Below the pieces are notes generated by a model. It saw only the letters and a list, made by a program, of their open reading frames with translations. It was not told the origin of the DNA and searched no databases. 64,000 bases of DNA from Aquimarina sp. MAR_2010_214 (GTDB lineage: Bacteria > Bacteroidota > Bacteroidia > Flavobacteriales > Flavobacteriaceae): assembly GCF_002846555.1 (NCBI RefSeq), contig NZ_PJMS01000001.1, positions 1,488,001-1,552,000 on the forward strand, in the 5' to 3' direction. Below, in pieces: positions 1 through 64,000 of the stretch. Position numbers and translations under genes: made by a program. Each line of letters opens with the position of its first letter. The stretch's first letter is position 1.

Positions 1-2655
1 TTGAAACCAATAGATCTGAATCCCCGGAGCATGCATTTTCTCCCAATCCATATGGTTTAATTGGATACCGGTACCATAATCCATTAACAGATCTGTATTG
101 CCGGATTGAGTATCATATTCGGTAAAAGAGTGTTCTAATCCAAATACACCGTGTCCTAATTCGTGGGCGGCGACTCTACCTTTGTCGTTTTGTGCAAATA
201 CAAATCCAAATTGGCTTTTTAGCGGCATAAAACCATCGGTACTACTATCAGAAGGAGGGATATCTGTTACAAACAGGTAATACGTATTTTTTTGGTATGT
301 ACCTGTAGCTTTAAATGTATTGATCCAGGCTTTTTCTGCTTCGGTATAGTAGGTTAATAGTTTGCTGTCTCCAACATCTATAGTGGTATCTGATATAGAG
401 ATAGGGTTAGCTTCGGTTACTTTAAAACGAATTCCTGCCGGGTTATAGATTTCATTAATTCGATTTGCAATCCCAGATAAGCTGGCTCCATTTACCGAGA
501 TGAGTTTTATATTAATATTGCTTACTTCCTGGCTGGCTAGGTGCATTAAGCTAAAGGTACCTGCAATGGTGTATTGCCCTCCAGAATCCTTAGGTTTTAC
601 CGTTGCCAGAATTTCTTCTTTGGTAAAATCAAATTTTTTCTCAAGAGTAAGTGTAGCGATGGTGCCGTTACTATTCCAGTTGGCGTCTACTTTACCTCCT
701 TGTGCGGTTTTAAAGACAATATCATCTTTGGTGATCTTGCTGTCAGAGAATGAGGCTTTTGCTATTATAACATCAGATTGATGAGAACTTAAATCAGATA
801 TCGCTTTATAGGGTACCGGATATGTTCCACCGTTTGCTATAGGTAGTTCTTCGTATTTTCGTTTTAGTTTATCAGAAGCTCCATTGGGTAGCATATCAAA
901 GGAGTAATATCCGCTTCCTTTTTCAAAAACGATATTGACTCCTGTAGCCGTTATGTTTGAAACTCCGCTACTGCTCATCCCTGCAGTATTACTGGCTGTA
1001 GGTTCTCCTCCTTCTGCAGCAGGAGTTTTGGTTACATCACCTTCGCGACTAACTTCCCATGAGGTTCCGTTGCTATCTATGAATACTACATTTTCTCCTC
1101 CTTCTTCTGTAATCTCCTGCCCATCTGCTCCTGTAACGGTATATGTTCCATCTTCATTAGCGACTACATTTGTAATGACAAAATCTACATGAAATACATC
1201 CAGATCATCATTGTCACCAGTTACGACCTCAATGATCTCATCGGCATCCACAATACTACCCCAATTTGGATCGTATGTAGTAACCACAAAACCATCTACC
1301 AATTTCATATCAGTATTGATTTTGATATTTTTAAATTTTACAGGAATACGCACCGTAGCTAACCAAGGAGTACTGATATACCCCTCGCCGGTAAAACTAC
1401 CTGATCCGGATACTTTTTTTACATATACTGGGAAATCACCAGCAGTAAATACGGCATTCTCTAAAAGCTCGGTAAGCAACTCCTGATTAGAAAGATCTAC
1501 GGGATCTGCTTCTATACCGCAAGCGGTATATTCTGCTAATTCATCACTTAGTGTTCTAAAAGTTTTGGTATTAGATTCTGCAAAATTATCGGTCGTACAG
1601 TTTCCTAGTATTTTATATTCATAAACGGTATCTGGTTTAAACTCATCTACAGTAACATATTCCCGAGGGGTTGTTTTTTTATACCATTTATTGCTCCCCG
1701 ATTCTCGATATAGTACAGAATAATCCAAATGATCAGGATGTCCAATCCAACTTATGGTTGCATTGGTTCTACTTACATCCTGAACCTCTATATTTGTAGG
1801 AACAGTACAGGGACTTAGATAGTCAAACCAAAAAATCTCGCTATTACCATTATTGGTAAATACAGAAACTTCTTCGCCGTTATTGGCAGCAATTGCACGT
1901 ATTCTCCATGCATATCGTTTACCAGGTAACAATAAGGGATGTATAGGACCATATAATAAAGAAGTCGCTGTAGTGATTTCCTGATATAAGGGAGGAGAAG
2001 ATAAAAACACGGCTTGTGGATCAATATACCGATCCCACACTTCTACAATACTAAATTCGTAAGATACATTGGGAACATTGATATGTCTCGGTGTCCATTG
2101 AAAAATAATATTGGTGGGGTTATGTTCTGTTATTTTAGATTTGTTATCCGGTTTGTTAAGAAAAGGCGGATAATTATTGACCAAAAATATGTTGGCACAA
2201 GTTTTTGCAGATAATCGATTTCCATTAAAGGCATCAAAGACTTCGAAACAAAACTGATATCTCCCGTCTGGTAATGTACCATTATGTTGTGCCGGTGATA
2301 TACCTCGCAGGTTTTGCTGCTCAAAATATGGGGCTAATTCTGCAATCGATAACTGTAAAGGAATACCTGGATCCAGAATTAGAGTGGGTGCTCCGACAAC
2401 TACAGATGTACTTGTGGCATTAAGGTCCTCACCTTCTATAGAAACACCTAATCGTATTTCTCTACTCGAGGCAGTAATATCTGCAAATACGATTTGAACT
2501 CGTAATGGGCTATTGACCAATGCTGCATTTGCATATCCAGATAGATTTGTTGGATATGGCGGTGTTGCCTGAGCGGCAACGCGTACAGGATAATTTTGTG
2601 CAGATACAAAAGCAAACTGCAGTACTAACAGAAATATAGGTAGTAATTTTTTCAT
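1..2655 (-). CDS. FN3-domain protein with HExxH metallopeptidase-like domain (3' end outside window)
   Basis: The frame starts at the ATG at 2655 and stays open to the left edge, giving 885 visible codons with no stop. It begins with a signal peptide (MKKLLPIFLL...VSAQ). Residues about 20-280 contain Bacteroidota-type surface modules with the phrases FQWTPRH and PDGRYQFCFEVFD. An FN3-like domain follows at about 285-370 (TNATISW, YEYKILGNC). Near the edge is a zinc-site-like motif: H831 E832 L G H835, with a third histidine at 842 (HELGHGVFGLEH) and a downstream LLMDYGTG. The third His is one residue further out than in classical metzincins. The gene lies 28 bp downstream of the barrel gene at 2684-5170 on the same strand, so the two probably form one transcript. 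I infer a secreted or surface metalloprotease-like protein. In related bacteria such pairs can precede Rhs-type genes, but that region is not visible here. Confidence 0.75.
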   Translation of the reverse strand, partial: MKKLLPIFLLVLQFAFVSAQNYPVRVAAQATPPYPTNLSGYANAALVNSPLRVQIVFADITASSREIRLGVSIEGEDLNATSTSVVVGAPTLILDPGIPLQLSIAELAPYFEQQNLRGISPAQHNGTLPDGRYQFCFEVFDAFNGNRLSAKTCANIFLVNNYPPFLNKPDNKSKITEHNPTNIIFQWTPRHINVPNVSYEFSIVEVWDRYIDPQAVFLSSPPLYQEITTATSLLYGPIHPLLLPGKRYAWRIRAIAANNGEEVSVFTNNGNSEIFWFDYLSPCTVPTNIEVQDVSRTNATISWIGHPDHLDYSVLYRESGSNKWYKKTTPREYVTVDEFKPDTVYEYKILGNCTTDNFAESNTKTFRTLSDELAEYTACGIEADPVDLSNQELLTELLENAVFTAGDFPVYVKKVSGSGSFTGEGYISTPWLATVRIPVKFKNIKINTDMKLVDGFVVTTYDPNWGSIVDADEIIEVVTGDNDDLDVFHVDFVITNVVANEDGTYTVTGADGQEITEEGGENVVFIDSNGTSWEVSREGDVTKTPAAEGGEPTASNTAGMSSSGVSNITATGVNIVFEKGSGYYSFDMLPNGASDKLKRKYEELPIANGGTYPVPYKAISDLSSHQSDVIIAKASFSDSKITKDDIVFKTAQGGKVDANWNSNGTIATLTLEKKFDFTKEEILATVKPKDSGGQYTIAGTFSLMHLASQEVSNINIKLISVNGASLSGIANRINEIYNPAGIRFKVTEANPISISDTTIDVGDSKLLTYYTEAEKAWINTFKATGTYQKNTYYLFVTDIPPSDSSTDGFMPLKSQFGFVFAQNDKGRVAAHELGHGVFGLEHSFTEYDTQSGNTDLLMDYGTGIQLNHMDWEKMHAPGIQIYWFQ

Positions 2656-2683
2656 ACTTTACTTTGGGGATTACCAGAAATGA

Positions 2684-5170
2684 TTACTCTGAGCTTTGAT
2701 ATAACTCATCATAATATCTAATAATTTGCTCCTCTAAATATATGTTAATTTTTTCTAAATCTTTGTCTTTCAGGTAAACTGTGAATGCTCCTTCCTTTGT
2801 CAAGGTTTTAAATTGATTCAGTTTTTCATCATTTTTGACTACAGTATTACCGTTTAATATTTTGTCTATTTCAAACCTAAGATTAAGATAAGATTCCAGG
2901 CGATTTCCATCTACCCGGTAAATGGTTTTAAGTTTCATATAATCAAATTGATCTCGCTCATCTGTTTGCTCCTTTTCAGCATCATTTAGCGTATGTAAAG
3001 GATGCGATTCCAAATCACTTTTTGCAGTGGCATACTTTACTTTCATTTCTTGAGATTTGGCTAAAAGTTCTTTTTGAAGAGTAACTAAAACATACTGAAG
3101 TCTTTCCTGATATACAGGAATAAAGTCTTTTCGCAGATAGATGCTATCCAGATAATTTAAAGCCGAATTTTTGAAATCAGTATCAGTTTTTGCTTTTTCT
3201 TTAAGTGTTGATAATTGATTTTGAATTTTATCTTTAGAAAAAGCTTTCTTTTCTTTAAAGTATTTTTGTTGAGAAATAGCTTCTATTTTATTAGCTACAG
3301 TAAAAGCATCACCTTCATAAATTTCGTTACGATATCTAAAACGATAGTAATTCTGCTTGCTTGTTTTTTCTTCTTGAAGTTTATTTTCTAGTTTCTGTAA
3401 AGTGTCTGTAGTTTTTTCTTGATTTTTTTCACTGTCAATATCTTTAGAAGCTCTTTTTCTAAATCTAAGGTCCGGTTTCTTAACATCAAAAGAATAGCTA
3501 TATCCTAAAGTTACTGTAAAATCATGAGCACTAGTGTTGGTTGTATTTCTAAAAAGTGTTAGAGCGTTAAGATTGATATTATGTTTTTCTTTATATACAT
3601 ATCCTGCATTTGCTCTAAAATTCATTACATTACCTTGTGAATTACCATCTACAAGGCTTTCATTATATGAAGCTGATATACCAGTTCGTAATTTCTTGTC
3701 GAACAATTGTTTGCTTGCAGATAGAGTAGGACCATAGGTCAATGCATCTGCCAATTCAACAACATTATATGCGGCATTAATGGCTGCATTAATAGTTAAT
3801 GTACGCTCTGGGTATGTAATTGCATAGTTTGCTCCCGCATTATAAAAATTAGTTTCATTATTAGTAGCATCGGCAGTACCTTGTTCATCTTTTGTAGTTT
3901 GAAAAGTAAGATTGAGGCCAAGATTCTGTTGCTTTTGTGGGCTTTGAGATACTAGATATCCAAGATTTAGTGCAGCATTTTGGGAAACCTGTTTAAAATC
4001 CAGGGTATCTAAATTTTCAAATTGATTTACCTGATTGATCTCATCAAAAGCTGTTCTTATATTGGTGTACGACTGAAAATTGGAATAAGAAGCGCCAATA
4101 TTCAATCGATCTGAAGCTTGTATAGTTGCATTAATAGCAGAAACGATTCTATTCGATTGTGCTTCTTTTTCATTTTTTAAATCATCACGTTGTAAACCTG
4201 CGTTGAGGGCCAAAGAAACCCTGCCATTAAATAATTCTTGAGCAGCATTTAGTGTAATATTTTCGAGATCATTATTAAAGAAATAGGCTCCAAAGGTTCG
4301 GTATTGAGGATCAATACGTTCGTAACCCACACCTACGCTTCCTTTACCAAAGGAATAAGTGAAATCAGTGTTTAAAGCAGTATAATAATCAGTAGAAGCT
4401 TTTTCGTTTATTAAAAAACCTAGTACATTAGAGCCTTTGTTGATTTCCTCACCTTCTATATTTTCTGTTACAGCACTTTGGGCGACCTCTATATTGAAGC
4501 GTAATCCTTTTGCAATTTCTAGAGAAGATTCTAAACTAACGACTAAATTTTCTTTAGGGTCAATATGTAGTTCTTCTGGGATGATAATGTCTAGCGAAGA
4601 GGCTTCGTCTTTAGCCTTAAAAAAAATGAACCCAACAGAAAATTTATTAAAATCATAAGACGTTTTTAATCCATATCCCATTCTCTTATATGCCGGAATA
4701 GCGTCAGGTACGTCCTCATTATATTCTGTAGCTTTTAATAATCGACCATAGAAAGCACTAATTTTATAAGGTTTGTTAGGTGTTAAATCTGTACCAAAAC
4801 CTGTAAATTGATGACCACTCACAGTATATGGAGAAAAAGTCATCGAGACATCACCAATATGAGTTGCAACCCATTTATAAGAGGGATGAATACTTAAACG
4901 ATTTATTTTGAAAGGAGTGCTATATCCAAAATCCTGATTGGTATACGAAAATGATAAAGGGATATTGTAAATACCACTAATATTGAAATTGAGATTACCA
5001 TTAATGAAGTATGTAAACGGATCTCTATTTGCTGATCCATCATAGTATACAGAGTTTGCAGAAACACCACCATTAACTTTCACTAATGGAGCTTTACCAA
5101 TTTGTTCAAGATTTTGACTTGTGGTAATTAATGTACAGCCGAGAAAAAAGATGAGTAGTTTTAGTTTCAA
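2684..5170 (-). CDS. Large outer-membrane beta-barrel protein
   Basis: This 828-residue protein has an N-terminal signal peptide (MKLKLLIFFLGCTLITTSQ). About 560 residues of alternating short beta strands follow, rich in aromatic and polar residues (repeated 'LNLTFQTT', 'ISASYNES', 'GANYAITY' types). The last 250 residues are charged and alpha-helical (KLQEEKTSKQNYYRF, LQKELLAKSQEM) and are probably periplasmic. The beginning (FTYFINGNLNFNISGIYNIPLSFSY, in part) resembles Bacteroidota barrel proteins encoded next to large FN3-type surface proteins. It is the first gene of the pair with 1-2655. Inference: it could be an outer-membrane partner for exposing or secreting the downstream protein. 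No enzyme motif is seen. The barrel assignment is fairly safe and the role is unknown. Confidence 0.7.
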   Translation of the reverse strand: MKLKLLIFFLGCTLITTSQNLEQIGKAPLVKVNGGVSANSVYYDGSANRDPFTYFINGNLNFNISGIYNIPLSFSYTNQDFGYSTPFKINRLSIHPSYKWVATHIGDVSMTFSPYTVSGHQFTGFGTDLTPNKPYKISAFYGRLLKATEYNEDVPDAIPAYKRMGYGLKTSYDFNKFSVGFIFFKAKDEASSLDIIIPEELHIDPKENLVVSLESSLEIAKGLRFNIEVAQSAVTENIEGEEINKGSNVLGFLINEKASTDYYTALNTDFTYSFGKGSVGVGYERIDPQYRTFGAYFFNNDLENITLNAAQELFNGRVSLALNAGLQRDDLKNEKEAQSNRIVSAINATIQASDRLNIGASYSNFQSYTNIRTAFDEINQVNQFENLDTLDFKQVSQNAALNLGYLVSQSPQKQQNLGLNLTFQTTKDEQGTADATNNETNFYNAGANYAITYPERTLTINAAINAAYNVVELADALTYGPTLSASKQLFDKKLRTGISASYNESLVDGNSQGNVMNFRANAGYVYKEKHNINLNALTLFRNTTNTSAHDFTVTLGYSYSFDVKKPDLRFRKRASKDIDSEKNQEKTTDTLQKLENKLQEEKTSKQNYYRFRYRNEIYEGDAFTVANKIEAISQQKYFKEKKAFSKDKIQNQLSTLKEKAKTDTDFKNSALNYLDSIYLRKDFIPVYQERLQYVLVTLQKELLAKSQEMKVKYATAKSDLESHPLHTLNDAEKEQTDERDQFDYMKLKTIYRVDGNRLESYLNLRFEIDKILNGNTVVKNDEKLNQFKTLTKEGAFTVYLKDKDLEKINIYLEEQIIRYYDELYQSSE

Positions 5171-5318
5171 TATGTAATAGCAATTTGGGACGGCGAAATT
5201 AAGATAATTTTAACAATTAAGCAATATAAATTTCTAATAATCAATATTTTAAATTTTAATAAATAAAGGGTATGATATACTTATGTCTACAATGTTTTAG
5301 GCAAAAATAAGGTGTGCT

Positions 5319-5339
5319 AGTTTCATTTTTCGGGACTGA
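5319..5339 (+). repeat. 21-nt intergenic repeat, copy 1
   Basis: The sequence beginning agtttcatttttcgggactg is identical over 21 nt to 36247-36267. Both copies lie in intergenic DNA upstream of minus-strand genes (the barrel protein and ComEC). Two exact 21-mers are very unlikely by chance in 64 kb. I do not recognise the element. Confidence 0.6.
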
Positions 5340-5562
5340 ACAAAATTTGTTTTATTTTAAGACTATAGCTACTGTTTTATTGTAATAGAAATTCCCTTAC
5401 CTCATTTTTAGGTTCATTCACCATATAAACTATACCATTAACCATATTGATTTTGCCAATATGTATGAATCAAATAGGTTTATGTGAATAAAAAAATAAA
5501 GGCCAGAAATAATTTATTTAAAACATGTGCATTTTTATTGTTTGTAATCTGTTCTATTAATC

Positions 5563-5593
5563 TTGTCAAAACTTATACTTTTTTAATACTTTG
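5563..5593 (+). promoter_or_regulatory. Candidate promoter of the two-component operon
   Basis: TTG at 5563-5565, a 21-bp spacer, then TACTTTG at 5587-5593, close to the Bacteroidota TTG / TAnnTTTG pattern but with a -7 box one base short. It lies 24 bp before the ATG of the response regulator. Confidence 0.4.
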
Positions 5594-5617
5594 TAGCCTA
5601 AAGCAAAGAGGTTTTTT

Positions 5618-6346
5618 ATGATAAAGAACAAAAAAGTATTAATAGTCGAAGATGAGTTTTCAATTGCATTAGATATTAAAACTAGCTTAGAGAAATTAGA
5701 TTATGTTATAGTAGGGATTGCAAGTAACTATAAAGAGGCAATGAAATATAGTGTAGAAACTATGCCGGATATTGTCATCATGGATATTAATATCTCAGGA
5801 GATAAAAATGGTATTGAAGCAGCAGAAGATATTTACGCGAAATATGAAATTCCAATTGTTTTTCTTACTGCTAATGGAGATGATGCTACATTTAAAGAAG
5901 CTTTGCAATCCAAACCTTTTGGGTTTTTATTAAAACCCTTTAATATAAAAGAGTTGTCTTTTGCGCTTCAAATAGCTTTAAAAAAACAACTTGAAAACAA
6001 AAGTTCCAGAACTACGTGGTCAAATAATAAAGTATCAAATACTCTATTTATTAAGGATAAATCTCAGCTTATACGTGTTAAAATAGATGAAATTTTATGG
6101 GTAGAAGCCATGGATAATTATACTCAAATTATCACTAGAAATAAAAAGATTGTAGTAAATATGTTTTTGAAAGAGTTCTATGAGAAAGTACCACAAGATA
6201 AATTCTTGAGAATTCATAGATCATATATGGTGGCATTAGACAAAATTGATAAAATAGAAAACAGATTTGTTTTTATTGGGGATAAAAATATTCCGGTAAG
6301 CAAAGCGTATAAAAGTCAATTATTAGAACGATTGGATATTCTATAA
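5618..6346 (+). CDS. LytTR-family response regulator
   Basis: A 242-residue protein with a receiver domain at about 5-120 and a LytTR DNA-binding domain at about 145-240. The receiver has the acidic pair E11/D12, phospho-acceptor D56 (VIMDIN), T84 and K106 (LLKPF). The LytTR part has the typical DEILWVEAMDNY and FLRIHRSYMV stretches. This architecture (LytR/AlgR/AgrA class) binds direct repeats in promoters after phosphorylation. The histidine kinase begins 2 bp after its stop, so the two form a cognate two-component operon. Target genes cannot be told from the sequence. The divergent barrel gene and the downstream lipoprotein are the nearest candidates. Confidence 0.92.
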   Translation: MIKNKKVLIVEDEFSIALDIKTSLEKLDYVIVGIASNYKEAMKYSVETMPDIVIMDINISGDKNGIEAAEDIYAKYEIPIVFLTANGDDATFKEALQSKPFGFLLKPFNIKELSFALQIALKKQLENKSSRTTWSNNKVSNTLFIKDKSQLIRVKIDEILWVEAMDNYTQIITRNKKIVVNMFLKEFYEKVPQDKFLRIHRSYMVALDKIDKIENRFVFIGDKNIPVSKAYKSQLLERLDIL

Positions 6347-6348
6347 AT

Positions 6349-8280
6349 ATGAAGAGAATAGTACATTTTTTTAAGAGGTATAGTTATCTCTTTTTTTTTA
6401 TTTCAATAACTACTGCACAAACTGATAGTTTAGAACAAAAACTAATGACAGGCTCTAAAGCAGAAAAAATAGAAATCTATAAACAATTAGTCAGTACATA
6501 TGGTAAGACAGAAATAGAAAAAGCTCTTGATTATGCTAAGCAAGGATTAGAATTAGTGAAGGATGACTATACTAAGGATACCAGTTTTTTTTATTTAAGA
6601 ATGGGGAATTTCTATAATGCTAAATCAGAACATGAAAAGGCATTGTTTTATAATAAAAAATTACTAGAGGTCGTAAAAAAGTTAGAATATGAATTGGGAA
6701 TTGCAAAGAGTTATCAAAATATTGGGGTGACTTATGTAAAAATGGGCGATTATAACCAGGCACTGGATTATTATTTAAAAGCACTTAAGATCTATGAAAC
6801 ATTAGAAGAAGAGAATTTTGTTGTGGGAATAACGGGTAACATAGGTTCTTTATATTCTTGTAGGTTGAAAGATGATGAGAATGGATTAGTATACTATAAT
6901 AAGGCATTAACATTATCTAAAAAAAATGGAAACGAAGAATTTAGAGCTCATATTTTGGGTGCTGTTGGTGAAATGTATATGCGTCAAAAAGAGTTTGAAA
7001 AGGCCAAAAATATATTAAAAGAATCTATTGTTGTTGCTGAAAAAACAAATTATACCGAAGTCGTTATATCGGGATATAATAATCTATCCCAAATAAATAT
7101 AGAGGAAAAAAATTTTATTGAAGCTTTAGAGTATACTAAAAAGGCATTACAGATTCGATTTGAAAGAGGATCTTCTGAAGATATTACATTAGCATATTTA
7201 ACATTGGGAGATATCTACGATAAACTTGGAAACACTAAAACAGCAATATCTTATTACGATAAAGCGTTGTTGGCAGCTACAGAAACAAAAGCTTTACCAC
7301 AACTATCAAGAGTATATCAGGCACTTCATGAATATTCTAGCAAGAAAAAGGAATATAAAAAAAGTTATGAATATCTATTAAAATACAATGCAGTTAAAGA
7401 TTCACTATTTTCAAAAGAAAAACATAAGCTACTTCGTGAAATACAAGCAAAGTTTGACTTAGAAAACAAAGAAAAAGAAGTCGAAATACTAACCAAAGAA
7501 AATAAGATAAAGGTTTTAGAAAACGAAAACCATCGAACCACGCAAATTGTACTGATAACAGGGTTAGTAACACTAATAATAGTATTGGTAACATTATTGT
7601 ATGCATACAAAAACAAACAAAAAACTAATAGAATCCTTGCAGAAAAAAATAGTAAAATATCTCAGACCCTGAAAGATCGAGAAATACTATTAAAAGAAGT
7701 GCATCACCGAGTGAAAAATAACTTGCAGATTGTATCTAGTTTGTTAAGTCTTCAGCATAAATTTAGCGAGCATAAAAGTGCTACAGAGATTTTACAAGAG
7801 ATTCAGAATAAAATACAAGCGATGGCAATTATTCATGAAAAACTGTACAAGTCTAGTGATTTATCCTTAATTAATTTGCAAACCTATTTAGATGGTTTAT
7901 TAACTCATTTCAAGACCAGTTATCACCTTTCTGAACGAAATATCACTATAAATGGAACGATAGAAGAGATTAATTTAGATATGGACTATCTGGTTCCTTG
8001 TGGCTTAATTATTAATGAGATTATTGCTAATAGTATTAAGCATGCTTTTCGAGATAATCAAGGAGGGCAAATTAGTATAGAAGCTTCTAGAAATAAAGAC
8101 CAATGTATCCTTACCATAAAAGATACAGGAGTTGGTTTTCCAGAAGATTTTGAGATTGAAAATAGCCGATCTCTTGGGATGAAGCTCATACAAGGACTAA
8201 CTCAACAAATTAATGGATCAATACATATTGCTTCTAATCCAGGAGCTTGTTATACCATTACATTTAGTATCGCTACATAA
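6349..8280 (+). CDS. TPR-containing sensor histidine kinase (HisKA_2 type)
   Basis: A 643-residue protein. A signal peptide (residues 1-23) is followed by a periplasmic array of TPR repeats at about 75-345 (for example SYQNIGVTYVKMGDYNQALDYY, in part, and LTLGDIYDKLGNTKTA). A coiled coil at 355-395 leads to one membrane span at about 398-420. The cytoplasmic part has the HisKA_2 dimerisation box (EVHHRVKNNLQ, probable phospho-His H453) and a HATPase_c domain with N box (LIINEIIANSIKHAF) and G boxes (DTGVGFP, SLGMKLI). This is the common Flavobacteria pairing of a TPR sensor with a LytTR regulator. The signal sensed by the TPRs is unknown. Confidence 0.9.
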   Translation: MKRIVHFFKRYSYLFFFISITTAQTDSLEQKLMTGSKAEKIEIYKQLVSTYGKTEIEKALDYAKQGLELVKDDYTKDTSFFYLRMGNFYNAKSEHEKALFYNKKLLEVVKKLEYELGIAKSYQNIGVTYVKMGDYNQALDYYLKALKIYETLEEENFVVGITGNIGSLYSCRLKDDENGLVYYNKALTLSKKNGNEEFRAHILGAVGEMYMRQKEFEKAKNILKESIVVAEKTNYTEVVISGYNNLSQINIEEKNFIEALEYTKKALQIRFERGSSEDITLAYLTLGDIYDKLGNTKTAISYYDKALLAATETKALPQLSRVYQALHEYSSKKKEYKKSYEYLLKYNAVKDSLFSKEKHKLLREIQAKFDLENKEKEVEILTKENKIKVLENENHRTTQIVLITGLVTLIIVLVTLLYAYKNKQKTNRILAEKNSKISQTLKDREILLKEVHHRVKNNLQIVSSLLSLQHKFSEHKSATEILQEIQNKIQAMAIIHEKLYKSSDLSLINLQTYLDGLLTHFKTSYHLSERNITINGTIEEINLDMDYLVPCGLIINEIIANSIKHAFRDNQGGQISIEASRNKDQCILTIKDTGVGFPEDFEIENSRSLGMKLIQGLTQQINGSIHIASNPGACYTITFSIAT

Positions 8281-8410
8281 TACTAGAAAAATCAATCAGC
8301 TTTACCCTGTTTTTTAGTGCATTCACCAAGTAAAGAGAGCAATGCACCATATTAATTTAGAAACCATATAAAAGGAGTATAAGTTTGCTCGATAAATATA
8401 AAAAAAAGCA

Positions 8411-9571
8411 ATGAAACATATTTTAAAATTATCAAATATAGGAAGTGTTATTTTCTCTGTATTTTTTATGATTAGTTGTAGTTCTAGTGATGATGACGCT
8501 ACAGTTTTAACACCTGAGGTTACTATAGAAGAGGGGAAACTTAAGGATTTCCCTTTATTTGGAATACAATACAAAGAAATAGATATTGTTGATCCAGAGA
8601 TTGTCGATAATAAGGAAGTAAAGTATGGAGAAATCAAAATTACCGTCTCCAGTACAACCTCTTTAGATAATATAAGTGCCTCTATAACATCAGCAGAACT
8701 AAATCTGAGTAAATTTAGTGTTTCTCCTGGTAATGAGATTGCGCTGTCTTATGAAGATCAAAAGATAAACGTGTATACTATTAGTGCTGCCATTGGCGAA
8801 AAAGAAGAACTGCTTCATTATAATGTTAGTATAGTAAAAGAAGACCCTGTTATACCCGAAACTTTAAAAATAACGGGCTTTGTGTTTGAAAAGAGTAAAA
8901 ATCCAAGCTTGCCAAATGATATTATAATTTCAAGAACTATTGAAGATACCGGAAAAGATGTAATATATCTTTTTATGCCCCTGGGAACAGATTTTTCAGA
9001 TCTTGTACCAACCGTAACTTATGATGGAGCAAAGCTTGAGTACTATCAAGGTTCGAGTTCTACAGATTCGAATAGTGTAGAAGAAGAATATCCCACAGAA
9101 GGGAAAAGTATTAATTTTAAATACCCTAATACTGTAGTGTTAACAGTTAAGGATAAGAATGGTAAAGAATTTAGGAGAACTTCTGTAATTGTAGATGTAA
9201 AAAATCCTATTAGAATGGAAACAGAATCTATTACAACCCCAGATGCAACAGAAGGTAACTCAGAAACATTTACGGTTACAAAGTGGATTAATCAAGGAAA
9301 CCATGTGCTTGAATATGAGAAGGCTACTACATATGAAAATCAAGACCCTATAACTCCTACCCGAGTGATTACAGCTCGTAGAATTTTACCATCAGGAGGA
9401 TTATTGCCTGGCGAAAGCAGGGACATATCCGTAACTGTGAATTCTAAAGACTATCCAGAAGGAACGTATACAACAACTGCAGTATTCTACCCTAGTATAA
9501 AATATAATAAAGGAATTGATGATATATTAGACCCCGTAAAGCTAAGTATTACTTCAAAAATTGTTAAATAA
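8411..9571 (+). CDS. Cell-surface or periplasmic lipoprotein with repeated beta domains
   Basis: A 386-residue protein with a lipoprotein signal ending at C23 (FFMISCSSSDDD). Acidic residues right after the lipidated cysteine resemble the surface-export signal of Bacteroidota lipoproteins. Two similar beta-sandwich-like segments lie at about 40-145 and 150-265 (the second is KITGFVFEKSKNPSLP...). A C-terminal part of about 110 residues contains ILPSGGLLPGESRDISV, an Ig/CARDB-like strand pattern. No enzymatic motif is seen. It follows the two-component operon by 130 bp on the same strand and ends before a strong terminator. Function unknown. Confidence 0.75.
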   Translation: MKHILKLSNIGSVIFSVFFMISCSSSDDDATVLTPEVTIEEGKLKDFPLFGIQYKEIDIVDPEIVDNKEVKYGEIKITVSSTTSLDNISASITSAELNLSKFSVSPGNEIALSYEDQKINVYTISAAIGEKEELLHYNVSIVKEDPVIPETLKITGFVFEKSKNPSLPNDIIISRTIEDTGKDVIYLFMPLGTDFSDLVPTVTYDGAKLEYYQGSSSTDSNSVEEEYPTEGKSINFKYPNTVVLTVKDKNGKEFRRTSVIVDVKNPIRMETESITTPDATEGNSETFTVTKWINQGNHVLEYEKATTYENQDPITPTRVITARRILPSGGLLPGESRDISVTVNSKDYPEGTYTTTAVFYPSIKYNKGIDDILDPVKLSITSKIVK

Positions 9572-9614
9572 TAGAATAATTTATATAACACAATAGGAGT
9601 ATAGGAACTAAGCA

Positions 9615-9646
9615 AAAAACGTCACGGTATATACCGTGACGTTTTT
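9615..9646. terminator. Bidirectional intrinsic terminator
   Basis: A perfect 32-bp palindrome (arm AAAAACGTCACGGTAT) with A and T runs at its ends. It sits between the convergent lipoprotein gene and the RND pump gene and can end both transcripts. Confidence 0.9.
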
Positions 9647-9669
9647 GTTGTAATCAATTTTATAAAATA

Positions 9670-12600
9670 TTATGTTGTTGCAGCAACTACAGGAACTGCA
9701 GCAACTTTCTTTTTGCTAAATCTAACCTTTATCCGGTGCACAATAAAGAATAAGCAGGGCACAATAATTAAAGTTAAGAATGTAGCTATAATCAATCCAT
9801 ATATAACTGTCCAGGCTAATGGTCCCCAGAAAATTACATTATCACCACCTAGATATATTTTGGGATCTCCGGTACTAAATAAGGAGAAGAAATCTAAATT
9901 AAATCCGATAGCTAGCGGTATTAACCCTAATACAGTAGTAATTGCTGTTAATAGTACCGGTCGTAAACGAGCTTTACCACCTCTAATAATAATTTTCATT
10001 ACTTCATCATTAGGTAGAAGTTCTTTTTCTAGTACATTATGTTCTACTTTTTTACGATCGATCAGTAACTGTGTGTAATCGAGTAGAACTACTCCATTAT
10101 TTACAACAATCCCCGCCAATGAGATAATACCCATCATTGTCATCATAATTACAAAAGAAGCTCCGGTAACTAATATACCTCCAAACACTCCAATAAAACT
10201 CAAGAAAATAGCAATCATAATAATGGTAGGTTTAGAAATAGAACTAAATTGAAATATTAGAATCAACATAATAAGCCCTAATCCAGAGAAAAATGCTCCC
10301 ATTAAAAATGCCATCTGTTTACCTTGTTCTTCTATCTGACCTGTATAATCAATCTTTACTTCTCTGGGTAACGTTATAAAACTAGCCATCTCTGTTTGAA
10401 TCTGAGATACAATTGCTCCTGCATCTGTGAATCCTGGCTGTAAACCAGAATATACCGTTACTACTCTCTTGGTATCTTTATGTTTTACAGCACTAAATGA
10501 AGAAGTGTTTTTTTGTGAAGCTACGGTAGAAACAGGTATTTCTTTTAGTTTTCCTGAAGCCGGATCTCTAAAGGTGATATTTTGATTAAAGAGTGCGCTG
10601 GTATTATATCGATTATCTTCGTTAAATCGAACATAGATGTCATAATCTTCTCCTTCTTTTTTGTATATACCTGCTTTTTCTCCAAAAATCGATCGACGTA
10701 GTTGATTCCCTACCTGACCGGCAGAAACTCCTAATTCTCCTGCTTTTTCACGATCAACAACTACTTGCATAGCAGGCTTACCTTTATTAACATCAATTTT
10801 TAATTCCTCGATACCGGGGATGTTTTTTTCGTTAATAAAATTACGCATCTGTTCTGCAATAGTAATCAACTCATCATAATCAGGGCCTTCAATTTCAATA
10901 TTGATGGGGTACCCGGCAGGAGGACCTACAGGATCTTTCTCAACAGAGATAGCGACACCAGGATAAATTCCTTTTAAAGATTCTTGTACTTTTTGACGTA
11001 ATATTTCAGAATCTTTTCCTTTTCTATATTTAAACTCTCTCATTGTAGCCGTAATCTTTGCTTTATGAGGCATTTCGGCATTACTTCCTCCATCAGTCTG
11101 AGGATTTCCAGCTCCAGCTCCTACTTGCGATACTGCGGATTCTACAAGAAAATTATGGTCTTTTCCTTCTATATATTCTGACTCATTTACAACGGCATAA
11201 ACACGTTGCTCAATCTCTTTAGTAATGGCATTCGTTTTTTCTATATCCGTTCCTTGAGGATATTCTACATAAACCACAATTTGATTAGGCTTATTGTCAG
11301 GAAAGAACTCGACTTTGGTACGCTGACTACCAATAGATGCACCAAACATGGCAAAAACTACAAATAGTAAAACAAAAGTCCCTACGACAAACCCGTAAGC
11401 TCTCCATCCTTTTAGTGCATAGGTTAAAAAACGTTGGTATTGATTCTCTAACCATGCCAGAATCCTTTGTTGAAAAAAATTTGCCGCTCTTTTTAAAATA
11501 TATTTATAGACCCAAAACATAATAGCCGTAAAAATCATTACGCTACCAATTCCTCTAACAGGTCCACCAACTATTAATATAAAAACTCCAGTACCTCCTA
11601 GTATAGCGCTTAACTTAATTAATTGTTTTACAGTTAATGTCTTTTCGCCAACTTCCATAAATTGTGATACCAGCATGGAGTTGATGAATATAGCTACGAA
11701 TAATGATGACCCTAATACTACTGATAAAGTTTTAGGAAAATAAACCATGAATTGCCCCATCACCCCAGGCCACATTCCCAGAGGAATAAATGCTGCTACT
11801 GTAGTCAAAGTTGAAATGATTATCGGAAATGCAATCTCTCCGATACCTTTTTTTGCTGCTTCTGTTCGAGACATCCCTTCTTCTTCCATCAAACGATATA
11901 CGTTTTCTACTACTACGATACCATTATCTACAAGCATACCTAGCCCCATAATTAATGCAAAAAGAATCATAGTGTTCAAAGTATATCCAAGAAATGAAAG
12001 TATCATAAAAGACATAAACATAGTCAAAGGAATTGCAAATCCAACAAATAGGGCATTTCTAAAGCCTAAAAAGAACATCAAAACTCCAACGACCAAGATG
12101 ATACCAAAAATGATATTGTTAACCAGATCACTTACTTGATTTTCAGTTTTTTCAGATTGATCATTTGCTACTGTAATCTCCAAATCTTTTGGGAACACAT
12201 TTTCTTTAGCGTCGTCAAGAATTCCATTTATTTTCTCTACAGCTTCGATCATATTTTCCCCAGAACGTTTCTTTACATCTAGCATGACTACATTATGACC
12301 AAATTCTCTGGCATAAGTAGTTTTATCTTCTTCTTTGAAACTTACTTCGGCAATATCTCTTAGGTAAACAGCTCCGTCCTGAGATTTTACTACAAAGTCA
12401 TCTAATTGCGAAGGGCGATCAATTTCTCCCAGAATTCGTATTGTACGTCTTTGCCCGCTAGCAATCATGTTTCCTGCAGACATAGTCATATTCCCATTAC
12501 GGATGGTATTGATTACATCATCAAAACTCACTTTGGCAGCCATCATTTTGTAGATATCTACAGCAACTTCCACTTCTTTTTCCTGAGCACCACGAATATC

Positions 12601-13167
12601 TGCTTTTTTAATTTCTTTAAGATCTCCTATTTCGTCTTCAAGATATTCTGCAAATTCTTTTAGTTTACCAACCGTATAGTCTCCCGAAATATTAATGTTC
12701 ATTATTGGAGTTTCCTCAGAAATACTCAAATCAAAAACATTAGGATCTACTTTAGCGCCATTAAAAGTAGGCCAATCTTCATTTGCTGTCTCAGAATCTA
12801 CTTCGTCTTTTACTTTTTGCTTAGCTGCAGACACAGAGAGTTTTTCATCAAATTCTACAGTTATAATAGCGTAATCTTCTTGCGAAGTCGATAGAATCTC
12901 TATTACATTACTTACACTTTTTAACTTGTCCTCTAATGGATCTACAATTAAACGTTCAATATCTTCTGCCGTATTCCCTGGATAAGGAACACTAATGTAA
13001 ATTTTGGTTTCATTGATTTCAGGAAAATTTTCTCTAGGCATAGAGAAATATGCAGAAAGTCCTAAAACCAAGAATATGCCGATCATTACATAAATAGTAG
13101 TTGGATTATTTATCGCCCAGGACGATAACTTAAATTCCTTATCTACCTTTTTCTTGTTAACTTCCAT
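9670..13167 (-). CDS. RND efflux transporter permease (AcrB-like)
   Basis: A 1165-residue inner-membrane proton antiporter of the AcrB/MexB superfamily, the pump of a tripartite efflux system. The N-terminal helix (YVMIGIFLVLGLSAY) is followed by the first porter domain (MPRENFPEIN, VPYPGNTAEDIERL). The first membrane bundle is at about 350-560, the second porter domain at about 600-880 and the second bundle at about 940-1140. TM4 carries GLGMLVDNGIVVVEN: D414 matches AcrB D407, but the next residue is N415 where AcrB has a second Asp. TM10 has GIVVNNGVVLLDY rather than the AcrB lysine. About 120 residues are extra relative to AcrB, partly in the membrane loop near 505-560. It is the last gene of the operon and starts 6 bp after the adaptor gene. 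Substrate unknown. Confidence 0.93.
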   Translation of the reverse strand: MEVNKKKVDKEFKLSSWAINNPTTIYVMIGIFLVLGLSAYFSMPRENFPEINETKIYISVPYPGNTAEDIERLIVDPLEDKLKSVSNVIEILSTSQEDYAIITVEFDEKLSVSAAKQKVKDEVDSETANEDWPTFNGAKVDPNVFDLSISEETPIMNINISGDYTVGKLKEFAEYLEDEIGDLKEIKKADIRGAQEKEVEVAVDIYKMMAAKVSFDDVINTIRNGNMTMSAGNMIASGQRRTIRILGEIDRPSQLDDFVVKSQDGAVYLRDIAEVSFKEEDKTTYAREFGHNVVMLDVKKRSGENMIEAVEKINGILDDAKENVFPKDLEITVANDQSEKTENQVSDLVNNIIFGIILVVGVLMFFLGFRNALFVGFAIPLTMFMSFMILSFLGYTLNTMILFALIMGLGMLVDNGIVVVENVYRLMEEEGMSRTEAAKKGIGEIAFPIIISTLTTVAAFIPLGMWPGVMGQFMVYFPKTLSVVLGSSLFVAIFINSMLVSQFMEVGEKTLTVKQLIKLSAILGGTGVFILIVGGPVRGIGSVMIFTAIMFWVYKYILKRAANFFQQRILAWLENQYQRFLTYALKGWRAYGFVVGTFVLLFVVFAMFGASIGSQRTKVEFFPDNKPNQIVVYVEYPQGTDIEKTNAITKEIEQRVYAVVNESEYIEGKDHNFLVESAVSQVGAGAGNPQTDGGSNAEMPHKAKITATMREFKYRKGKDSEILRQKVQESLKGIYPGVAISVEKDPVGPPAGYPINIEIEGPDYDELITIAEQMRNFINEKNIPGIEELKIDVNKGKPAMQVVVDREKAGELGVSAGQVGNQLRRSIFGEKAGIYKKEGEDYDIYVRFNEDNRYNTSALFNQNITFRDPASGKLKEIPVSTVASQKNTSSFSAVKHKDTKRVVTVYSGLQPGFTDAGAIVSQIQTEMASFITLPREVKIDYTGQIEEQGKQMAFLMGAFFSGLGLIMLILIFQFSSISKPTIIMIAIFLSFIGVFGGILVTGASFVIMMTMMGIISLAGIVVNNGVVLLDYTQLLIDRKKVEHNVLEKELLPNDEVMKIIIRGGKARLRPVLLTAITTVLGLIPLAIGFNLDFFSLFSTGDPKIYLGGDNVIFWGPLAWTVIYGLIIATFLTLIIVPCLFFIVHRIKVRFSKKKVAAVPVVAATT

Positions 13168-13173
13168 AGATTG

Positions 13174-14340
13174 TTAGTTTAAAATTTTAACTTTCTGACC
13201 ATCTTTTACACTTCTAGCACCTTCACTAATAATGGCATCTCCATTAGTAATACCTTCTATAATCTCTATAAGATCTCCTTGTGTCTTCCCTGTTTTTACA
13301 ATTACTCTTCTAGCCTCAGCTATATTTTGAGCATCTTTACCAGAGGTAACATAAGTATATTGATCTCCTTCTGCATTTTCAGAAATAATACTTTGTGGTA
13401 TTAAGATTGCTTTTTCATTAGTATAATCATTGATTTTTACCTTGGCTGTAAGGTTAGGTTTTACAGTTCCTCCATTTGAAGGAATACCAACTTCTACCAT
13501 AAAAGAACGATTGTTTGGATTAATATAATTTCCTACTTGACGAATTTTTGTGCTAATTGTTTTTCCAAGAACCGGGAAATATACTTCTACATTCTTACCC
13601 ATAGTAACACTTGGGATATAACGTTCTGGCACTTCGGTTTCTATATACATGTCATCTAGGTTTACAATTCGAATCAATGCTGATTGTCCAGGAGATACTA
13701 CACTTCCTTGTTCCGTAATAACATCATCTATAACTCCAGAAAATGGAGCGGTTACTGTTGTTTTAGCCAATTGACGTTTGATCTGATTTACTACGTTTTG
13801 CTGTGCTTCAAAATTTGTTTTAGCTTCGAGATATTGAATTTCTGAACCTATTTTTTGTTCCCAAAGTCTTTTTTGACGATCAAAAGTTGTTTTAGCTAAT
13901 TGTGCCTGCACCTCTACTTGTGACAATTGCTGACCTAATCCACCATCATCAATTCTGGCTAACAATTGTCCTTTCGATACTTTTTGTCCTTCTTTAACAT
14001 AAACTCTGGTTAAAATACCACCCATCTCAGGATATAGAACTATGTTCTTTTTGGTTTCAACATTTCCTTGTAACTCCAGATAATGATTAAATAGCGTGTC
14101 TTTTGCCATGATCGTAGTCACCAAAGGAAGTCTTTTTACAGAATCCAAAGCTGCTATTGCTTCATCTAATTGTTTTAATTGATCAGCAATAGCTTGTTGT
14201 TCAGCGACTACCTCGGTCCTTTTGGTCCGTATTGCTTGTAGATTACCGTCTTCTATAATTTTATCAATAGACTTTGCATTATTTTGTCCACATGAAATGA
14301 TAAGAAGTGATATAGATAATATGGTAAGTATCTTTTTCAT
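13174..14340 (-). CDS. RND efflux periplasmic adaptor subunit (membrane fusion protein)
   Basis: A 388-residue lipoprotein (C17 in LLIISCGQ) of the AcrA/HlyD type. Residues 25-70 are a coiled coil. The split lipoyl domain is visible at about 95-125 (GGILTRVYVKEGQKVSKGQLLARID) with its partner at about 190-215 (TTVTAPFSGVIDDV), flanking the alpha-hairpin (QLSQVEVQAQLAKTTFDRQK). Beta-barrel and membrane-proximal domains follow. It links the pump to the TolC-like channel. Spacing to both neighbours is 6-7 bp, supporting co-transcription. Confidence 0.93.
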   Translation of the reverse strand: MKKILTILSISLLIISCGQNNAKSIDKIIEDGNLQAIRTKRTEVVAEQQAIADQLKQLDEAIAALDSVKRLPLVTTIMAKDTLFNHYLELQGNVETKKNIVLYPEMGGILTRVYVKEGQKVSKGQLLARIDDGGLGQQLSQVEVQAQLAKTTFDRQKRLWEQKIGSEIQYLEAKTNFEAQQNVVNQIKRQLAKTTVTAPFSGVIDDVITEQGSVVSPGQSALIRIVNLDDMYIETEVPERYIPSVTMGKNVEVYFPVLGKTISTKIRQVGNYINPNNRSFMVEVGIPSNGGTVKPNLTAKVKINDYTNEKAILIPQSIISENAEGDQYTYVTSGKDAQNIAEARRVIVKTGKTQGDLIEIIEGITNGDAIISEGARSVKDGQKVKILN

Positions 14341-14347
14341 AATATGG

Positions 14348-15709
14348 TTAATTATTGTTTGGTGTGTTTAAAATCGTTTCTAGTTCAGCTTTTTTGTTAA
14401 TGATATTAAGCATAGCATTTAATACTTCATTCTGAGAAGAATATAATTGTAATTGTGCTTGTCTTAATTCAAAACTGGAGGCAAGACCTTCTGTATATTT
14501 AATCTGATTTTTTTTCTCAATTCGTTCTGCGAGCGTAAGATTCTGTTTCGAAGTGTTATAACTTTCTATTGAAAATTTGTAATCACTTATGGCAGTATCA
14601 TACTTAAGTTGTATCTCTCTTTGGATTCTTAAAAAATCAGTTCTTGATTGTTCATCAGCTATTCTAGCTTGTTGTGTTCTGGCACTTCTTTTTAAAGAAC
14701 TAAAAATAGGGATCTTCAGACTAGCACCTAGAATAGAAGATTGAAACCAACGTTGATCACTATCTAAAAAGGTAAAAGAATTACTATTAGCTTGTGTACC
14801 ATAATTAACAAAAGCAGATAAAGAGGGGAGTGCTTTACTTTTTTCTAGTTTTAACTCTAGACGTGTTTGTTCAGTAAAAAGATACGCTAGTCTGTAATCT
14901 ATATTATTCTCTATATTAAATGGTTTGGTGATAACAGACTCATCCATATTTTTTAAGGCAAGACCATCCAAATTATCAGAAAGCACAATATTCGAGTCAA
15001 CAGGTACTCCTAGAGATAAGTTAAACATCTGTAAGGCAATTTTTTCTAACCGCTCTGCATTACTAAACTGATTCGTAATCTGTAATAAAGTGATTTGTAG
15101 TTGTTCTACATCTTCTTCTTCTGCCAGACCGTTTTCAAAAATCTTTTTTGTCTCTAAATAGTTTTTCTCTAGAGTAGAGGCATTATTTTTAAGAATTTTT
15201 ACGTTTTCCTGAGCAATAAGCACACTACCATACGCATTAATAACACCTTTACGGACTTCGAGTTGAGTTTTTTCTTCAATATCATTACTGTATTGCAAGA
15301 AACTCTTTGCCGCCTCTAAGCCTACCAGATATGATCCATTAAAAATAAGTTGACTTAGGGTTGCCGTTGCAGATGCTTGTTGTTTTGTACCAAAAACCAC
15401 AGGAACAAAAGTTCCAGGGTCTCCACCAGTAACTTCACCTGGTAATAGTGAAACAGGTTGTTTCAGTTGATTTTGATAATCAACTGATGCATCAATTTGT
15501 GGAAGACCATCTGCAGTGGTTTCCCATTTTCTTTTAAGTGCTTTTGCTACATCGCGTCTTGCGTTAATAGATTGATAACTGTTTTCTAATGCGAACTCTA
15601 TCGCTTCATCCAGTGTAAAAGTGTATGAAGAATTTGCTGGTGGTTGTTGAGCTATTAATGTGGTTGTAAATAGCCAACCCAGACAGATTAACCAAAGGTC
15701 GTTTCTCAT
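14348..15709 (-). CDS. TolC-family outer-membrane efflux channel
   Basis: A 453-residue protein with a signal peptide (MRNDLWLICLGWLFTTTLIAQQ) and the two-fold repeat of outer-membrane efflux proteins. Each half has a long helix beginning like LDEAIEFALENSYQSINARRD and later KYTEGLASSFELRQAQLQL. It forms the trimeric exit duct of the pump. It starts 5 bp after the TetR stop and precedes the adaptor gene, so the operon order is tetR-tolC-adaptor-pump. Confidence 0.92.
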   Translation of the reverse strand: MRNDLWLICLGWLFTTTLIAQQPPANSSYTFTLDEAIEFALENSYQSINARRDVAKALKRKWETTADGLPQIDASVDYQNQLKQPVSLLPGEVTGGDPGTFVPVVFGTKQQASATATLSQLIFNGSYLVGLEAAKSFLQYSNDIEEKTQLEVRKGVINAYGSVLIAQENVKILKNNASTLEKNYLETKKIFENGLAEEEDVEQLQITLLQITNQFSNAERLEKIALQMFNLSLGVPVDSNIVLSDNLDGLALKNMDESVITKPFNIENNIDYRLAYLFTEQTRLELKLEKSKALPSLSAFVNYGTQANSNSFTFLDSDQRWFQSSILGASLKIPIFSSLKRSARTQQARIADEQSRTDFLRIQREIQLKYDTAISDYKFSIESYNTSKQNLTLAERIEKKNQIKYTEGLASSFELRQAQLQLYSSQNEVLNAMLNIINKKAELETILNTPNNN

Positions 15710-15714
15710 AAATA

Positions 15715-16314
15715 TTACTCTTTTATTAGTAGATTGTTTAAAATTTTTAATCCTTTTTCTGTGGCAATGCCTCTAATATGATATTCCAGATAATCTGCCA
15801 TAAGTTGGGTTATAGGAAATTTTTGCATTGGAAACATTTCTTGATCTTTAATTCCAATCATTCCATTGAAATATATCCTTGAAATAAATTGAATGTCTAT
15901 ATTTTTTCTAAAAACACCTTTTTTAATTCCTCCATCTAGGTTTTCAATAACACATTCTTGCATTATTTCAAATTGTTTAGCTTTAAGAGCTTTATAGATT
16001 TTCGGATAGTATTTCTGAAGTTGATATTGTGGAGCGGTTTTTTCATTTTTAAGATGATGCATCACAAAAGCTTTTATTGCATATAATTCTTCAATTGGCC
16101 CATTTTTTTTATCTACAATAGCATCTATTCCATCAGATATAATACAAAATAAATGATCTGTAGTAGCTTTTACCAATTCAGTTTTGTTTTGAAAATGAGT
16201 GTAAATCGTCTTTTTCGAAATTCCCATCTCGGTAGCAAGATCATCCATTGTGACACTCTTAAAACCCAGATTCAAAAACATATCATTAGCTTTCTCTATT
16301 ATTTTGTCTTTCAT
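15715..16314 (-). CDS. TetR/AcrR-family repressor of the efflux operon
   Basis: The frame is open from 16386, but I take the ATG at 16314 as the start (199 residues, MKDKIIEKANDMF...). The protein then begins exactly like other TetR proteins, and the promoter and operator at 16336-16376 would otherwise lie inside the gene. The helix-turn-helix is at about 20-50 (GFKSVTMDDLATEMGISKKTIYTHF, in part), and the rest is an all-helical ligand-binding domain. As the first gene of the efflux operon it probably represses its own transcript and releases DNA on binding a pump substrate. Confidence 0.9.
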   Translation of the reverse strand: MKDKIIEKANDMFLNLGFKSVTMDDLATEMGISKKTIYTHFQNKTELVKATTDHLFCIISDGIDAIVDKKNGPIEELYAIKAFVMHHLKNEKTAPQYQLQKYYPKIYKALKAKQFEIMQECVIENLDGGIKKGVFRKNIDIQFISRIYFNGMIGIKDQEMFPMQKFPITQLMADYLEYHIRGIATEKGLKILNNLLIKE

Positions 16315-16335
16315 TAAGGGGTACTTATTTTTAGC

Positions 16336-16376
16336 CAAATGTACACATGGAAACTTTAAAAACAATAAAAGTTTCC
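16336..16376 (-). promoter_or_regulatory. Promoter with overlapping TetR operator of the efflux operon
   Basis: On the minus strand a TTG (16363-16365), a 19-bp spacer and TACATTTG (16336-16343) match the Bacteroidota promoter pattern. A 9-bp perfect inverted repeat, GGAAACTTT at 16349-16357 and AAAGTTTCC at 16368-16376 with a 10-bp gap, covers the -33 box and spacer. This is the expected placement for a repressor site. The start site would fall about 15 nt before the ATG at 16314. Confidence 0.7.
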
Positions 16377-16497
16377 TGAGTTTCACATTTTTTTAACATT
16401 ACGTTCAAATTTCGATTGATAAAATGTTTTTGGATACGAGATTATAATTAACATTAGTTTTTAAAAAGTTTCAATTACTTTAGCATAAAAAAGTACT

Positions 16498-17472
16498 GTG
16501 CACACGATTTCTGATTATCAGAGGTATTTTTTAGAATATCTATCTAAAAAAACGATAACTAAAGAGCCTAAGAACCTCTATGAACCGATATCTTATATCC
16601 TTAATCTTGGTGGTAAACGATTGCGACCGATTTTAGTATTAATGACTTCAGAGATTTTTGGAGAATCATATAAAAAGGCTTTAGATGCGGCACTAGCAAT
16701 AGAGGTTTTTCATAACTTTTCATTAATACATGATGATATCATGGATGATGCTCCCCTTAGACGAGGAGAAGAAACCGTTCATGAGAAATGGGATGTAAAT
16801 ACAGGAATTCTTTCTGGAGATGCTATGTTGATTAATGCCTATCAATTATTTGAAAGTTATGAAGGGGATACTTTTCGAGAGTTAGCTAAACTATTTACAA
16901 AGACGGCAATAGAAGTGTGTGAAGGGCAACAATATGATATTGATTTTGAAACCAGAGATGATGTAACTATTCCCGAATATATCAGAATGATCGAATATAA
17001 GACGGCGGTTTTAGTTGGTGCAGCAATGAGAATGGGAGCTGTCGTAGCGAATGCTCCAGAAGATTGTAGGTCTTCGATTTATGATTTTGGAAGATTATTG
17101 GGGTTAGCATTTCAACTTCAGGATGATTATTTAGACGCTTTTGGTGACCCAAAGACTTTTGGTAAACAAGTAGGAGGAGATATAATCGAAAATAAGAAAA
17201 CTATTTTGTATCTAAAAGCTGTAGAGTTTGCAAGTGAAGATGAGCAAAAACAATTAAGAGAATTATTTTCTTTTAGCCCTGATGATCCATCTCAAAAAGT
17301 AGATGCTGTAAAACACCTTTTTGAGACTACAGGAGCAAAAGATAAAACACGATTAGAGATTGAGAAATATACTAATCAAGCATTTTTGGTTTTAGAAAAT
17401 CTTTCTATTGAAGAGGATAAAAAAGTAATATTGAAATCGTTTGGAGAACAATTAATGAATCGAAGTGTCTAA
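16498..17472 (+). CDS. Polyprenyl (all-trans) diphosphate synthase
   Basis: A 324-residue isoprenyl diphosphate synthase that condenses IPP onto an allylic diphosphate to make quinone side chains or related prenyl chains. The first aspartate-rich motif is D79-D83 (HDDIMDDAPLRRG) and the second is at D209-D213 (LQDDYLDAFGD). The substrate-binding GGKRLRP is at 38-44. The start is a GTG at 16498 with no in-frame ATG upstream, and the N-terminus HTISDYQRYFLEYL fits the family. It is divergent from the efflux operon with 183 bp between. Chain length (C30-C40, or C20) cannot be fixed by eye. The mevalonate genes at 23.9-26.2 kb would supply its precursors. Confidence 0.9.
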   Translation: MHTISDYQRYFLEYLSKKTITKEPKNLYEPISYILNLGGKRLRPILVLMTSEIFGESYKKALDAALAIEVFHNFSLIHDDIMDDAPLRRGEETVHEKWDVNTGILSGDAMLINAYQLFESYEGDTFRELAKLFTKTAIEVCEGQQYDIDFETRDDVTIPEYIRMIEYKTAVLVGAAMRMGAVVANAPEDCRSSIYDFGRLLGLAFQLQDDYLDAFGDPKTFGKQVGGDIIENKKTILYLKAVEFASEDEQKQLRELFSFSPDDPSQKVDAVKHLFETTGAKDKTRLEIEKYTNQAFLVLENLSIEEDKKVILKSFGEQLMNRSV

Positions 17473-17818
17473 TAAATATAATCTTATTACAGCGAAACAA
17501 TTAATGGAGGAGGTCTCTAATTCTGATCTGTACCCTCAGTTTCTGATTCAGCTACAAAAAGATCTAAACCGTGCAGGAATTGATTATGATATCAAAAGTA
17601 AGACTCCTCAAGATCTGTTTTCTGAAATAGTGTATTTACTTATTGAGAAATTGCAAAATACATTTAATGAGTATCTTAATTTATTATATGCTGTAGATGT
17701 CTCTGAAGCTAAGATAAGAAGTCTGGATTCTGAAGATAGTGTTGATATAGCAGAATATGCTGCATATTTGATATTAAAGCGAGAGTGGCAAAAAGTTTGG
17801 TACAGAAATAAAGGATGA
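17465..17818 (+). CDS. Small conserved-looking protein overlapping the prenyl synthase gene
   Basis: 117 residues, GTG start, overlapping the 3' end of the polyprenyl synthase gene by 8 bp, so probably translationally coupled. It is soluble and helical, with no signal peptide or cysteine cluster. Its features are LMEEVSNSDLYPQF near the start, VYLLIEKLQNTFNEYLNLLYAVDVSE in the middle and a basic end (LKREWQKVWYRNK). I do not recognise a family. Confidence 0.65.
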   Translation: MSNKYNLITAKQLMEEVSNSDLYPQFLIQLQKDLNRAGIDYDIKSKTPQDLFSEIVYLLIEKLQNTFNEYLNLLYAVDVSEAKIRSLDSEDSVDIAEYAAYLILKREWQKVWYRNKG

Positions 17819-17885
17819 GGTTGTATTTGCCAAAAAATATCTGGATATGGTATAGAATATTAGGATAACAGAAAATTTTAAACGT

Positions 17886-18512
17886 ATGAAATTATATAGT
17901 AGCATTTTTTTATTTTTCGTTTTAACCTTTACTTTTAGTCAAGAGATTTCTCAAGATAAAATAAGCGCTTCTTATGAAGAGTTTTTGAAAGAAGTTGGTA
18001 AAAAAGAAAGGGATACTTTGATTAAACAATCAACTAAAAGATATATTTGTTCAGAGTATTTCTCCGGGTATATTCATTATTATTATAAAAATGATCAATT
18101 AAAATTGATAAAACATATCTATAAACAAAATTTTGATAATAGTTTAGAGTATTACTATGTAGAAAATGATACGTTACGATTATTTACAACATTTACTGAA
18201 ATTATTCGTGCTAATACTCGTTATACTGAGAGCGAAAGAGAAACCTCCTTTTCTATGGAAAAAGTGTTAGATGTTACCGAGAATCGAACATTTTTAAGCC
18301 AAAATCGCATTGTAATGTGTCATGAAAGACAGGATATGAAAAAACAATCAGAGTGGGATCGAGATTTTTTTAATACGCTAAACTTTAAAAAAGTAAATTG
18401 TACTACAGATATTGAAGATTTACGGTATAAATATAGGATACTTCGCAAAGCAGAAAAAAAACTCGTAAAATATGGAGGAAAACCTCACGGTTGTATCTTT
18501 TATTTGTGGTAA
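17886..18512 (+). CDS. Secreted hypothetical protein
   Basis: 208 residues with a clear signal peptide (MKLYSSIFLFFVLTFTFSQ). The mature part is charged and rich in Tyr and Lys. It contains four cysteines (ICSEYF, VMCHER, VNCTTD, HGCIFYLW) that could form disulfides in the periplasm. No family recognised. It lies 67 bp after the small gene at 17465 and converges on the barrel gene at 18519. Confidence 0.6.
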   Translation: MKLYSSIFLFFVLTFTFSQEISQDKISASYEEFLKEVGKKERDTLIKQSTKRYICSEYFSGYIHYYYKNDQLKLIKHIYKQNFDNSLEYYYVENDTLRLFTTFTEIIRANTRYTESERETSFSMEKVLDVTENRTFLSQNRIVMCHERQDMKKQSEWDRDFFNTLNFKKVNCTTDIEDLRYKYRILRKAEKKLVKYGGKPHGCIFYLW

Positions 18513-18518
18513 GACCAC

Positions 18519-19043
18519 TTAGAAAAACACGCTTACAAAAGGGACATAGGCATTTCCGTAGATACTTTTATTGTTATCATAAAGGAGATCGTAACGAATC
18601 CCAATACTTACATTACCTATACGATAACCACCACCAACAAATAGGGACGGATACCAATAATTCTCTTTGAAATCTGCTGTATTTTCAATTTCAAGAGTTC
18701 TCGAAACTCCCATTTCCTGAAATTCAAGAGAGAGTTGAATTTCTCGTATTGGACTATAAAAAGCGAGTACGCTCCCTCCATAATTGGTTGCTGTAAAATT
18801 ATTGGATTCAATATATCCAAAACTAACTCCTAATCCAGCAGCAAATTGTTCGTTAAAATTGTACACTGCCAGCGGCTCGATGACTCCACTAAAAGTATCA
18901 TTCCCAAATCCAATTCCCAAATTACCTCCAAAACTAATGTTAGACCAAAAATCATCATTTTGAGAATAACTTTTTTGTAAGGAAAATAGAATTAAAATAA
19001 CTAAGACAAGGATTTTGATATTTTGGCGAACATTAACTTTCAT
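18519..19043 (-). CDS. Small outer-membrane beta-barrel protein
   Basis: 174 residues: an N-terminal membrane or signal segment (ILVLVILILFSLQKSYSQ), then about eight amphipathic beta strands (ISFGGNLGIGFG, AAGLGVSFGYIES, LFVGGGYRIG, VSIGIRYDLLY) ending in Phe-Phe, typical of an outer-membrane barrel. It is divergent from sucA. Homologues are sometimes labelled alpha-ketoglutarate decarboxylase because of that neighbour, but nothing in the sequence supports an enzyme. Confidence 0.75.
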   Translation of the reverse strand: MKVNVRQNIKILVLVILILFSLQKSYSQNDDFWSNISFGGNLGIGFGNDTFSGVIEPLAVYNFNEQFAAGLGVSFGYIESNNFTATNYGGSVLAFYSPIREIQLSLEFQEMGVSRTLEIENTADFKENYWYPSLFVGGGYRIGNVSIGIRYDLLYDNNKSIYGNAYVPFVSVFF

Positions 19044-19110
19044 TGTTAATTTTATGAAAAATTATACTATAAATATAAATAATTCGATACCTATTATAGC
19101 GTAATTATTG

Positions 19111-19118
19111 TATTTTTG
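19111..19118 (+). promoter_or_regulatory. Candidate -7 box of the sucAB operon
   Basis: TATTTTTG is a perfect TAnnTTTG match 39 bp before the sucA ATG. No TTG is found at the usual distance upstream. Confidence 0.4.
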
Positions 19119-19157
19119 TTGCGTTTTATTATTTAAAAGACAGTTGAATACTTACAT

Positions 19158-21932
19158 ATGGATAAATATTCATTTTTGAATGCGGCTAATACCGCATTTT
19201 TTGCAGATTTATACGATCAATATTTACAGAACCCTGATAGTGTAGAGCCTAGTTGGAGAGCATTTTTTCAAGGATTTGATTTTGGATTAGAAAGTGCTAA
19301 TGATTCAGGAGAAACTATGTATGCTGATCAAGCACCAGGAGAGACTGTTGCCGTTCCCCAAAATGTTCAAAAAGAATTTCAGGTAGTTCGATTAATAGAT
19401 GGATATAGAACTCGAGGGCATTTGTTTACCAAAACAAATCCTGTTAGAGAACGAAGAAAATATATCCCAACATTGGCTTTAGAAAATTTTGGATTAAGTC
19501 AAAGTGATCTCAATACGGTTTTTAATGCAGGAGAAATTATTGGAATAGGACCCAATACACTAAGCAATATTATTGTTCACCTAGAACAAATATATTGTGA
19601 TTCTATAGGTATAGAATATATGTATATTCGTAACCCCGAAGAAAGAGAATGGATACAGGCTCGGGTTAATTTTAATACCAATAGAACTAAATTCTCTGTA
19701 GAGCAAAAGAAACATATTCTTAGAAAACTAAATCAGGCAGTTTCATTCGAAAGCTTTTTGCATACCAAATATGTAGGTCAAAAACGATTTTCTCTCGAAG
19801 GAGGAGAATCTCTTATCCCTGCTCTTGATGCATTAGTAGAAAAGGCAGCTGATCTAGGAGTAAAAGAGTTTGTAATGGGTATGGCACACCGTGGTAGGTT
19901 AAGTACACTTACAAATATTTTTGGAAAAAGCCCTAAAGATATCTTTAGTGAATTTGATGGAAAAGATTATGAGGAAACTGTATTTGATGGAGATGTAAAA
20001 TATCATTTGGGTTGGACCTCTAAACGAGAATCGGATTCTGGAAAGGCAATTAATATGAATATTGCTCCAAATCCATCACATTTAGAAACAGTAGGTGCGG
20101 TTGTAGAAGGAATAACTAGATCAAAACAAGATACCCATTATAAAGAAGATATTTCTCAGGTACTACCAATAGTAGTTCATGGAGATGCTGCTGTAGCAGG
20201 GCAAGGATTGGTTTATGAGATTGTTCAGATGGCTCAATTAGAAGGGTATAAGACTGGAGGAACTATACATATAATCGTTAATAACCAAATTGGTTTTACG
20301 ACTAATTATCTAGATGCACGTTCATCAACATATTGTACAGATGTTGGTAAGGTTACCTTATCTCCTGTTTTGCATGTAAATGCAGACGACGCAGAAGCAG
20401 TAGTTCATGCAACTAATTTTGCATTAGATTTTAGAATGAATTTTGGTCGTGACGTATTTATAGATTTACTTGGATATCGTAAATATGGACATAATGAAGG
20501 AGACGAACCACGTTTCACCCAACCTAAGTTATATAAAGCTATTGCCAAACATAATAATCCACGAGATATTTATGCAGAAAAATTGATTTCTGAAGGTATT
20601 ATAGATAAAGACCATGTTACTAAGCTCGAAAAAGAGTACAAAGCATCACTCGAAGAAGAATTGGAAGATTCTCGTAAGCAGGAAAAAACAGTAATAACAC
20701 CATTCATGGAGGATGAATGGGCTGGTTTTGAAAGAGTACAAGAAGATAAAATGATGGAAGTAGTTGATACTACTTATCCTAAGGATAAATTGACCGAAAT
20801 TGCTGAAGCTATTACTAAGCTTCCTTCGGATAAAAAATTCCTTCGTAAAATAGAAAAAATAGTAAACGACCGACATAAAAGATTCTTTGAGACGGACCAG
20901 TTAGACTGGGCAATGGGAGAGTTACTAGCTTATGGCTCTTTGTTAAAAGAAGGATATGATGTGAGAATGAGCGGGCAAGATGTAGAACGAGGAACGTTTT
21001 CACATAGGCATGCTGTTATCAAAGTAGAAGATAGTGAAGAAGAGGTAGTGCTACTAAATAACCTAAAAGGAGATCAGTCAGATTTTTATATCTATAATTC
21101 ATTATTATCAGAATATGGAGTAGTAGGATTCGACTATGGGTATGCGATGGCAAGTCCAAAAACATTAACTATTTGGGAAGCACAATTTGGAGATTTTAGT
21201 AATGGTGCCCAAATTATGTTGGATCAATATATTTCTTCGGCAGAAGATAAGTGGAAGTTGCAAAACGGTTTGGTGATGTTGTTACCACATGGTTATGAAG
21301 GACAAGGAGCAGAACATTCTTCGGCTCGTATGGAACGATATTTACAGCTTTGTGCAAAAGATAATATGTTTGTGGCTGATGTAACAACGCCTGCTAATTT
21401 ATTTCATTTGCTACGTAGACAAATGAAAGCAAAATATCGTAAACCTTTAATTGTATTTACACCAAAGAGTTTATTGCGTCATCCTAAAGTACATTCTTCT
21501 GTAGATGAATTTGCTAACGGTAAGTTTCAAACGGTATTAGATGACCCGGATGCGAAAGCAACAGCTGTAAAAACACTGGTTTTTTGTACAGGTAAATTCT
21601 ATTATGATTTATTAGAAGAAAAAGAAAAACTAGGAAGGAAAGATGTTGCTTTGGTAAGAATAGAGCAATTATTCCCTTTGCCAGCGGCAGAGATGGATGC
21701 TCTGATTAAGAAGTATAAGGCAGATGAAGTAGTTTGGGCACAAGAAGAACCACGTAATATGGGTGCATTAAGTCATATGTTAATGAACTATGATGAAGCA
21801 AAAACATTTAGATTTGCAAGTAGGAGATCATATGGAGCTCCTGCGGCAGGTAGTGCAACCAGATCAAAGAGAAGACATCAACAGGTAATCGATTATGTGT
21901 TTGATGAAACAAAGAATAATCAAAGAAGATAA
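19158..21932 (+). CDS. sucA: 2-oxoglutarate dehydrogenase E1 component
   Basis: 924 residues, full length for the family. This thiamine diphosphate enzyme decarboxylates 2-oxoglutarate and passes the succinyl group to the E2 lipoyl domain in the TCA cycle. The N-terminus has the short E2-binding segment (FLNAANTAFFADLYDQYLQNPDSV, in part) followed by the small helical domain. Recognisable motifs are MGMAHRGRLSTL, HGDAAVAGQGLVYE, the substrate-site loop NNQIGFTT and, in the transketolase-like half, ERGTFSHRHAVI and LPHGYEGQGAEHSSAR. The E2 gene follows 69 bp downstream. Confidence 0.97.
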   Translation: MDKYSFLNAANTAFFADLYDQYLQNPDSVEPSWRAFFQGFDFGLESANDSGETMYADQAPGETVAVPQNVQKEFQVVRLIDGYRTRGHLFTKTNPVRERRKYIPTLALENFGLSQSDLNTVFNAGEIIGIGPNTLSNIIVHLEQIYCDSIGIEYMYIRNPEEREWIQARVNFNTNRTKFSVEQKKHILRKLNQAVSFESFLHTKYVGQKRFSLEGGESLIPALDALVEKAADLGVKEFVMGMAHRGRLSTLTNIFGKSPKDIFSEFDGKDYEETVFDGDVKYHLGWTSKRESDSGKAINMNIAPNPSHLETVGAVVEGITRSKQDTHYKEDISQVLPIVVHGDAAVAGQGLVYEIVQMAQLEGYKTGGTIHIIVNNQIGFTTNYLDARSSTYCTDVGKVTLSPVLHVNADDAEAVVHATNFALDFRMNFGRDVFIDLLGYRKYGHNEGDEPRFTQPKLYKAIAKHNNPRDIYAEKLISEGIIDKDHVTKLEKEYKASLEEELEDSRKQEKTVITPFMEDEWAGFERVQEDKMMEVVDTTYPKDKLTEIAEAITKLPSDKKFLRKIEKIVNDRHKRFFETDQLDWAMGELLAYGSLLKEGYDVRMSGQDVERGTFSHRHAVIKVEDSEEEVVLLNNLKGDQSDFYIYNSLLSEYGVVGFDYGYAMASPKTLTIWEAQFGDFSNGAQIMLDQYISSAEDKWKLQNGLVMLLPHGYEGQGAEHSSARMERYLQLCAKDNMFVADVTTPANLFHLLRRQMKAKYRKPLIVFTPKSLLRHPKVHSSVDEFANGKFQTVLDDPDAKATAVKTLVFCTGKFYYDLLEEKEKLGRKDVALVRIEQLFPLPAAEMDALIKKYKADEVVWAQEEPRNMGALSHMLMNYDEAKTFRFASRRSYGAPAAGSATRSKRRHQQVIDYVFDETKNNQRR

Positions 21933-22001
21933 AATTTAGTAAATAAGTAAGTATAGTTAAAAATTTCCGAAGGAAATTATACAAAGGATAAATTCAGAAT
22001 T

Positions 22002-23222
22002 ATGGCTTTAGAAATGAAAGTCCCATCACCGGGAGAATCTATTACAGAAGTAGAAATAGCTCAATGGCTTGTTGAGTCTGGTGATTATGTCGAAAAAGAT
22101 CAGGCAATTGCTGAAGTAGACAGTGATAAAGCAACCTTAGAATTACCTGCTGAAGCAAGTGGAGTTATAACACTTATGGCCGAAGAAGGGGATGCAGTAG
22201 CAGTTGGTCAAGTGGTATGTCTTATTGATACAGAGGCTGCTAAACCAGAAGGAGGCGAAACCAAATTAGCTTCTGAGGCAGAAACTCCTAAGGTAGAAGA
22301 GAAAAAAGAAGAAACTCCGACAGCACCTGCCAAAACAGAAACTTATGCAACAGGAACCGCTTCTCCTGCAGCTAAAAAAGTACTTGCCGAGAAAGGTATA
22401 GATGCTAGTCAGGTAAAAGGAACAGGTAGAGACGGACGTGTTACTAAAGCTGATGCACTAGACGCAAAACCGGCAATGGGAACTCCAGGGCTAGGAAGTA
22501 GAGGAGAGTCACGTCATAAATTATCTATGCTTCGTCGTAAAGTAGCAGAACGTTTAGTTTCAGTTAAAAATGAAACTGCAATGTTAACTACATTTAACGA
22601 AGTGGATATGCAGCCAATTTTTAATCTTCGTAGCCAGTATAAAGAAACGTTTAAAAGCAAACATGGAGTGAGTTTAGGGTTTATGTCTTTCTTTACTCTT
22701 GCATGTGTACGAGCATTAAAGTTATTCCCGGCAGTAAATTCGATGATTGATGGTAAAGAAATGATCTCTTATGATTTTCAGGATATTAGTATTGCAGTTT
22801 CTGGACCTAAAGGACTGATGGTTCCTGTGATTCGTAATGCAGAAAATTTAAGCTTCAGAGGAGTAGAATCAGAAGTAAAGAGGTTGGCAATCCGAGCACG
22901 TGATGGTGAGATTACTGTTGATGAAATGACAGGAGGAACCTTTACTATTACTAATGGTGGAGTTTTTGGTAGTATGTTATCTACACCAATTATTAACCCT
23001 CCACAGAGTGCTATCTTAGGAATGCATAATATTGTAGAGCGTCCGATCGTGAGAGATGGGCAAATTGTAGTAGCACCTATTATGTATGTGGCATTATCTT
23101 ATGATCATAGAATTATTGATGGTAAAGAGTCTGTAGGATTCTTAGTAGCGGTAAAAGAAGCATTAGAGAACCCAGAAGAATTGCTTATGGATAATAATGT
23201 AATGAAAGCACTAGAATTATAG
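22002..23222 (+). CDS. sucB: Dihydrolipoyllysine-residue succinyltransferase (2-oxoglutarate dehydrogenase E2)
   Basis: 406 residues. The N-terminal lipoyl domain (1-77) carries the lipoylated K43 in [12 protein letters not shown] charged, Ala/Pro/Thr-rich linker is followed by the E1/E3-binding domain at about 120-155 ([14 protein letters not shown]). The C-terminal acyltransferase domain has the catalytic DHRIIDGKE near the end. It transfers succinyl groups to CoA. It is co-directional with sucA and ends at the terminator at 23241. No E3 gene is in the window. Confidence 0.96.
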
Positions 23223-23240
23223 TAGTGTTATGAAATATTT

Positions 23241-23275
23241 AAAAAGCCTCGGTTTGTAAAAGCTGAGGCTTTTTT
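23241..23275 (+). terminator. Intrinsic terminator of sucAB
   Basis: A 10-bp stem AAAAAGCCTC / GAGGCTTTTT with a 14-nt loop and a T run, 18 bp after the sucB stop. It may also act on the convergent gene at 23282. Confidence 0.85.
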
Positions 23276-23281
23276 ATTTGA

Positions 23282-23692
23282 CTAAGGGTTAAATAACTCC
23301 CAAATTGCAAACACAACTTCTGAATTAAGAACAGCATTTTCTAATGATACTGAATTAGAAGGGTTGTCCCATGATCCTTCTCTAGACATGGGATTAAAAG
23401 GTTTATTTTGAATACTTGATAAGGATTTGGCATTTTGATACAAAATCCTATTATTGGTTGATTGGTCTATTGTATTAATATAAATATTCGTGTAGAAATT
23501 ATGATGAAGTAAGTAGTTATTATCTAGCGTTTTAGGGTATTTGAAATGTGGGTTTTGGAGATCATAAAGCGAAAAATAATTTGGCTGATTTGTTAAAGCG
23601 TAATTTAAATTGGGAGTGTTTGTAATAGATTGAGAAAAAGCCAGGTTACTGGATATATAAAATGATATGAAAAATAAAATTTTTAGGTTCAT
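23282..23692 (-). CDS. Small secreted hypothetical protein
   Basis: 136 residues with a signal peptide (MNLKILFFISFYISSNLAFSQ). The mature part is unusually rich in Asn, Tyr and Ser (NTPNLNYALTNQPNYFSLYDLQN, in part), without cysteines or a known motif. It is flanked by the sucAB terminator and a 228-bp spacer, so it is probably its own transcription unit. It could be a lineage-specific protein; I do not recognise it. Confidence 0.55.
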   Translation of the reverse strand: MNLKILFFISFYISSNLAFSQSITNTPNLNYALTNQPNYFSLYDLQNPHFKYPKTLDNNYLLHHNFYTNIYINTIDQSTNNRILYQNAKSLSSIQNKPFNPMSREGSWDNPSNSVSLENAVLNSEVVFAIWELFNP

Positions 23693-23920
23693 GATACATA
23701 GGTTTTGTTGTCTTTCATATGAAAAATGACTTATGAAATAGGAATCTATATTAATAACAACAAATAAATAGTGGATTACCCTATTTTTAAAAGGTTAATT
23801 TTAGGATTTATAATATACATAATGTAGACACTACTAAATTATATGACAACCACTCTTAATGTGTTGCCGTCTTAATACAAACTATTATTAGGCCTTCTAG
23901 ATATAGTAGGTTGGTGTGTG

Positions 23921-24847
23921 CTACTCTAATATCATTTCCTTATAAGGTATAATTGTAGTGTATCCTTTTTCTTTGAAATAAGACATTTCTGAAGAATTTC
24001 CGGTAACCAGGACAAAATCTCCACCCCAACCCCCAAGACTTTTAATACTACCAGGATAATCAGAGAATAAGATAGATTTTATTGTTGGAGTCTTAATAAT
24101 TTTAGAAATGATTTCTTCGTGTAAATCGATTAAGGTATTAAACTTGGCAAGAGTAGTGCAATCTAATATTTTAGAAGTAATTTCATTCACTGTAGTTTCT
24201 GCATTATCAAAATCCTTTAGCGGTAGTGATTGATAATGCTTGATAGAAGCTTTACTGTCCTGTTTTTTGTTTAAATGAATGAAAAATAGATTCTCTTTAA
24301 AAGAAGGATTGAAATTAGCAGTTTTTATAATTGGTTTGCCTTCGGTGCGTTTATATAAAATAGGAGAATCATGTTGAGCACATGCAATATCATACCCACT
24401 ACCACCAAAGCTTTTTTCAAGTAAAGTAAATGCATCTACTTTTGCCCACTGCGCAATGTTATTAATTAATGTAGATGAAGATCCAAGTCCCCATTGTCTA
24501 TGAAACTCTAATCTACTTTCTACACGATACCCTTTTCCAGAGGAAAGAAAATTAGGATTTAGCTCTTTTGCAGCTGTAAGGATGGCAATCAGAGTAGTAG
24601 AGATATCATTTTCTTCAATATTATTTTGAATTTGTTTAAAAGTATTGTCTTCTGCGATTAAATTAGCCTCAAACCAACAGTTGCCTTCTTGATCAAAGCT
24701 TTTCCATATAATTTGAGGAACATCACTTTCTTCAATTAACAACCATTGCCCTTTTTTAGTAGGTATAGCTAAAGCACATGCGCCATCCAATACCAAATAT
24801 TCGGCAGTAAACAATAATTTACCATGGCTATAAAAGGATTTTTTCAT
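23921..24847 (-). CDS. GHMP-family kinase (mevalonate or phosphomevalonate kinase-like)
   Basis: 308 residues of the GHMP fold. The N-terminus SHGKLLFTAEYLVLDGA is the family start, the phosphate loop is WGLGSSSTLINN at about 120-131, and GYDIACAQ is the signature of the Bacteroidota 'GYDIA' subgroup. The third motif is near SLGGWGGDF. It directly abuts the HMG-CoA reductase gene (stop 24848, start 24847), so it very probably works in the mevalonate route to isopentenyl diphosphate. Which phosphorylation step it performs cannot be decided from sequence alone. Confidence 0.85.
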   Translation of the reverse strand: MKKSFYSHGKLLFTAEYLVLDGACALAIPTKKGQWLLIEESDVPQIIWKSFDQEGNCWFEANLIAEDNTFKQIQNNIEENDISTTLIAILTAAKELNPNFLSSGKGYRVESRLEFHRQWGLGSSSTLINNIAQWAKVDAFTLLEKSFGGSGYDIACAQHDSPILYKRTEGKPIIKTANFNPSFKENLFFIHLNKKQDSKASIKHYQSLPLKDFDNAETTVNEITSKILDCTTLAKFNTLIDLHEEIISKIIKTPTIKSILFSDYPGSIKSLGGWGGDFVLVTGNSSEMSYFKEKGYTTIIPYKEMILE

Positions 24848-26164
24848 TTAAGTTCTTAATTTTTCAATCTGTGTTACTACTTCGCTATGGGTAACTGCAT
24901 TGGTTTCAAAATATTTTATAAGCTGTTTTTTTTCGTCTTCTGTAGCTTTAAATTGATTAAGGATATTCATCAAGTGCATTTTCATATGTCCTTGTTGAAT
25001 TCCTGTGGTGATCAGTGAATTTATGGCCGCAAAATTTTGAGCAAGTCCTGCTACGGCTGTTATTTCCATTAGTTTTTTAGCATTAGGTTTTTCAAGAAGC
25101 TGCAATGCCAATTTAACCAAAGGGTGAAGAGAGGTTAGCCCACCTACGGTACCTAGCGCAAGAGGTAATTTGATAGAGAAAGTTAAAATATCATTTTGTA
25201 TTTCAGCATGAGTAAGGCTGGTATATTTGCCATTTCTTGATGCGTATGCATGCGCTCCTGCTTCTATTGCTCTAAAATCATTCCCGGTGGCTAATACTAC
25301 GGCATCAATGCCATTCATGATTCCTTTGTTGTGTGTTACTGCACGGTAAGGCTCAATCTCAGCAATACGTACTGCTCTCACAAATTTTTTGGCATATTGC
25401 AGAGAAGAAAGTGATGAGGTATTGGGTAAATCTTTAATATCACAAGATACAGAAGCTTTTACTAAACATTGTGGAACATAATTAGAGAGAATACTCATGA
25501 TAATCTCAATATCCTTTTCGGCAGTAGAAAAATCTTGATATTCTTTTGCTTCTATGACTATTGTCTTTGCAAACTGCTCCAAACAAGAATTAATAAAATT
25601 AGCTCCCATAGCATCTGCAGTTTCAAAAGTGCAATGCAATTGATAGTAGTTATCAATTTCTGTGGTTTTGTCACGAAGTTCAATATCAATTACTCCTCCA
25701 CCTCGCTTTTCCATATTCTTAGTCATATGGGATACAGAGGTTAGTATTTTGGATTTTACTATAGAGAAAAATTGCTGTAGTTTTTCAGAGTTTCCGGTAT
25801 ATGTAAAATGTACTTGTCCAACTTTTATAGTTGATAATACTTCGGCTTTAAACCCACCTCGCGTTTGCCAAAATTTAGCAGCCTTGCTCGCTGCAGCAAC
25901 CACAGAACTTTCTTCGATGGTCATAGGCAGCGTATATCGCTTATTGTTAATGAGAAAATTTGGAGCTACCGAAAAAGGCAGGTAATAATTAGAGATAGTA
26001 TTTTCAGTAAACTCATCATGAAGCTTTTGAAGCCCGTCATCAGAATTCCAGTAGGTTACTAAAGTGTCTATTGCATTTTGATCATCATTAAAATGGTGTT
26101 TTGCCAACCATTTGATTTTATCAGCTTTAGAAAGTTTAGAAAACCCAGAAACTACAGGTGCCAT
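24848..26164 (-). CDS. Hydroxymethylglutaryl-CoA reductase, class II
   Basis: A reductase converting HMG-CoA to mevalonate. I chose the ATG at 26164 (438 residues, MAPVVSGFSKLSK...) over a TTG at 26191, because the TTG overlaps a TAnnTTTG promoter box and the shorter protein starts like class II enzymes. Motifs: the substrate-site IEESSVVAAASKAAKFW, DAMGANF, the catalytic Lys/Asp region HNKGIMNGIDAVVLATGND and the C-terminal catalytic His in QQGHMKMHLMN. There is no membrane anchor. Class II enzymes were first known as degradative, but pairing with a GHMP kinase points to isoprenoid synthesis. Confidence 0.92.
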   Translation of the reverse strand: MAPVVSGFSKLSKADKIKWLAKHHFNDDQNAIDTLVTYWNSDDGLQKLHDEFTENTISNYYLPFSVAPNFLINNKRYTLPMTIEESSVVAAASKAAKFWQTRGGFKAEVLSTIKVGQVHFTYTGNSEKLQQFFSIVKSKILTSVSHMTKNMEKRGGGVIDIELRDKTTEIDNYYQLHCTFETADAMGANFINSCLEQFAKTIVIEAKEYQDFSTAEKDIEIIMSILSNYVPQCLVKASVSCDIKDLPNTSSLSSLQYAKKFVRAVRIAEIEPYRAVTHNKGIMNGIDAVVLATGNDFRAIEAGAHAYASRNGKYTSLTHAEIQNDILTFSIKLPLALGTVGGLTSLHPLVKLALQLLEKPNAKKLMEITAVAGLAQNFAAINSLITTGIQQGHMKMHLMNILNQFKATEDEKKQLIKYFETNAVTHSEVVTQIEKLRT

Positions 26165-26188
26165 TATGTTTGTTGTTATAAGTGGCTT

Positions 26189-26196
26189 CAAATATA
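26189..26196 (-). promoter_or_regulatory. Candidate -7 box of the HMG-CoA reductase operon
   Basis: On the minus strand TATATTTG is a perfect TAnnTTTG match 25 bp before the chosen ATG at 26164. No TTG is found at the expected -33 distance. Confidence 0.45.
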
Positions 26197-26546
26197 CTAT
26201 TCTGTTTTGTCATACGCATAGCTAAATGATTTTTGATATATCAAGAGCATTATTCTTAACATGTTGATTTAGGATTAAAATGGAAAATACACATTCTTTA
26301 AAATTAATATTTTTGATTGTAAATATTTGTAAATGATTAGTTTAATGATTTCGTGTTGATTGGCAATAGTGTAAATATAATTATTTGTGAATAGTTAAAT
26401 AAGCAGATAAAATTTCAGGTATTATTGATGATATGCTAAAAAATACGCATACGATTTTATGATTTTATTGTATTTAACAGCAATTGTTGTATTTTTCACG
26501 AATTTTTTAGTATTCTTGGCGTCAACAATTTTTAAAATTATATCAT
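26197..26546. other. Divergent intergenic region with candidate promoter
   Basis: AT-rich spacer between HMG-CoA reductase and the DPP-IV gene, with no open reading frame of note. A plus-strand promoter candidate is TTG at 26487-26489, a 21-bp spacer and TATTCTTG at 26511-26518 (one mismatch to TAnnTTTG), 29 bp before the DPP-IV ATG. Confidence 0.45.
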
Positions 26547-28718
26547 ATGAAAATTACAAAATTGTTTTTTACAATTACAATTTTTATAGGGCTTGTCGTA
26601 TCAGCACAAGATAAGGCTTTTACTCTACAGGAAATCTGGGGAGGAACTTTCAGAACCGAAGGGCTACAATCTTTACATTCTATGAATAATGGGACAGAGT
26701 ATTCAGTTATAGAAAGAGATGCTGTTTCTGGAGCTGTTAGTATTGAAGTATATTCATACGAAACGGGTGAAAAAGTCAGAACCTTAATAAATACTGCTTC
26801 TGTTGATGATCTATCTACGTTTCAAGGGTATTCTTTTAGCAAAGATGAAAATAGAGTTTTGCTTTCAAGCGAGCTAGAACAGATCTATCGTCATTCTTCA
26901 AAAGGGATTTATCATATTTATGACGTTCCTTCTAAAGGTATTTTTAAAGTCAGTGATAAAAAAATACAATCTCCTATGTTATCGCCAGATGGAAATAAAA
27001 TAGCATACATTCTGGATAATAATATTTATGTGTTAAACTTTGCGACAGGTAAGGAGGTACAATTAACCGATGATGGTAAGAAAAATGAAATCATTAATGG
27101 GATTACAGATTGGGTATACGAAGAAGAGTTTTCGTTCGTAAGAGCCTTTGATTGGAGTGCCGATAGTGACAAAATTGCGTTTTTACGATTTGATGAAAGA
27201 GAAGTGCCTGAGTTTTCTATGGATGTCTATGGTAAAGATTTATACCAAAAGCAAGAGGTTTTTAAATACCCTAAAGCAGGAGAGAAAAATGCAAAAGTCT
27301 CCCTGTATGTAGCAGATATTAAGGCAATGGCTTTAGATCAGATTAAACTAGGTGATTATAAAGATTTTTATATCCCTAGAATAAAATGGACAGCAAATCC
27401 AGATATTTTGAGTGTACAGGTAATGAACAGGCATCAAAATAATCTGGATTTAATTTTTGTAGATGCCAAGACCAAAGCTGCTAAAGTTGTACTTAACGAA
27501 AAAGATGATGCTTATATTGATATTACAGATAATCTTACATTCTTAGATGATAATAGCTTTATATGGACTAGTGAAAAAGACGGATACAATCATATCTATC
27601 ATCATGCAGTAACTGGTGAATTGATAAATCAGGTTACCAAAGGGCCTTGGGAGATAACTAGTTATTACGGTTATAATAAAAAGAATAAAACTATATACTA
27701 TCAAAGTGTAGAGAACGGAAGTATCAATAGAGATATTTATAGTGTTACTTTAGATGGAAAAGACAAAAAGCGATTAAGTCAAAAAGATGGAACTAATGAC
27801 GCTGACTTTAGTGCAGATTTCAGTTTATACATTAATTATTTTTCTAATGCGACTACTCCATATGAATATTCGCTAAATGATGGCAAGACAGGAAAAGTTG
27901 TTCGTGAAATCAAAAATAATAAAGGACTGCTAGAGAAACTGGCAAAATATGATATACGACCAAAGGAGTTTTCTACAATAGAAGTTAATGGAGAACAACT
28001 AAATATCTGGATGATAAAGCCCAAAGATTTTGATCCTAAGAAGAAATACCCATTGTTGATGTATCAGTATTCTGGACCAGGGTCTCAATCGGTAAAGAAT
28101 TCCTGGCATAGAGCAAATGATTATTGGTATATGATGTTGGCGCAACAAGGATATATTGTTGTTTGTGTTGATGGTAAAGGAACTGGCTTAAAAGGTGCCA
28201 AGTTTAAAAAAGCTACACAAAATGATCTAGGAAATCTAGAAGTTCAGGATCAGATTGCTGCTGCTAAGCATTTTGGAGGATTGGAGTATATAGATGCATC
28301 ACGAATTGGGATTTGGGGATGGAGTTACGGAGGTTTTATGTCTAGTAATTGTTTATTTAAAGCTCCGGACACCTTTAAAATGGCAATTGCTGTGGCTCCG
28401 GTTACAAGTTGGAGATTTTATGATACCATTTATACGGAACGATATTTGATGACTCCCCAGGAGAATGCAAAGGGATATGATGATAATTCGCCTATTAATT
28501 TTGTGAATGGATTAAAAGGAAAATTCTTATTAGTACATGGTAGTGCAGATGATAATGTGCATGTTCAAAATACAATGCAATTGGTTGAAGCATTGATACA
28601 GGCAAATAAAGATTTTGATTGGGCAATTTATCCCGACAAAAACCATGGAATTTACGGTGGTAATACTAGATTACATTTATTCAATAAGATGACTAACTTC
28701 ATTAAAAACAACTTATAA
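26547..28718 (+). CDS. Dipeptidyl peptidase IV-like serine peptidase (S9)
   Basis: 723 residues with a signal peptide (MKITKLFFTITIFIGLVVSAQ), so exported. The N-terminal beta-propeller spans about 40-470, with DPP-IV-like EEEFSFVRAFDWSADS holding the Glu pair that anchors the peptide N-terminus. The C-terminal alpha/beta hydrolase domain has the nucleophile Ser in WGWSYGGFMSS, Asp in GSADDNVHVQN and His in KNHGIYGG. It removes dipeptides (X-Pro or X-Ala) from peptide N-termini. Two peptide transporters follow at 17 and 9 bp, which suggests a joint peptide-scavenging operon. Confidence 0.93.
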   Translation: MKITKLFFTITIFIGLVVSAQDKAFTLQEIWGGTFRTEGLQSLHSMNNGTEYSVIERDAVSGAVSIEVYSYETGEKVRTLINTASVDDLSTFQGYSFSKDENRVLLSSELEQIYRHSSKGIYHIYDVPSKGIFKVSDKKIQSPMLSPDGNKIAYILDNNIYVLNFATGKEVQLTDDGKKNEIINGITDWVYEEEFSFVRAFDWSADSDKIAFLRFDEREVPEFSMDVYGKDLYQKQEVFKYPKAGEKNAKVSLYVADIKAMALDQIKLGDYKDFYIPRIKWTANPDILSVQVMNRHQNNLDLIFVDAKTKAAKVVLNEKDDAYIDITDNLTFLDDNSFIWTSEKDGYNHIYHHAVTGELINQVTKGPWEITSYYGYNKKNKTIYYQSVENGSINRDIYSVTLDGKDKKRLSQKDGTNDADFSADFSLYINYFSNATTPYEYSLNDGKTGKVVREIKNNKGLLEKLAKYDIRPKEFSTIEVNGEQLNIWMIKPKDFDPKKKYPLLMYQYSGPGSQSVKNSWHRANDYWYMMLAQQGYIVVCVDGKGTGLKGAKFKKATQNDLGNLEVQDQIAAAKHFGGLEYIDASRIGIWGWSYGGFMSSNCLFKAPDTFKMAIAVAPVTSWRFYDTIYTERYLMTPQENAKGYDDNSPINFVNGLKGKFLLVHGSADDNVHVQNTMQLVEALIQANKDFDWAIYPDKNHGIYGGNTRLHLFNKMTNFIKNNL

Positions 28719-28735
28719 TTAATTAAACAAACATA

Positions 28736-30127
28736 ATGGCAAATACAGTTAAAGCAGCTCATCAGAAAGAGCTTTTTGGGCATCCGGTGGGATTATACAT
28801 TTTATTTTTTACAGAAATGTGGGAACGTTTTTCATACTATGGTATGAGAGCAATTTTTGTGTTATATCTAACAGCTAAAACCGTGGATGAAAATGCAGGT
28901 TTAGGCTGGTCATCTGGAGAAGCTTTAGCACTGTATGGATGGTATACGATGTTGGTTTATGTAGCATCAATTCCTGGTGGATGGATTGCAGATAAATTTC
29001 TGGGACAAAAAAAATCAGTTTTAGTCGGAGGGATTTTACTGGTTGCCGGACATAGTATTTTGGCTGTTGAAGAAATGTGGGCATGGTATTCTGGTCTTGG
29101 TTTAATCATAGCAGGAGTAGGAATGCTAAAACCTAATATTTCGACTATGGTAGGAGGTTTGTATAAACAAGGAGATATACGAAGAGATAAAGGGTTTACT
29201 ATTTTTTATATCGGAATTAATGTTGGCGCATTTTTATCAAGTTTAATAGTAGGATATGTAGGAGAAGTACATGGGTGGCACTATGGGTTTGGCCTTGCAG
29301 GAATAGGAATGGCATTGGGATTATTACAATACCTATTAGGGCAAAAATACCTTGCAGGAGTAGGTAACTTTTTGGGAGCTTCTGAAAAAGAAGAAGATAA
29401 AGAAGCAATGAAAAAACCATTAACTAAGATCGAAAAAGATAGGATTGTTGTGTTGTTTATTTCATTTCTTTTAGTGATCGTTTTTTGGGGAGCTTTTGAG
29501 CAAGCGGGAGGATTAATGAATATCTATGCCAAAGAAAAAACAAACAGAATGCTAATGGGCTGGGAAGTTCCTGCTTCATGGTTTCAATCTCTAAATGCTA
29601 TGTTTATAATTTTCTTAGGAACCACTATAGCTTGGTACTGGGCGAATAGAAAACTAAAAGGAAAAGTTTCGAGTTCTTTATTTAAGATGATTATTGGACT
29701 TATTATTATGGGAACAGGATTCTTTTTCATGACAGCTGCATCTATGGAGTTTAACTCTGATGGATCTTCTGCAATGTACTGGTTAGTATTGGCATATTTG
29801 TTTCATACTATTGGAGAATTATGTATATCGCCTGTGGCATTGTCGTTTATTACAAAATTGGCTCCGGTTAAATATGGAGCATTAATGATGGGGGTATATT
29901 TTGCAATGACAGGTTTTGGAAATAAGCTGGCTGGTTTATTAGGAGAATCTGCAGAAAACCTTGGAGAGTTTACCATCTTTACCGGAATAGCCGTTTTTTG
30001 TGTGATCTTTGGATTACTCGTTATGGTCTTTAGAAAAAAATTAGAAGTTCTAACGCATGGTGTTGAAGATAGAGAAGGAACTTTACATGAAGAAGCTGAA
30101 GGTTTTGAATTAGCTGATAACGCATAA
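28736..30127 (+). CDS. Proton-coupled oligopeptide transporter (POT family), first copy
   Basis: 463 residues and about 12-14 membrane spans of the POT/PTR2 family, importing di- and tripeptides with protons. The proton-coupling motif ExxERFxYY is present in TEMWERFSYYGMRA. The second signature is FTIFYIGINVGAFLSSLI, and the conserved GELCISPVALSFITKLAP is in the C-terminal half. It lies 17 bp after the DPP-IV gene and 9 bp before a second transporter of the same family. Confidence 0.93.
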   Translation: MANTVKAAHQKELFGHPVGLYILFFTEMWERFSYYGMRAIFVLYLTAKTVDENAGLGWSSGEALALYGWYTMLVYVASIPGGWIADKFLGQKKSVLVGGILLVAGHSILAVEEMWAWYSGLGLIIAGVGMLKPNISTMVGGLYKQGDIRRDKGFTIFYIGINVGAFLSSLIVGYVGEVHGWHYGFGLAGIGMALGLLQYLLGQKYLAGVGNFLGASEKEEDKEAMKKPLTKIEKDRIVVLFISFLLVIVFWGAFEQAGGLMNIYAKEKTNRMLMGWEVPASWFQSLNAMFIIFLGTTIAWYWANRKLKGKVSSSLFKMIIGLIIMGTGFFFMTAASMEFNSDGSSAMYWLVLAYLFHTIGELCISPVALSFITKLAPVKYGALMMGVYFAMTGFGNKLAGLLGESAENLGEFTIFTGIAVFCVIFGLLVMVFRKKLEVLTHGVEDREGTLHEEAEGFELADNA

Positions 30128-30136
30128 AATATTATC

Positions 30137-31687
30137 ATGATGGTTCAAGACAATTCAAATGACTTTAGTCTATTAGGTCATAAACCCGCATTGTATGTAT
30201 TGTTTTTTACAGAAATGTGGGAACGCTTTTCGTACTATGGAATGCGCGCAATTTTTGTATTATTTTTAACTTCTACTTTTGCAGAAGGAGGTTGGGAATG
30301 GTCTAATGAAAGAGCGCTAGCCCTTTTAGGAACATACACTTCTTTAGTTTATGTAACCCCCGTTATAGGAGGGTGGATTGCCGATAAATTTACAGGATAT
30401 CAAAAAGCAGTTGCACTAGGTGCTCTGGTAATGACGCTTGGGCATGCTGCAATGGCATTAGAAACAGAAACTACACTATATATAGGTGTAGGACTGTTAA
30501 TCATAGGTAATGGTTTATTTAAACCAAATATTACATCGATTGTTAGTGGTCTGTATGATAAGTTTCCAGAAAGGAAAGATGGGGCTTTTACCATTTTTTA
30601 TATGGGTGTAAACTCTGGTGGTTTTATTGGTGTTTTGCTTTGTGGTTTCTTAGGAGAGAACTTAAGTTGGGCATGGGGATTTGGTTTGGCTGGTATTTTT
30701 ATGATGCTGGGCATGCTGCAATTCTGGTTTGGTAGAAGTATTTTTGAGAATGTAGGAGTAGAACCATCCAAAAAAATAGATTTATCCGATGCTATCGAAA
30801 ACATGCCAGATGAAGTTGAAGAAAAAGTGCCTGCTCATGTACAAAGAGATCGTTACATTGTTGTAGGGGTCTTAGCATTTTTTGTAGTATTCTTCTGGGC
30901 ATCTTTTGAGCAAGCCAGTGGATCTATGACTATTTTTGCAAATAAATTTACGCAACGTGTATTGAGTGGAAGTTCTGCATCAATATTTAAAATAGTAGAC
31001 ACATTAATAACGATTGTACCTTTAGGAGTTATCACCTGGGTTTTATTTAAACTGTTTTCACAAACGTTTAAAAAAATATCATTATCCAATATTGTTTTAG
31101 GAGTAAGCTTCTTAAGTGTATGGGCAATTGCATTATGGAAACTTTCTGTAATTCTACCACAGAAAACAACTGAAATTCCGGCATCCTGGTTTCTGATTTT
31201 GAACTCATTATTTATTATTACACTTGCACCCTTATTTTCTAAAGTATGGGAAAGTAAGTATAACCCTTCTGCCACTGTGAAATTTGGACTAGGAATGATA
31301 TTATTAGGTGTAGGGTTCGGAATGCTAGCATGGGGTTCTGCATCGATTCCCCAAGGAGCAAAAACTGCATCCGTTAGTTTAGTATGGTTGGTTGTGGCTT
31401 ACTTACTGCATACTATGGGTGAATTATGTTTATCTCCGGTAGGATTATCCTATGTTTCAAAATTAGTACCAGCAAAAAAAATAGGAATAATGTTTGGTCT
31501 ATGGTATCTGGCCATTGCTATTGGTAATAAATTAGCTGGTTTTGTTGGTAGTTATATCGATGTGATTGTTAATACATATTCGATGTCTGCTTTCTTTTTA
31601 ATCTTTACTATAGTACCAATAGCGGTTGGGGTAATACTAATTTTGATTACTTCAAAAATGAAGAAAATGATGCATGGAGTGCATTAA
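30137..31687 (+). CDS. Proton-coupled oligopeptide transporter (POT family), second copy
   Basis: 516 residues, paralogous to the preceding gene (same TEMWERFSYYGMRAIFVL and FTIFYMGVNSGGF signatures, with GELCLSPVGLSYVSKLVP near the end). It is about 50 residues longer, mainly in the central loop and helices at about 265-340. The two copies have diverged throughout, so the duplication is old. Different peptide preferences are likely but not shown by sequence. Confidence 0.93.
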   Translation: MMVQDNSNDFSLLGHKPALYVLFFTEMWERFSYYGMRAIFVLFLTSTFAEGGWEWSNERALALLGTYTSLVYVTPVIGGWIADKFTGYQKAVALGALVMTLGHAAMALETETTLYIGVGLLIIGNGLFKPNITSIVSGLYDKFPERKDGAFTIFYMGVNSGGFIGVLLCGFLGENLSWAWGFGLAGIFMMLGMLQFWFGRSIFENVGVEPSKKIDLSDAIENMPDEVEEKVPAHVQRDRYIVVGVLAFFVVFFWASFEQASGSMTIFANKFTQRVLSGSSASIFKIVDTLITIVPLGVITWVLFKLFSQTFKKISLSNIVLGVSFLSVWAIALWKLSVILPQKTTEIPASWFLILNSLFIITLAPLFSKVWESKYNPSATVKFGLGMILLGVGFGMLAWGSASIPQGAKTASVSLVWLVVAYLLHTMGELCLSPVGLSYVSKLVPAKKIGIMFGLWYLAIAIGNKLAGFVGSYIDVIVNTYSMSAFFLIFTIVPIAVGVILILITSKMKKMMHGVH

Positions 31688-31712
31688 TATGTAATAAAAT
31701 ATATAACTTTAC

Positions 31713-31740
31713 TTGCCTCCCAAAGGCAAATGAATTTTTT
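31713..31740 (+). terminator. Weak candidate terminator after the peptide transporters
   Basis: A short stem TTGCCT / AGGCAA (31713-31718 and 31724-31729) followed after a few bases by six T. The stem is only 6 bp, so read-through into the next gene is plausible. Confidence 0.35.
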
Positions 31741-31788
31741 AATAAGGAATAATTTTTGTTTACGACTAGTTATAAAAATTTAAGATTT

Positions 31789-32328
31789 ATGAAAAACCTA
31801 CTTTTTATTTTTGGATTTCTATTCTGCTGTTATACTCAAGCACAAGAGATCAATTGGATGTCTATGAATGATGCTCTGGAGGCTCAGAAAAAAGACCCAA
31901 AAAAGATCTTTATGGATGTGTATACAGATTGGTGTGGACCTTGTAAACTTCTGGATAAAAGAACTTTCCATAATAAGGATGTAGTTTCCTATGTGAATAA
32001 GAACTATTATGCAGTAAAGTTTAATGCAGAAGGAAAAGAAGAAGTAAAATATAATGATTTCACCTATACCAATCCAAATTATAATCCAGATAGGAAAGGA
32101 AGGAATAGCCAACATTTTTTTGCAAACGCGCTCAAAATAACTGGATATCCTAGTATGGTATTTTTTGATGAAAAAGGAAATCTTATTGCTCCTGTAGTGG
32201 GTTATAAAACACCACAACAGTTGGAGATATATCTTAAAATGATTCATAATAATGATTATAAAAAATTAACCAGTACAGACGCTTGGCAGAAATATGAACA
32301 GTCTTTTGTAAGTACTTTCGAAAATTAA
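31789..32328 (+). CDS. Exported thioredoxin-like protein
   Basis: The frame opens at a TTG at 31756, but the ATG at 31789 gives a clean signal peptide (MKNLLFIFGFLFCCYTQAQ) and a 179-residue protein. The redox site is WCGPCK near residue 40 of the chosen form, within IFMDVYTDWCGPC, and the cis-proline is in ITGYPSMVFFD. This is the periplasmic thioredoxin-fold (DUF255/thioredoxin_7-like) group of Bacteroidota, probably a thiol-disulfide reductase. No partner is evident nearby. A strong terminator follows. Confidence 0.85.
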   Translation: MKNLLFIFGFLFCCYTQAQEINWMSMNDALEAQKKDPKKIFMDVYTDWCGPCKLLDKRTFHNKDVVSYVNKNYYAVKFNAEGKEEVKYNDFTYTNPNYNPDRKGRNSQHFFANALKITGYPSMVFFDEKGNLIAPVVGYKTPQQLEIYLKMIHNNDYKKLTSTDAWQKYEQSFVSTFEN

Positions 32329-32347
32329 TACATATTATTATACTTTT

Positions 32348-32389
32348 AAAAAGCTCCTTTCTAATTACATAATTAGAAAGGAGCTTTTT
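32348..32389 (+). terminator. Strong intrinsic terminator
   Basis: A perfect 20-bp stem (core AAGCTCCTTTCTAATTA) with a 2-nt loop and a run of eight T, 19 bp after the thioredoxin-like gene. Confidence 0.92.
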
Positions 32390-32822
32390 TTTCAAATGTA
32401 ACTAGTCACGAAAAAATGCTTTTGTATAGATATTTGTGTATTTTGTCTTGGTTTTGTGTCTTTTTATCGTAAATTGACCGTCATAACATTCAGTATAGAA
32501 TGTTTTTTGTTTTTGTGAGTGATTTTTCTTTCAAATTCAAATATTTAGAATGATTTTGACATTAAATTTTTTACGCAACTATCTTTTGTACTTGTAGAAT
32601 TGACTAAATTTAGAGTGCTTTAAGAGGAGATCTTAAATAGAGATAGTACAATTAATTGAAGATCTATTCGTTAGTTAATAATAAACCTAAAATAATACCC
32701 AAATCTGATTCAAAAAATGAAAATAAAACTAATCTAGTTTAATACAGTTTTAATACCTACTCTATAAATTGTACTTGCTTTTTTTGATTTTATTTACTCT
32801 TTTTTGAATTGTAAACTTACTT
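32390..32822. other. 433-bp intergenic region
   Basis: Very AT-rich, with no convincing reading frame or RNA gene. A loosely promoter-like TTGACA lies near 32556 with TATCTTTTG about 25 bp further on, far upstream of the serine hydrolase gene. A long leader or regulatory RNA is possible but nothing specific is seen. Confidence 0.4.
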
Positions 32823-34106
32823 ATGAAAAAAATACTAGTCATAGCTGTCCCATCTATGTTGTTTATTGTGCTACTTTTTTCTTTTGTTTCAGCCAAACAA
32901 CCAGAATTACCTCAAGAAGTCCAAACCAGCCAAATATCACATCAAATATCAGAACCACCAGAAGTTCACTTCTCAGACTCGTTTAAGGAGCGATTGGTAG
33001 ATACTATTCAAGCATATTTTAATAAAGCTATAGATAAGCACCAAATTGTAGGAGCTGCTGTTGCTATTGTAAAATGTGATTCTGTTATTTATTTAGATGG
33101 TTATGGTAAAAGGAATGTAGCTTTAAAAGATAAAATCAATAAAGAAACAATCTTTAGAATTGGATCTGTTTCCAAAGGTTTTGCTGGTATACTAACTGGA
33201 ATTCATGTAGAAGAAGGATTATTAAATTGGGAAGATAAAATTGTGGATTATATTCCTGAATTTCAAATGGCTAGTAAAAAACAAACAAAAAAAGTAACTC
33301 TGTCTCATGTGTTGTCACATACTACAGGTTTACCATATCATAGTTTTACCAATCTTGTAGAAGATGGATTGCCAATAACAAGAATTGCAAGCAAATTTAG
33401 AGAGGTGGTTACTATTGAACAACCAGGTAATATTTATAGTTATCAAAATGCCGTTTTTGCATTAAGTGGTAAAGTAATAGAACAAGTTACTGGTCAATCT
33501 TTGAGAGAAGTTATTCAAAATAAAATTTTTGACCCTTTACAAATGACTTCTGCTTCGGCAAGTTATGAAGCTCTTGAAGAGTCTGATAATGTGGCGCAAC
33601 CACATCAGCGTATTCGACATGGGTGGCGTTCTACACGTATTAATAAAAAATATTACAATAATGCTATAGCTGCAGGAGGAATTAATGCAAGTATAGCAGA
33701 TATGGGGAAGTGGATGAAATTTTTGCTTGGGAATAATCCAGAAGTTATGATGCCTAATACAATGCACGCAGTATTTAGCCCAAAAATACAAGTAGGAGGA
33801 AGAAGACAGTATTATCAGAGGTGGCCCGGATATTCTAAATCTTTTTATGGTATGGGATGGCGTGTGCATTCTTTTGTAGATACTGATACCAAAGAGTCAA
33901 ATACTATTGTGCATCATGGAGGGAGTGTCAACAATTACAGAAGCGAAATTGCAATTTACCCTAATGAAGATCTGGGAATTTGTGTGCTTTTTAACAGTCA
34001 AAACAAAATGGCAAAAGATTGTATACCTACAATTTATAAAATGATACAAGAAATAATGAATACTCAGAAAGACCCATTGCTCAAAGAGTCTTTAGTATTA
34101 TTATAA
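32823..34106 (+). CDS. Serine hydrolase of the beta-lactamase/DD-peptidase (class C-like) family
   Basis: 427 residues with an N-terminal signal or anchor segment (ILVIAVPSMLFIVLLFSFVSA). The catalytic triad of the family is complete: SxxK in RIGSVSKGFAG, YxN in YSYQNAVF, and HxG in place of KTG in VHHGGSVNNYRS. Family members include class C beta-lactamases, D-amino-acid peptidases and esterases. The His in the third motif is common in the esterase/peptidase-like members, so antibiotic resistance should not be assumed. Single gene, convergent with comEC. Confidence 0.88.
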   Translation: MKKILVIAVPSMLFIVLLFSFVSAKQPELPQEVQTSQISHQISEPPEVHFSDSFKERLVDTIQAYFNKAIDKHQIVGAAVAIVKCDSVIYLDGYGKRNVALKDKINKETIFRIGSVSKGFAGILTGIHVEEGLLNWEDKIVDYIPEFQMASKKQTKKVTLSHVLSHTTGLPYHSFTNLVEDGLPITRIASKFREVVTIEQPGNIYSYQNAVFALSGKVIEQVTGQSLREVIQNKIFDPLQMTSASASYEALEESDNVAQPHQRIRHGWRSTRINKKYYNNAIAAGGINASIADMGKWMKFLLGNNPEVMMPNTMHAVFSPKIQVGGRRQYYQRWPGYSKSFYGMGWRVHSFVDTDTKESNTIVHHGGSVNNYRSEIAIYPNEDLGICVLFNSQNKMAKDCIPTIYKMIQEIMNTQKDPLLKESLVLL

Positions 34107-34119
34107 GATTTTTAAAGGA

Positions 34120-36165
34120 TTATTTTAATATAAATGCTCCCTTTTTGTCTGTACGGTGAAAAGGGATTTCTTGTTTTTTACAACTAATTTCCCATTGATT
34201 GATATAATTTTTGTAATTGCTCGCATCTGCAACGATTTGTTTTGGATGTAAACTGTCTAGTACTCTATCCAAATGAATTTTTGGAGAACCTGATAAAATA
34301 ATAATATCTGGATGAAAATTTTTGAGATGATAGATTGAAGTGCTATCAATAACCATAATAGTTTGTTTTTTATATTGATAGATATTTTTTAATTGCATAA
34401 CAGTATCCAAAGTGGCTTGATTCCTAGTAAGATAATTGCCAAATAAAAAATGTTGGGTTGTTGCTGTAAGAGAATCTTTGCTATAGATTCTAAATTGTTG
34501 GTTTTTTAGTATACCCAAAGTGGTGTTACGCTGATTATGAAATACGATTAATTCTTCCATATTTGAAACAATATACTTTTCATATATCATAACAGAGAAT
34601 AGCATAATTAAAGATATCCCTAGCCAATATGGTTTTCTTTTTTCTTTTTTTTTAAACATCATGACCGAAATAATAATAATCAGATATAAAATAATACACA
34701 TACAGGTGGAGAAAGGAATGTTTTTAATAACAAAGCCTTCTTGATTGGCTATCCATTCAATAATGATATTCATGACGTCAATACAGTTACCGAATATGGT
34801 AGCTATAAACTGGGGAAGAATGCTTAGATAAGCAAGTAGAATAACCAAAATACCAAGCCCGAGAATACCTCCCAAAAAAGGGAGAATGATAAGATTGGAA
34901 ATAAAAAATAAAAGCGGGAACTGATGAAAATAGAATAATGTGAGCGGTAATAATCCAAGTTGAGCAGCTATGGTGACTGTAAATGTTTCCCAGAGTTTTT
35001 TAAGAATATAAAATTTTGGATGATATATTTTTGCCAATAAAGGTTGTATCCATGCTATTGCAAAAACTGCTGCATAACTTAATTGAAACCCAATAGAAAA
35101 CAATAGTAAGGGGTTAAAACAGATTAATATAAACAAAGAAATGAACAATGAATTATAAATGCTTGTTTTGGATCTAATTTGCATTCCTATAGCAAGAAAA
35201 GAAAACATAGTGACAGCTCTAAGTACCGATGGAGATAACCCAGCAATTATAGCAAAACACCAAAGTGATAAAATAGTGAGAATTAATTTGATTATTTTTC
35301 CATTTTTATGATATCTGTCAAGAGGTTTCAGGAACAAATTTAATAGTAGTAAAATGATCCCCACATGAAGCCCTGATACTGCCAAAATATGGATAGCTCC
35401 TGCATCTCGATAATTGTTAAAAGTGTCTTGACTTATATCTTGCCTTTGTCCCATAAGTAAAGCGTTGATAATGGATAACTGAGTAGAGCTGAAATTATAT
35501 TTGGACAATTTTAAATTGCTGGTTTTTCTGATTTGATTTGCGACATAGCCTAAAGAATATTCAATTTTATGGTTATCAATAACTTGATGGGGTGATACAA
35601 TGATCCTATGTGATATATATTGAGTGTGTAAATGTTTTGCATAATCAAATTGATATGGATTTAAAGCGCCAGGAATACGTTTTAATACTGTAAAAGTGGT
35701 ATATGTATTGCCTATATCCAGAATATTTTGTGAGCTGTCTCTTGCAACCTGAAGTAATATTCTACCATGTGCTGATTTGCCATCAACAAATTTGGTAGTA
35801 ACAATATACTTGTTGTAGTGAAATGATGGCTTTAACCGTTCTTTAATATTGAATTGAATTCCTATGTCATAAGGTTGTTCTTTTGAATCAATTTGATTGC
35901 TGTAATGACTTGAGTAATTTTTTGGGTTGTGGATTTTGACTAATGCTATTCCAAAAATGATAAAAAAACCAACCATAATAATAACAAAGAAATATCCTTT
36001 GTTGAACATTTTTTTTGACCGCTTCCATGAAACACCTAGTACGCAGATAGCGATTGAGAAACTTAGCATTACAATTTTAGTAACAATAGCTACATGGTAC
36101 CCTATAAGTATACCTATTAGGGTAGAAATAGTAATGATTATGAAGGGAATATTAATGAGTTTCAC
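34120..36165 (-). CDS. comEC: ComEC/Rec2-family DNA-uptake channel protein
   Basis: 681 residues, GTG start (no in-frame ATG; MKLINIPFIIITIS fits the family). Two N-terminal membrane helices and a soluble OB-like region (about 90-215) are followed by the competence domain with its signature AGAIHILAVSGLHVGII and GLSPSVLRAVTMFSFLAIG. The usual C-terminal metallo-beta-lactamase-like domain is reduced: about 130 residues remain (FHNQRNTTLGIL ... DIIILSGSP), with no HxHxDH motif. It would translocate single-stranded DNA across the inner membrane in natural transformation. ComEA and other competence genes are not in the window. Confidence 0.88.
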   Translation of the reverse strand: MKLINIPFIIITISTLIGILIGYHVAIVTKIVMLSFSIAICVLGVSWKRSKKMFNKGYFFVIIMVGFFIIFGIALVKIHNPKNYSSHYSNQIDSKEQPYDIGIQFNIKERLKPSFHYNKYIVTTKFVDGKSAHGRILLQVARDSSQNILDIGNTYTTFTVLKRIPGALNPYQFDYAKHLHTQYISHRIIVSPHQVIDNHKIEYSLGYVANQIRKTSNLKLSKYNFSSTQLSIINALLMGQRQDISQDTFNNYRDAGAIHILAVSGLHVGIILLLLNLFLKPLDRYHKNGKIIKLILTILSLWCFAIIAGLSPSVLRAVTMFSFLAIGMQIRSKTSIYNSLFISLFILICFNPLLLFSIGFQLSYAAVFAIAWIQPLLAKIYHPKFYILKKLWETFTVTIAAQLGLLPLTLFYFHQFPLLFFISNLIILPFLGGILGLGILVILLAYLSILPQFIATIFGNCIDVMNIIIEWIANQEGFVIKNIPFSTCMCIILYLIIIISVMMFKKKEKRKPYWLGISLIMLFSVMIYEKYIVSNMEELIVFHNQRNTTLGILKNQQFRIYSKDSLTATTQHFLFGNYLTRNQATLDTVMQLKNIYQYKKQTIMVIDSTSIYHLKNFHPDIIILSGSPKIHLDRVLDSLHPKQIVADASNYKNYINQWEISCKKQEIPFHRTDKKGAFILK

Positions 36166-36210
36166 ATTAAAGACATAGTAAAGGATTATTTTGAGTACTT
36201 ATTAAGTATT

Positions 36211-36218
36211 CAAAAATA
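36211..36218 (-). promoter_or_regulatory. Candidate -7 box of comEC
   Basis: On the minus strand TATTTTTG matches TAnnTTTG, 46 bp before the GTG at 36165. No -33 TTG is seen at the usual spacing. Confidence 0.35.
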
Positions 36219-36246
36219 TATTCACAGTACAATGATAGGAGACCTC

Positions 36247-36267
36247 AGTTTCATTTTTCGGGACTGA
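36247..36267 (+). repeat. 21-nt intergenic repeat, copy 2
   Basis: Identical over 21 nt to 5319-5339. Here the flanks extend it to CTCAGT...ACTGAG, a possible 6-bp hairpin around a 13-nt loop that copy 1 lacks. It sits between NlpC/P60 and comEC. Confidence 0.6.
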
Positions 36268-36367
36268 GATTATTAAGAAAAGTAGAAGTACCTCTGTTTT
36301 AAATAATGTTGATTTGTCAGAGGAATTTTAACTATTTACTTAGATGGAAGATATGTAAATACGCGAA

Positions 36368-36883
36368 CTATAAAACTCTTCTGGCACCAGCAAAACACTT
36401 ATTCCAATATTTTTCATTAAGACTCGATATAATAACTCCTCTTGATGTAGAAGCATGTATAAATCGAATGACTCCTTTAGTTTCAACCACCAGTCCCACA
36501 TGAGAAATAACATTTTTTCTTCTATTAGTTTTAAAAAAAAGCAAATCACCAACGATTACTTTTTTTAATGATATGGCCTTACCTTGAGTAGCCATGGTTT
36601 TAGAAGTTCTAGGAAGAATGATATTCTCTTTCTTAAATGAAGTATACACCAAGCCAGAGCAGTCCATCCCTTTTTTTGTAGTACCACCAAATTTGTATCG
36701 AGTACCACCAAAGGTTTTGGCATGACTTACAATGCTTTTAATCTTTTTAGAATTAGAGTTTTTGGTTCTTTTAGATTTGACGGTAGTTTTAGTTTTTGAA
36801 GATATAACCGCTTTGCTTTTGGAAGAACTCCCACAAGAGGCTAAAACTAATGTGATTAGAAAATAAAATACTACTCTTTTCAT
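36368..36883 (-). CDS. NlpC/P60-family cell-wall peptidase lipoprotein
   Basis: 171 residues, lipidated at C17 (VLASCGSS). A basic Ser/Lys-rich linker (20-50) precedes the NlpC/P60 domain with catalytic C75 in KKGMDCSGLVYTSF, H128 in VISHVGLVV and the polar residue H143 in FIHAST. Such enzymes cut peptide bonds in peptidoglycan stems (typically D-Glu-diaminopimelate). It is on the same strand as comEC but 200 bp upstream of it, with its own promoter box. Confidence 0.92.
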   Translation of the reverse strand: MKRVVFYFLITLVLASCGSSSKSKAVISSKTKTTVKSKRTKNSNSKKIKSIVSHAKTFGGTRYKFGGTTKKGMDCSGLVYTSFKKENIILPRTSKTMATQGKAISLKKVIVGDLLFFKTNRRKNVISHVGLVVETKGVIRFIHASTSRGVIISSLNEKYWNKCFAGARRVL

Positions 36884-36901
36884 CTGGATTTGGGTTTATA
36901 A

Positions 36902-36909
36902 CAAAAATA
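36902..36909 (-). promoter_or_regulatory. Candidate -7 box of the NlpC/P60 gene
   Basis: On the minus strand TATTTTTG matches TAnnTTTG, 19 bp before the ATG at 36883. No clear -33 element. Confidence 0.4.
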
Positions 36910-37097
36910 CATGTTTTTGCTCAATATTTTAAAGAGTTTATAATTTACCAGATAGTATTTAGTTTTTGTATTGAAAAATATTCATCTTTATTGTTAAATA
37001 ATTAACTATAAATCATGATAATTGTGATTTTTTAGTGTTTTTATTGTTAAAAAAGAATATTTGAGTACCTTAATAAAGAATGCTTAGTATACTTCAA

Positions 37098-39299
37098 ATG
37101 AAATTGCCTCTACATATTATTTGTTTTCTTTTGTATTTAGCAAAGGCTTCTTTGCTTGCACAAGTCTCTCAAAGCAAAATAAATCCTGATAGTATTAAGC
37201 AAGTTCTGGAGAAATCTGCAGAATCATTTTCAAAGTTAACAAAAGAAGAAACAGAAAAAGGAATTCATCTATTAGAACAGGCAGAAAAATTGGCAGATAG
37301 ACTCAATGATCCTTATTCTAAAATTTTGGTGAATAGAGATAAGTTAAGTTTTTTCTTTAATAATAATGATACAATAAGTATTGAAAAATATTTAACTAAA
37401 AACCTTGATATTATCAAACAATTAGGGGATAAAAGACAATTAGGGTTGTATTATGAAGATGTAGGGGTTTATAATGCTTCACAAGGAAAAGAAAAGGAAG
37501 CACATTATGCGATGTTGATAGCAGAAAAGTTATTAAGTGAATATGGAGAAATAGAAGATGCTATAGATGTAAACTATAATCTTTGTTTACAATACCTTAG
37601 AAAAGAAAACTGGGATTCTTCGATAGAACATTGCTTAAAATCTATAGATGCGATAATAGCAACAGGGATTAAGCAGAATAGACAGAAAAACTTATATCTG
37701 TTTTTGGCGCGGAATTATATTAATCTGGGAAAATTTGAAAAAGCAGAAAAATGTTTTGAGAATATAGAAAAAGATGAGGCTGCATTTGATGATCCCCATT
37801 TTAAAGGAAAGTATTTTTCTGTAAAAGGTTTTTTTTATGATGGAATAAAAGATTATAAAAAGGCTGCTTTTTATTATAATAAATCTTCTAAAAGTTTCTA
37901 TGAATATCACAGTAAAAGAACAAAAGAAGTAAGTGCTTCTCTTATTTTATCGAGCCAATTGGATCTTCAGAAAGAAGAAAATAAAAGAATAAAAATAGAG
38001 AATGAATTAAAGATGCAGGGACTAAAGAATAGAGGTTATATTATTTCTTTAGGTGTGCTAATCATTTTTGGATTAATAATCTTAAGTGTAATTCAGTATA
38101 GAGTTTCTAGATATAAAACGAATATAAATAAGCTACTTAAAAGAAATAATGAACAGTTAGTAGGAGCCAATCAAAAAGTTGATAAAGCTTTAGAAATTAA
38201 ATCAGAATTTTTAGACTCAGTTACACATGAGCTTCTTACTCCTTTAAATACAATTAAGGGAACTACTTTTTTATTACAAAAAGAAAAATTAACGACACAT
38301 CAGGTAAATCAAATTAAATTAATTAATGTATCCAGTGATTATCTGTTAAATTTAATTAATGATGTTATTCAATTAAATGATCTCGAAAAAGAAAATTTAG
38401 AACTAAGAAATGAAGAATTCGACTTAAAATCATTATTAAATAATCTTATCGACTCTTCCTTAATGATGAAGAATAATGGTAATGAAATTCATAGAAAAAT
38501 TGATAGTGATATTCCAAGTATTCTAAAAGGGGATATGCTTAAAATCTCTCGGATTATTCTAAACATATTAGATAATGCTTTAAAATTTACTAGAAATGGA
38601 AATATTTATATAAAAGTATCGCTTATTTCTACTTCAAATAATAATGCAAAAGTAAAATTTTCAATACAGGATACAGGAATTGGTATGACAGAAGAACAGA
38701 TTCACAACGCTTTTGAAGCATTTCATCAAGGATCTGTTAGAATTAATAGGGAATATGGTGGTACTGGATTAGGGCTGTCTATTGTAAAAAGAATGCTGAA
38801 ATTATTAAATAGTAATATTGTTTTGAAGTCTAAACCAAAAGAAGGAACATTGGTGACATTTATAATAGATTTTGATATTCCTGAACCGATAAAGGAAGAA
38901 AATATTCTTTTTGAAAATGATTCAAATCAATTGCAAGAAAACATCAATGTTTTATTAGTAGAAGATAATAAAGTGAATCAGTTAATCACAAAAAAAATAA
39001 TTTCTAACTATGGATTTTGTTGTGACTCTGCATACGATGGTATTGAAGCAGTAGACATGGTTAAGGAAAATGAATATTCAATGGTGTTAATGGATATTAT
39101 GATGCCAAAAATGGATGGTTTTGAGGCTACAACAAATATAAGAGAGTTTAATAACCAAATACCTATAGTTGCATTAACTGCACTATCAGAAAAATTAAAC
39201 AAAGAACGTTTTGACGAAGTTGGGATTTTTAAAATTCTTCAAAAACCTGTGAATCCCAAACAACTATATGAAGTGCTTGTAGATTGTAGCAAAAGATAA
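37098..39299 (+). CDS. Hybrid sensor histidine kinase/response regulator, first of a tandem pair
   Basis: The frame opens at 37080, but the ATG at 37098 (733 residues, MKLPLHIICFLLYLA...) aligns with the start of the paralogue at 39556 and with a signal peptide. The periplasmic part is helical and TPR-like (about 30-310; KNLYLFLARNYINLGKFEKAEK, in part). One membrane span lies at about 314-333. The HisKA domain has phospho-His H377 (SVTHELLTPLN). The HATPase_c domain has ILNILDNALKFT, DTGIGM and YGGTGLGLSIV. A C-terminal receiver has acceptor D666 (MVLMDIMMPKMDGFE). There is no DNA-binding domain, so an output protein or phosphotransfer partner must lie elsewhere. Confidence 0.92.
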   Translation: MKLPLHIICFLLYLAKASLLAQVSQSKINPDSIKQVLEKSAESFSKLTKEETEKGIHLLEQAEKLADRLNDPYSKILVNRDKLSFFFNNNDTISIEKYLTKNLDIIKQLGDKRQLGLYYEDVGVYNASQGKEKEAHYAMLIAEKLLSEYGEIEDAIDVNYNLCLQYLRKENWDSSIEHCLKSIDAIIATGIKQNRQKNLYLFLARNYINLGKFEKAEKCFENIEKDEAAFDDPHFKGKYFSVKGFFYDGIKDYKKAAFYYNKSSKSFYEYHSKRTKEVSASLILSSQLDLQKEENKRIKIENELKMQGLKNRGYIISLGVLIIFGLIILSVIQYRVSRYKTNINKLLKRNNEQLVGANQKVDKALEIKSEFLDSVTHELLTPLNTIKGTTFLLQKEKLTTHQVNQIKLINVSSDYLLNLINDVIQLNDLEKENLELRNEEFDLKSLLNNLIDSSLMMKNNGNEIHRKIDSDIPSILKGDMLKISRIILNILDNALKFTRNGNIYIKVSLISTSNNNAKVKFSIQDTGIGMTEEQIHNAFEAFHQGSVRINREYGGTGLGLSIVKRMLKLLNSNIVLKSKPKEGTLVTFIIDFDIPEPIKEENILFENDSNQLQENINVLLVEDNKVNQLITKKIISNYGFCCDSAYDGIEAVDMVKENEYSMVLMDIMMPKMDGFEATTNIREFNNQIPIVALTALSEKLNKERFDEVGIFKILQKPVNPKQLYEVLVDCSKR

Positions 39300-39555
39300 A
39301 GTTATAGCGCCCTTGTTTTTAGGAAGAATTCCTGCTAAAATATTGAAAAAATACAATGATATTCTTTCAATCAGATAATAATCTATAACAATATAGGTTT
39401 TCATTAAGATTTTTCAGAAAATCAAATATTTTGTTCTACTGTAAACTATCATAGATCACAGAATTACGGTTTTTCATCGAATATTCTAAGGTTATGGAGT
39501 AAAAGACAATATATTTTAATATCTTATTAGTTAAATACTTATTAATATTCTTCAG

Positions 39556-41766
39556 ATGAAATTGAAGGTGCTTCTATATAGTATATGTTTTTTGATACAC
39601 TCTAATATCGTCTCTTTGGTAGCCCAAGTTTCTGATAAAGGCGTAAGTTCTGATAGTATAATAAAAATTTTAGAAAGATCTTCAAAGTCATTTTCAACAC
39701 AAACAAATGAAGGGAAAGAAAAAGGTGTCTATTTTCTGGAGCTTGCAGAAAAATTGATCAAAAAAGTTAATGATCCCTTGCTTGAAATAGAGATTAATAG
39801 GAAGAAAATGGAATTTTTTCTTGGAACTCGAGATACCATTAGAGTTGAAGAATACTTAGCTAAAAATCTAAAAATCATTAAACAAATAGATAATAAAAGG
39901 CAACTAGGATTGTATTATGAAGATCTTGGGGTGCACAAATCCATGCAAGGGAAAAATGAGGAAGGGTATCAAGCTTATCTTATCGCAGAACAATTATTGA
40001 GGAAATATGGTAAAACTAAGGATGTAATTGATATCAATTACAACCTTAGTCTAAGATATATAAGAAGGAAAAGGTGGAATGAAGCTATTGAGCATGCTTT
40101 AAAATCAGTAAATGCAATAAGGAAAACCGGAGTTAAACCGGATAGAAGAAAGAATTTAAATCTGTTTTTGGCAGAAAGCCATATTAACTTGAAAGAATTT
40201 GAGAAAGCAGCACTCTATTTTGACACTATAGAAAGAGAAAAATCTGCGTACTCTGGGAATTTATATTTTGAAGGAAGGTTGTTTTCTAAAAAAGGATTGT
40301 ATTATAAAGAAATGGAAGACTATAAAAATGCAGCACTTTTTTATAGTCAATCTTTCGACAATCTATTAGAATATCATAGTCAAAGAACAAGAGAAGTAAG
40401 CACAGCTCTTGCATTATCAAATCAATTAGATTTGAAAGAAGAGGAAAATAAAAGGATAAAACTAGAAAATGACTTAAAAGCAGAACAATTAGAGAATAGG
40501 GGATATATCATTTTGTTAAGCGTGATAATTATTCTGGGATTGGTGTTAATAAGTATAATTCAATATAGAATTTCTTTATATAAGACAAGGGTAAATAAAT
40601 TACTTCAAAAAAATTACAAAGAATTAGTAGAAGCAAATAAAAAAGTAGATGAAGCATTAGAAGCCAAATCAGAATTTTTGGATTCGGTAACTCATGAACT
40701 TCTTACTCCTTTAAATACAATTAAGGGAACTACATTCCTATTGCAAAAAGAAAAATTAACATCATACCAGGTGGATCAAATGAAGTTAATTAATTTGTCT
40801 AGTGACTATTTGTTGAATTTGATTGCTGATGTAATCCATTTAAATGAACTTGAAAAAGGGAAACTAGAACTAAAAAATGAGAAATTTGATCTAAAGGCGT
40901 TATTAAATAATTTGATAGATTCTTCTGTGTTGATGAAGAATAATAATAATAAGATTCATAGAAAAATAGATCATAATATTCCTGACTATCTAAAAGGAGA
41001 TGTGCTAAGAGTTTCTCAAATCTTCTTGAATATATTGGATAATGCTTTAAAATTTACTATAAACGGAGATATTTATATTGAAACCTCACTGGTTTCAAAA
41101 ACAGATAATAATGTAGAGATAGAATTTTCTATCCGAGATACTGGTATAGGCATGTCAGAAATGCAAATTAGTAAAGCTTTTGAAGCTTTTCATCAAGGGT
41201 CAGTTAAAATCAATAGAAAATATGGAGGTACAGGATTGGGGTTGTCTATTGTAAAAGAAATACTAAAATTACAAGGGAGCGATATTGTTTTAAAATCGAA
41301 ACCCGAAGAAGGGACTTTAGTTTTATTTTCGATGAAATTTGATATTCCTGAACAGCGAATAGAAAAAAATATTTTTTCAGGAAATGGTTATGACGAATCA
41401 CGAGAAGGAATTAATGTCTTATTGGTTGAAGATAATAAAGTAAATCAATTAATTACAGAAAAAATAATTTCAAATTATGGCTTTCACTGCGATTCGGCTA
41501 ATGATGGTAAAGAAGCGGTAGATATGGTTAAGAAAAATAAATATTCTATGATTTTAATGGATATTATGATGCCAAAAATGGACGGTTTTGAAGCGACAAA
41601 GTATATAAAGAAATTTAATAGAGGAATACCTATAGTTGCATTAACTGCAATATCAGAAAAATTAAATAGAAAAAAATTTAATGAAGTTGGGATATACACT
41701 GTTCTTCATAAACCTGTAGATCCCGAATTACTTTATGAAACCATTATGGGACACTGTGATAAATAG
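39556..41766 (+). CDS. Hybrid sensor histidine kinase/response regulator, second of a tandem pair
   Basis: 736 residues with the same architecture as the preceding gene: signal peptide (MKLKVLLYSICFLIHSN), TPR-like periplasmic domain, one membrane span (IILLSVIIILGLVLIS), HisKA (SVTHELLTPLN), HATPase_c (IFLNILDNALKFT, YGGTGLGLSIV) and receiver (MILMDIMMPKMDGFE). The kinase and receiver parts are nearly the same as in the first copy, even at DNA level around the His box. The periplasmic domains have diverged more. This is a tandem duplication with a possible change of signal. A 256-bp spacer without an evident terminator separates the two. It ends 4 bp before the convergent lpxB. Confidence 0.92.
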   Translation: MKLKVLLYSICFLIHSNIVSLVAQVSDKGVSSDSIIKILERSSKSFSTQTNEGKEKGVYFLELAEKLIKKVNDPLLEIEINRKKMEFFLGTRDTIRVEEYLAKNLKIIKQIDNKRQLGLYYEDLGVHKSMQGKNEEGYQAYLIAEQLLRKYGKTKDVIDINYNLSLRYIRRKRWNEAIEHALKSVNAIRKTGVKPDRRKNLNLFLAESHINLKEFEKAALYFDTIEREKSAYSGNLYFEGRLFSKKGLYYKEMEDYKNAALFYSQSFDNLLEYHSQRTREVSTALALSNQLDLKEEENKRIKLENDLKAEQLENRGYIILLSVIIILGLVLISIIQYRISLYKTRVNKLLQKNYKELVEANKKVDEALEAKSEFLDSVTHELLTPLNTIKGTTFLLQKEKLTSYQVDQMKLINLSSDYLLNLIADVIHLNELEKGKLELKNEKFDLKALLNNLIDSSVLMKNNNNKIHRKIDHNIPDYLKGDVLRVSQIFLNILDNALKFTINGDIYIETSLVSKTDNNVEIEFSIRDTGIGMSEMQISKAFEAFHQGSVKINRKYGGTGLGLSIVKEILKLQGSDIVLKSKPEEGTLVLFSMKFDIPEQRIEKNIFSGNGYDESREGINVLLVEDNKVNQLITEKIISNYGFHCDSANDGKEAVDMVKKNKYSMILMDIMMPKMDGFEATKYIKKFNRGIPIVALTAISEKLNRKKFNEVGIYTVLHKPVDPELLYETIMGHCDK

Positions 41767-41770
41767 AAAA

Positions 41771-42886
41771 TTATTTTTTTATAGACTCGACAATTAATTT
41801 TGCAGTCTTATCATTTGCTCCCCTGCCACCAAGTTTTTTTTCGAGATCATAGTAATCTAAAAACATAACGGCTCTTTTGTAATCATCAATTATTATTGTA
41901 AGCTCTTCTTTAAGTCTTTTAGGATTAAATTCATTTTGTATTAATTCGGTTACAACTGGTTTATCCATAATTAAGTTTACCAAAGAAATATAATCAAGAC
42001 TAATAACTCGTTTTGCAATTTGATAAGAAATATAACTTCCTTTATAACAAACAACTTCTGGTACTTTAAATAAGGCAGTCTCCAAAGTAGCAGTGCCCGA
42101 AGTTACTAAGGCAGCATTACTCAGGCTTAACAGGTCATATGTTCGATTCATAATTAAGTGAACTCCCTGTTTTTTAATAAAAGGAGCATAAAAAGAGGTT
42201 TCCTGGCTTGGTGCTCCAGCTATCACAAATTGATAATCTGGAAAATCATCTACAACGGTAAGCATAACCTCAAGCATTTTACGAATTTCTTGTTTTCTGC
42301 TTCCAGGAAGTATAGCTATAATGGGGCGGTCATCCAAATTATGCTCAGTCTTAAAGGTTTCGGGCATTATCTGCTTATGATCTGCAATTGCATCAATTAA
42401 GGGGTGACCTACAAATTGAACCGGAAATTCATGTTTGTCCTCATAAAAAGATTTTTCAAACGGCAGAATTACATACATCGTATCTACACATCGTTTGATA
42501 GATTTTATTCTTCCTTCTTTCCATGCCCATATTTGGGGAGAAATATAATAATGTGTTCTGAATCCTTTTTCTTTTGCCCATTCTGCAATACGCAAATTAA
42601 ACCCAGGGTAATCTATAAATACAATCGCATCTGGTTGAAAACTTGTTATATCTTGTTTGCAAAGTTTTAGATTTTTAAGAATGGTAAACAAATTTAATAA
42701 AACCTCTATAAACCCCATAAATGCCAAATCCTTATAGTGTTTCACCATCGAACCACCAACAGCTTGCATAAGATCTCCACCCCAGAATCTGAATTCTGCT
42801 TGAGGATCTTCTTTAAGAATGGATTTCATAAGGTTTGCACCGTGTAAATCACCAGATGCTTCTCCTGCGATGAGGTAGTATTTCAT
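41771..42886 (-). CDS. lpxB: Lipid-A-disaccharide synthase
   Basis: 371 residues of glycosyltransferase family 19. It joins UDP-2,3-diacylglucosamine and lipid X to form the lipid A disaccharide at the inner membrane. Visible signatures are YLIAGEASGDLHGANL at the N-terminus, VFIDYPGFNLRIAEW, YYISPQIWAWKEGRIK, AILPGSRKQEI and the nucleotide-site TSGTATLETAL. Length is normal. It follows surE and a small membrane protein on the same strand, with a 94-bp gap. Confidence 0.96.
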   Translation of the reverse strand: MKYYLIAGEASGDLHGANLMKSILKEDPQAEFRFWGGDLMQAVGGSMVKHYKDLAFMGFIEVLLNLFTILKNLKLCKQDITSFQPDAIVFIDYPGFNLRIAEWAKEKGFRTHYYISPQIWAWKEGRIKSIKRCVDTMYVILPFEKSFYEDKHEFPVQFVGHPLIDAIADHKQIMPETFKTEHNLDDRPIIAILPGSRKQEIRKMLEVMLTVVDDFPDYQFVIAGAPSQETSFYAPFIKKQGVHLIMNRTYDLLSLSNAALVTSGTATLETALFKVPEVVCYKGSYISYQIAKRVISLDYISLVNLIMDKPVVTELIQNEFNPKRLKEELTIIIDDYKRAVMFLDYYDLEKKLGGRGANDKTAKLIVESIKK

Positions 42887-42980
42887 GTTTTTTAATTTTC
42901 TAAAAGGCAGACAAAATATCGAATACTAACATTTGTTTTATCGATTTTATCTAAAAAATATGATATTAATGTTTTTAAGG

Positions 42981-43277
42981 TCATCCAAATTTACTAATTG
43001 CAATACAAATAGCCGCAATAAGCGTAGCAAGAAGCACGCCACGAGCTCGATATATATTATTTTTTCTTAAAAAAAGAAAGAAAACAATTAAATTAGGCAT
43101 CGCTCCTAAAGCAATTAAGCTTCCTAAAGAATCATTTTCTGCAGAAGCTTTTATCATTTCAGCAAATGATAATTCCTGAGAACTTAGTGCAGAAAAAATA
43201 AATACACATAAGATAAATCCTATAGCATTCACAAATAAGCCGATTGTAAAACCAATAAAAATCTCTTTTTTAATCAT
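42981..43277 (-). CDS. Small integral membrane protein
   Basis: 98 residues with three predicted membrane segments (about 7-31, 51-70 and 79-96). A polar stretch with Glu, Asp and Ser lies between the first two. It overlaps the 3' end of surE by 8 bp, so it is translationally coupled. It lies between surE and lpxB, an arrangement I believe is common in Flavobacteria. Function unknown. Confidence 0.75.
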   Translation of the reverse strand: MIKKEIFIGFTIGLFVNAIGFILCVFIFSALSSQELSFAEMIKASAENDSLGSLIALGAMPNLIVFFLFLRKNNIYRARGVLLATLIAAICIAISKFG

Positions 43278-44052
43278 GTAATGACCAATTGTTTAGTTCT
43301 TGTATAAAGTGATGAGCAGTAAGATCAAATTGAGTAGGTACTATTGAGATGTAGCCATGATGTAATGCCCATTCATCAGTATCCTCACCTTTATCCTCGT
43401 TAATAAATTCACCAGAAAGCCAATAATATTCTCTCCCCATGGGATTTATTCTCTTATCAAATTCTTCTACCCAATGGGCATTGGCTTGACGACAAATTTT
43501 CACACCTTTTATATCTTGTTCGTTTAATTTTGGAATATTTACATTAAGAACAACTCCTTTTGGTAATCCGTTTTTGAGGACATTTTCTACAATAACTTTC
43601 ACATATTTCTTCGAAGGCTCAAAATTGGCATCCATACTGTAATCCAGTAATGAAAAACCAATGGCAGGAATTCCTTCAATACCAGCTTCAACAGCAGCAC
43701 TCATTGTACCCGAGTAGATCACATTAATTGCAGAGTTTGAACCGTGATTAATCCCGCTTACACATAAATCAGGCTTCCTGTCAAGAATTTCCCGAGAAGC
43801 CATTTTCACGCAATCTACAGGTGTTCCAGAACAACTATATTCTTTTTGTGGAGCTTTTTCATTAATAACAACAGGGTCACAATAGAGCGTGCTATTAATT
43901 GTTATGGCGTGACCCATTCCACTTTGTGGACTATCTGGGGCAACTACCACAACATCACCAATTTCATTCATAACATCTATAAGCGCACGTATTCCTGGGG
44001 CAGTAACTCCATCGTCATTAGTGACTAAAATCAGTGGTCTTTTTTGCGGCAT
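43270..44052 (-). CDS. surE: 5'/3'-nucleotidase SurE
   Basis: 260 residues, a metal-dependent nucleoside monophosphate phosphatase linked to stationary-phase survival. The signature LVTNDDGVTAPGIRAL at the start supplies the metal-binding Asp pair. VVVAPDSPQSGMGHAIT, SGTPVDCV, DLCVSGINHGSN and YSGTMSAAVEA follow as in the family. Length is typical. First gene of surE-small membrane protein-lpxB. Confidence 0.96.
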   Translation of the reverse strand: MPQKRPLILVTNDDGVTAPGIRALIDVMNEIGDVVVVAPDSPQSGMGHAITINSTLYCDPVVINEKAPQKEYSCSGTPVDCVKMASREILDRKPDLCVSGINHGSNSAINVIYSGTMSAAVEAGIEGIPAIGFSLLDYSMDANFEPSKKYVKVIVENVLKNGLPKGVVLNVNIPKLNEQDIKGVKICRQANAHWVEEFDKRINPMGREYYWLSGEFINEDKGEDTDEWALHHGYISIVPTQFDLTAHHFIQELNNWSLHD

Positions 44053-44310
44053 AGCTTAAAATTTTACGATTGTAAAAATACACTTTTTTTATACGAAATA
44101 AGAATTCCTAAAAAGTCAATATCTACTAAAATGGTAATGATAAATATTTCATTAAAAAATTATAAAACTATAAATACGAACAGATGAGATTTTATGAGAA
44201 TAAAGAGTAAGAAATAATATTAGCTCATTTAAGAAAAATTTAGTATTATTACGTGTTATTGGCACGATTTTTAATGTATTTTGCCTTGAATCCCTAAATT
44301 AAATGAGCGT

Positions 44311-46449
44311 ATGAAAAAGAGTTTTTTGATTTTGATGCTTACCGTTATCGTTTCGGCGGCTTCTTGTAGTTTTACCACAAAGGTTGAAAATGATCCGGAT
44401 AAAGATAAATTACTAATTGATTTAATAAGTTATGTCTTAGGTAAAGGGCATTATGATGCAAAGGATATAAATGATGATTTTTCTAAAGAAGTTTTCTCAG
44501 ATTATGTTGATGCTTTAGATCCCCTGAAACGATATTTTTATAAAAGAGATATTGAAGAGTTTAGAAAGTTTGAAAAACTAATTGATGATGAGATTAGAAA
44601 TAAAGAAATTACTTTCTTTAATCTAACTTATGATCGTTTGCAACAACGAATGGCAGAGGCAAGAACGTTGCATAAAGAAATTTTAGAACAACCCTTTAAC
44701 TTTGAAAAAGACGAAAGTATTGATACAAATTACGAAGATTTATCTTATGTAGAGAGTAAAAGTGAGATGAAAGATCGTTGGAGAATGCAACTTAAATTTA
44801 ATGCATTATCCAGTTATTATGATAAAGTTGAAGAACAAATAGATTCTGTTACTAAAAACAGTAATTATAACCGTAAAACTTCGATTGTTTTAGAAAAAGA
44901 ATCTCGTGAAATCACAAAAACTTCATTAAAAGAATATTTTGAATTTGCCGATGATTTAGAACGAAAAGATTGGTTCTCTATATATATAAATTCTATCGTA
45001 GAAGAATTTGATCCTCATACTTATTATTTTGCTCCTCAAGATAAAGATAGATTTGACATTCAAATGTCAGGAAAGTTAGAAGGAATCGGAGCCAGATTAC
45101 AAAAGAAAAATGATAATGTAAAAATAATAGAAGTTATTTCTGGAGGTCCTGCATGGAGAGGTAATGAAGTAGAAGTGGGAGATCTTATCATGAAGGTGAA
45201 ACAAGAAGATGAAGAAGAACCTGTAAGTATTGTTGGAATGCGTCTTGATGATGCTGTAAGTTTAATTAAGGGACCTAAAGGTACCAAAGTAATGCTAACA
45301 GTAAAAAAAGTTGATGGGACTATCGAGATTATAGAAATTATCAGAGATGTAGTAGAGCTTGAGGAAACATACGCAAAATCATCTGTGGTTAAAAAGAATG
45401 ACAAAACTTTTGGTATTGTTAATCTACCTAAGTTCTATTTCAATATGCAAGATTACAATCAACGTAATGCTGCTAAAGATGTAAAACAAGAAATTATTCG
45501 TCTTAAAGAACAAGATATGGATGGCTTGGTTATTGATTTACGAGATAATGGAGGTGGTTCTTTGCAAACTGTAGTAGATATTGCAGGACTATTTATTGAA
45601 AAGGGACCAATAGTTCAAGTTAGAACAAAAGGAGAATCTCCAGAAGTTTTAAGCGATAAAGACAGAAATATACTTTGGGATGGCCCATTAGTTATATTAG
45701 TAAATGAATTGTCTGCTTCTGCTTCAGAAATTTTGGCTGCGGCAATGCAAGACTATAAAAGAGCAATCATTATAGGAAGTAAACAAACCTATGGTAAAGG
45801 AACGGTTCAAAATGTTATGGATCTTAATAGGTGGATGCGTAGTAATGATTTTGGAGACCTGGGGGCCTTAAAGCTTACTACTCAAAAATTTTATAGAGTT
45901 AATGGAGGTTCTACGCAGTTAGAAGGAGTAAAAAGTGATGTTGTAGTTCCAGATCGTTATAGTTATATTGATATTGGTGAAAAAGATCAGGAAAATCCAT
46001 TACCATGGGATAAAATAGCAGCCGCTGATTATGATCTTTGGGATGGTTATATCGATTTTGATCAAACAATCAATAATAGTAAAGAAAGAATGTCTAAAAA
46101 TGATCAATTAAAACTAATTGAAGAAAATGCAAAATGGGTTAGACAAAAAAGAGATATAAACAGGTACTCTTTACAGTTTAGTAAGTATAAGTTAAATATA
46201 TCACTTAACAAGAAACAAGCAGAACGTTTTGATGCAATAAATGATTATCAGACCAATTTGACTTTTCAGTCTTTACCTTACGAAAAGAAATTGATGAAAG
46301 AAGATTCTGTTTTAACAGAGAAAAGAAAAAGATGGCATGAAAGTCTTAGTAAAGATGTTTACGTAGAAGAGGCGATTAGTGTTCTGGAAGATTTGAAGAT
46401 CAATAATATTCGAAGATCTAAAAATCCACTTACTACGGTAAAGAATTAA
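44311..46449 (+). CDS. prc: Carboxy-terminal processing protease (S41, Tsp/Prc-like)
   Basis: 712 residues. The lipoprotein-type signal has C19 in SAASCSF. An N-terminal helical domain, a PDZ domain at about 235-330 (LEGIGARLQKKNDNVKI, GPAWRGNEVEVGDLI), the S41 catalytic domain (GLVIDLRDNGGGSLQT, ELSASASEIL with the nucleophile Ser, TYGKGTVQ with the Lys base) and a C-terminal DUF3340-like helical region follow. Length and order match E. coli Tsp. It degrades periplasmic proteins from their C-termini and tunes peptidoglycan hydrolases. The ABC permease gene follows 9 bp later. Confidence 0.95.
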   Translation: MKKSFLILMLTVIVSAASCSFTTKVENDPDKDKLLIDLISYVLGKGHYDAKDINDDFSKEVFSDYVDALDPLKRYFYKRDIEEFRKFEKLIDDEIRNKEITFFNLTYDRLQQRMAEARTLHKEILEQPFNFEKDESIDTNYEDLSYVESKSEMKDRWRMQLKFNALSSYYDKVEEQIDSVTKNSNYNRKTSIVLEKESREITKTSLKEYFEFADDLERKDWFSIYINSIVEEFDPHTYYFAPQDKDRFDIQMSGKLEGIGARLQKKNDNVKIIEVISGGPAWRGNEVEVGDLIMKVKQEDEEEPVSIVGMRLDDAVSLIKGPKGTKVMLTVKKVDGTIEIIEIIRDVVELEETYAKSSVVKKNDKTFGIVNLPKFYFNMQDYNQRNAAKDVKQEIIRLKEQDMDGLVIDLRDNGGGSLQTVVDIAGLFIEKGPIVQVRTKGESPEVLSDKDRNILWDGPLVILVNELSASASEILAAAMQDYKRAIIIGSKQTYGKGTVQNVMDLNRWMRSNDFGDLGALKLTTQKFYRVNGGSTQLEGVKSDVVVPDRYSYIDIGEKDQENPLPWDKIAAADYDLWDGYIDFDQTINNSKERMSKNDQLKLIEENAKWVRQKRDINRYSLQFSKYKLNISLNKKQAERFDAINDYQTNLTFQSLPYEKKLMKEDSVLTEKRKRWHESLSKDVYVEEAISVLEDLKINNIRRSKNPLTTVKN

Positions 46450-46458
46450 TAGATATTA

Positions 46459-47571
46459 ATGCTCAAAGCAAAATCAAACTCTTTAAGTATATTAGCGCTC
46501 CAAAAATTCAAAAAGAATTTTTGGGGCGTTTTGAGTTTTTATTTTATTGTTTTTTGTGCAATTATAGCAGTTTTTGCTTATGTATTGGCTCCAGATGACT
46601 CTCAGAATGCAAATCAGATGCACTTATCTATTCATTCAAAACCTCCTGGATTTGAAGTTCAAATGCTTACTATTCCTTCTCAGGATGAGTCTGATCAGTC
46701 TCTTTTAAACAAAATATTTTTTGGAGAAAAAAATACAAATACAGAGATTCCAATTGATCGATATACTGTACAAAATAATACATTAGAAATTTCCCCTTAC
46801 AGCGAAGGGGAGGTCATAGAGTTATCAAAAAAAATCAAATTTGAACGCTTTCCTAAGGGCTTAACATCTGAAGAAATAACGAATACCTATATAAAAACAC
46901 AAACTTTTATTCTAGGTACCGATAAATACGGAAGAGATCTGTTAAGTAGAATGCTGATTGGTATAAGGATTTCATTTTCTATAGGCTTTGTGGCGGTATT
47001 AATTTCCTTGATTTTAGGAATATCATTAGGGGCAATCGCAGGATATTTTGGAGGTAAGGTAGATGCTATGATTATGTGGTTAATAAATGTAACCTGGTCA
47101 ATACCTACTTTGTTGTTGGTTATTGCTATCACTTTGGCCTTAGGAAAAGGTTTTTGGCAGGTTTTTATCGCAGTTGGATTAACAATGTGGGTAGAAGTGG
47201 CTCGTGTGGTTAGAGGACAGGTATTAAGTGTAAAACAAATGCAATATGTGACTGCTGCAAAAGCATTAGGTTTTACCAATTTTAGAATTATTACAAAACA
47301 TATATTGCCCAATAGTTTAGCACCTGTAATTGTAATTTCTGCAGCCAACTTTGCAGGAGCCATTCTTATCGAAAGTGGCTTGAGTTTTCTGGGAATAGGA
47401 GCACAACCACCAATGCCAAGCTGGGGAGCGATGATTAAAGATCATTATTCTTATATTATCTTAGGTAAAGCATATCTTGCAATTATACCTGGCTTAGGGA
47501 TTATGAGTCTGGTAATGGCATTTATGTTAATAGGTAATGCATTGCGAGATGCTTTGGATGTGAAAGGGTAG
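46459..47571 (+). CDS. ABC transporter permease, DppC/OppC type
   Basis: 370 residues. The N-terminal FKKNFWGVLSFYFIVFCAIIAVFAY is the OppC-type first helix. A periplasmic insert of about 110 residues follows, longer than usual, then TFILGTDKYGRDLLSRMLIGIRISFSIGF (in part) and five more spans. The cytoplasmic EAA loop is VEVARVVRGQVLSVKQMQYVTAAKALG. It would form half the channel of a peptide or nickel-type importer, but no DppB, ATPase or binding protein is nearby. It is probably co-transcribed with prc. Confidence 0.9.
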   Translation: MLKAKSNSLSILALQKFKKNFWGVLSFYFIVFCAIIAVFAYVLAPDDSQNANQMHLSIHSKPPGFEVQMLTIPSQDESDQSLLNKIFFGEKNTNTEIPIDRYTVQNNTLEISPYSEGEVIELSKKIKFERFPKGLTSEEITNTYIKTQTFILGTDKYGRDLLSRMLIGIRISFSIGFVAVLISLILGISLGAIAGYFGGKVDAMIMWLINVTWSIPTLLLVIAITLALGKGFWQVFIAVGLTMWVEVARVVRGQVLSVKQMQYVTAAKALGFTNFRIITKHILPNSLAPVIVISAANFAGAILIESGLSFLGIGAQPPMPSWGAMIKDHYSYIILGKAYLAIIPGLGIMSLVMAFMLIGNALRDALDVKG

Positions 47572-47604
47572 AACGAAATTCCCTTTTAGATTTAATAAAT
47601 ACAA

Positions 47605-47639
47605 AAAAACGACCTTTTACATAGGAAAAGGCCGTTTTT
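47605..47639. terminator. Bidirectional intrinsic terminator
   Basis: A 14-bp stem AAAAACGACCTTTT / AAAAGGCCGTTTTT with one mismatch, between the convergent ABC permease and the small peptide gene. Confidence 0.85.
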
Positions 47640-47662
47640 GGTTCAAAATTATATTTATTAGT

Positions 47663-47866
47663 TTAGAAACAGACGCAATACCCATTTCTATATAACCCAC
47701 CACTATGAGGGCCTACACCACATTGCCATTGTGCAGTTCCGCAACACTCTGGATCACTACTGGGGTAGCATCGTATTAGAACAGGAACTCTACCACCAGA
47801 GATTGATTTTTGATCTTTTTTTTCAATTTTCTGGGCATCTTTTAAACTTAAAATTTTCTTCAACAT
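47663..47866 (-). CDS. Double-glycine leader, six-cysteine peptide precursor (candidate RiPP/bacteriocin)
   Basis: 67 residues. The leader (1-25) is MLKKILSLKDAQKIEKKDQ followed by KSISGG, the Bacteroidota double-glycine type cut by C39 peptidases. The predicted core is 42 residues with six cysteines at 33, 41, 42, 49, 64 and 66, rich in Gly, Tyr and Ser (CYPSSDPECCGTAQWQC). Last gene of the VKOR-peptide-peptide set, 37 bp after the second peptide gene, and ended by the terminator at 47605. An even cysteine number next to a disulfide-forming enzyme argues for three disulfides. No modification enzyme such as a lanthionine synthetase is nearby. Activity unknown; bacteriocin or signal are both possible. 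Confidence 0.75.
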   Translation of the reverse strand: MLKKILSLKDAQKIEKKDQKSISGGRVPVLIRCYPSSDPECCGTAQWQCGVGPHSGGLYRNGYCVCF

Positions 47867-47869
47867 TTC

Positions 47870-47887
47870 TTTTGGTTTTAAGATTAT
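47870..47887 (-). promoter_or_regulatory. Shared 5' element before peptide gene 1
   Basis: On the minus strand ATAATCTTAAAACCAAAA ends 3 nt before the ATG. The same sequence with one extra C precedes the other peptide gene (48071-48089). It is either a remnant of duplication or a translation-enhancing A-rich leader. Confidence 0.5.
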
Positions 47888-47903
47888 GATTCAACTAATA
47901 ATT

Positions 47904-48068
47904 TTAGAAAGGGGAACAGTATCTTCCATCACGATATTCACATCGATCAATGATACATGTACAATATGAAGGGCAGTATACCAGACAGATTGGACCATTA
48001 CCAATAATAGTACCTTGATCTTTTTTTGAAAGTATCTTGACTCCGTTCAAATTTTTAATTTCTTTCAT
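47904..48068 (-). CDS. Second six-cysteine peptide precursor with variant Gly leader
   Basis: The frame opens at 48146 inside the upstream gene. The ATG at 48068 gives 54 residues starting MKEIKNLNGVKILSKKDQ, which matches the leader of the neighbour (both have KKDQ-x-[ST]-I-x-G), so I use it. The cleavage site reads G23-N24-G25 rather than Gly-Gly. The core after it is 29-30 residues with six cysteines at 28, 32, 36, 38, 43 and 51 (ICLVYCPSYCTC). The leaders are similar but the cores share almost nothing beyond the cysteine count, typical of diversifying peptide families. It starts 31 bp after the VKOR fusion gene. Confidence 0.72.
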   Translation of the reverse strand: MKEIKNLNGVKILSKKDQGTIIGNGPICLVYCPSYCTCIIDRCEYRDGRYCSPF

Positions 48069-48070
48069 GA

Positions 48071-48089
48071 TTTTGGGTTTTAAGATTAT
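48071..48089 (-). promoter_or_regulatory. Shared 5' element before peptide gene 2
   Basis: On the minus strand ATAATCTTAAAACCCAAAA ends 2 nt before the ATG at 48068. It matches the element before the first peptide gene except for one extra C. Confidence 0.5.
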
Positions 48090-48099
48090 ATATTCTTGT

Positions 48100-49692
48100 T
48101 TATTCAGTTTCAAGAGGTTCCTGAACTTCAGAAATAGTATCTTCATGATTTTCTGTCATCATACTCATGAAGTAGAAAAATTCATTATAATTATACTTTT
48201 TAGGATATAGTGTATTATTAATAAGCGATGCAGGAGTGTAGTAGAGGTTATTTTCTTTAGCCCATTCAGATTGTTTTTTCAAAACTTCAAGATGATTTTG
48301 ATTATCTTGTGGTATACCATACTCTTTTATCCATTTGCTATGAGTTCTGTCTGCAAACCATTTGTTATAAGCAATAATAAATTCATCAGGACCTTTACTG
48401 TCGTATATTTCTAAAAGAATAAGAGCTATTTGTGTAGCCTTATCGCTTGTGTCTTCTGTTTTAACATTTAAACGAATGCTAATTTGAAGTTTATCTCCCA
48501 TAGCTTTTAAGACACGCGTGTATGCCTCAAAAGCATCTTTGCAATATCCACACATAGGATTGGTAAGGCTAATAATTTTAAAACTTGCATTAGGATTACC
48601 TAAAATAATTTCATTCGGAATTGTGGTATTATCTTCAATTTTTTCTGAAATACTAAGCAAATGATTATAAATCTGTCCATCTCTTTTGAAATGATTTAAT
48701 TTAAAGTTTTCTGCTTTAAATTTTTTATTTTCTTCTACTTTTTCTTTAGTATATAAATAGGCTAAAGCAAATAAGGAGGAGAGCATTATAAAGCTTATGC
48801 CAGCTGAAATATCAATATTAAATGGAGTATTAAGTACAGCTATGATTGCTAGCCCAATAGATATAGAACCCATTGCTAAACATACAGCACACCATTTTTT
48901 TACAATTAATGCTTGAGAATATATAGAATATAGAATAAAAGGAATGCCAATTAATGACGGGATGAATAATATACTATTGAAACCGTATAATAATTGATAT
49001 AATGAAATAGAACCAAAGAAAACTATACCTGCATCAGCTAAAGAAAAATTCTTAAAAAGTTTACCGCTATTATTGTTTATAACTTCTCCACAGTTCGTAT
49101 TTCCTACCGATGTACAAAACTGGTGCATAGCCTGTGACTGGATTCCTAAACTTTCTCGTACAGCAAAAAAACTGAAAACAACACCTGTAAATGATAATAG
49201 TAAAAAGAAGATTTGATTAATATTCCAAGATCTTCCGTAAAAAGCAAAAATTAAACTAGCTACTAATCCAACAAATAGTAAGTTTTGGATAAGAGACTGA
49301 TTAGAAATAAGTTTTTGTTTTGCATTATACTCAACTGCAATCACCTTGGGAATCCAAATCTCTTTAAATTCGTTAAAAGTAAATTTGTTTTTCTTTAAAC
49401 TGGTGTGTTTAAGTTCGATGCTATCATTTTTTTTGATTACCGTAACGATTTCCTCAGCGTTTTCTAATGTTATTAATGAAATAAAACTTTTTGGAAGTTG
49501 ATCCAAAGCATCCATAGGGATCTCTACAGCAATATTGTCAATATCAAAATAATCTAAAGTATCTGTAATTGATTGAAAACTAGGATAACTGGGGTGGATT
49601 TGTAATTGTAATTCCAAATCCTTTTTGGTATAGTTCCCAATTCTGTTTTGAATTAAAACACTTTCTACAATTTTTTCAATAGTATTATTCAT
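48100..49692 (-). CDS. C39-like/VKOR/DsbA-like fusion membrane protein (disulfide-forming)
   Basis: I use the ATG at 49692 (530 residues); the frame opens at 49734, but the family-like start is MNNTIEKIVES. Residues 1-125 resemble a C39 peptidase domain (HPSYPSFQSITDTLDYFDID, SFISLITLENAEEIVTV) without the catalytic Cys or His. After one span, a VKOR domain with four to five helices has the Cys pair C193/C201 (QFCTSVGNTNCGEV) and the quinone-side CxxC C268/C271 (KKWCAVCLAM). The C-terminal thioredoxin-fold domain has C381/C384 (NPMCGYCKDAF) and the cis-Pro in YYTPASLIN. All redox motifs are intact, so it can form disulfides and pass electrons to quinones. Position 31 bp before two six-Cys peptide genes suggests these are its substrates. 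Confidence 0.85.
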   Translation of the reverse strand: MNNTIEKIVESVLIQNRIGNYTKKDLELQLQIHPSYPSFQSITDTLDYFDIDNIAVEIPMDALDQLPKSFISLITLENAEEIVTVIKKNDSIELKHTSLKKNKFTFNEFKEIWIPKVIAVEYNAKQKLISNQSLIQNLLFVGLVASLIFAFYGRSWNINQIFFLLLSFTGVVFSFFAVRESLGIQSQAMHQFCTSVGNTNCGEVINNNSGKLFKNFSLADAGIVFFGSISLYQLLYGFNSILFIPSLIGIPFILYSIYSQALIVKKWCAVCLAMGSISIGLAIIAVLNTPFNIDISAGISFIMLSSLFALAYLYTKEKVEENKKFKAENFKLNHFKRDGQIYNHLLSISEKIEDNTTIPNEIILGNPNASFKIISLTNPMCGYCKDAFEAYTRVLKAMGDKLQISIRLNVKTEDTSDKATQIALILLEIYDSKGPDEFIIAYNKWFADRTHSKWIKEYGIPQDNQNHLEVLKKQSEWAKENNLYYTPASLINNTLYPKKYNYNEFFYFMSMMTENHEDTISEVQEPLETE

Positions 49693-49734
49693 GTATGTCA
49701 GGCTTAATGTTGCTATACTATGTAGTATTTTCAT

Positions 49735-50112
49735 TCTTAATGACAGAAATACTACAAGTCATCTAGTTTAAGAAAATTATTTTCTCTAAAGTAAAGATTT
49801 TATTGTGTAAAGGAAGGGGTGATAGACTCAAAAAAGATGCGGATAAACCATAGGTTTGCTACTTTTTTATGATATTTTTTTGATTTAAAAAACTGATAAT
49901 CATGTGTTTGTGTTTATTTGTGTGTTGACTAGAAACGAATAGATAAAGATTGTTAATTTTTTGTAAAGTTTAAAAACCGACCTTTTTTAGAATTGAGTGA
50001 AATATTAAAATAAAACTGATATATAGTCTGTCTTTTAAAAATAAAGATGATTTCATAATTCAACTTTTTAGCATAATCATTTTACTATTTTTGTCATTCT
50101 AAAAAATGAAAA
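49735..50112. other. 378-bp divergent intergenic region
   Basis: Separates the peptide/VKOR set from the nuclease gene. It has no further peptide gene or reading frame that I can support. Minus-strand TATTTCTG near 49745-49752 may be the -7 box of the VKOR operon. Plus-strand TATTTTTG at 50086-50093, 19 bp before the nuclease ATG, is a perfect TAnnTTTG match. Confidence 0.45.
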
Positions 50113-50913
50113 ATGAAAAGAAAGTATATCTATCCAATGTTGATTATTATCGTTACTATTGGATTTTATTATTTCGAGGGATATATAGATAATAAGGTAG
50201 ACTTTAGTAGTGAGAAAGCAAATAATACATCAGAGTACAGCTTTTATTACCTGCCTACATCTACTACAGGAGCTATAATAGTTCATGATTTTTATGCACT
50301 ATCGTATTCTGAAAAACACGAGCAAGCAGAGTGGGTAGCTTATGAATTAAAAAAAGAGCATCTATCTAAAAATGAATTTAAACGACCTTTTTTTGAAGAA
50401 GATAGAAAAGTAAAATCATTATCGGCCGATTGGCGTAATTATAAAAATTCTGGTTTTGATAGAGGTCATTTATGTCCTGCTGGAGATAGAAGATTTACAT
50501 ATGAAGCCTTTGAAGAAACATTTTTCACTTCGAATGTTGCACCTCAAAACCATGAATTTAATAGTGGTATTTGGAATCGTTTAGAGCAAAAAGTAAGATA
50601 TTGGGCCAAAATATATGATGGGGTATATATAGTAACCGGAGGTGTATTAGTTGATGATCTTTCAACAATTGGTTATGAGCATATTTCTATCCCCAAACAC
50701 TTTTATAAAATTATCCTTGATAATACTGGAGCAAAACCAAAAATAATTGCTTTTTTAATCCCACATAAGGATGTTAAAACACCTTTGAAAGAATTTGTTG
50801 TATCTGTAGACAAAATCGAAAAACTAACAGGGATTGATTTTTTTGAAACATTAGACGATAAAATTGAAAATCAATTAGAAAGTTCTTCAACGGTAGAAGA
50901 ATGGAAATTTTGA
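50113..50913 (+). CDS. NUC-family non-specific DNA/RNA endonuclease
   Basis: 266 residues. The N-terminal hydrophobic segment (residues 5-21) is a signal anchor or signal peptide, so the enzyme acts outside the cytoplasm. The beta-beta-alpha-metal active site is DRGHLCPAGDRR with catalytic H119, and a Cys where most homologues have Ala. The metal-binding Asn lies in the NVAPQNHEFNSGIWNRLE region at about 141-158. It hydrolyses single- and double-stranded nucleic acids, probably for scavenging or defence. Single gene whose stop abuts that of rodA. Confidence 0.93.
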   Translation: MKRKYIYPMLIIIVTIGFYYFEGYIDNKVDFSSEKANNTSEYSFYYLPTSTTGAIIVHDFYALSYSEKHEQAEWVAYELKKEHLSKNEFKRPFFEEDRKVKSLSADWRNYKNSGFDRGHLCPAGDRRFTYEAFEETFFTSNVAPQNHEFNSGIWNRLEQKVRYWAKIYDGVYIVTGGVLVDDLSTIGYEHISIPKHFYKIILDNTGAKPKIIAFLIPHKDVKTPLKEFVVSVDKIEKLTGIDFFETLDDKIENQLESSSTVEEWKF

Positions 50914-52167
50914 TTACCACTCATTCACTCGATTTGAATCTAATTTTATAAAAATAAAAAGTAAAATGGTGAACCCCCATAAACTTGAACCTCCATAACT
51001 AAAAAAAGGCAAAGGAATACCAATGGTGGGCATTAATCCTGTTACCATGCCAATGTTTATAGTAAAATGAATGAATAAAATACCTACAACACTATAACCA
51101 TATACACGGCTAAATTGAGATTTTTGCCTTTCTGCGAGGTGAATAAGTCGAATTAATAATAAAACAAAGAGAATTATAATCATAGTTGCACCCAGAAATC
51201 CCCATTCTTCACCAACAGTACTAAATATATAATCGGTGCGTTGTTCTGGAACAAAACCTCCTTTGGTTTGTGTTCCTTCTTTAAACCCTTTACCAATCCA
51301 GCCACCGCTACCAATAGCAATCTGACTTTGGTTGGTGTTGTAGCCAATACCTTTTGAATCTACTTCCTTGCCTAAAACAATATTGAATCTATCTCTATGC
51401 CTTTGTTCAAATACATGATTGAAGATATAATTAACCGAAAAACAGAATCCAGCGACTACCATAATAGTAAGAAGGTATCTTGAGTATTTTGGTTTTCGTT
51501 TTCTATTTCTGATAAGTATAAAGAGCATAACAGCTGCAACCGCTAGAACTACCCATATTGGATTAAAAAGTAACGTAAGGATAAATAATCCTGCAGCAGA
51601 AGCTCCTACAATTAGATATATAGTAGCTAGACCTTCTCTGTACAATGGAAAGAAAAAGGCAGCATAAACCAATGCACTCCCTGGATCAGGTTGAGGTATA
51701 ATAAATACAGCTGGTATTGCAATAATCAAAAAAGCTCTAACCTGATAACCAAGAACTTTTATATTGGTTTGCATATCGCTTAAGAATTTGGCTAGGGCTA
51801 GTGCAGTGCATGCTTTTGCAAATTCTGAAGGTTGTAATCCGGCAGGACCAATCTGATACCAAGATGTTGCACCATTAACATTTTTTCCGAATACAAAAAG
51901 ACCTAATAAAGATAGTAATGATATTACATAAATTAATCCTGCAAAGCGTTCATAAAATTTTGCTTCTATAGCCTGAGTAATAATAATCAAGATTATACTG
52001 AATAGAATCCAATAGGCCTGTCTAACATATGCTTGTGAGAAGTCTGTTAATGAGAAGGCTTCATTTTCAGAAGAGGCTGAGTATATATTTACCCATCCAA
52101 AACTAACAAGTAATAGAAATAATAAGACTGTTATCCAATCGATTGCTGCTACACTGGATCTTGCCAT
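50914..52167 (-). CDS. rodA: Peptidoglycan glycosyltransferase RodA
   Basis: 417 residues and about ten membrane spans of the SEDS family. It polymerises lipid II glycan strands during cell elongation together with PBP2. Signatures: GATSWYQIGPAGLQPSEFAK, QPDPGSALVYAAFFFPL in the middle, and the C-terminal GLMPTIGIPLPFFSYGGSSL (quoted in part). Its ATG overlaps the mrdA stop by one base, so translation is coupled. Last gene of the elongation cluster. Confidence 0.96.
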   Translation of the reverse strand: MARSSVAAIDWITVLLFLLLVSFGWVNIYSASSENEAFSLTDFSQAYVRQAYWILFSIILIIITQAIEAKFYERFAGLIYVISLLSLLGLFVFGKNVNGATSWYQIGPAGLQPSEFAKACTALALAKFLSDMQTNIKVLGYQVRAFLIIAIPAVFIIPQPDPGSALVYAAFFFPLYREGLATIYLIVGASAAGLFILTLLFNPIWVVLAVAAVMLFILIRNRKRKPKYSRYLLTIMVVAGFCFSVNYIFNHVFEQRHRDRFNIVLGKEVDSKGIGYNTNQSQIAIGSGGWIGKGFKEGTQTKGGFVPEQRTDYIFSTVGEEWGFLGATMIIILFVLLLIRLIHLAERQKSQFSRVYGYSVVGILFIHFTINIGMVTGLMPTIGIPLPFFSYGGSSLWGFTILLFIFIKLDSNRVNEW

Positions 52168-54038
52168 TATTGATTAATTTTAAAAGGTTTGCCACTGTAG
52201 GGTTTGGCATATTCTTCTTCGAGACTGTGTGTAAGGATCCAATCTTCTAAATCTGTTCTAGAGATGACCCCGTTTATATGTTGTTCTATCATTAGGGAAG
52301 CAATTTTTCCAGCATAACGAGCACCCCAATATCCGTTTTCAACAAATACTGCTATTGCTATTTTAGGATTATCTTTTGGTGCAAACGCTACAAATACAGA
52401 GTGATCGGTGAGCTGAGTCTTTTTACCATCAATTTTGGTGAAGTTTTCTGCTGTTCCTGTTTTTCCACAAATCTCAATACCTTTAACCAGCAAGGATCTT
52501 GCAGTACCTTGAGTATATACCTGATACATTCCTTCTATTACAGGCTCAAAATGTTCTTTGTCAATTGTTGTAACTTTAGGAATAGTATAGTTTTCATTTT
52601 CTATAGGTTTGGTATCTATTGCTTTTATAATATGAGGGGTGAAATAATGTCCTCTATTTGCAATTGCTGCGGTCATATTCGCTAATTGAATAGGAGTAGA
52701 GAGTACTTCTCCCTGTCCTATAGCATTAGATAATGTCGCTGATGCATACCATTTATAAGTTGGGTATTGATAAATTTTATTGTAATATTCTGCCGTTGGT
52801 ACTTTTCCTTTTTTACCCGTTGGTAAATCATAACCCAAATAATTTCCTAAACCAAAGCTTTCAACATGTTTTCTCCAGATTTCCATTCCTTCTTGTGGAG
52901 TATCATATTTCTCAATAATTCTTCTGTATACAGTAGCAAAATAGGCGTTACAGGAGTTTGCAATACCTGGAATCATATTTAATGGACTTCTATGAGAATG
53001 ACAACCCAATTTTCTTCCATTTTTTCCATAATAATACCCCATTCTACAAGAAATACTTTCCTGAGTATCAATTACCTCTTCCTGTAATGCGATTAATGCA
53101 TTAACGGTTTTAAACGGTGATCCCGGAGGGTATTCTGCTTTTAAACCTCTATCATATAATGGTATTGCTATAGTGTCATAAACTAATTTGGTGAAATTTG
53201 GAGACCGTTTTCTTCCTACTAATAATTCTGGTTTGTATGTCGGGGCCGTCACCAAAGCCAAAATTTCTCCTGTAGAAGGCTCTAAGGCCACAATACCTCC
53301 CCGTTTATTTTGCATAAGTCTTTGCCCATATGCTTGTAGTTTTGAGTCTAAAGTTAAGGTAAGATCTTTTCCATTTACAGGAAGGGTGTCAAATTTCCCG
53401 TTTTTATATGGGCCTATATCTCTGTTAAATCGATCTTTTTGAATTCGTTTTACTCCTTTGATGCCTCTAAGTTCATTTTCATATTGTTTTTCTACACCAT
53501 CAATACCAATAAGATCTCCAGAAAGGTAATAGGGGTCTTCTTTTATTAGGCCTTCGTTTACCTCACCAATATATCCTAATACATTTGCAGCATTAACAGT
53601 TTGATAATCTCTTAGTGAACGTTTTTGAATGTAAAAACCTTCAAACTTTCTCATCTTTTCCTGTAGATAGGCATACTCATTTTTGGTTAACTGTGGTATA
53701 ACAATTGATGGTACTCTAGGAGAATAGATTCTGGCTTTTTTTAACCTTCTTATTAGTTTGTCTTTACTGATGTTAAGGATAGAACAAAACTCTAAAGTGT
53801 CAAAAGGTTTTAATTCTCTAGGGATGACCATAACATCATATGACGGTTGATTGGTAACCAATAACCTTCCGTTTCGATCATAAATAGCACCTCTTTGGGG
53901 ATAGTCGTAAATTACTTTGATCGCATTATCTTCTGATAGAGAAGCAAAAGAGGTATTATATATCTGCAAATAAAATAGCCTTGCGACAAAGACAATACCA
54001 GTAGTAATAATTATTAGGTAGAGTAGTAACTTTCTCAT
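52167..54038 (-). CDS. mrdA: Penicillin-binding protein 2 (elongation transpeptidase)
   Basis: 623 residues. An N-terminal anchor (LLLYLIIITTGIVFVARLF) precedes the PBP dimer domain (about 45-230) and the transpeptidase domain with S307-K310 (PPGSPFKTV), SCN at 362-364 and KTG in ICGKTGTAEN. The insert with C331, C346, H347 and H349 may be a metal site like that described for E. coli PBP2. It cross-links peptidoglycan for rod growth and works with RodA and MreC. It overlaps mreD by 4 bp (ATGA). Confidence 0.95.
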   Translation of the reverse strand: MRKLLLYLIIITTGIVFVARLFYLQIYNTSFASLSEDNAIKVIYDYPQRGAIYDRNGRLLVTNQPSYDVMVIPRELKPFDTLEFCSILNISKDKLIRRLKKARIYSPRVPSIVIPQLTKNEYAYLQEKMRKFEGFYIQKRSLRDYQTVNAANVLGYIGEVNEGLIKEDPYYLSGDLIGIDGVEKQYENELRGIKGVKRIQKDRFNRDIGPYKNGKFDTLPVNGKDLTLTLDSKLQAYGQRLMQNKRGGIVALEPSTGEILALVTAPTYKPELLVGRKRSPNFTKLVYDTIAIPLYDRGLKAEYPPGSPFKTVNALIALQEEVIDTQESISCRMGYYYGKNGRKLGCHSHRSPLNMIPGIANSCNAYFATVYRRIIEKYDTPQEGMEIWRKHVESFGLGNYLGYDLPTGKKGKVPTAEYYNKIYQYPTYKWYASATLSNAIGQGEVLSTPIQLANMTAAIANRGHYFTPHIIKAIDTKPIENENYTIPKVTTIDKEHFEPVIEGMYQVYTQGTARSLLVKGIEICGKTGTAENFTKIDGKKTQLTDHSVFVAFAPKDNPKIAIAVFVENGYWGARYAGKIASLMIEQHINGVISRTDLEDWILTHSLEEEYAKPYSGKPFKINQ

Positions 54039-54541
54039 GAATCATTCTTTCTAAACAATACCAAAACCAACATGGCGATCACTATTGTAAATAAACTAGA
54101 AAATAACGTTTTTTTAATGATTAATAGTATATGAGAGAAGTTAAAAATTTCTAACGAGAAAAGTACAATGTGATGTGTTAAAACCATTAAAATAACATAG
54201 GCAAAACGCTCACCAAATCCAACATTGCTTAGTTTTACGGTTTGAAACTCATAACTAAGACCAAATACTGACCGTAGTGCTACTGGGCGAAAAAATGCAA
54301 TTATGGTACAAGCTGCGGCATGTACACCTCCAGAATCACCAAACATATCTATAATAAGCCCTAACATAAAACTTATTACAAGAAAAAGCCCTTTGTTAAT
54401 ATTAATTGGAGCCAAAAGAATAAAAATGATATAGATGTATGGGTTTAAGTATCCTAAAAAGTTAATATGATTTAAAATAAAAACCTGGATTAAAACCAAA
54501 ACAATGAATCTAATGATATGTAGTAGAGTATCTCTATTCAT
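54035..54541 (-). CDS. mreD: Rod shape-determining protein MreD
   Basis: 168 residues and five to six membrane spans. The family is weakly conserved, so the call rests on size, topology and the position between mreC and mrdA. LGYLNPYIYIIFILLAPININKGL and the FGDSGGVHAAACT segment are typical of Bacteroidota MreD. It is a membrane component of the elongasome. Confidence 0.88.
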   Translation of the reverse strand: MNRDTLLHIIRFIVLVLIQVFILNHINFLGYLNPYIYIIFILLAPININKGLFLVISFMLGLIIDMFGDSGGVHAAACTIIAFFRPVALRSVFGLSYEFQTVKLSNVGFGERFAYVILMVLTHHIVLFSLEIFNFSHILLIIKKTLFSSLFTIVIAMLVLVLFRKNDS

Positions 54542-54544
54542 GAT

Positions 54545-55357
54545 CTAATTTTCTAAGCTTTTGATTTCTTTGATATCCCTACTTTTTATGGCATAAATAA
54601 AACCAATATCACTCATGTCGTTAAATAATTTGACATCTATTAAATAGTAGCTTTTATTTTGATTTAATTTATAATTGACAATCGTTCCTATTCCTATCCC
54701 TCTAGGGAAAATAGTTGAACGACCATGTGTTATAATAGTATCACCTTCTCTAATGATTGCTTGTCGGGGTATAGTCTCTAATTGAACAATATTTGGATCT
54801 TTTCCGTTCCAGATCAAAGAACCATACTGGTTAGATTTTTTTAACCCCGCATTGATACGAGAATTACTGTTAAGAATAGAAATTATTCTACTATAATTTT
54901 TAGAGGTATTCTCAATAATCCCTATAATACCTTTGTCTGTTATAACCCCCATATCGGGTACAATACTATCTTTTTCACCCTTATTAATTAGAATGTAGTT
55001 ATCTATTTTGCTATAATCGTTTTTAATTACTCGGGCTTTGGTAAAAGTATAAGGTTTGTCAAATGATAGCGTGTCTAAATGTGTTGTAGTAACAGAATCT
55101 ACCCCCAGAACACTTAATCGATTACGAAGCTTTTCATTCTCATCTAATAATCGTTGATTTTCTTTTTTTAAACCAAAATAATCACTCACAGAGTGTTGCC
55201 AGCTATATAGTTCGCCACTTAAGAAATTAGTAGAACTAACAAATTTACTTCTATGATAAGAATGTGATTGTATGGTGAAAATCAATGCTATACATAATAG
55301 CAGTAGAAACAGCAGAAAACGTTTATTCTTAATTAAAAAATTAATAATCTGCTGCAT
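54545..55357 (-). CDS. mreC: Rod shape-determining protein MreC
   Basis: 270 residues: one N-terminal membrane helix (FLLFLLLLCIALIFTI), a coiled coil (LKKENQRLLDENEKLRNRL) and the beta-barrel domains (ILINKGEKDSIVPDMGVITDKGIIGII in part, GDTIITHGRSTIFPRGIGIG in part). It links cytoplasmic MreB to PBP2 in the periplasm. It starts 130 bp after mreB and 3 bp before mreD. Confidence 0.93.
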   Translation of the reverse strand: MQQIINFLIKNKRFLLFLLLLCIALIFTIQSHSYHRSKFVSSTNFLSGELYSWQHSVSDYFGLKKENQRLLDENEKLRNRLSVLGVDSVTTTHLDTLSFDKPYTFTKARVIKNDYSKIDNYILINKGEKDSIVPDMGVITDKGIIGIIENTSKNYSRIISILNSNSRINAGLKKSNQYGSLIWNGKDPNIVQLETIPRQAIIREGDTIITHGRSTIFPRGIGIGTIVNYKLNQNKSYYLIDVKLFNDMSDIGFIYAIKSRDIKEIKSLEN

Positions 55358-55487
55358 GATTTAAAGTATGATGACTTCTTTAGTTAAACGTTCTATGTTG
55401 TGGCTAAGTGTTACTTAGCAAGTATTAAAGCAGGATAACGTAAAATCAGAAATTTAGGTATATTTCAGGAATGTTTTTTTTAAAACA

Positions 55488-56516
55488 TTATTTTATCAAT
55501 ACACTCTTATACCTGTTTAGGTTTTTTAGTGTAATTCCTGTACCTCTCACAACTGCTCTTAACGGATCTTCTGCAATATAGACTGGTAAGTCTGTTTTTT
55601 GTGATAACCGCTTATCTAATCCACGAAGCATAGAACCTCCTCCTGCAAGGTATATACCGGTATTATAAATATCTGCGGCAAGTTCTGGAGGAGTTTGTGA
55701 TAAGGTTTCCATTACTGCATCTTCTATACGTAGGATAGATTTATCTAGTGCTTTAGCCATTTCTCGATATGAAATCTGAACCTGTTTAGGTTTTCCTGTA
55801 AGTAGATCACGACCTTGAACATTCATTTCTTCGGGCGGTAATTCTAAATCCTCTGTAGCAGCACCAATTTGTATTTTTATTTTCTCGGCAGTACGTTCTC
55901 CAACATATAAGTTATGTTGTGTACGCATGTAATATATAATATCATTGGTAAATACGTCTCCTGCAATTTTTACCGATTTATCACACACAATTCCTCCCAA
56001 TGCAATAACTGCAATTTCTGTAGTACCACCTCCTATATCCACAATCATATTTCCTTTGGGCTGCATAATATCTACACCAATACCAATTGCAGCTGCCATA
56101 GGTTCATGGATAAGGTATACTTCTTTTCCATTTACACGTTCTGCACTTTCTTTTACTGCACGCATTTCTACTTCGGTAATACCTGAAGGAATGCATATCA
56201 CCATTCGGAGAGCAGGTGCGAATAGCTTTTTCTTTAATGCCGGGATATCTTTGATAAACATGCTTATCATTTTTTCACTGGCATCAAAATCAGCAATTAC
56301 CCCATCTTTAAGAGGACGAATAGTTTTTATATTCTCATGAGTTTTTCCTTGCATCATGGCAGCCTCTTTTCCTACTGCAATAATTTTACCAGTCATAATA
56401 TCTCTGGCTACAATAGAGGGGCTATCCACTACTACTTTGTCGTTGTGGATCACTAATGTGTTAGCGGTTCCTAAATCTATTGCTATTTCTTCGGTAAAGA
56501 AGTCAAAAAATCCCAT
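55488..56516 (-). CDS. mreB: Rod shape-determining protein MreB (bacterial actin)
   Basis: I use the ATG at 56516 (342 residues, MGFFDFFTEEIAIDLG) rather than a TTG three codons upstream. Actin-fold nucleotide motifs are present: IDLGTANTLV (phosphate 1), IVDIGGGTTEIAV (phosphate 2) and GIYLAGGGSMLRG (adenosine). It forms filaments under the inner membrane that steer cell-wall synthesis. First gene of the mre/mrd cluster, 43 bp after purH, so some transcription from the purH promoter is likely. Confidence 0.96.
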   Translation of the reverse strand: MGFFDFFTEEIAIDLGTANTLVIHNDKVVVDSPSIVARDIMTGKIIAVGKEAAMMQGKTHENIKTIRPLKDGVIADFDASEKMISMFIKDIPALKKKLFAPALRMVICIPSGITEVEMRAVKESAERVNGKEVYLIHEPMAAAIGIGVDIMQPKGNMIVDIGGGTTEIAVIALGGIVCDKSVKIAGDVFTNDIIYYMRTQHNLYVGERTAEKIKIQIGAATEDLELPPEEMNVQGRDLLTGKPKQVQISYREMAKALDKSILRIEDAVMETLSQTPPELAADIYNTGIYLAGGGSMLRGLDKRLSQKTDLPVYIAEDPLRAVVRGTGITLKNLNRYKSVLIK

Positions 56517-56559
56517 AAAAGTCAAAAAAAGGGGTTAAAATTCAGTAAATGTAATAAAA

Positions 56560-58092
56560 TTAATGTTTAAAATGACGTGTTCCTGTCATAACCATTGCAA
56601 TTCCGTTTTGATCACAGTAATCAATACTTAATTGATCCTTGATAGAACCTCCTGGTTGGATCACTGCTTTAATACCTGCGTTGTCTGCAATTTCTACACA
56701 ATCAGGAAAAGGAAAAAAAGCATCACTAGCCATAACTGCGCCATTAAGATCAAAATTAAATGCTTGAGCTTTCTCTATAGATTGCTTTAAAGCATCTACT
56801 CTTGAGGTTTGTCCTGTTCCACTTGCTAATAATTGTTTTTCTTTAGTAAAAACTATAGTATTTGATTTGGTGTGTTTACAGATTTTTGATGCAAATAAAA
56901 GATCTTCTACTTGTTCTGAAGTAGGCGCTACCTTAGTTACAGTTTTCAAATCTGTTTTGGTATCTGTTTTAAGATCTTTGTCCTGAACCAATGCCCCATT
57001 TAAACAAGTACGCACTTGTGTTTTTGGTAAATTAGAACCTTTCTGTACCAAAATGATTCTGTTTTTCTTTCCTTTAAGTATTTCTAATGCTTCGTTACTG
57101 AAAGAAGGAGCGATAACAACTTCACAAAATAGTTTATGAATTTCATCTGCAGTTGCTTTGTCAATTTCGGTATTGCTAATTAATATTCCTCCAAATGCTG
57201 AAACAGGATCACCAGCCAATGCATCAGTATAGGATTGAAGAACAGTTTCTCGTTGTGCTAAACCACAAGCATTGTTATGTTTTAAAATTGCAAATGTTGG
57301 TGACTCTCCTTTAAATTCACTCATCAGATTTACTGCAGCATCAACATCAAGCAGGTTGTTGTATGATAATTCTTTACCGTGTAATTTGTCAAACATAGCT
57401 TCAAAATCTCCAAAGAAAAATCCTTTTTGATGTGGATTTTCACCATAGCGCAATACCTTACCTTTGGTTTCACTTATTTTAAGAGAAGCTATTTCATGAT
57501 CACTATTAAAGTAATTAAAAATTGCCGAATCATAGTGAGAAGATACATTAAAAGCTTTAGCAGCAAAACGTTTACGGTCTGCTAAAGAAATAGTTCCGTT
57601 TCTTTCAGAAATCACTTGTAAAAACTCGGCATAATCATCAACTGAAGCTACACAAGTTACATCAGAAAAGTTTTTAGCAGCTGCTCTAATCAAAGAAATC
57701 CCTCCGATATCTATTTTCTCAATGATATCTTGCTCTGATGCTCCAGAAGCTACCGTTTTTTCAAAAGGATATAAGTCTACTATAACAATATCAATTTGTG
57801 GAATCTCATATTGCTCAAGCTCTGCAACATCACTATCGTTATTTTGACGATTCAAGATTCCTCCAAAAACTTTTGGGTGCAATGTTTTAACTCTTCCACC
57901 TAAGATTGAAGGGTAAGACGTTACATCTTCAACAGGGGTAACATCAATACCTAAATCTTTAATAAATTTTTCGGTCCCACCGGTAGAATAAATTGTGACA
58001 TCAAGTTCGTTTAATTTTTTTACGATAGGTGCTAATCCGTCTTTACTGAATACAGAAATTAGTGCAGATTTAGCAGTTTTTGCGTTGCTCAT
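56560..58092 (-). CDS. purH: Bifunctional AICAR formyltransferase/IMP cyclohydrolase
   Basis: 510 residues, the last two steps of purine synthesis. The N-terminal MGS-like cyclohydrolase domain (about 1-150) has [26 protein letters not shown] and [16 protein letters not shown]. The transformylase domain has [14 protein letters not shown], the catalytic Lys-His in [11 protein letters not shown] and AFGGILISN. The C-terminus is [13 protein letters not shown] ([11 protein letters not shown]). Normal length. It is preceded by the best-matched promoter in the window. Confidence 0.97.
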
Positions 58093-58115
58093 GAGAAAAT
58101 TTAGTTAGTAAAACA

Positions 58116-58147
58116 CAAAAATAGCAATTTAGTACCCAATTAGACAA
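58116..58147 (-). promoter_or_regulatory. Promoter of purH (and probably mreB)
   Basis: On the minus strand TTG (58145-58147), a 21-bp spacer and TATTTTTG (58116-58123) fit the Bacteroidota promoter pattern without mismatch, 23 bp before the purH ATG. Confidence 0.6.
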
Positions 58148-58243
58148 TCAATTATGCGTAATTGTTTTCAATAAATTGTAACAAAAATATAAGGAAAACG
58201 TCCTATATTTAAATAATTTAAAATCCAGTTCAAAAAATAGAGT

Positions 58244-59497
58244 ATGCTAATCTATCTTAGAGTACTTAAGGAAAGCTTTAATTTTGCTATTAATGCACTT
58301 ATAAATAATAAGTTGCGTACATTTCTTTCACTATTAGGTGTTACTATTGGGATTTTTTCGATTATTGGAGTTCTTGCTGCGGTAGACTCTTTAAAACAAG
58401 AAATTAAAGGAAGTATCAGCTCTCTGGATAATAGCACAATTTATTTGATGCGTTTTTCTTTTGGTCCTTCCGATATACCACAGTGGAAACGAGAACAATT
58501 TCCAGATGTAACTTTTGAAGAATATCAATACATCAATAGATCAATGCCGGATCTTAAAGCAGCCAGTTTTATTTTAAATGTAGCTCCTGAAACGATTAAA
58601 TATGAGGACAATAGCCTAAGTAATGTAGAGATTGCGCCGGTTACCAATGATTATTATGATATTGAAGAATTGCAGGTTGTAAAAGGAAGATTTTATAACG
58701 AACAAGAATCTGTATCTGGTGCTCCTGTAATCGTTATAGGAGATGAAATTGCAAATAGCTTATTCGGAGCTAGCGATCCTATAGGAAAAAAAGTCCGTTT
58801 ATACGGAAGAAAACTTACTGTAATAGGAGTGCTTAAAAAAGAAGGAACTGGTCTCTTTGGAGATAGTAAAGATACGGTAGTTATTCTTCCTGTTAATTTA
58901 GTAAGAAGGGTTTATGGAGATAATAATAAATCGTCTTTTCCCGCCATAATCATTAAACCAGAATCTGGTATTGATATACCAGAATTTGTAGCAGCATTAA
59001 AACAAAAAGTAAGAGCATATCGTGGGTTGAAACCTAATGAAGGGGATAATTTTTTTGTTAACCAACTACAAGGGTTTACTGATTTTATAGATAATATTAC
59101 AGGTACAATGTCTACTATTGGAGGTTTTATTGGAATGTTTTCACTTCTGGTTGGTGGTTTCGGTATTGCCAATATCATGTTTGTAAGTGTTAAAGAACGT
59201 ACGAATCTAATAGGCATACAAAAGGCATTAGGAGCTAAAAAAAGATTTATATTATTTCAGTTTCTCTTCGAAGCGATTATTCTTGCCATTTTTGGTGGAT
59301 TAATAGGACTTGTGTTAGTTTGGTTAATTTCGATATTTGCCTCACAGTTTACAGGAGACTTTAAGTTTATCCTCTCAACTTCTAACATGTTTTGGGGAAT
59401 GTTTTCTTCTACAATAATAGGCCTGATTGCAGGGATTTTACCTGCATTGTCTGCTTCAAAATTAGATCCTGTAGAAGCAATTAGGACTGGAATGTGA
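58244..59497 (+). CDS. ABC transporter permease, MacB/FtsX type
   Basis: 417 residues. The N-terminal span (RTFLSLLGVTIGIFSIIGVLAAVDSL) is followed by a large periplasmic MacB-like core domain (about 50-270). Three C-terminal spans carry the FtsX domain (GFGIANIMFVSVKERTNLIGIQKALGAK in part, and LPALSASKLDPVEAIRTGM in part). Such proteins act with an ATPase in mechanotransmission, lipoprotein release or macrolide and peptide export. No ATPase or adaptor gene is adjacent, so the partner is elsewhere. Confidence 0.92.
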   Translation: MLIYLRVLKESFNFAINALINNKLRTFLSLLGVTIGIFSIIGVLAAVDSLKQEIKGSISSLDNSTIYLMRFSFGPSDIPQWKREQFPDVTFEEYQYINRSMPDLKAASFILNVAPETIKYEDNSLSNVEIAPVTNDYYDIEELQVVKGRFYNEQESVSGAPVIVIGDEIANSLFGASDPIGKKVRLYGRKLTVIGVLKKEGTGLFGDSKDTVVILPVNLVRRVYGDNNKSSFPAIIIKPESGIDIPEFVAALKQKVRAYRGLKPNEGDNFFVNQLQGFTDFIDNITGTMSTIGGFIGMFSLLVGGFGIANIMFVSVKERTNLIGIQKALGAKKRFILFQFLFEAIILAIFGGLIGLVLVWLISIFASQFTGDFKFILSTSNMFWGMFSSTIIGLIAGILPALSASKLDPVEAIRTGM

Positions 59498-59525
59498 AAA
59501 TTAAGAAATAATAGAATTGAAATAC

Positions 59526-59577
59526 CTCACAGATTACTGATCAATTTTAAAGATAGTAATCTGTGAGTTTCTTTTTT
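59526..59577. terminator. Bidirectional terminator
   Basis: A perfect 13-bp stem CTCACAGATTACT / AGTAATCTGTGAG with a 16-nt loop, followed by a T-rich tract, between the convergent FtsX permease and PorP/SprF-like genes. Confidence 0.85.
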
Positions 59578-60452
59578 TATTTTAGTTTAAATTTTAAAAT
59601 TACTTCGTGAGTACCACTGGTATATGTATTTATACCTGATGTAACATGCTCATATGCGTAACCGATACTTAAGATGTTTTCTAAGAAATTGGCAGTAAAA
59701 AACCCTGTTATACTTTCATCTAGTCTATAATTTGCACCAAGTTCAATTCGTTCTTTATATAATATAGAAGAGGTAATATCCAGAGATATTGGGGCATCAT
59801 TTACTACCTTACCTAATACAGAAGGGCGAAATTTAAAATCAGTATTTAGATCAAAATCATATCCGCCACCTAAAAACATTTGTAGATCATCACTCGCCGA
59901 AACAGGATTTAAACCTTCTTTTTCGTATCTGTCATTAGAGAGTAATCCAGGAGCAGAAAGTGATATGTAGTATTTTTTTGCTTTAAGATAGAACCCTACT
60001 CCCACATTGGGGTTGAATGTATTCACATTTTGGGTGAATAATGGATCGTCTTCAATGCCAACTTCATTAAGATTTATTTTTAAAAAAGACCCTCCAGCTT
60101 TAACTCCTGCGTGTAGATTTAATTCTTCATTAATTTTTATTTTATATGAAAAATCAGCGTAAAGATGTGTTTCGTCTAACACAAAAACCTTGTCGCTTAT
60201 GGCGGTCAATCCAACGCCTATTTTATCACCCACAGGAGAATTTATATTAAAGTTAAGAGTTTCTGGGCCGTCCTTAACCCCTGTCCATTGGCTTCTTACA
60301 GCAAATAGCGCCTCAAGACTACCGTTAATCCCTGCATAAGCAGGAGTAATTACATTCATATTATATCGATACATGCTAAAATGGGGGTCTTGTTGTGCAT
60401 GACTTACAAATGATATAGTGATGATAAAAATTATATATTTTAAATATTTCAT
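59577..60452 (-). CDS. PorP/SprF-family type IX secretion outer-membrane protein
   Basis: 291 residues with a signal peptide (MKYLKYIIFIITISFVSHAQ) directly followed by the family hallmark QQDPHFSMYRYNMNVITPAYAG. The rest is a 14-strand-type barrel (FMYDFDLN-like strands: LGGGYDFDLNTDFKF, IELGANYRL). PorP/SprF-like proteins help export or anchor specific large T9SS cargo with type B C-terminal domains. It lies 63 bp after the giant repeat gene on the same strand, so it is probably the dedicated partner of that cargo. Confidence 0.92.
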   Translation of the reverse strand: MKYLKYIIFIITISFVSHAQQDPHFSMYRYNMNVITPAYAGINGSLEALFAVRSQWTGVKDGPETLNFNINSPVGDKIGVGLTAISDKVFVLDETHLYADFSYKIKINEELNLHAGVKAGGSFLKINLNEVGIEDDPLFTQNVNTFNPNVGVGFYLKAKKYYISLSAPGLLSNDRYEKEGLNPVSASDDLQMFLGGGYDFDLNTDFKFRPSVLGKVVNDAPISLDITSSILYKERIELGANYRLDESITGFFTANFLENILSIGYAYEHVTSGINTYTSGTHEVILKFKLK

Positions 60453-60515
60453 TTCTTTGGTTTTGTTGGTTTTTGGAAATAGCTACCGTTGCATTTTTTT
60501 GAAACTATATATTAT

Positions 60516-63500
60516 TTAATAGTTTATATAAATCCAACCGGTTAAAGGAAGTGTTTCTTTAATATTGGTTTCTATAATATAATAATAAGCTCCTGTAGGC
60601 AATTTATCATTGCCAAGTACTAAGCGACCATTTGAGATTCCACCCCAGTTATTTTGATAATTTCTAGCTTCAAATACTTTATTTCCTGATCTGTTAAATA
60701 TTTGAATGTAGTGATTAGGGAAGTTTTCAATTCCATTAATAACCCAAGTATCATTGATGCCATCTCCATTAGGAGAGAATCCTTTGTTGAAGGTTAGCCT
60801 AGTTGAAGGTTTTTGTTTTGTATTTATTGAAAAATTATTAGATTCTACTACACCTGTACCTCCATTTCCTGCAATATCAGTATATCCTGTATTGTCTAAG
60901 GAGATCACATTGGTATCACTTTGAATATCTTCTGTTGGTGTAAATATTGCTGTGAAAGTGATATTGCCATCTGTAGAATTTACAGTTGCTAATGTTCCGT
61001 TAGGAATCGTTAAATCTGCGTTATCAAAACCAGTAACTGCTTCAGAAAAAGTAATAGTAACTGTTGCAGTTTCTCCTGTTGTTAATTCATTGTCATTTAT
61101 ACTAATAGTAGCTGTTGGAGCAGTAGTGTCATTAATAGTAATATTTACATTAGTGCTATTAGGGCAACTTCCAGAAGTTGTATAGGTAACGGTATATGTA
61201 TTAGGAGTTGACGCCGATACATCAATTGCTCCAGTACTTTCGCTAACACTTAATCCATCAGGGGTAGAAGAGAATGTGCCACCTGCTAATCCGGTAATTG
61301 TTGGTGCAGGGTCAGATCCAGATTGAGCATAGGTTGCTGCATCATATAAAAATGAAGCATCGTCTAATTCATTAATGGTAATAATGACATTAGAGCTGTT
61401 CGGGCAAGTTCCTACCGTTGTATAAGTAACGGTATACGTATTAGAAGTTGACGCCGATACATCAATTGCTCCAGTACTTGCACTAATGCTTAACCCTGCA
61501 GGGGTTGAAGAGAATGTTCCACCTGCTAGTCCTGTAATAGTTGGAGTTGGATCAGTATCATTAGTACAAAAAGCAGCTGCAGAGTAGTTAAATGAAGCAT
61601 CATCTATTGCGTTAATAGTTACAGTTACATTAGAACTATTAGGGCAAGTTCCAGCAGTTGTATAAGTAACGGTATATGTATTAGGAGTTGAAGCAGATAC
61701 ATCAATTCCTCCAGTACTTGCACTAATGCTTAATCCTGCTGGGGTCGAAGAGAATGTTCCACCCGTTAGTCCTGTAATCGTTGGAGTTGGATCAGTATCA
61801 TTAGCACAAAATGAAGCAGCAGAGTAATTAAATGAAGCATCATCTACTGCGTTAATGGTCACATTTACATTAGAACTATTCGAGCAAGCTCCTACAGTTG
61901 TATAAGTAACGGTATACGTATTAGGAGTTGACGCCGATACATCAATTGCTCCAGTACTTACACTAATGCTTAATCCTACGGGAGTAGAAGAGAATGTTCC
62001 ACCTGCTAGTCCTGTAATGGTTGGAGTTGGATCAGTATCATTAACACAAAATGAAGCAGCAGAGTAATTAAATGAAGCATCATCTATTGTATTAATAGTC
62101 ACATTTACATTAGAACTATTCGGGCAAGTTCCAGCAGTTGTATAAGTAACGGTATATGTATTAGGAGTTGAAGCAGATACATCAATTGCTCCAGTACTTG
62201 CACTAATGCTTAATCCTGCGGGGGTTGAAGAGAATGTTCCACCTGCTAGTCCTGTAATGGTTGGAGTTGGATCAGTATCATTAGTACAAAATGAAGCAGC
62301 GGAGTAATTAAATGAAGCATCATCTAGTGCGTTAATGGTTACAGTTACATTAGAACTATTCGGGCAAGTTCCTGCCGTTGTATAAGTAACGGTATATGTA
62401 TTAGGAGTTGAAGCAGATACATCAATTACTCCAGTACTTGCACTAATACTTAATCCTGCTGGGGTCGAAGAGAATGTTCCACCTGCTAGTCCTGTAATCG
62501 TTGGAGTTGGATCGGTATCATTAGTACAAAAAGCAGCTGCAGAGTAGTTAAATGAAGCATCATCTATTGCATTAATGGTTACAGTTACATTAGAACTATT
62601 CGGGCAAGTTCCTGCGGTTGTATAAGTAACGGTATATGTATTAGGAGTTGAAGCAGATACATCAATTACTCCAGTACTTGCACTAATACTTAATCCTGCA
62701 GGGGTCGAAGAGAATGTTCCACCTGCTAGTCCTGTAATAGTTGGAGTTGGATCGGTATCATTAGTACAAAAAGCAGCTGCAGAGTAGTTAAATGAAGCAT
62801 CATCTATTGCATTAATGGTTACAGTTACATTAGAACTATTCGGGCAAGTTCCAGCAGTTGTATAAGTAACGGTATATGTATTAGGAGTTGAAGCAGATAC
62901 ATCAATTGCTCCAGTACTTGCACTAATGCTTAATCCTGCGGGGGTTGAAGAGAATGTTCCACCTGCTAGTCCTGTAATGGTTGGAGTTGGATCGGTATCA
63001 TTAGTACAAAATGAAGCAGCAGAGTAATTAAATGAAGCATCATCTATTGCATTAATGGTTACAGTTACATTAGAACTATTCGGGCAAGTTCCGGCGGTTG
63101 TATAAGTAACGGTATATGTATTAGGAGTTGAAGCAGATACATCAATTCCTCCAGTACTTGCACTAATACTTAATCCTGCTGGGGTCGAAGAGAATGTTCC
63201 ACCCGTTAGTCCTGTAATCGTTGGAGTTGGATCAGTATCATTAGCACAAAATGAAGCAGCAGAGTAATTAAATGAAGCATCATCTATTGTATTAATAGTC
63301 ACATTTACATTAGAACTATTTGAGCAAGCTCCTACAGTTGTATAAGTAACGGTATATGTGTTAGGAGTTGAGGTCGATACATCAATTGCTCCAGTACTTG
63401 CACTAATGCTTAATCCTGCTGGAGTCGAAGAGAATGTTCCACCTGTTACTCCTGTAATCGTTGGAGTTGGATCAGTATCATTAACACAAAATGAAGCAGC

Positions 63501-64000
63501 AGAGTAGTTAAATGAAGCATCATCTATTGTGTTAATAGTCACATTTACATTAGAACTATTCGGGCAAGTTCCGGCGGTTGTATAAGTAACGGTATATGTA
63601 TTAGGAGTTGAAGCAGATACATCAATTCCTCCAGTACTTGCACTAATGCTTAATCCTGCTGGGGTCGAAGAGAATGTTCCACCTGTTACTCCTGTAATCG
63701 TTGGAGTTGGATCAGTATCATTAACACAAAATGAGGCGGCAGAGTAGTTAAATGAAGCATTTTCCAGATTAGTGACATTCACTGTGACGCTTCCACAAGA
63801 ACCGGGTGTTACACAGCCACCTTCGCCTCGTACATAATAAGTAGTAGAAGGTGAAGAAGGGGTTACTGCAATAGTAGATGAAGCAGTTGTAGCTACTTGT
63901 GTTCCTCCACAAGAACCGGTATATACTACCCATTGTGTTGCATCATTTAAAGAACCAGTGATGGTTAAGGTAGCATTGTTGCCATTACATATTGTTGATG
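60516..64000 (-). CDS. Giant T9SS-secreted repeat adhesin (5' end outside window)
   Basis: The frame is open from the right edge to a stop at 60516, giving 1160 visible residues. The GTG at 63782 is internal, because codons continue without a stop upstream of it (...YYVRGEGGC...). Eleven 80-residue repeats follow, ten of them nearly identical, each with two conserved Cys (SFC and GTCPNSS). The eleventh lacks the first Cys (TYAQSGSDPAPT). An Ig-like domain (TATISINDNELTTGETATVTI, quoted in part) and a gliding-type C-terminal sorting domain (FSPNGDGINDTWVI ... PTGAYYYIIET) come last. Inference: a SprB-like cell-surface adhesin, exported by T9SS with the adjacent PorP/SprF-like protein. Full size unknown. 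Confidence 0.9.
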   Translation of the reverse strand, partial: STICNGNNATLTITGSLNDATQWVVYTGSCGGTQVATTASSTIAVTPSSPSTTYYVRGEGGCVTPGSCGSVTVNVTNLENASFNYSAASFCVNDTDPTPTITGVTGGTFSSTPAGLSISASTGGIDVSASTPNTYTVTYTTAGTCPNSSNVNVTINTIDDASFNYSAASFCVNDTDPTPTITGVTGGTFSSTPAGLSISASTGAIDVSTSTPNTYTVTYTTVGACSNSSNVNVTINTIDDASFNYSAASFCANDTDPTPTITGLTGGTFSSTPAGLSISASTGGIDVSASTPNTYTVTYTTAGTCPNSSNVTVTINAIDDASFNYSAASFCTNDTDPTPTITGLAGGTFSSTPAGLSISASTGAIDVSASTPNTYTVTYTTAGTCPNSSNVTVTINAIDDASFNYSAAAFCTNDTDPTPTITGLAGGTFSSTPAGLSISASTGVIDVSASTPNTYTVTYTTAGTCPNSSNVTVTINAIDDASFNYSAAAFCTNDTDPTPTITGLAGGTFSSTPAGLSISASTGVIDVSASTPNTYTVTYTTAGTCPNSSNVTVTINALDDASFNYSAASFCTNDTDPTPTITGLAGGTFSSTPAGLSISASTGAIDVSASTPNTYTVTYTTAGTCPNSSNVNVTINTIDDASFNYSAASFCVNDTDPTPTITGLAGGTFSSTPVGLSISVSTGAIDVSASTPNTYTVTYTTVGACSNSSNVNVTINAVDDASFNYSAASFCANDTDPTPTITGLTGGTFSSTPAGLSISASTGGIDVSASTPNTYTVTYTTAGTCPNSSNVTVTINAIDDASFNYSAAAFCTNDTDPTPTITGLAGGTFSSTPAGLSISASTGAIDVSASTSNTYTVTYTTVGTCPNSSNVIITINELDDASFLYDAATYAQSGSDPAPTITGLAGGTFSSTPDGLSVSESTGAIDVSASTPNTYTVTYTTSGSCPNSTNVNITINDTTAPTATISINDNELTTGETATVTITFSEAVTGFDNADLTIPNGTLATVNSTDGNITFTAIFTPTEDIQSDTNVISLDNTGYTDIAGNGGTGVVESNNFSINTKQKPSTRLTFNKGFSPNGDGINDTWVINGIENFPNHYIQIFNRSGNKVFEARNYQNNWGGISNGRLVLGNDKLPTGAYYYIIETNIKETLPLTGWIYINY
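61119..63758 (-). repeat. Eleven tandem 240-bp coding repeats
   Basis: The landmark aatgaagcat recurs at 61351, 61591, 61831, 62071, 62311, 62551, 62791, 63031, 63271, 63511 and 63751, always exactly 240 bp apart. Units therefore contain no insertions or deletions. The unit at the 3' end of the gene (61119-61358) is the most diverged. Confidence 0.95.

Follow-up and report, generated by a model that had tools for sequence, protein, structure and literature searches.

We propose, with a probability that we put at roughly 0.6, that the membrane protein encoded within positions 47663-49692 of the window, a 64,000-nucleotide stretch of the Aquimarina sp. MAR_2010_214 chromosome, is a dedicated disulfide-forming enzyme that is guided by leader peptides and acts on the cytoplasmic face of the inner membrane before export. 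In the proposed mechanism, a C39-like domain that has lost its catalytic cysteine would dock the double-glycine leader of any of many precursors, a DsbA-like domain would pass disulfides to the core cysteines, and a VKOR part would re-oxidise the DsbA-like domain and deliver the electrons to a membrane quinone. All oxidation would take place at the cytoplasmic face of the inner membrane, with a topology inverted relative to ordinary VKORs, and the oxidised precursor would then be taken over by a C39 ABC exporter that works with a partner of the HlyD type; this exporter would cut after the leader and secrete the mature peptide.

Read directly, the locus consists of three minus-strand genes for the fusion protein, precursor 2, and precursor 1 (Table 1). 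A first-pass annotation had described three co-directional genes with gaps of 31 and 37 bp, and reading of the open reading frames confirmed both the order and the gaps. The longest open reading frame of the fusion spans 48100-49734 (544 aa); the start at 49692, already chosen in the first-pass annotation, matches the conserved start, with M1 being invariant in a 34-row alignment. The hairpin behind the last gene is only suggestive of a terminator. The flanking genes are ordinary, with one for a permease and one for a DNA/RNA non-specific endonuclease recognized by Pfam, and cell-wall synthesis genes are also among the neighbors by inspection of the open reading frames. Elsewhere in the window, the minus strand encodes a large, very repetitive protein at 60516-63782 (repeat unit ...DTDPTPTITG...), and two tandem paralogues of 739 and 736 aa that resemble hybrid histidine kinases by inspection are found at 37080-41766. 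The three-gene locus is one locus of a larger system.

Table 1. Features of the three-gene locus, with positions in the window and residue numbers of the 530-aa fusion protein.
Feature	Residues	Position	Strand	Remarks
C39-like / VKOR / DsbA-like fusion		48100..49692	minus	530 aa from conserved ATG at 49692
C39-like domain, catalytic Cys absent; proposed leader-docking domain	1-121	49330..49692	minus	
Extra transmembrane helix TM1, N-terminal to VKOR fold	134-153	49234..49293	minus	Hydropathy, model
VKOR part	154-292	48817..49233	minus	Loop Cys pair C193/C201 and WC268xxC271
DsbA-like thioredoxin domain	349-518	48139..48648	minus	C381-G-Y-C384
Precursor peptide 2 (ORF2)		47904..48068	minus	54 aa; 24-aa leader ending TIIGN, 30-aa core, six Cys
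Precursor peptide 1 (ORF1)		47663..47866	minus	67 aa; 25-aa leader ending SISGG, 42-aa core, six Cys
Terminator-like hairpin		47605..47639	minus	14 pairs, T tail, 3' of last gene; 1 found vs mean 1.0 in shuffles

The view of a membrane fusion with a VKOR CxxC and a thioredoxin CxxC, already taken from the sequence before, was borne out by Pfam, as VKOR (1.3e-12) and Thioredoxin_4 (1.6e-5) both matched above cut-off. The protein has the VKOR fold (PF07884) with the loop Cys pair and the CxxC, and its redox cysteines are invariant. The N-terminal domain, which had previously been left unnamed, has the predicted C39 fold of Peptidase C39 (PF03412), with residues 34-137 matching the Pfam Peptidase_C39 model at 16.8 bits, under the cut-off of 22. 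Folded alone, the domain reached a best Z of 7.5, tied with other papain-like folds, and its isolated model (pLDDT 64) was weaker than the same domain within the full model. At the catalytic columns, the Cys is deleted in all 54 fusion representatives, the His is kept in one and the Asp in eight; Cys, His, and Asp are all present in the 15 C39 exporters that were compared (15/15). That the N-domain is C39-like and devoid of the catalytic Cys gives a reason for the fusion. We rejected the existence of a fusion member with an active C39 site, as none of the representatives has a Cys within three columns of the catalytic position; a Cys somewhere ahead of the HP motif occurs in 10/54 representatives, in some as MDNC. 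As a side aspect, a third Cys of the thioredoxin domain (residue 492 in the 544-aa numbering) is present in 41/54 representatives and is an Ala in the window protein.

Hydropathy and the structural model agreed on six helices, with the VKOR fold beginning at the second. TM1 has a best 19-residue hydropathy of at least 1.6, sufficient for a membrane helix, in 51/54 representatives. Six helices would put the Cys loop and the CxxC on the same side of the membrane as the two soluble domains, the C39-like and the thioredoxin one. This redox side is richer in K+R than the other side in 54/54 representatives and has the higher net charge in 50/54 (mean difference +3.6), and the loops on the opposite side are only 3-6 residues long. 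For comparison, we used ordinary VKORs of the same phylum, for which 30 loci were available; five were dropped, as L140 is itself a fusion, L157 is truncated and resembles one, L147 and L158 had been read in the wrong frame, and L143, judged by its listing, repeats L142. Another five (L136, L146, L150, L154, and L155) lacked usable anchors, which left 20 counted controls. All 20 had fewer K+R on the redox side (mean -7.3). The canonical periplasm-facing pattern, in which the positive charges lie opposite the redox side, was thus found in 0/54 fusions vs 20/20 controls, in a comparison that relies on a statistical rule (positive-inside), on 54 representatives of common ancestry, and on controls of which several are close relatives. 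By this comparison, we judged the canonical VKOR orientation to be less likely; the C39-like domain and both redox centers are likely to face the cytoplasm, where the leaders exist. The charge pattern together with the helix count therefore suggests that the precursors probably receive their disulfides in the cytoplasm, with the leader still attached and ahead of export, and the earlier assumption of an oxidation during or after export is probably wrong.

We regard the complete scheme as a slightly better than even bet; in it, a VKOR of inverted topology, fused to a C39-like domain that docks leaders, forms leader-guided disulfides in the cytoplasm, and its substrates are dozens of precursors per genome, scattered and hypervariable, that then leave through C39 export. 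Against this best explanation speaks that a DsbA-like domain in the reducing cytoplasm is unusual. The low confidence of the isolated N-domain model also counts against it, as do several observations given below: loci without a leader ORF, genomes with precursors but no fusion, cysteine-free cores behind a similar leader, window peptides unmatched by NCBIfam models, and the grasp-with-spasm neighborhood of the candidate exporter. The same system could also operate in the ordinary topology, with the C39-like domain, the VKOR loop, and the thioredoxin domain in the periplasm and with cores being oxidised after export, in which case the C39-like domain would bind leaders that arrive in the periplasm as fragments or still attached to peptides. 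Ordinary VKOR-thioredoxin proteins do act outside the cytoplasm, and the gene-association evidence described below fits this arrangement equally well, but we consider it unlikely, as the charge distribution is reversed (54/54 fusions vs 20/20 controls) and as a soluble N-domain of about 120 residues would have to be translocated with no visible signal segment; hydropathy gave no hydrophobic segment before the first helix. Moreover, C39 exporters cut leaders off on the cytoplasmic side, so that a leader-binding domain in the periplasm would be without its ligand.

The precursor open reading frames around fusion loci have the leader consensus QKLNGAKALNKEEQKDINGG, which follows the double-glycine pattern with its GG/GA/GS-type end and hydrophobic positions such as -4 and -12. 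The Gly-type leaders originally ascribed to both window precursors are indeed of this double-glycine type, with ORF1 ending in GG and ORF2 in GN, an ending that also occurs in the ORF2 relatives of L094 and L095. A leader profile with two-fold cross-validation (12 bits; relatives common to both halves) matched 127 of the 541 small ORFs that lie up to 2.5 kb downstream of the fusion on its strand; elsewhere on this strand, the matches were 24/942 further downstream, 25/1284 upstream, and 0/122 inside, and on the opposite strand 8/4104. At 10 bits, a same-leader ORF was present on the strand of the fusion in 64/91 homologous loci, comprising 24/39 Aquimarina-type loci (L087-L125) and 40/52 others, and was absent from the examined stretch in 27/91 (15 Aquimarina-type, 12 others). 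Of 42 related loci, 36 are from Aquimarina; L090, L092, and L120 group with Aquimarina, and L126-L128 are more distant. The first-pass annotation had named a lack of conserved small ORFs next to fusion homologues as a refutation; the counts do not bear this out, and they support the putative disulfide-peptide system proposed there.

For each of the two window peptides, other species have orthologues in which the cysteines align, and both peptides are under purifying selection, with pN/pS values of 0.16-0.25 and 0.30-0.34 that include pairs with synonymous sites near saturation. The genome contains 27 precursor hits (E 0.1 or better), two of which lie in the window, which widens the initial picture of two precursors. 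No NCBIfam model matched the window peptides. Among seven relatives, one passed bacteriocin_sig (TIGR01847; 18.8 vs cut-off 15.7), which neither window peptide matches; with leader_Chryseo (NF047798) and Bacteroid_pep (PF14406), the seven were under cut-off or unmatched and the window peptides unmatched. Further same-leader precursors were seen about 0.4-2 kb upstream of the fusion in L087-L091 and L093, with a C-C-CC-C-C spacing resembling knottins, and the one tested had no match among solved structures. Downstream of the fusion, L088-L091 carry up to four copies of similar-leader peptides whose cores (DPLTN...) are without cysteine and represent a different type of cargo behind a related leader.

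The cores are hypervariable, with 176 cores of at least 12 residues falling into 101 clusters, some families of which were found again across species. Cysteine numbers were mostly 4 or 6 and rarely odd: 144 of 177 distinct cores had an even non-zero number, 20 an odd number, and 13 none. The 27 hits of the genome, some of which are interrelated and two of which (L183 and L185) had their cores cut at GG by eye, were all even (six Cys in 14, four in 10, two in 2, and eight in 1). At counts of 3-8, 139 cores were even and 19 odd, vs 327 and 650 control ORFs; all control ORFs with at least two Cys, which are dominated by two-Cys ORFs, gave 1229 even and 661 odd. Profile A3, used in the search, was built from Cys-rich peptides and favors Cys-bearing matches, not even numbers. 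The claim of exactly six core cysteines thus holds for both window peptides, and we rejected it as a rule, six being one case of a mostly even number. As 12 of the 13 cysteine-free cores form one cluster with a similar leader, the leader is not confined to Cys-rich cores. Two cores compared with solved structures gave nothing useful, with one match at E 0.67 and none, respectively.

Alternatively, the C39-like domain could be a degenerate remnant, or its docking partner could be the exporter, with the core being recognized instead of the leader. The lost catalytic Cys would fit such a role, and C39-like domains can bind parts of the substrate other than a GG leader, as in HlyB. We hold this to be improbable, since the N-domain has a conserved HPxxPS motif (H in 48/54 and the first P in 49/54 representatives), which argues against a relic, and since the leaders are the conserved part of the precursors while 176 cores split into 101 clusters.

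The fusion and the precursors mostly occur in the same genomes. In Aquimarina, precursor matches were found in 31/37 genomes at E 0.01 (up to 58 per genome), and the fusion or a diverged homologue was found in 31/37. The same 31 genomes have both, and the same six have neither (p = 4e-7, and p = 2e-5 without two genomes that are <90% complete), p-values that are optimistic because of shared ancestry and come from a partly circular genus test, as profile A3 holds peptides from some Aquimarina genomes, which match by construction. Two genomes (G681 and G691) have only diverged fusion homologues and one precursor match each. Four near-complete fusion-less genomes keep C39 matches, in G683 in frames of 329 and 338 aa and in the other three in frames of 719-752 aa; a VKOR match was absent from all six fusion-less genomes. 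In the family, fusion matches were found in 42/299 genomes, or 40 after two weak matches in 253-aa frames (G085 and G265, E 7e-4) had been dropped. With the same profile and up to 21 candidates scored per genome, 28/40 genomes with the fusion vs 3/259 without it had precursor matches; the latter three (G028, G069, and G263) had neither a fusion nor a VKOR match. C39 matches beyond the fusion itself, partial matches included, occurred in 39/40 fusion genomes vs 54/259 others, with only one weak match in G200 and a 290-aa frame in G153.

At the loci that are not of the Aquimarina type, a C39 exporter lies within 6.5 kb of 34/53 fusion genes (two share one exporter), and for 32 of these 34 genes the exporter is downstream on the same strand. 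In 41 stretches of Aquimarina-type loci, one broad rule found no C39 exporter nearby. In six genomes (G684, G692, G695, G700, G706, and G714), a diverged fusion (30-34% identity) directly adjoins a C39 exporter frame, and Aquimarina seems to hold both operon-type and exporter-less fusion copies. The chromosome of the window has two C39 exporters, both outside the window, in agreement with the initial expectation that the exporter is encoded elsewhere. The exporter at 4720695-4722899, followed by an HlyD_3 protein, is 47.6-76.7% identical (median 73.5%) to 33 fusion-adjacent exporters, to which the second exporter is only 28.0-30.7% identical; judged by sequence, the former is the likely candidate exporter of the precursors. 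A grasp-with-spasm cluster adjoins it and may be its main client, or the exporter may serve both. This cluster (L004 3192-5887, chromosome about 4715191-4717886) contains small peptides, an ATP-grasp maturase (TIGR04192, 306.7 vs 230), and a SPASM partner (TIGR04193, 181.5 vs 175), both above cut-off. The second exporter belongs to a separate peptide cluster (L003 6224-13369, chromosome about 4149223-4156368) with an HlyD protein, several GG-leader peptides, and a LANC_like protein (PF05147, 170 bits) that had no LanM-type match above cut-off.

A role of the fusion in oxidising exported proteins in general, with the peptides as chance neighbors or as some of many clients, would suit its being the only VKOR match of the genome and the role of VKOR-thioredoxin proteins as general oxidases elsewhere, but is very improbable in view of the fused C39-like domain, the exporters near 34/53 fusions, and the distribution among genomes (only about 40/299 in the family; 31/37 in Aquimarina, with precursors in the same 31), on which we rejected a housekeeping oxidase.

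The pediocin type is a known case of GG-leader peptides that are served by a thioredoxin-like protein of their own and by a C39 exporter. The pediocin PA-1 operon encodes a precursor, the thioredoxin-like protein PedC, and the C39 exporter PedD, and class II operons of this type share with the present system the GG leader, the disulfide core (predicted here), the dedicated thioredoxin-like protein, and a C39 ABC exporter, for which the window's genome offers a candidate. Here, however, a single polypeptide combines the oxidase with the VKOR part that regenerates it and with an inactive C39-like domain; it is predicted to act on the cytoplasmic side and is accompanied by many dispersed precursors. 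Bacterial VKOR-thioredoxin fusions such as that of Synechococcus share the VKOR Cys pairs and the fused thioredoxin-like domain, but differ in that the extra N-terminal helix and the C39-like domain are found here and the charge distribution is inverted. The archaeal VKOR homologues of Aeropyrum have reportedly been proposed to face the cytoplasm and would thus share the inverted orientation; we know of no leader-docking domain or peptide cargo in their case. The C39-like domain of HlyB (3zua and 7sgr, among the structure matches of the N-domain) has the C39 fold and no peptidase activity, but belongs to an ABC exporter and not to an oxidase. Prochlorosins and ProcM offer a similar logic of one leader-guided enzyme with dozens of scattered precursors and hypervariable cores, with thioether rings being made there and, as we infer, disulfides here. 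To our knowledge, the combination of a leader-docking domain on a VKOR-DsbA protein, inverted charges, and scattered even-Cys precursors is new.

If our main reading is true, disulfide-rich bacterial peptides have their own leader-guided enzyme, like other RiPP classes, and the system would be the disulfide counterpart of RiPP systems in which one enzyme serves many precursors. It would also mean that disulfides are deliberately formed in the reducing cytoplasm by coupling to quinone. With cores attached to the leader, the fusion enzyme might become a tool for forming disulfides in the cytoplasm, and the even-Cys precursors with their shared leader would constitute a large unexplored peptide collection.
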